From Anaerolinea sp. (GTDB lineage: Bacteria; Chloroflexota; Anaerolineae; Anaerolineales; Anaerolineaceae): DNA of 10,000 nucleotides. A program made the translations under genes and the position numbers. How positions within the stretch are numbered: position 1 is the first letter of the stretch; each line of letters opens with the position of its first letter. Shown here piece after piece: positions 1 through 10,000 of this stretch. A model generated the notes under the pieces. The model was not told the DNA's origin, did no database searches, and saw only the letters and a list, made by a program, of their open reading frames with translations. The DNA lies in NCBI GenBank assembly GCA_020216845.1, contig JAIWNK010000007.1:1-10000 (forward strand), read 5' to 3'.

Positions 1-198
1 CGCGTTGCTGAAACCACCGCGCTAGGCGCCGCTTATGCAGCAGGGCTGGCAGTCGGCTTTTGGAACAACTTCGATGAATTGCGCGCCAATTGGGGCATGG
101 ACCGTCAATGGACGCCGCAAAGTGATCCGGCCACCCGCTCTCGCCTCTACGCCGGCTGGAAAAAAGCCGTTGCCCGCACTCTCAATTGGATCGAGTAG
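1..198 (+). CDS. glpK: Glycerol kinase, C-terminal 65 residues (5' end outside window)
   Basis: Glycerol kinase phosphorylates glycerol with ATP to sn-glycerol-3-phosphate in the cytoplasm. The open frame runs from the first base to a TAG at 196-198. The visible tail contains [16 protein letters not shown] followed by DELRANW and ends with [14 protein letters not shown]. These segments match the end of FGGY-family glycerol kinases, including E. coli GlpK ([24 protein letters not shown]). The active-site and ATP-binding regions lie upstream of the window. The stop codon directly abuts the glpA ATG with no intervening base, so kinase and dehydrogenase are probably co-transcribed and translationally coupled. 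The promoter and any regulator are not visible. Confidence 0.95.
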
Positions 199-1362
199 AT
201 GAACTCACGTCCCTCTATACTCATCATTGGCGCTGGTTTTACCGGCTGCGCCCTGGCGCACGACCTCAGCTTACGCGGCGTCAACGTCACCGTCCTTGAA
301 AGAGGCGAAATTGCCTCTGGCACCTCTGGGCGCACACATGGCCTGCTTCATTCTGGAGCGCGCTACTGCGTCACCGACCCAGAAGCCGCCATTGAATGCA
401 TCACCGAAAGCCGCATCCTCAGCCAAATTGCAGCCCAATGCATTGAATACAATGGCGGCCTGTTCGTAGCCTTGAACGACCAAGACCTGGCCTACTCTGC
501 TGCTTTTGAACAAGGCGCCCAGGCAACGGGCATTCCCATTGAACGGCTATCGCCCCAACAGGCCTTACAACGAGAGCCCAATCTCAACCCCAACCTTCTA
601 GCCGCCTACACCGTCCCGGATGGAACATTTGACCCTCTCCGTCTGGCTTTGGCCTTTGCTGCCACAGCTCGACAAAACGGCGCAGTCTTCCTAACCCACC
701 ATGAAGTACAAGCCCTGCACGCAGATGGGCAAGGGCGAATCACCAAACTCACCGCCTGGAATCGCCATACCGGTCAACAGCAAACCTTCACAGCAGACCT
801 GATCATCAGCGCCACCGGCGCCTGGGCAGGGCAAATTGCTGCAATGGTTGGCGCAAGCACCGTTGTCAAACCCACACCGGGCATCATGGTTGCCTACAAT
901 CAACGCCTTGTGCACCATGCCATCAATCGTCTTTGCCCACCCGATGATGGCGACATCCTCATTCCCCAACGTCGCATGGTTGTCATTGGCACAACCTCGT
1001 TCGAAGTTGAAAACCCCGACTACATTCCCATCACCGCCGAACAAACCGAACAAATGCAGCGCGCTGCCGAAGCTCTCGTCCCTGCCATTGCCAACACCCA
1101 ACGGCGCGGCGTTTACATGTCTGCCCGCCCACTCATCGTCTCTGGCAGCAGCGGACGCAGCCTATCCCGCACCTTCAAATGCTATGATCATGAAGCCCTT
1201 GACGGCTTGCCTGGGCTGATTACCATCACCGGCGGTAAAGCCACAACCTGCCGCATCATGGCCGAAAAAACAGCGGATTTAGCCTGTCAAAAACTTGGCC
1301 TCTCCGCCCCCTGCCGGACCAAAGATGTGCCGCTTCGATCCTATCGCCTCTATTATTCATAA
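199..1362 (+). CDS. glpA: FAD-dependent glycerol-3-phosphate dehydrogenase, short GlpA-type (387 aa)
   Basis: Oxidises sn-glycerol-3-phosphate to dihydroxyacetone phosphate using FAD. The N-terminal Rossmann motif GAGFTG is at residues 11-16, with acidic E34 at the end of the second strand. The stretch SGTSGRTHGLLHSGARY (about 40-56) and the C-terminal GGKATTCR (345-352) match E. coli GlpA closely. The protein stops shortly after the segment aligning with E. coli PCTTADLAL, so the roughly 150-residue C-terminal [2Fe-2S]/BFD-like half of GlpA is absent. No remnant follows the stop, and an SdhB-type gene begins 13 bases later. The start ATG abuts the glpK stop and has only a weak upstream purine stretch (GGATCGAG), consistent with coupling. 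Function is well supported. The electron acceptor is inferred to be the SdhBCD-like proteins encoded next. A soluble acceptor or a separate GlpB/GlpC elsewhere is an alternative. Confidence 0.92.
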   Translation: MNSRPSILIIGAGFTGCALAHDLSLRGVNVTVLERGEIASGTSGRTHGLLHSGARYCVTDPEAAIECITESRILSQIAAQCIEYNGGLFVALNDQDLAYSAAFEQGAQATGIPIERLSPQQALQREPNLNPNLLAAYTVPDGTFDPLRLALAFAATARQNGAVFLTHHEVQALHADGQGRITKLTAWNRHTGQQQTFTADLIISATGAWAGQIAAMVGASTVVKPTPGIMVAYNQRLVHHAINRLCPPDDGDILIPQRRMVVIGTTSFEVENPDYIPITAEQTEQMQRAAEALVPAIANTQRRGVYMSARPLIVSGSSGRSLSRTFKCYDHEALDGLPGLITITGGKATTCRIMAEKTADLACQKLGLSAPCRTKDVPLRSYRLYYS

Positions 1363-1366
1363 CCAT

Positions 1367-1371
1367 GGAGG
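1367..1371 (+). promoter_or_regulatory. Shine-Dalgarno fixing the TTG start of the SdhB-type gene
   Basis: GGAGG lies four bases before an in-frame TTG at 1376. The open frame extends back to 1295, but that part overlaps glpA and lacks SdhB similarity. Family similarity begins at LWKITLEI right after the TTG. Confidence 0.7.
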
Positions 1372-1375
1372 AACA

Positions 1376-2119
1376 TTGCCCACCCTCTGGAAAATCACTC
1401 TTGAAATTTTGCGCCAACGGCAAAATCAACCGCCACACGTTGAATTATTTGAATTGGAAGTTGACCCCGATGAAAACGTGCTAGACTGCATTGAACGTGT
1501 CTGGGCATTCCACGACCGAAGCCTCACCTTCCGTCATGCTTGCCACCACTCCACCTGCGGCGCCTGTGGAATGCGCGTCAACGGCGTGGAAAAACTAACC
1601 TGCATCACCCCCGTTCGAGAAGTTACCCACCCCAATGGCGTGCTTCGTGTCGAACCCCTGCGCAACTTCCCCGTCCTCAGCGACCTGGTCGTAGATGTCA
1701 GCGGCTTCTTCCAACGCATGGAACAAACCCAACTTTCTTCCATTGCGCCCCTCTCTCAAGCCAAGCTGCCCTTTGAGCCCAATCCACCCACCATCTGGCA
1801 AGGGCAACGCCTGATTGATTGCATTGAATGCGGCCTATGCGTCAGCGCTTGCCCCGCCGCCAACACCTCAACAAGTTACTTCGGCCCTGCTGTGTTGGCC
1901 GCCGCCCAACACGTCTACCGACAAACAAACAACCCAACTGTGATGCAACTTGTCAACTGCGCCGACGGATTATGGCGTTGTCACAGCGCCTATGAATGCT
2001 CTGCCGTATGCCCATCCAACGTAGACCCGGCCTGGCGCATCATGGATATGCGCCGCGCCACTGTCGCACATTCGCTGCGCAACATCTTCAAACGTCCCAA
2101 TCAAAAGGTTGCTCCATGA
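1376..2119 (+). CDS. sdhB: Succinate dehydrogenase/fumarate reductase-type iron-sulfur subunit (SdhB-like, 247 aa, TTG start)
   Basis: This is the electron-wire subunit of complex II-type enzymes. It carries a [2Fe-2S], a [4Fe-4S] and a [3Fe-4S] cluster from a flavoprotein towards membrane quinone. Counting from the TTG, the plant-type [2Fe-2S] ligands are C56, C61, C64 and C76 (C-x4-C-x2-C-x11-C). CIECGLCVSACP gives C149, C152, C155 and C159, and CHSAYECSAVCP gives C202, C208 and C212. By analogy with E. coli SdhB, C149/C152/C155/C212 hold [4Fe-4S] and C159/C202/C208 hold [3Fe-4S]. Length is normal for the family. It starts 13 bases after glpA, and its TGA overlaps the sdhC ATG (ATGA). The usual partner sdhA is absent here, so GlpA is the only flavoprotein encoded beside it. 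Partnering with an SdhA encoded elsewhere cannot be excluded. Confidence 0.9.
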   Translation: MPTLWKITLEILRQRQNQPPHVELFELEVDPDENVLDCIERVWAFHDRSLTFRHACHHSTCGACGMRVNGVEKLTCITPVREVTHPNGVLRVEPLRNFPVLSDLVVDVSGFFQRMEQTQLSSIAPLSQAKLPFEPNPPTIWQGQRLIDCIECGLCVSACPAANTSTSYFGPAVLAAAQHVYRQTNNPTVMQLVNCADGLWRCHSAYECSAVCPSNVDPAWRIMDMRRATVAHSLRNIFKRPNQKVAP

Positions 2120-2499
2120 ATCAACCCTCGCCCCGCAATATCCTACGCTGGTTTGACCCCCGCCATCGCCAACCCGGCACCTGGGCCTTCATCCTCAACC
2201 GCATTACTGCCCTCGGCCTAACTCTCTACCTCGCCATGCATCTGATTGTGCTAGGCAAACTTGCCCAAGGCCCCGCTGCCTATGATTCCTTTGTTGCCCT
2301 GGCGCACAGCCCATTGGTCAAAATTGGCGAAATGCTCGTCATCGCCGCCGGAATCCTACACGGTTTGAATGGCTTGCGCGTCGCCATCACCAGCCTTGGC
2401 TTTGCCACCCGCTATCAAAGGCAACTCCTTTGGGCAAGCACAATCCTATCAGGAATTTTAATCCTCATTTTTGCCCGCGCCATGTTCCTTGGAGGTTAA
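2116..2499 (+). CDS. sdhC: SdhC-type cytochrome b membrane anchor (127 aa)
   Basis: A hydrophobic subunit that anchors an SdhB-type protein to the membrane and forms the quinone/heme site. Three membrane segments are visible at about residues 24-48, 68-92 and 104-124. LNRITALGL (27-35) aligns with the quinone-site region of SdhC, with R29 as the candidate conserved arginine. H42 in helix 1 and H82 in HGLNGLR of helix 2 are candidate heme b ligands; HGLNGLR is a typical SdhC/D heme-helix sequence. The ATG overlaps the sdhB stop by four bases and has AAAAGG seven bases upstream. An in-frame extension back to 1996 overlaps sdhB and lacks family similarity. Assignment to the SdhC family is firm. 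Which dehydrogenase it serves is inferred. Confidence 0.87.
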   Translation: MNQPSPRNILRWFDPRHRQPGTWAFILNRITALGLTLYLAMHLIVLGKLAQGPAAYDSFVALAHSPLVKIGEMLVIAAGILHGLNGLRVAITSLGFATRYQRQLLWASTILSGILILIFARAMFLGG

Positions 2500-2502
2500 A
2501 GC

Positions 2503-2871
2503 ATGACCCAAATTTCACATCCATCCAATCCCAAAGAGCCTCTTGGACTATGGTTATTCAAAATCATCACCGGCCCGATCATCCTTGTCATCCTAACCAT
2601 CCATTTCCTGGTCAATCACTTGCTGGCACCAAACGGCCTGCTCACCTACGCAGAAGTCATTGCTTATTATAAAAACCCCATCGTCCCCATCATGGAAATC
2701 ATCTTTGTATGCTTTGCCGTTGCACACTCACTCACCGGCCTGCGCGGCATTGTGCTAGACCTCAACCCATCCCAACGCATTCTGCGGATATTCGATTGGC
2801 TTCTGCTCATTCTTGGCAGCACTGCCATCCTATACGGCATTTGGTTGGCCCTGACCATTGCCTCAGCATAG
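2503..2871 (+). CDS. sdhD: SdhD-type membrane anchor (122 aa)
   Basis: Second hydrophobic anchor of a complex II-like module. Three membrane segments are visible at about residues 17-38, 60-84 and 94-118. AHSLTGLRGIVLDL (74-87) is the heme-binding helix sequence of this family, with H75 as candidate ligand. H34 and H39 in HFLVNH lie at the end of helix 1. Together with H42 and H82 of the SdhC partner, this gives enough histidines for two b hemes, as in complex II enzymes with two small anchors. The gene starts three bases after sdhC ends, with GGAGG (2491-2495) placed seven bases before the ATG inside the sdhC tail, so the two subunits are probably made in equal amounts. Sequence assignment is good; the physiological partner is uncertain. 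Confidence 0.83.
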   Translation: MTQISHPSNPKEPLGLWLFKIITGPIILVILTIHFLVNHLLAPNGLLTYAEVIAYYKNPIVPIMEIIFVCFAVAHSLTGLRGIVLDLNPSQRILRIFDWLLLILGSTAILYGIWLALTIASA

Positions 2872-2877
2872 GACGAT

Positions 2878-4155
2878 ATGGCACACCACACCGTCCGCTC
2901 TGGTTTTTCTCAACTAGCTGACCGTCTCAACCGTTTTCCTCAAGGCGCCCCTCCTGGTCCAACCCTCTTCAAACTACTTCGTGTACTGATGAGCGAGCGC
3001 GAAGCTGAACTCATCTCCTTGCTCCCCATCAGGCCCTTCAAGGCCGAAACAGCGGCGCGTGCCTGGAACATGCCTTTGGCCCAAGCACAAAGCAAACTCG
3101 ATGAATTGGCCGGACGCGCCCTTCTCTTGGATATCCTCGGCGAGCAAGGCTATCAATACGTCCTACCACCGCCCATGGCAGGCTTCTTTGAATTTTCACT
3201 GATGCGTCTGCGCAATGACCTCGATCAGCACCTGCTTTCAGAACTCTTCTATCAATATCTCAATGTTGAAGAAGACTTCATCCGCTCCCTCTTCATCGGT
3301 GGCGAAACCCAAATGGGCCGCATCTTTGTTCAAGAACCTATGCTGCCTACCACCAACACGCTCACCGTTCTGGACTATGAGCGCGCCAGCCACATCATCC
3401 GCACCGCCAGGCACATCGGCGTTGGCATGTGCTACTGCCGTCACAAAATGAGCCATATCGGACAAGCCTGTAACGCCCCCATGAACATTTGCATGACCTT
3501 TGGCAACACCGCCGATTCACTCATCCGTCATGAATATGCCCGTCGAATTGACGCTGCTGAATGCCTCGACCTGCTTGCCCAAGCATATGAGCACGGCCTG
3601 GTGCAATTTGGTGAAAACGCTCAAGAAAACGTCAGCTTTCTATGCAATTGTTGTGGATGTTGTTGCGAGGCCATGCAAGCCGCACGACGTTTTGCCATTC
3701 TCAACCCAATCCACACCACCAATTTCCTTCCCACCCTCACCCCTGAAGCCTGCACAGGTTGTGGCAAATGCATCAGCGCCTGTCCAGTAGAAGCCATGAG
3801 CCTGGTATCTGCCCACGATCCACTGCGCCCACAAGCACGCAAAGCGCATCTCAACGTCGAAACTTGCCTCGGCTGCGGTGTTTGCGTACGTTCCTGCCCC
3901 CATAATGCCCTAAAGCTTGAACAACGTCCACAGCGCGTCATCACCCCTGTCAACGGTGCCCATCGCATCGTGCTGATGGCCATTGAACGCGGCAACTTAC
4001 AAAACCTCATTTTTGATCAACAAGCGTTGGCATCTCATCGCGCCATGGCTGCTATCCTTGGCGTCATCTTACGCTTGCCACCTGCCAAACAAATCCTTGC
4101 CAACAAGCAAATCAAATCCCGCTATCTCGCTGCCCTCTTAGACAAAGCGAACTAG
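2878..4155 (+). CDS. Cysteine-rich 4Fe-4S protein with two ferredoxin motifs and an N-terminal winged-helix-like region (425 aa)
   Basis: Not recognised as a named gene; likely an electron-transfer or sensory iron-sulfur protein in the cytoplasm. Residues about 38-95 have helical character resembling a winged-helix domain. A central region carries C185-Y-C187-R, C198, C205 and then the dense run CNCCGCCC (256-263). Two classic bacterial ferredoxin motifs follow: C292/C295/C298/C302-P and C330/C333/C336/C340-P, each C-x2-C-x2-C-x3-CP. No membrane segments are visible. It starts six bases after the sdhD-type gene with an AGGA before the ATG, so it is part of the glpKA-sdhBCD operon. That context suggests it exchanges electrons with the GlpA/SdhBCD-like system, or links it to ferredoxin, but this is inference. 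A redox-responsive regulator is an alternative because of the N-terminal region. Confidence 0.8.
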   Translation: MAHHTVRSGFSQLADRLNRFPQGAPPGPTLFKLLRVLMSEREAELISLLPIRPFKAETAARAWNMPLAQAQSKLDELAGRALLLDILGEQGYQYVLPPPMAGFFEFSLMRLRNDLDQHLLSELFYQYLNVEEDFIRSLFIGGETQMGRIFVQEPMLPTTNTLTVLDYERASHIIRTARHIGVGMCYCRHKMSHIGQACNAPMNICMTFGNTADSLIRHEYARRIDAAECLDLLAQAYEHGLVQFGENAQENVSFLCNCCGCCCEAMQAARRFAILNPIHTTNFLPTLTPEACTGCGKCISACPVEAMSLVSAHDPLRPQARKAHLNVETCLGCGVCVRSCPHNALKLEQRPQRVITPVNGAHRIVLMAIERGNLQNLIFDQQALASHRAMAAILGVILRLPPAKQILANKQIKSRYLAALLDKAN

Positions 4156-4166
4156 CACAAACTCTC

Positions 4167-4195
4167 TTGACGAAATTGACCTCCACAGCTAAAAT
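4167..4195 (+). promoter_or_regulatory. Sigma-70 type promoter of rplY
   Basis: TTGACG (4167-4172) and TAAAAT (4190-4195) are separated by 17 bases, close to the housekeeping consensus (five of six matches each). Transcription would begin near 4202, giving a 5' leader of about 78 bases. It lies in the only sizeable intergenic gap of the + strand half, directly after the iron-sulfur gene, so L25 has its own promoter. Confidence 0.75.
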
Positions 4196-4228
4196 TAGCC
4201 CTCGTGGTTTTCCACAAAATCCAACATC

Positions 4229-4266
4229 GAGCGAAGGTAACCCCCACCGAGGGGTGAGAGGCGCTC
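4229..4266 (+). promoter_or_regulatory. Candidate L25-binding leader hairpin that mimics 5S rRNA loop E
   Basis: The RNA folds as an outer stem GAGCG (4229-4233) with CGCUC (4262-4266) and an inner stem ACCCC (4240-4244) with GGGGU (4251-4255) closed by a six-base loop. Between the stems is a symmetric 6x6 internal loop, AAGGUA (4234-4239) opposite GAGAGG (4256-4261). E. coli 5S rRNA loop E has AUGGUA opposite GAGAGU. The four non-canonical pairs G-A, G-G, U-A and A-G are reproduced in the same order and with the same strand topology. Loop E is the established binding site of L25/TL5/CTC proteins. The Shine-Dalgarno AAAGGA (4267-4272) directly follows the outer stem, so bound L25 could block ribosome access. 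The fold and match are read from sequence; autoregulation is inference. Confidence 0.65.
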
Positions 4267-4279
4267 AAAGGAAAGTACA

Positions 4280-4918
4280 ATGAACAAAATCATCCTTCAT
4301 GCCACCCCGCGTTCCATCACCGGCAAGAAAGTCGGTGCACTGCGTCGCGAAGGCAAACTGCCCGGCATTCTCTACGGGCACCAATTCCCCTCCACGCCAG
4401 TTCTCTTCGACCTGCGTGAAACGAGCCGCGCCTTGCAAGGCCTGACAGCCTCCAGCATCATCACGGTAGAGCTAAATGGTCAGGAACATGCCGTCCTCGT
4501 CCGCGAGAAACAGCGCGACTACATTCGCAACGTTCTCCTACACGTAGATTTGCAAGTTGTGTCACTCACCGAGAAACTGCGCGTCAAAGTCAATGTTGAG
4601 CTGACAGGCACAGCCCCTGCCGTCAAAGATTTCAACGGCGTTGTTGTCACCGGCATTGATAAAATTGAAGTAGAAGCCTTCCCTCAAGATTTGCCCGAAC
4701 GCATTACGGTGGACATCAGCAAACTCACCAAGATTGGCGATGCCATCTACGTTCGCGACCTGCAAATCCCAGCCAATGTTGAAGTCCTCGAAGACCCCAA
4801 CGAAACGATTGTCACCATTGCCTCCGAAATGGGCGAGGAAACGGCTGAGGAAGAATCCTCCATTGCTGAACCAGAAGTGATTGAACGCGGCAAGAAAGAA
4901 GAAGAACCAATAGACTAA
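4280..4918 (+). CDS. rplY: 50S ribosomal protein L25, long CTC/TL5 type (212 aa)
   Basis: Binds loop E of 5S rRNA in the central protuberance of the large ribosomal subunit. The N-terminal L25 domain covers about residues 1-95 and contains GKKVGALRREGKLPGILYG (15-33), typical of the family; REKQRDYIRNVLLHVDLQ (75-92) closes it. A second all-beta TL5/CTC domain spans about 96-185. A tail of about 27 residues is rich in glutamate. The length fits the two-domain CTC form rather than the single-domain E. coli form. The ATG is preceded by AAAGGA with a seven-base spacer. The gene has its own promoter and a strong terminator and is probably monocistronic. The leader hairpin upstream suggests feedback control by the protein. 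Confidence 0.95.
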   Translation: MNKIILHATPRSITGKKVGALRREGKLPGILYGHQFPSTPVLFDLRETSRALQGLTASSIITVELNGQEHAVLVREKQRDYIRNVLLHVDLQVVSLTEKLRVKVNVELTGTAPAVKDFNGVVVTGIDKIEVEAFPQDLPERITVDISKLTKIGDAIYVRDLQIPANVEVLEDPNETIVTIASEMGEETAEEESSIAEPEVIERGKKEEEPID

Positions 4919-4937
4919 ACTGCTTTGCAGAAAACGC

Positions 4938-4982
4938 TCTCCGGGGTTTCAATCACAATGATTGAAATCCCGGAGAATTTTT
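4938..4982 (+). terminator. Strong intrinsic terminator of rplY, probably bidirectional
   Basis: An 18-bp stem (4938-4955 with 4959-4976, one G-T pair at 4946/4968) closes a three-base CAA loop and is followed by TTTTT at 4978-4982. On the - strand the same hairpin is followed after a short gap by TTTT (complement of 4931-4934), so it can also serve the convergent Nudix operon. The Nudix stop codon lies inside the stem. Confidence 0.92.
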
Positions 4983-5554
4983 AACAACCGAACTGTTATC
5001 AAAGCCGTAATCCCCCACAAAATCTGTCCTTCATAAGGCTCATAATAAATTACATCCATCGTCTGACCGCGCAACTCCGTAGGGCGAATACTGAAATTTC
5101 CGGGCGCATCTAACCAACGCAACGGAACATGAAAAACTTGAGCAACCTCATCCTGCGAGATACGCAACCCATACGGCCATGGAATCACACCCACAAAAGG
5201 CGTTACCAAAAAATTACTGATCGTCAAAAACTCATCCATGGAGCCCAATAACCGCACGTCAGCCGGATGAACACCAATCTCTTCCTCAGCCTCCCGCAGT
5301 GCCGTCTCTTGTAAACTTTGATCCCTTGCTTCTTGGCCCCCCCCTGGAAACGCCACCTGCCCGCGATGATCTTGCAAATGTTCCGACCGACGAATATATA
5401 ACAAATGCCACTCCTCATTCGCACGAAACATTGGCAACAACACCGCCGCCCTACGCACACCGTTTGGCGTTTCTTCATAAGAACGTTTGCCAGCCTGCAT
5501 CAACGCACGACGAATACACTCTTCTGTCAGAGCGCCCAACCACAGATCACTCAT
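4949..5554 (-). CDS. Nudix hydrolase, CoA-pyrophosphatase (NudL/YeaB) type (201 aa)
   Basis: Likely hydrolyses a nucleoside-diphosphate linkage such as that of coenzyme A or its oxidised derivatives. The family signature LLYIRRSEHLQDHRGQVAFP at residues 51-70 leads into GGG and the Nudix helix REAEEEIGV (87-95). The canonical Nudix-box glutamate eight residues before R87 is Q79, preceded by D78. CoA-pyrophosphatases such as E. coli NudL also deviate here, so this is not a sign of inactivity. The ATG at 5554 is preferred over an in-frame GTG at 5575, because GGGAGG (5565-5570) lies between them and serves the ATG. It is the last gene of the - strand operon, 53 bases after trmI. Its final eight codons and stop form part of the shared terminator hairpin. 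Substrate is inferred from the family only. Confidence 0.87.
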   Translation of the reverse strand: MSDLWLGALTEECIRRALMQAGKRSYEETPNGVRRAAVLLPMFRANEEWHLLYIRRSEHLQDHRGQVAFPGGGQEARDQSLQETALREAEEEIGVHPADVRLLGSMDEFLTISNFLVTPFVGVIPWPYGLRISQDEVAQVFHVPLRWLDAPGNFSIRPTELRGQTMDVIYYEPYEGQILWGITALITVRLLKILRDFNHCD

Positions 5555-5564
5555 TGCTCCGCAG

Positions 5565-5570
5565 CCTCCC
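5565..5570 (-). promoter_or_regulatory. Shine-Dalgarno deciding the Nudix start
   Basis: GGGAGG on the - strand sits ten bases before the ATG at 5554. The upstream GTG at 5575 would place this site inside the coding region and has no purine-rich site of its own. Confidence 0.55.
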
Positions 5571-5607
5571 TGCACAAACAGTCACAGTAAGCGACCATTG
5601 TGTTTCT

Positions 5608-6501
5608 CTATTCACCCGTCCCATTGTCTTGCATCAGCTCCATTGCTTCAGCAACGTCCCCCCCTGATGTCGCCACCCCCGCTTCTGCAAGTAACTCTGG
5701 AGAAACCTCATCATCCACCAAAACCGGACGAGCAAAAATCAAAAACCCCGTATGAGCCACCATCCGATCCGTTGGACGAAAGCGCGTTGGCTCTGGTTTG
5801 TAATAGCGCAACAATACCTCCATCACATCAATGAACGCAAACCGTTGCCGGCGCAAAGCCAACAACAATTGCGTCACCTGATTGGTTGTAGGTAAAATGC
5901 TGCCAAAATACCCACCCGGCTTCAATGCCGCCTGCACCTGCACAATATAATCATGCGGATTGGGAACATCCAAAAATAGTGCATCTACCCCACGCTCATC
6001 AAACCCCTCGCTCACATTACGCAGTTTAAACGTCACCTGCTCTGCCAACCCTAATCTTTCCAGGTTGTGGCGCGCCAATGCCTGCATTTCCTCCCGCTGT
6101 TCATAACTCACCACACGTCCAGTCGTCCCCACCGCATAAGCCAGCGCCGCAGTCAGCGCGCCCGATCCTGTTCCCGCCTCTACCACATGCTTCCCGGGGC
6201 CAATCCCCATCGTAACCAAAATAAAACCAATCTCTTTCGGATAAAGAATTTGCGTCGTGCGCGGCAATTCACGCAGCAAATCCGCCAGCGAAGGCTGCAA
6301 CAAAAAGAACGGATTCCCCAAATGACTGGTCACCTGCGTCCCCCATGGCTTACCAATCAAATCATCGTGGCGCAAATACCCCCGATGTGTGTGCAAAACC
6401 TTGCCTGGTTCAAGCCGAAAAATAAAATGCTTGTGCCGCAGTCCAACAAGCTGAACCAGGTCTCCGGACTGAGCAACCTGTAAACCAATATTCCATTCCA
6501 A
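5608..6501 (-). CDS. trmI: tRNA (adenine-58-N1)-methyltransferase TrmI (297 aa, TTG start)
   Basis: Methylates A58 in the T-loop of tRNAs using S-adenosylmethionine, stabilising tRNA structure; the family acts as a cytoplasmic tetramer. The N-terminal domain contains HRGYLRHDDLIGKPWG (39-54). TTQILYPKEIGFIL (82-95) precedes the SAM-binding motif EAGTGSG (108-114). LDVPNP (177-182) carries D178 as candidate catalytic acid, and RFRPTDRMVAHTGFL (240-254) is the typical C-terminal TrmI sequence. The start is a TTG at 6501 with AAGGGAG (6511-6517) nine bases upstream; no ATG is available in frame before the previous gene's TAA at 6526. The last 30 or so residues are acidic and not conserved-looking. 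It lies 24 bases after the peptidase gene and 53 bases before the Nudix gene. Confidence 0.92.
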   Translation of the reverse strand: MEWNIGLQVAQSGDLVQLVGLRHKHFIFRLEPGKVLHTHRGYLRHDDLIGKPWGTQVTSHLGNPFFLLQPSLADLLRELPRTTQILYPKEIGFILVTMGIGPGKHVVEAGTGSGALTAALAYAVGTTGRVVSYEQREEMQALARHNLERLGLAEQVTFKLRNVSEGFDERGVDALFLDVPNPHDYIVQVQAALKPGGYFGSILPTTNQVTQLLLALRRQRFAFIDVMEVLLRYYKPEPTRFRPTDRMVAHTGFLIFARPVLVDDEVSPELLAEAGVATSGGDVAEAMELMQDNGTGE

Positions 6502-6510
6502 ATCAACACA

Positions 6511-6517
6511 CTCCCTT
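6511..6517 (-). promoter_or_regulatory. Shine-Dalgarno supporting the TTG start of trmI
   Basis: AAGGGAG on the - strand is nine bases before the TTG at 6501, in the short gap after the peptidase stop codon. Confidence 0.6.
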
Positions 6518-6525
6518 ATTCTTTT

Positions 6526-8430
6526 TTAAACTGGGCCAAGTTGTTGCTTAAAGAATTCCGTAATAGCATTGTAGCATTGCACCCGATTTTCATACTTCAA
6601 CACATCATGACCTTCATTTTCAAACATCAAATAGTCAACTTGCTTGCCCTGCTGACGCAAATATGTCACCAAATCGCGCGATTCAGGCTCAACCACGCGC
6701 GGATCATTCTTGCCCTGAATGACCAACATCGGACAGGCCAATTGATCCATATAGGTGCGCGGTGAACGCTCTACCAAAAATGCCCGATCCTCCACCGGGT
6801 CTCCGAGCGCAATGCGAAAATAAGGTTTCCACGTTTCCGGAATGCGCTGCGAAAAAGAAACCAGGTCAAATGGCCCAAACATGTCTACCGCCCCCTTCCA
6901 AAGTTCGGGATGACGGCTAGCAAGCGTCAGCGTCATATATCCACCATAAGAACGCCCCACCACACCTGCGCGGCTCACATCCAGGCGGCTATCACTCGCC
7001 AAATGCTGCATCGCATACACATGGTCCAACCGATCTTGCCCGCCCCAATCACGATCCACCTGCTTGGTGTACTTCAATCCATACCCCGTGCTGCCTCGCA
7101 CATTCGGAACAAAAACCGCAAACCCATTCAAGGTCAAAAACTGAATCAATGGCATCGAGAACCATGCAAAATCAGGCCGTTCCTGACCCTGAGGCCCCCC
7201 ATGAATATAATAAACCAACGGACGCGCCCCACGAAAGCCCAACTCTGGCGCAGGCAAATACAATCGCGCCGAAACCCGCATTCCATCATGAGAGATAAAA
7301 GAAGCATCTTCGCCACGCGCCAGCAAATGTTCTGGAATTCCTAGCACATGCTCATCCGTTTGTTGCTGCAAACGTCCAGTACGTCGGTCGAATAGGTAAA
7401 TCTGCGTTGGCGAAACGGCCGTCGAGAACGAAAACGCAAAGCGCTCCATGCGACGTTCATACCAAAACGACTCGAGTACGCCATCAGCAACCGGCGGCTG
7501 CCCAACCAACACCCGCTGAACCATCAGCTGATACTCTGCCGGCGTGAACAACACTTCATAAACCCATGAACAACCATCAATGTTATAAAACAGAAGATAC
7601 TGATCCCCTCTTAAATGAGAAATTCCCACCAATTCGCCAACCCCCTGATGCGCCAACCCCACCACATGGACCGGCGTCAGCTGCTGCAAATGTTCAAGGT
7701 CAAGATAAGCAACGCTATAGGTATCCTCATACAACACGGTTGTCACCAACAAGCCGCGTTCATCATTCGCAAAACAAACACTACCAAAACCACTCAGCAC
7801 AACCTCTTGATCGGCACGACGCGCCTCCAAAGGCACACCATACAATACCTCAGCTGCGTGCTGCCCCTCATGCCACATTCTCAGCACCACATCTCCTGTC
7901 GTATACCCCTCCGCCAATACCACGCGCTTGTGATCCTTAGAATATGCCGCCGGATAACGCCCCCATTCACTTTCACCCATCAGCACAACCTGCCCCGTTC
8001 TTAAATTGCAGCGATAGGAACGCGACACCGGTTCTGTGCGCGACTCAGCCACCAAATAAACAATTTCCCGCTCCAAATCACAATCTACCAGATGGCAACG
8101 CGTGCCATCAAAAAAGCCATCAAAAGCCATCTCTGGAAAGCCCCCATCCAGCGGGATCAACATCGGCAAGTAATTTTCGTCCCCATCTTGATCAATCATC
8201 ACCAAAATCTTGCCAGATTTAGGGAACACACAAAACGCCAATCCACCAATCAGGTGCGGGTTTTGCAAAGCAATATTCGGCGGCAGCAATGGCTGTGGAA
8301 TGCTGCCCCCAACCCGCATCCGATATAGACTAAGCTTTCCGCTTAAATTTGAGAGAAAGAACACCGATTTTCCCACAGATTGTGGAGACAAAAACAAACG
8401 CGCAGATAACAACGACTCAATTCGATACAT
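6526..8430 (-). CDS. S9 family (prolyl oligopeptidase/acylaminoacyl peptidase-type) serine peptidase (634 aa)
   Basis: A serine peptidase that probably cleaves short peptides in the cytoplasm; no signal peptide is visible. The N-terminal part, about residues 1-375, is a repetitive beta-rich region expected to form the beta-propeller that restricts access to small substrates. The alpha/beta-hydrolase domain follows. The oxyanion-region HGGPQG starts at residue 410. The nucleophile is S494 in GRSYGGY, the acid is D576 in GKNDPRV, and the base is H608 in EGHD, so the triad is complete and in S9 order. The ATG at 8430 has AAGGAGG (8436-8442) five bases upstream; the frame extends 24 bases further to 8454, but that start would lack a site. 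It follows the small membrane-protein gene by ten bases. S9C acylaminoacyl or dipeptidyl activity cannot be told apart here. Confidence 0.93.
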   Translation of the reverse strand: MYRIESLLSARLFLSPQSVGKSVFFLSNLSGKLSLYRMRVGGSIPQPLLPPNIALQNPHLIGGLAFCVFPKSGKILVMIDQDGDENYLPMLIPLDGGFPEMAFDGFFDGTRCHLVDCDLEREIVYLVAESRTEPVSRSYRCNLRTGQVVLMGESEWGRYPAAYSKDHKRVVLAEGYTTGDVVLRMWHEGQHAAEVLYGVPLEARRADQEVVLSGFGSVCFANDERGLLVTTVLYEDTYSVAYLDLEHLQQLTPVHVVGLAHQGVGELVGISHLRGDQYLLFYNIDGCSWVYEVLFTPAEYQLMVQRVLVGQPPVADGVLESFWYERRMERFAFSFSTAVSPTQIYLFDRRTGRLQQQTDEHVLGIPEHLLARGEDASFISHDGMRVSARLYLPAPELGFRGARPLVYYIHGGPQGQERPDFAWFSMPLIQFLTLNGFAVFVPNVRGSTGYGLKYTKQVDRDWGGQDRLDHVYAMQHLASDSRLDVSRAGVVGRSYGGYMTLTLASRHPELWKGAVDMFGPFDLVSFSQRIPETWKPYFRIALGDPVEDRAFLVERSPRTYMDQLACPMLVIQGKNDPRVVEPESRDLVTYLRQQGKQVDYLMFENEGHDVLKYENRVQCYNAITEFFKQQLGPV

Positions 8431-8440
8431 TGCAGCCTCC

Positions 8441-8710
8441 TTATTTCTTCTCAACCTGAACCAAACTCAACCAATGCCCCAAAAAGATGGTAATTGCGCC
8501 AACAAACACCCCCATACCAATATTCAACGGCCCATATGCCGCAAAAGTCCATCCCAACGCTGCCCCCAGAAAATGACCCACCCAAAACCCCAAACACCCC
8601 AGAGCCATATACAACAACAAACGCCAAATTTCCCCCCCTCGCCACAAATGATACAAAATCCCCAAAAAACTACCGATTACCAACCCCAAAACCACTGCTG
8701 GCAATGTCAT
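8441..8710 (-). CDS. Small glycine-rich three-helix membrane protein (89 aa), function unknown
   Basis: Not recognised. Three hydrophobic segments are visible at about residues 3-22, 31-54 and 61-83, separated by WRGGEIWR and by AAYGPLN. The helices are rich in glycine with GxxxG-like spacing, which suggests tight helix packing. The C-terminus VEKK is charged. A loose resemblance to small glycine-rich YeaQ/GlsB-type membrane proteins can be seen but is not enough for a call. The ATG at 8710 is preferred because GAGGTG lies just upstream within the end of mnmA and the two genes are one base apart; the open frame reaching to 8779 overlaps mnmA. Its TAA is ten bases before the peptidase start, so it is translated as part of the operon. 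Confidence 0.72.
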   Translation of the reverse strand: MTLPAVVLGLVIGSFLGILYHLWRGGEIWRLLLYMALGCLGFWVGHFLGAALGWTFAAYGPLNIGMGVFVGAITIFLGHWLSLVQVEKK

Positions 8711-8711
8711 C

Positions 8712-9809
8712 TCACACCTCTTTCTCCCATGCAATCTGCCCACGTCCCAACACATTGATACCATCATAGAATACAGCAAATTGCCCCGGTGTGCAATCTC
8801 GCACCGGCGCTTGCAAAATCACCCGCGCCCATCCATCCTCCGTCACCATCACTCGTGCAGCCACCGCCTTTGCCTTATAACGGATTTTAACCTGTGCATC
8901 AAACGTTTCAGCTGGCGGTTCCCCCGCCACCCACTCCATCGGCCCAGCCCAAAATTCCGTTCGCCCCAGCGCTTCTGCAAACCCAACCCGCAAAATGCCT
9001 TGCTCAATATCCTTTTCCAATACATACAGCGGACGCGCTGCAGCCACCCGCAAGCCCTTGCGCTGCCCAATTGTATAAAAAGCCAAACCCTCGTGTTCTC
9101 CCAACACGCGTCCCTGCTCGTCTACGATTGGCCCCGGACGCGTCACATCTGGCAATTGCTGCCGCAGAAACACTCCCTGACTGTTCTCATCCACGAAGCA
9201 CAAATCCTGACTATCCGGTTTATCGGCCACTTCCAGGCCAAGTTCACGTGCTTTTTCCCGCACATCCGTCTTATACCAATCCCCCAATGGCCAAAGGGTA
9301 TGCGCAAGCTGCGCCTGCCCCAAACCGCTCAAAACGTAAGACTGATCCTTTTGCAAATCCACTGCCTGCATCAAGCGATATTTGCCGTCAGATCCAATCT
9401 GCACCCGCGCATAATGCCCCGTCACCAAAAATTCAGCACCCAAAGCTTGTGCCTGCTGCAATAAAAACCCCCATCTCACTCTGGAATTACACATCATACA
9501 TGGATTAGGGGTCCGCCCACGTCGGTGTTCCTCCAAGAAATACTGCACCACCTCGCGATAAAACAAAGCTTGTGCATCCAAAACATAAAAAGGAATCTTC
9601 AACCGTCCAGCCACGCGCCGCGCTTGTGCAACCGCATCAGGCGTACAGCATCGATTCCCATCCTCACACGCCTGACTCCACAACCGTAACATAACCCCAA
9701 TAACCGAATACCCCTGTTCAACCATCAAAGATGCCGCCACAGAGCTATCCACCCCACCACTCATCGCCACAGCCACTTTTATCTTCTCTTGGCTCACAAG
9801 CATCCTCAT
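8712..9809 (-). CDS. mnmA: tRNA-specific 2-thiouridylase MnmA (365 aa)
   Basis: Adenylates and thiolates U34 in the anticodon of tRNAs for Lys, Glu and Gln, making s2U. The PP-loop SGGVDSS (17-23) binds [13 protein letters not shown] (99-108) contains C107, aligning with the catalytic Cys102 of E. coli, and SQDLCF contains C204, aligning with Cys199. C104 replaces the aspartate found in E. coli (NPDILC), giving a CxxC type. TIGQRKGL (246-253) and GQFAVFYDG near the end are typical. The ATG at 9809 overlaps the upstream TGA as ATGA; ATG 9803 and GTG 9797 are alternatives, the latter with GAGG six bases upstream. The gene directly follows a cysteine desulfurase gene, as in Bacillus yrvO-mnmA, which indicates a dedicated sulfur supply. 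Confidence 0.95.
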
Positions 9810-10000
9810 CTTTCCACAACTGCGCGCTCAACCAAAGCAGGCAAAACCGACAAGAACGCATCTATCTGCGCCTCGTTTGTCTCACGCCCCAACGTCACCC
9901 GCAGTGAACCCAAGGCCCACCGCGCCGTAAGCCCCAGGGCTAATAACACCTCCGAAGGCTGCGGGTTCCCCACTTTACAAGCCGACCCTGACGAACAAGC
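9806..10000 (-). CDS. Cysteine desulfurase (NifS/IscS class), C-terminal 64 residues (5' end outside window)
   Basis: A PLP enzyme that takes sulfur from cysteine as a persulfide and hands it to acceptors. The frame is open to the window edge and reads [11 protein letters not shown], then [10 protein letters not shown] and [12 protein letters not shown], ending [12 protein letters not shown]. The first stretch contains the mobile catalytic-cysteine loop (SSGSAC) of NifS/IscS proteins, and the rest is their usual C-terminal sequence. The PLP-binding lysine lies outside the window. The TGA at 9806-9808 overlaps the mnmA ATG, so the enzyme probably feeds MnmA directly, though a role in iron-sulfur assembly is also possible. 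Confidence 0.9.

What the first reader, a model, noticed from the sequence alone, without database searches (positions are those of the whole stretch)
4229..4272. rplY leader contains a 5S rRNA loop E mimic next to the Shine-Dalgarno
L25 binds loop E of 5S rRNA (established). The leader of its gene folds into two stems flanking a 6x6 internal loop, AAGGUA opposite GAGAGG; E. coli loop E is AUGGUA opposite GAGAGU. The four central non-canonical pairs (G-A, G-G, U-A, A-G) are identical, and the strand order, with a GC-rich hairpin capping the loop, matches helix IV of 5S rRNA. The outer stem ends one base before the AAAGGA site, so L25 binding would hide the site. L25 autoregulation has been described for gammaproteobacteria as I recall it; a clear loop E mimic in this lineage would be a new ribosomal leader class as far as I know.
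Basis: partly seen in the sequence, partly recalled or inferred. Interest (0 to 1): 0.88.

Follow-up and report, generated by a model that had tools for sequence, protein, structure and literature searches.

The report
L25 messenger leader copying 5S rRNA
The start of the messenger RNA for ribosomal protein L25 in this group of bacteria carries a small look-alike of the spot on 5S ribosomal RNA that L25 normally grips, which very probably lets surplus L25 shut off its own production.

Summary
Window 4229-4266 is a two-stem hairpin around a 6x6 internal loop AAGGUA/GAGAGG; it abuts the Shine-Dalgarno of a two-domain (TL5-type) L25 gene that has a promoter-like site and a terminator of its own. 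Of 52 genomes with an L25 match (this one and 51 relatives), 46 carry it: 43 canonical, 3 variants, 6 none. Both stems covary. 5S loop E reads AUGGUA/GAGAGU in 27 of 30 loci from these genomes. A genome-wide model scan hit 32 of 400 genomes of the phylum once each; all 30 hits held as loci lie directly before L25. Rfam 15 has no match here; the L25 leader it has for E. coli, RF03131, is different.

New here: family f16 of the same class has another L25 leader with the two loop E strands in swapped order, UGAGUA...(G/A)AUGG(G/A), also covarying. Two unlike architectures sharing little but the loop E core before the same gene make L25 the likely ligand. Best reading: autogenous translational repression by rRNA mimicry, a new L25 leader class in two topologies. 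Binding and repression are inferred; in 14 of 26 f16 leaders the Shine-Dalgarno is not adjacent.

The parts
4167..4195 (+). Promoter-like TTGACG - 17 nt - TAAAAT
   Evidence: 10 of 12 matches; mean 0.1 sites in shuffles; a promoter-like site lies 19-89 nt upstream of the hairpin in 24 of 30 loci
4204..4215 (+). Small 5'-proximal stem-loop GTGG-TTTT-CCAC, function unknown
   Evidence: fold; small stem-loops at this place seen by eye in several relatives, not tested
4229..4233 (+). Outer stem, 5' arm GAGCG
   Evidence: 4 of 5 pairs have a change on both sides somewhere
4234..4239 (+). Loop E mimic, 5' strand AAGGTA (5S of relatives: ATGGTA)
4240..4255 (+). Capping hairpin ACCCC-CACCGA-GGGGT
   Evidence: 4 of 5 pairs have a change on both sides somewhere
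4256..4261 (+). Loop E mimic, 3' strand GAGAGG (5S of relatives: GAGAGT)
4262..4266 (+). Outer stem, 3' arm CGCTC
4267..4272 (+). Shine-Dalgarno AAAGGA abutting the outer stem
   Evidence: an SD-like tetramer starts 0-2 nt after the stem in 30 of 30 loci
4280..4918 (+). rplY: two-domain ribosomal protein bL25 (TL5 type), 212 aa
   Evidence: PF01386 and PF14693; matches to solved L25 chains
4938..4976 (+). Intrinsic-terminator-like site after rplY (18-pair stem, T tail), so the transcript is probably monocistronic

Best explanation
The hairpin is a cis-acting RNA that imitates loop E of 5S rRNA. When L25 is made faster than 5S rRNA can take it up, free L25 binds the mimic in its own mRNA, stabilises a hairpin whose outer stem ends directly at the Shine-Dalgarno, and keeps the 30S subunit off the start site; when 5S rRNA is plentiful it wins L25 away and translation resumes. 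SHOWN: structure, covariation, placement before L25, identity of the loop core to loop E of relatives, conserved candidate binding residues of L25. INFERRED: L25 binding, repression, competition with 5S rRNA. In family f16 the same core is presented with its strands in swapped order, as if the hairpin loop had been moved to the other end of the motif; this looks like a separate origin of the same regulation (inference).
For: 30 of 30 loci held for L25 homology keep GGUA/(G/A)AGAGG with a stem on either side; 46 of 52 genomes with L25 keep some form. Covariation: 37 cells changed on both sides against 12.1 shuffled, 0 of 500 as high. 5S loop E AUGGUA/GAGAGU in 27 of 30 loci. R1 hit 32 of 400 genomes of the phylum, one place each; 30 of the 32 were held as loci and 30 of 30 lie 10-20 nt before L25 on its strand. 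SD-like tetramer 0-2 nt after the stem in 30 of 30. Swapped-strand leader in 28 of 28 f16 loci (26 by pattern; 2 by eye), 30 double-change cells against 10.3 shuffled, 0 of 500; f16 5S keeps GAUGGUA and AGAGUA in 19 of 19 sequences read. The Arg, Arg, Tyr, His and Asp positions that I recall as L25/TL5 contacts to 5S rRNA are kept in all 9 proteins aligned (a hand-picked set).
Against: No binding or expression data. The outer two loop pairs of the window type differ from 5S (A.G and A.G against A-U and U.G). No leader in 6 of the 52 genomes (sampled members of f3, f4, f10, f15), although both f4 genomes have a canonical 5S loop E. In f16, 13 of 26 leaders have the SD-like sequence 11-22 nt beyond the stem and one (L271) lies several hundred nt upstream of the gene, so direct occlusion fits those less well; two of the five covariation measures for f16 do not clearly beat the shuffles (101 of 500 and 21 of 500 as high). 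In f2 the 5S loop E is altered (AUGCUA/GAAAGU) while its leaders keep GG/GAG in a reduced loop. The known autoregulated E. coli leader is not found by R1 or R2.
Confidence: 0.86

Rival explanations
1. L25 binds the mimic but the effect is not SD occlusion: it alters mRNA decay, or holds nascent mRNA near 5S rRNA for assembly.
For: In 13 of 26 f16 leaders the SD-like sequence lies 11-22 nt past the stem, and in L271 the leader is far upstream.
Against: In the window's order an SD-like tetramer starts 0-2 nt after the stem in 30 of 30 loci, hard to explain without a link to initiation.
Confidence: 0.08
2. The hairpin is a generic structural element (5' stabiliser, standby site, thermometer) that merely resembles loop E.
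For: Loop E-like motifs rich in G and A occur in many RNAs (recalled); hairpins near an SD are common (recalled).
Against: Placement before L25, loop more conserved than the stems, second architecture with the same core before the same gene, 1 descriptor hit away from the leaders in 828,184 bases.
Confidence: 0.04
3. A remnant of a duplicated 5S rRNA gene that was captured upstream of rplY.
For: The loop strands match 5S.
Against: The stems do not resemble helix sequences of 5S by eye; R1 finds no 5S in the 28 of 30 5S loci searched; the f16 strands are in swapped order.
Confidence: 0.02

Closest known systems
L25-Gammaproteobacteria ribosomal protein leader, Rfam RF03131 (E. coli rplY autoregulation, Aseev et al. 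2015)
   Same: Short irregular hairpin before rplY; autogenous repression in vivo is reported there according to the review PMC10931766 section 3.8 (passages seen; Aseev 2015 itself not read).
   Different: RF03131 is 26 positions long and hits E. coli (L209 1971-1996) but not the window or the 7 Chloroflexota loci tested. E. coli uses a weak GAGA SD and one-domain L25; the review calls those features special to species with a short bL25. Here there is an AAAGGA SD, a two-domain L25 and an explicit loop E.
Loop E / helix IV of bacterial 5S rRNA
   Same: Four central non-canonical pairs, strand order and capping hairpin (window type); 5 of 6 loop pairs in swapped order (f16 type).
   Different: Stems unlike in sequence; the two outer loop pairs differ in the window type; lies in an mRNA leader.
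rRNA-mimic r-protein leaders in general (uL1, uS8, bL20, uS15 of some lineages, in PMC10931766; passages seen)
   Same: mRNA site resembling the rRNA site of the encoded protein, near the translation start.
   Different: Different protein and rRNA (5S); two topologies of one motif in two families of one class.

Membership tests
L25-Gammaproteobacteria leader RF03131 | Match to the Rfam covariance model | tested here: not met
   No match at E up to 10 in the window nor at E up to 1 in the 7 Chloroflexota loci scanned (L006, L023, L027, L278, L281, L284, L294); E. coli control matches at 46.9 bits
L25-Gammaproteobacteria leader RF03131 | Weak GAGA Shine-Dalgarno and short one-domain bL25 (as in review PMC10931766, passages) | tested here: not met
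   AAAGGA at 4267-4272; PF01386 plus PF14693, 212 aa
rRNA-mimic ribosomal protein leader (general kind) | Conserved structure with compensatory changes in a 5' UTR | tested here: met
rRNA-mimic ribosomal protein leader (general kind) | Lies directly before the gene of the candidate ligand | tested here: met
rRNA-mimic ribosomal protein leader (general kind) | Resembles the rRNA binding site of that protein | tested here: met
   that L25 binds loop E is recalled and stated in the finding, not tested here
rRNA-mimic ribosomal protein leader (general kind) | The protein binds the leader and represses expression | not testable with these tools
   needs biochemistry
5S rRNA loop E motif | Symmetric loop with GGUA opposite GAGA between two helices | tested here: met
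   (sequence and secondary structure; 3D geometry not tested)

The most novel reading that the evidence does not exclude
L25 autoregulation by direct loop E mimicry arose at least twice in one bacterial class, once in the strand order of 5S rRNA and once with the strands swapped (a circular permutation of the motif), in bacteria with two-domain L25, a form for which a 2023-24 review holds the E. coli-type control features not to occur. It implies that L25 reads the non-canonical helix itself, whichever end is closed by a hairpin loop.
Probability: 0.75. Interest if true: 0.82.

Novelty: new variant of a known kind. Interest (0 to 1): 0.75.

Why it matters
It would be a very explicit case of 5S rRNA mimicry in a messenger, extend L25 autoregulation to the Chloroflexota and to two-domain L25, and provide a natural permutation experiment on what L25 recognises. 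The claim is directly testable with one protein and a hairpin of about 40 nt.

Tried and rejected
Rfam scan for a known family: none at the leader. A weak Na+ riboswitch-like match at 1431-1374 minus strand (E 0.095, below gathering score) overlaps coding sequence and is taken as chance. R1 and R2 on L25 loci elsewhere: in 60 Chloroflexota genomes outside the order R1's best was E 0.36 and R2 found only the two f16 loci (L211, L214); in 100 of the 101 loci L306-L406 (L405 left out of both calls: other families of the class, 30 loci from the phylum of an Acidobacteria genome plus that genome, and 2 Actinobacteria) the best was E 0.22 (default filters). An R2 match in E. coli at L209 811-921 (E 0.0038) lies inside radD and is taken as chance. 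5S remnant thought unlikely. The swapped-strand descriptor found 2 places in the 118 pattern loci (0-1 per shuffled copy), neither at a leader, and 21 of 28 f16 loci with an outer stem of 3; its zero in 161 other L25 loci is a weak negative, since with 4 outer pairs it misses the f16 loci L211 and L214 among them. R1 and R2 used a first look that scored only 16 and 27 candidates per genome, so their counts are lower bounds; R2 found 8 of 10 f16 genomes if the draw was that, where I counted f16 members. Tandem repeats, composition, structure prediction and fold searches were not run.

Literature: searches of the held open library (listings with titles and abstract starts) showed no title or abstract about a loop E mimic before rplY; most listed papers were not opened (PMC4647458 and PMC6097659, which mention L25 and rplY, among them). 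Passages seen: PMC10931766, PMC7247131 ('Chloroflexi' and 'loop E' do not occur in its main text), PMC11109978 (one reference), PMC6429828 and PMC2965389 (no occurrence of the terms). Aseev 2015 and Weinberg 2017 are not held and were not read; Meyer 2018 was not tried; no supplements were read. 'Not in print' is limited to this.

Full report
What is there. The window is a whole 10-kb contig (G000:C145) of an incomplete genome. Its rplY gene (4280-4918, +) encodes a two-domain L25: PF01386 plus the TL5 C-terminal domain PF14693, matching solved L25 chains such as 1feu (E 3.8e-26). Upstream come a promoter-like TTGACG-17-TAAAAT at 4167-4195, a small stem-loop 4204-4215, the loop E hairpin 4229-4266, the SD 4267-4272 and ATG at 4280. 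An 18-pair terminator-like site follows at 4938-4976. A transcription start near 4202 and a leader of about 78 nt are inferred.

Conservation. 52 of 61 genomes (this one, 36 of its family, 24 of its order) have an L25 match; the 30 best were held as loci, the window being L001. Read without regard to the leader, 30 of 30 have the hairpin; the 5' strand starts AA in 21, AG in 8, AT in 1, and the 3' strand is GAGAGG in 26 and AAGAGG in 4. Of the other 22 genomes, 20 were fetched: 11 canonical, 3 variants (L407 and L417 with a reduced AAGG/GAGG loop, L421 with an extra U), 6 without (L408, L409, L413, L416, L418, L422). The last two, G010 and G060, are canonical (L062, L085). Total: 46 of 52. By family handle the leader is seen in f1, f2 (variant), f5-f9 and f11-f14, and not in the sampled members of f3, f4, f10, f15 (1, 2, 2 and 1 genomes).

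Covariation. On alignment A1 95.0% of cells pair, 8 of 10 pairs have a change on both sides, 37 cells against 12.1 shuffled, and the score is 0.365 against 0.148, with 0 of 500 shuffles as high on all five measures; sliding the partner lowers every measure. Ten of the twelve loop columns are invariant, against four of the twenty stem columns.

Specificity. The R1 scan of 400 genomes of the phylum found 32, one match each, all of the window's family or order; 4 same-order genomes are listed without a match (one of them, G037, has the f2 variant; another, G039, lacks the leader). Of the 32 matches 30 were held as loci, and 30 of 30 are canonical and stand 10-20 nt before an L25 frame on the same strand. 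115 of 118 form all five outer pairs; 112 of these have L25 9-22 nt downstream on the same strand and 3 (L150, L163, L192) are near the end of the stretch held. The other 3 (Streptomyces, an Acidobacterium, Microbacterium) have at most 2 outer pairs and no L25 (titles). The titles of the 115 name Anaerolineales, Anaerolineaceae, Anaerolineae or Chloroflexi/Chloroflexota and genera such as Leptolinea, Longilinea, Levilinea, Thermanaerothrix; one MAG is titled Herpetosiphon.

5S rRNA. Of 45 5S matches in these genomes 30 were held as loci. 25 have ATGGTA/GAGAGT with standard flanks and 2 more with changed flanks (L044, L052). L036 and L039 (both f2) have ATGCTA/GAAAGT, and L034 (f6) ATGATA/GAAAGT. 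Against the common loop E the window type keeps the four central pairs G.A, G.G, U.A, A.G and differs at the two outer ones.

The second leader. Among 60 L25 upstreams from the rest of the phylum two, both of family f16 (same class, other order), carried GAGTAGG and CCGATGG, the 5S strands in swapped order. A search of f16 gave L25 in 27 of 28 genomes, 28 loci. 26 of 28 fit a swapped-strand pattern; L287 (long capping arm) and L288 (one mismatch in the outer stem) fit by eye. Alignment A2 (26 rows, 24 distinct): 91.2% of cells paired, 30 double-change cells against 10.3 shuffled (0 of 500), score 0.392 against 0.154 (0 of 500); but pairs with double change (6 against 4.7; 101 of 500 as high) and further pair types (15 against 12.0; 21 of 500) are weaker, and one outer pair is broken in 12 of 24 rows. 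In register, five of six loop pairs equal 5S pairs (A.G, A-U, U.G, G.A, G.G). Deviations: A.A at the cap end in 6 of 26, GTAAGTA in 1, GATGGAG in 2. f16 5S keeps GATGGTA and AGAGTA in 19 of 19 sequences read, from 19 of the 25 f16 genomes searched. The R2 scan of the class found 8 of 199 genomes, all f16, one match each. The scientific name of f16 is not known here.

Mechanism. In the window's order an SD-like tetramer starts 0-2 nt after the outer stem in 30 of 30, so a hairpin locked by L25 would stand in the 30S landing site. In f16 the SD-like sequence lies within 6 nt in 12 of 26, 11-22 nt away in 13, and L271's leader is several hundred nt upstream (L287 and L288 not in that count), so how control works there is open. 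Competition between 5S rRNA and mRNA for L25 is the usual logic of r-protein autoregulation and is inferred.

Known and new. Rfam 15 holds an L25-Gammaproteobacteria leader (RF03131) that matches E. coli and none of the 7 Chloroflexota loci scanned, nor the window. The review PMC10931766 says the E. coli-type features occur only with short bL25 (passages). PMC7247131 mentions an L25 leader in Enterobacteria (passage). Within the searches named, the window's element is a new L25 leader class by structure and lineage, and the swapped-strand form a second one.

Noticed in passing
L036, L039 (5S) and L407, L417 (leaders) of family f2: 5S loop E changed to AUGCUA/GAAAGU in two genera while their L25 leaders shrank to AAGG/GAGG; rRNA and mRNA targets both changed in one family.
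   Followed up: partly
L034, G054: 5S with AUGAUA/GAAAGU in a fragmented genome whose L25 leader (L420) is canonical; possibly a foreign contig.
   Followed up: no
window 4204-4215 and the same place in several relatives: A small stem-loop between the promoter and the loop E hairpin (often CGGC-loop-GCCG in relatives, by eye).
   Followed up: no
window 199-4155: FAD-dependent oxidoreductase, iron-sulfur subunit, two Sdh_cyt membrane subunits and a 4Fe-4S protein in one direction, a succinate dehydrogenase/fumarate reductase-like cluster ending just before rplY.
   Followed up: partly
window 4938-4976: The terminator-like site of rplY overlaps the 3' end of the convergent NUDIX gene (4949-5575, minus).
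   Followed up: no
window 1374-1431, minus strand: Weak Na+ riboswitch-like match (24.8 bits, E 0.095, gathering score 40.5) over coding sequence; probably chance.
   Followed up: no
L271 1131-1168: Swapped-strand loop E leader standing several hundred nt upstream of L25 in one f16 genome, with three copies of a short direct repeat between them (by eye).
   Followed up: no
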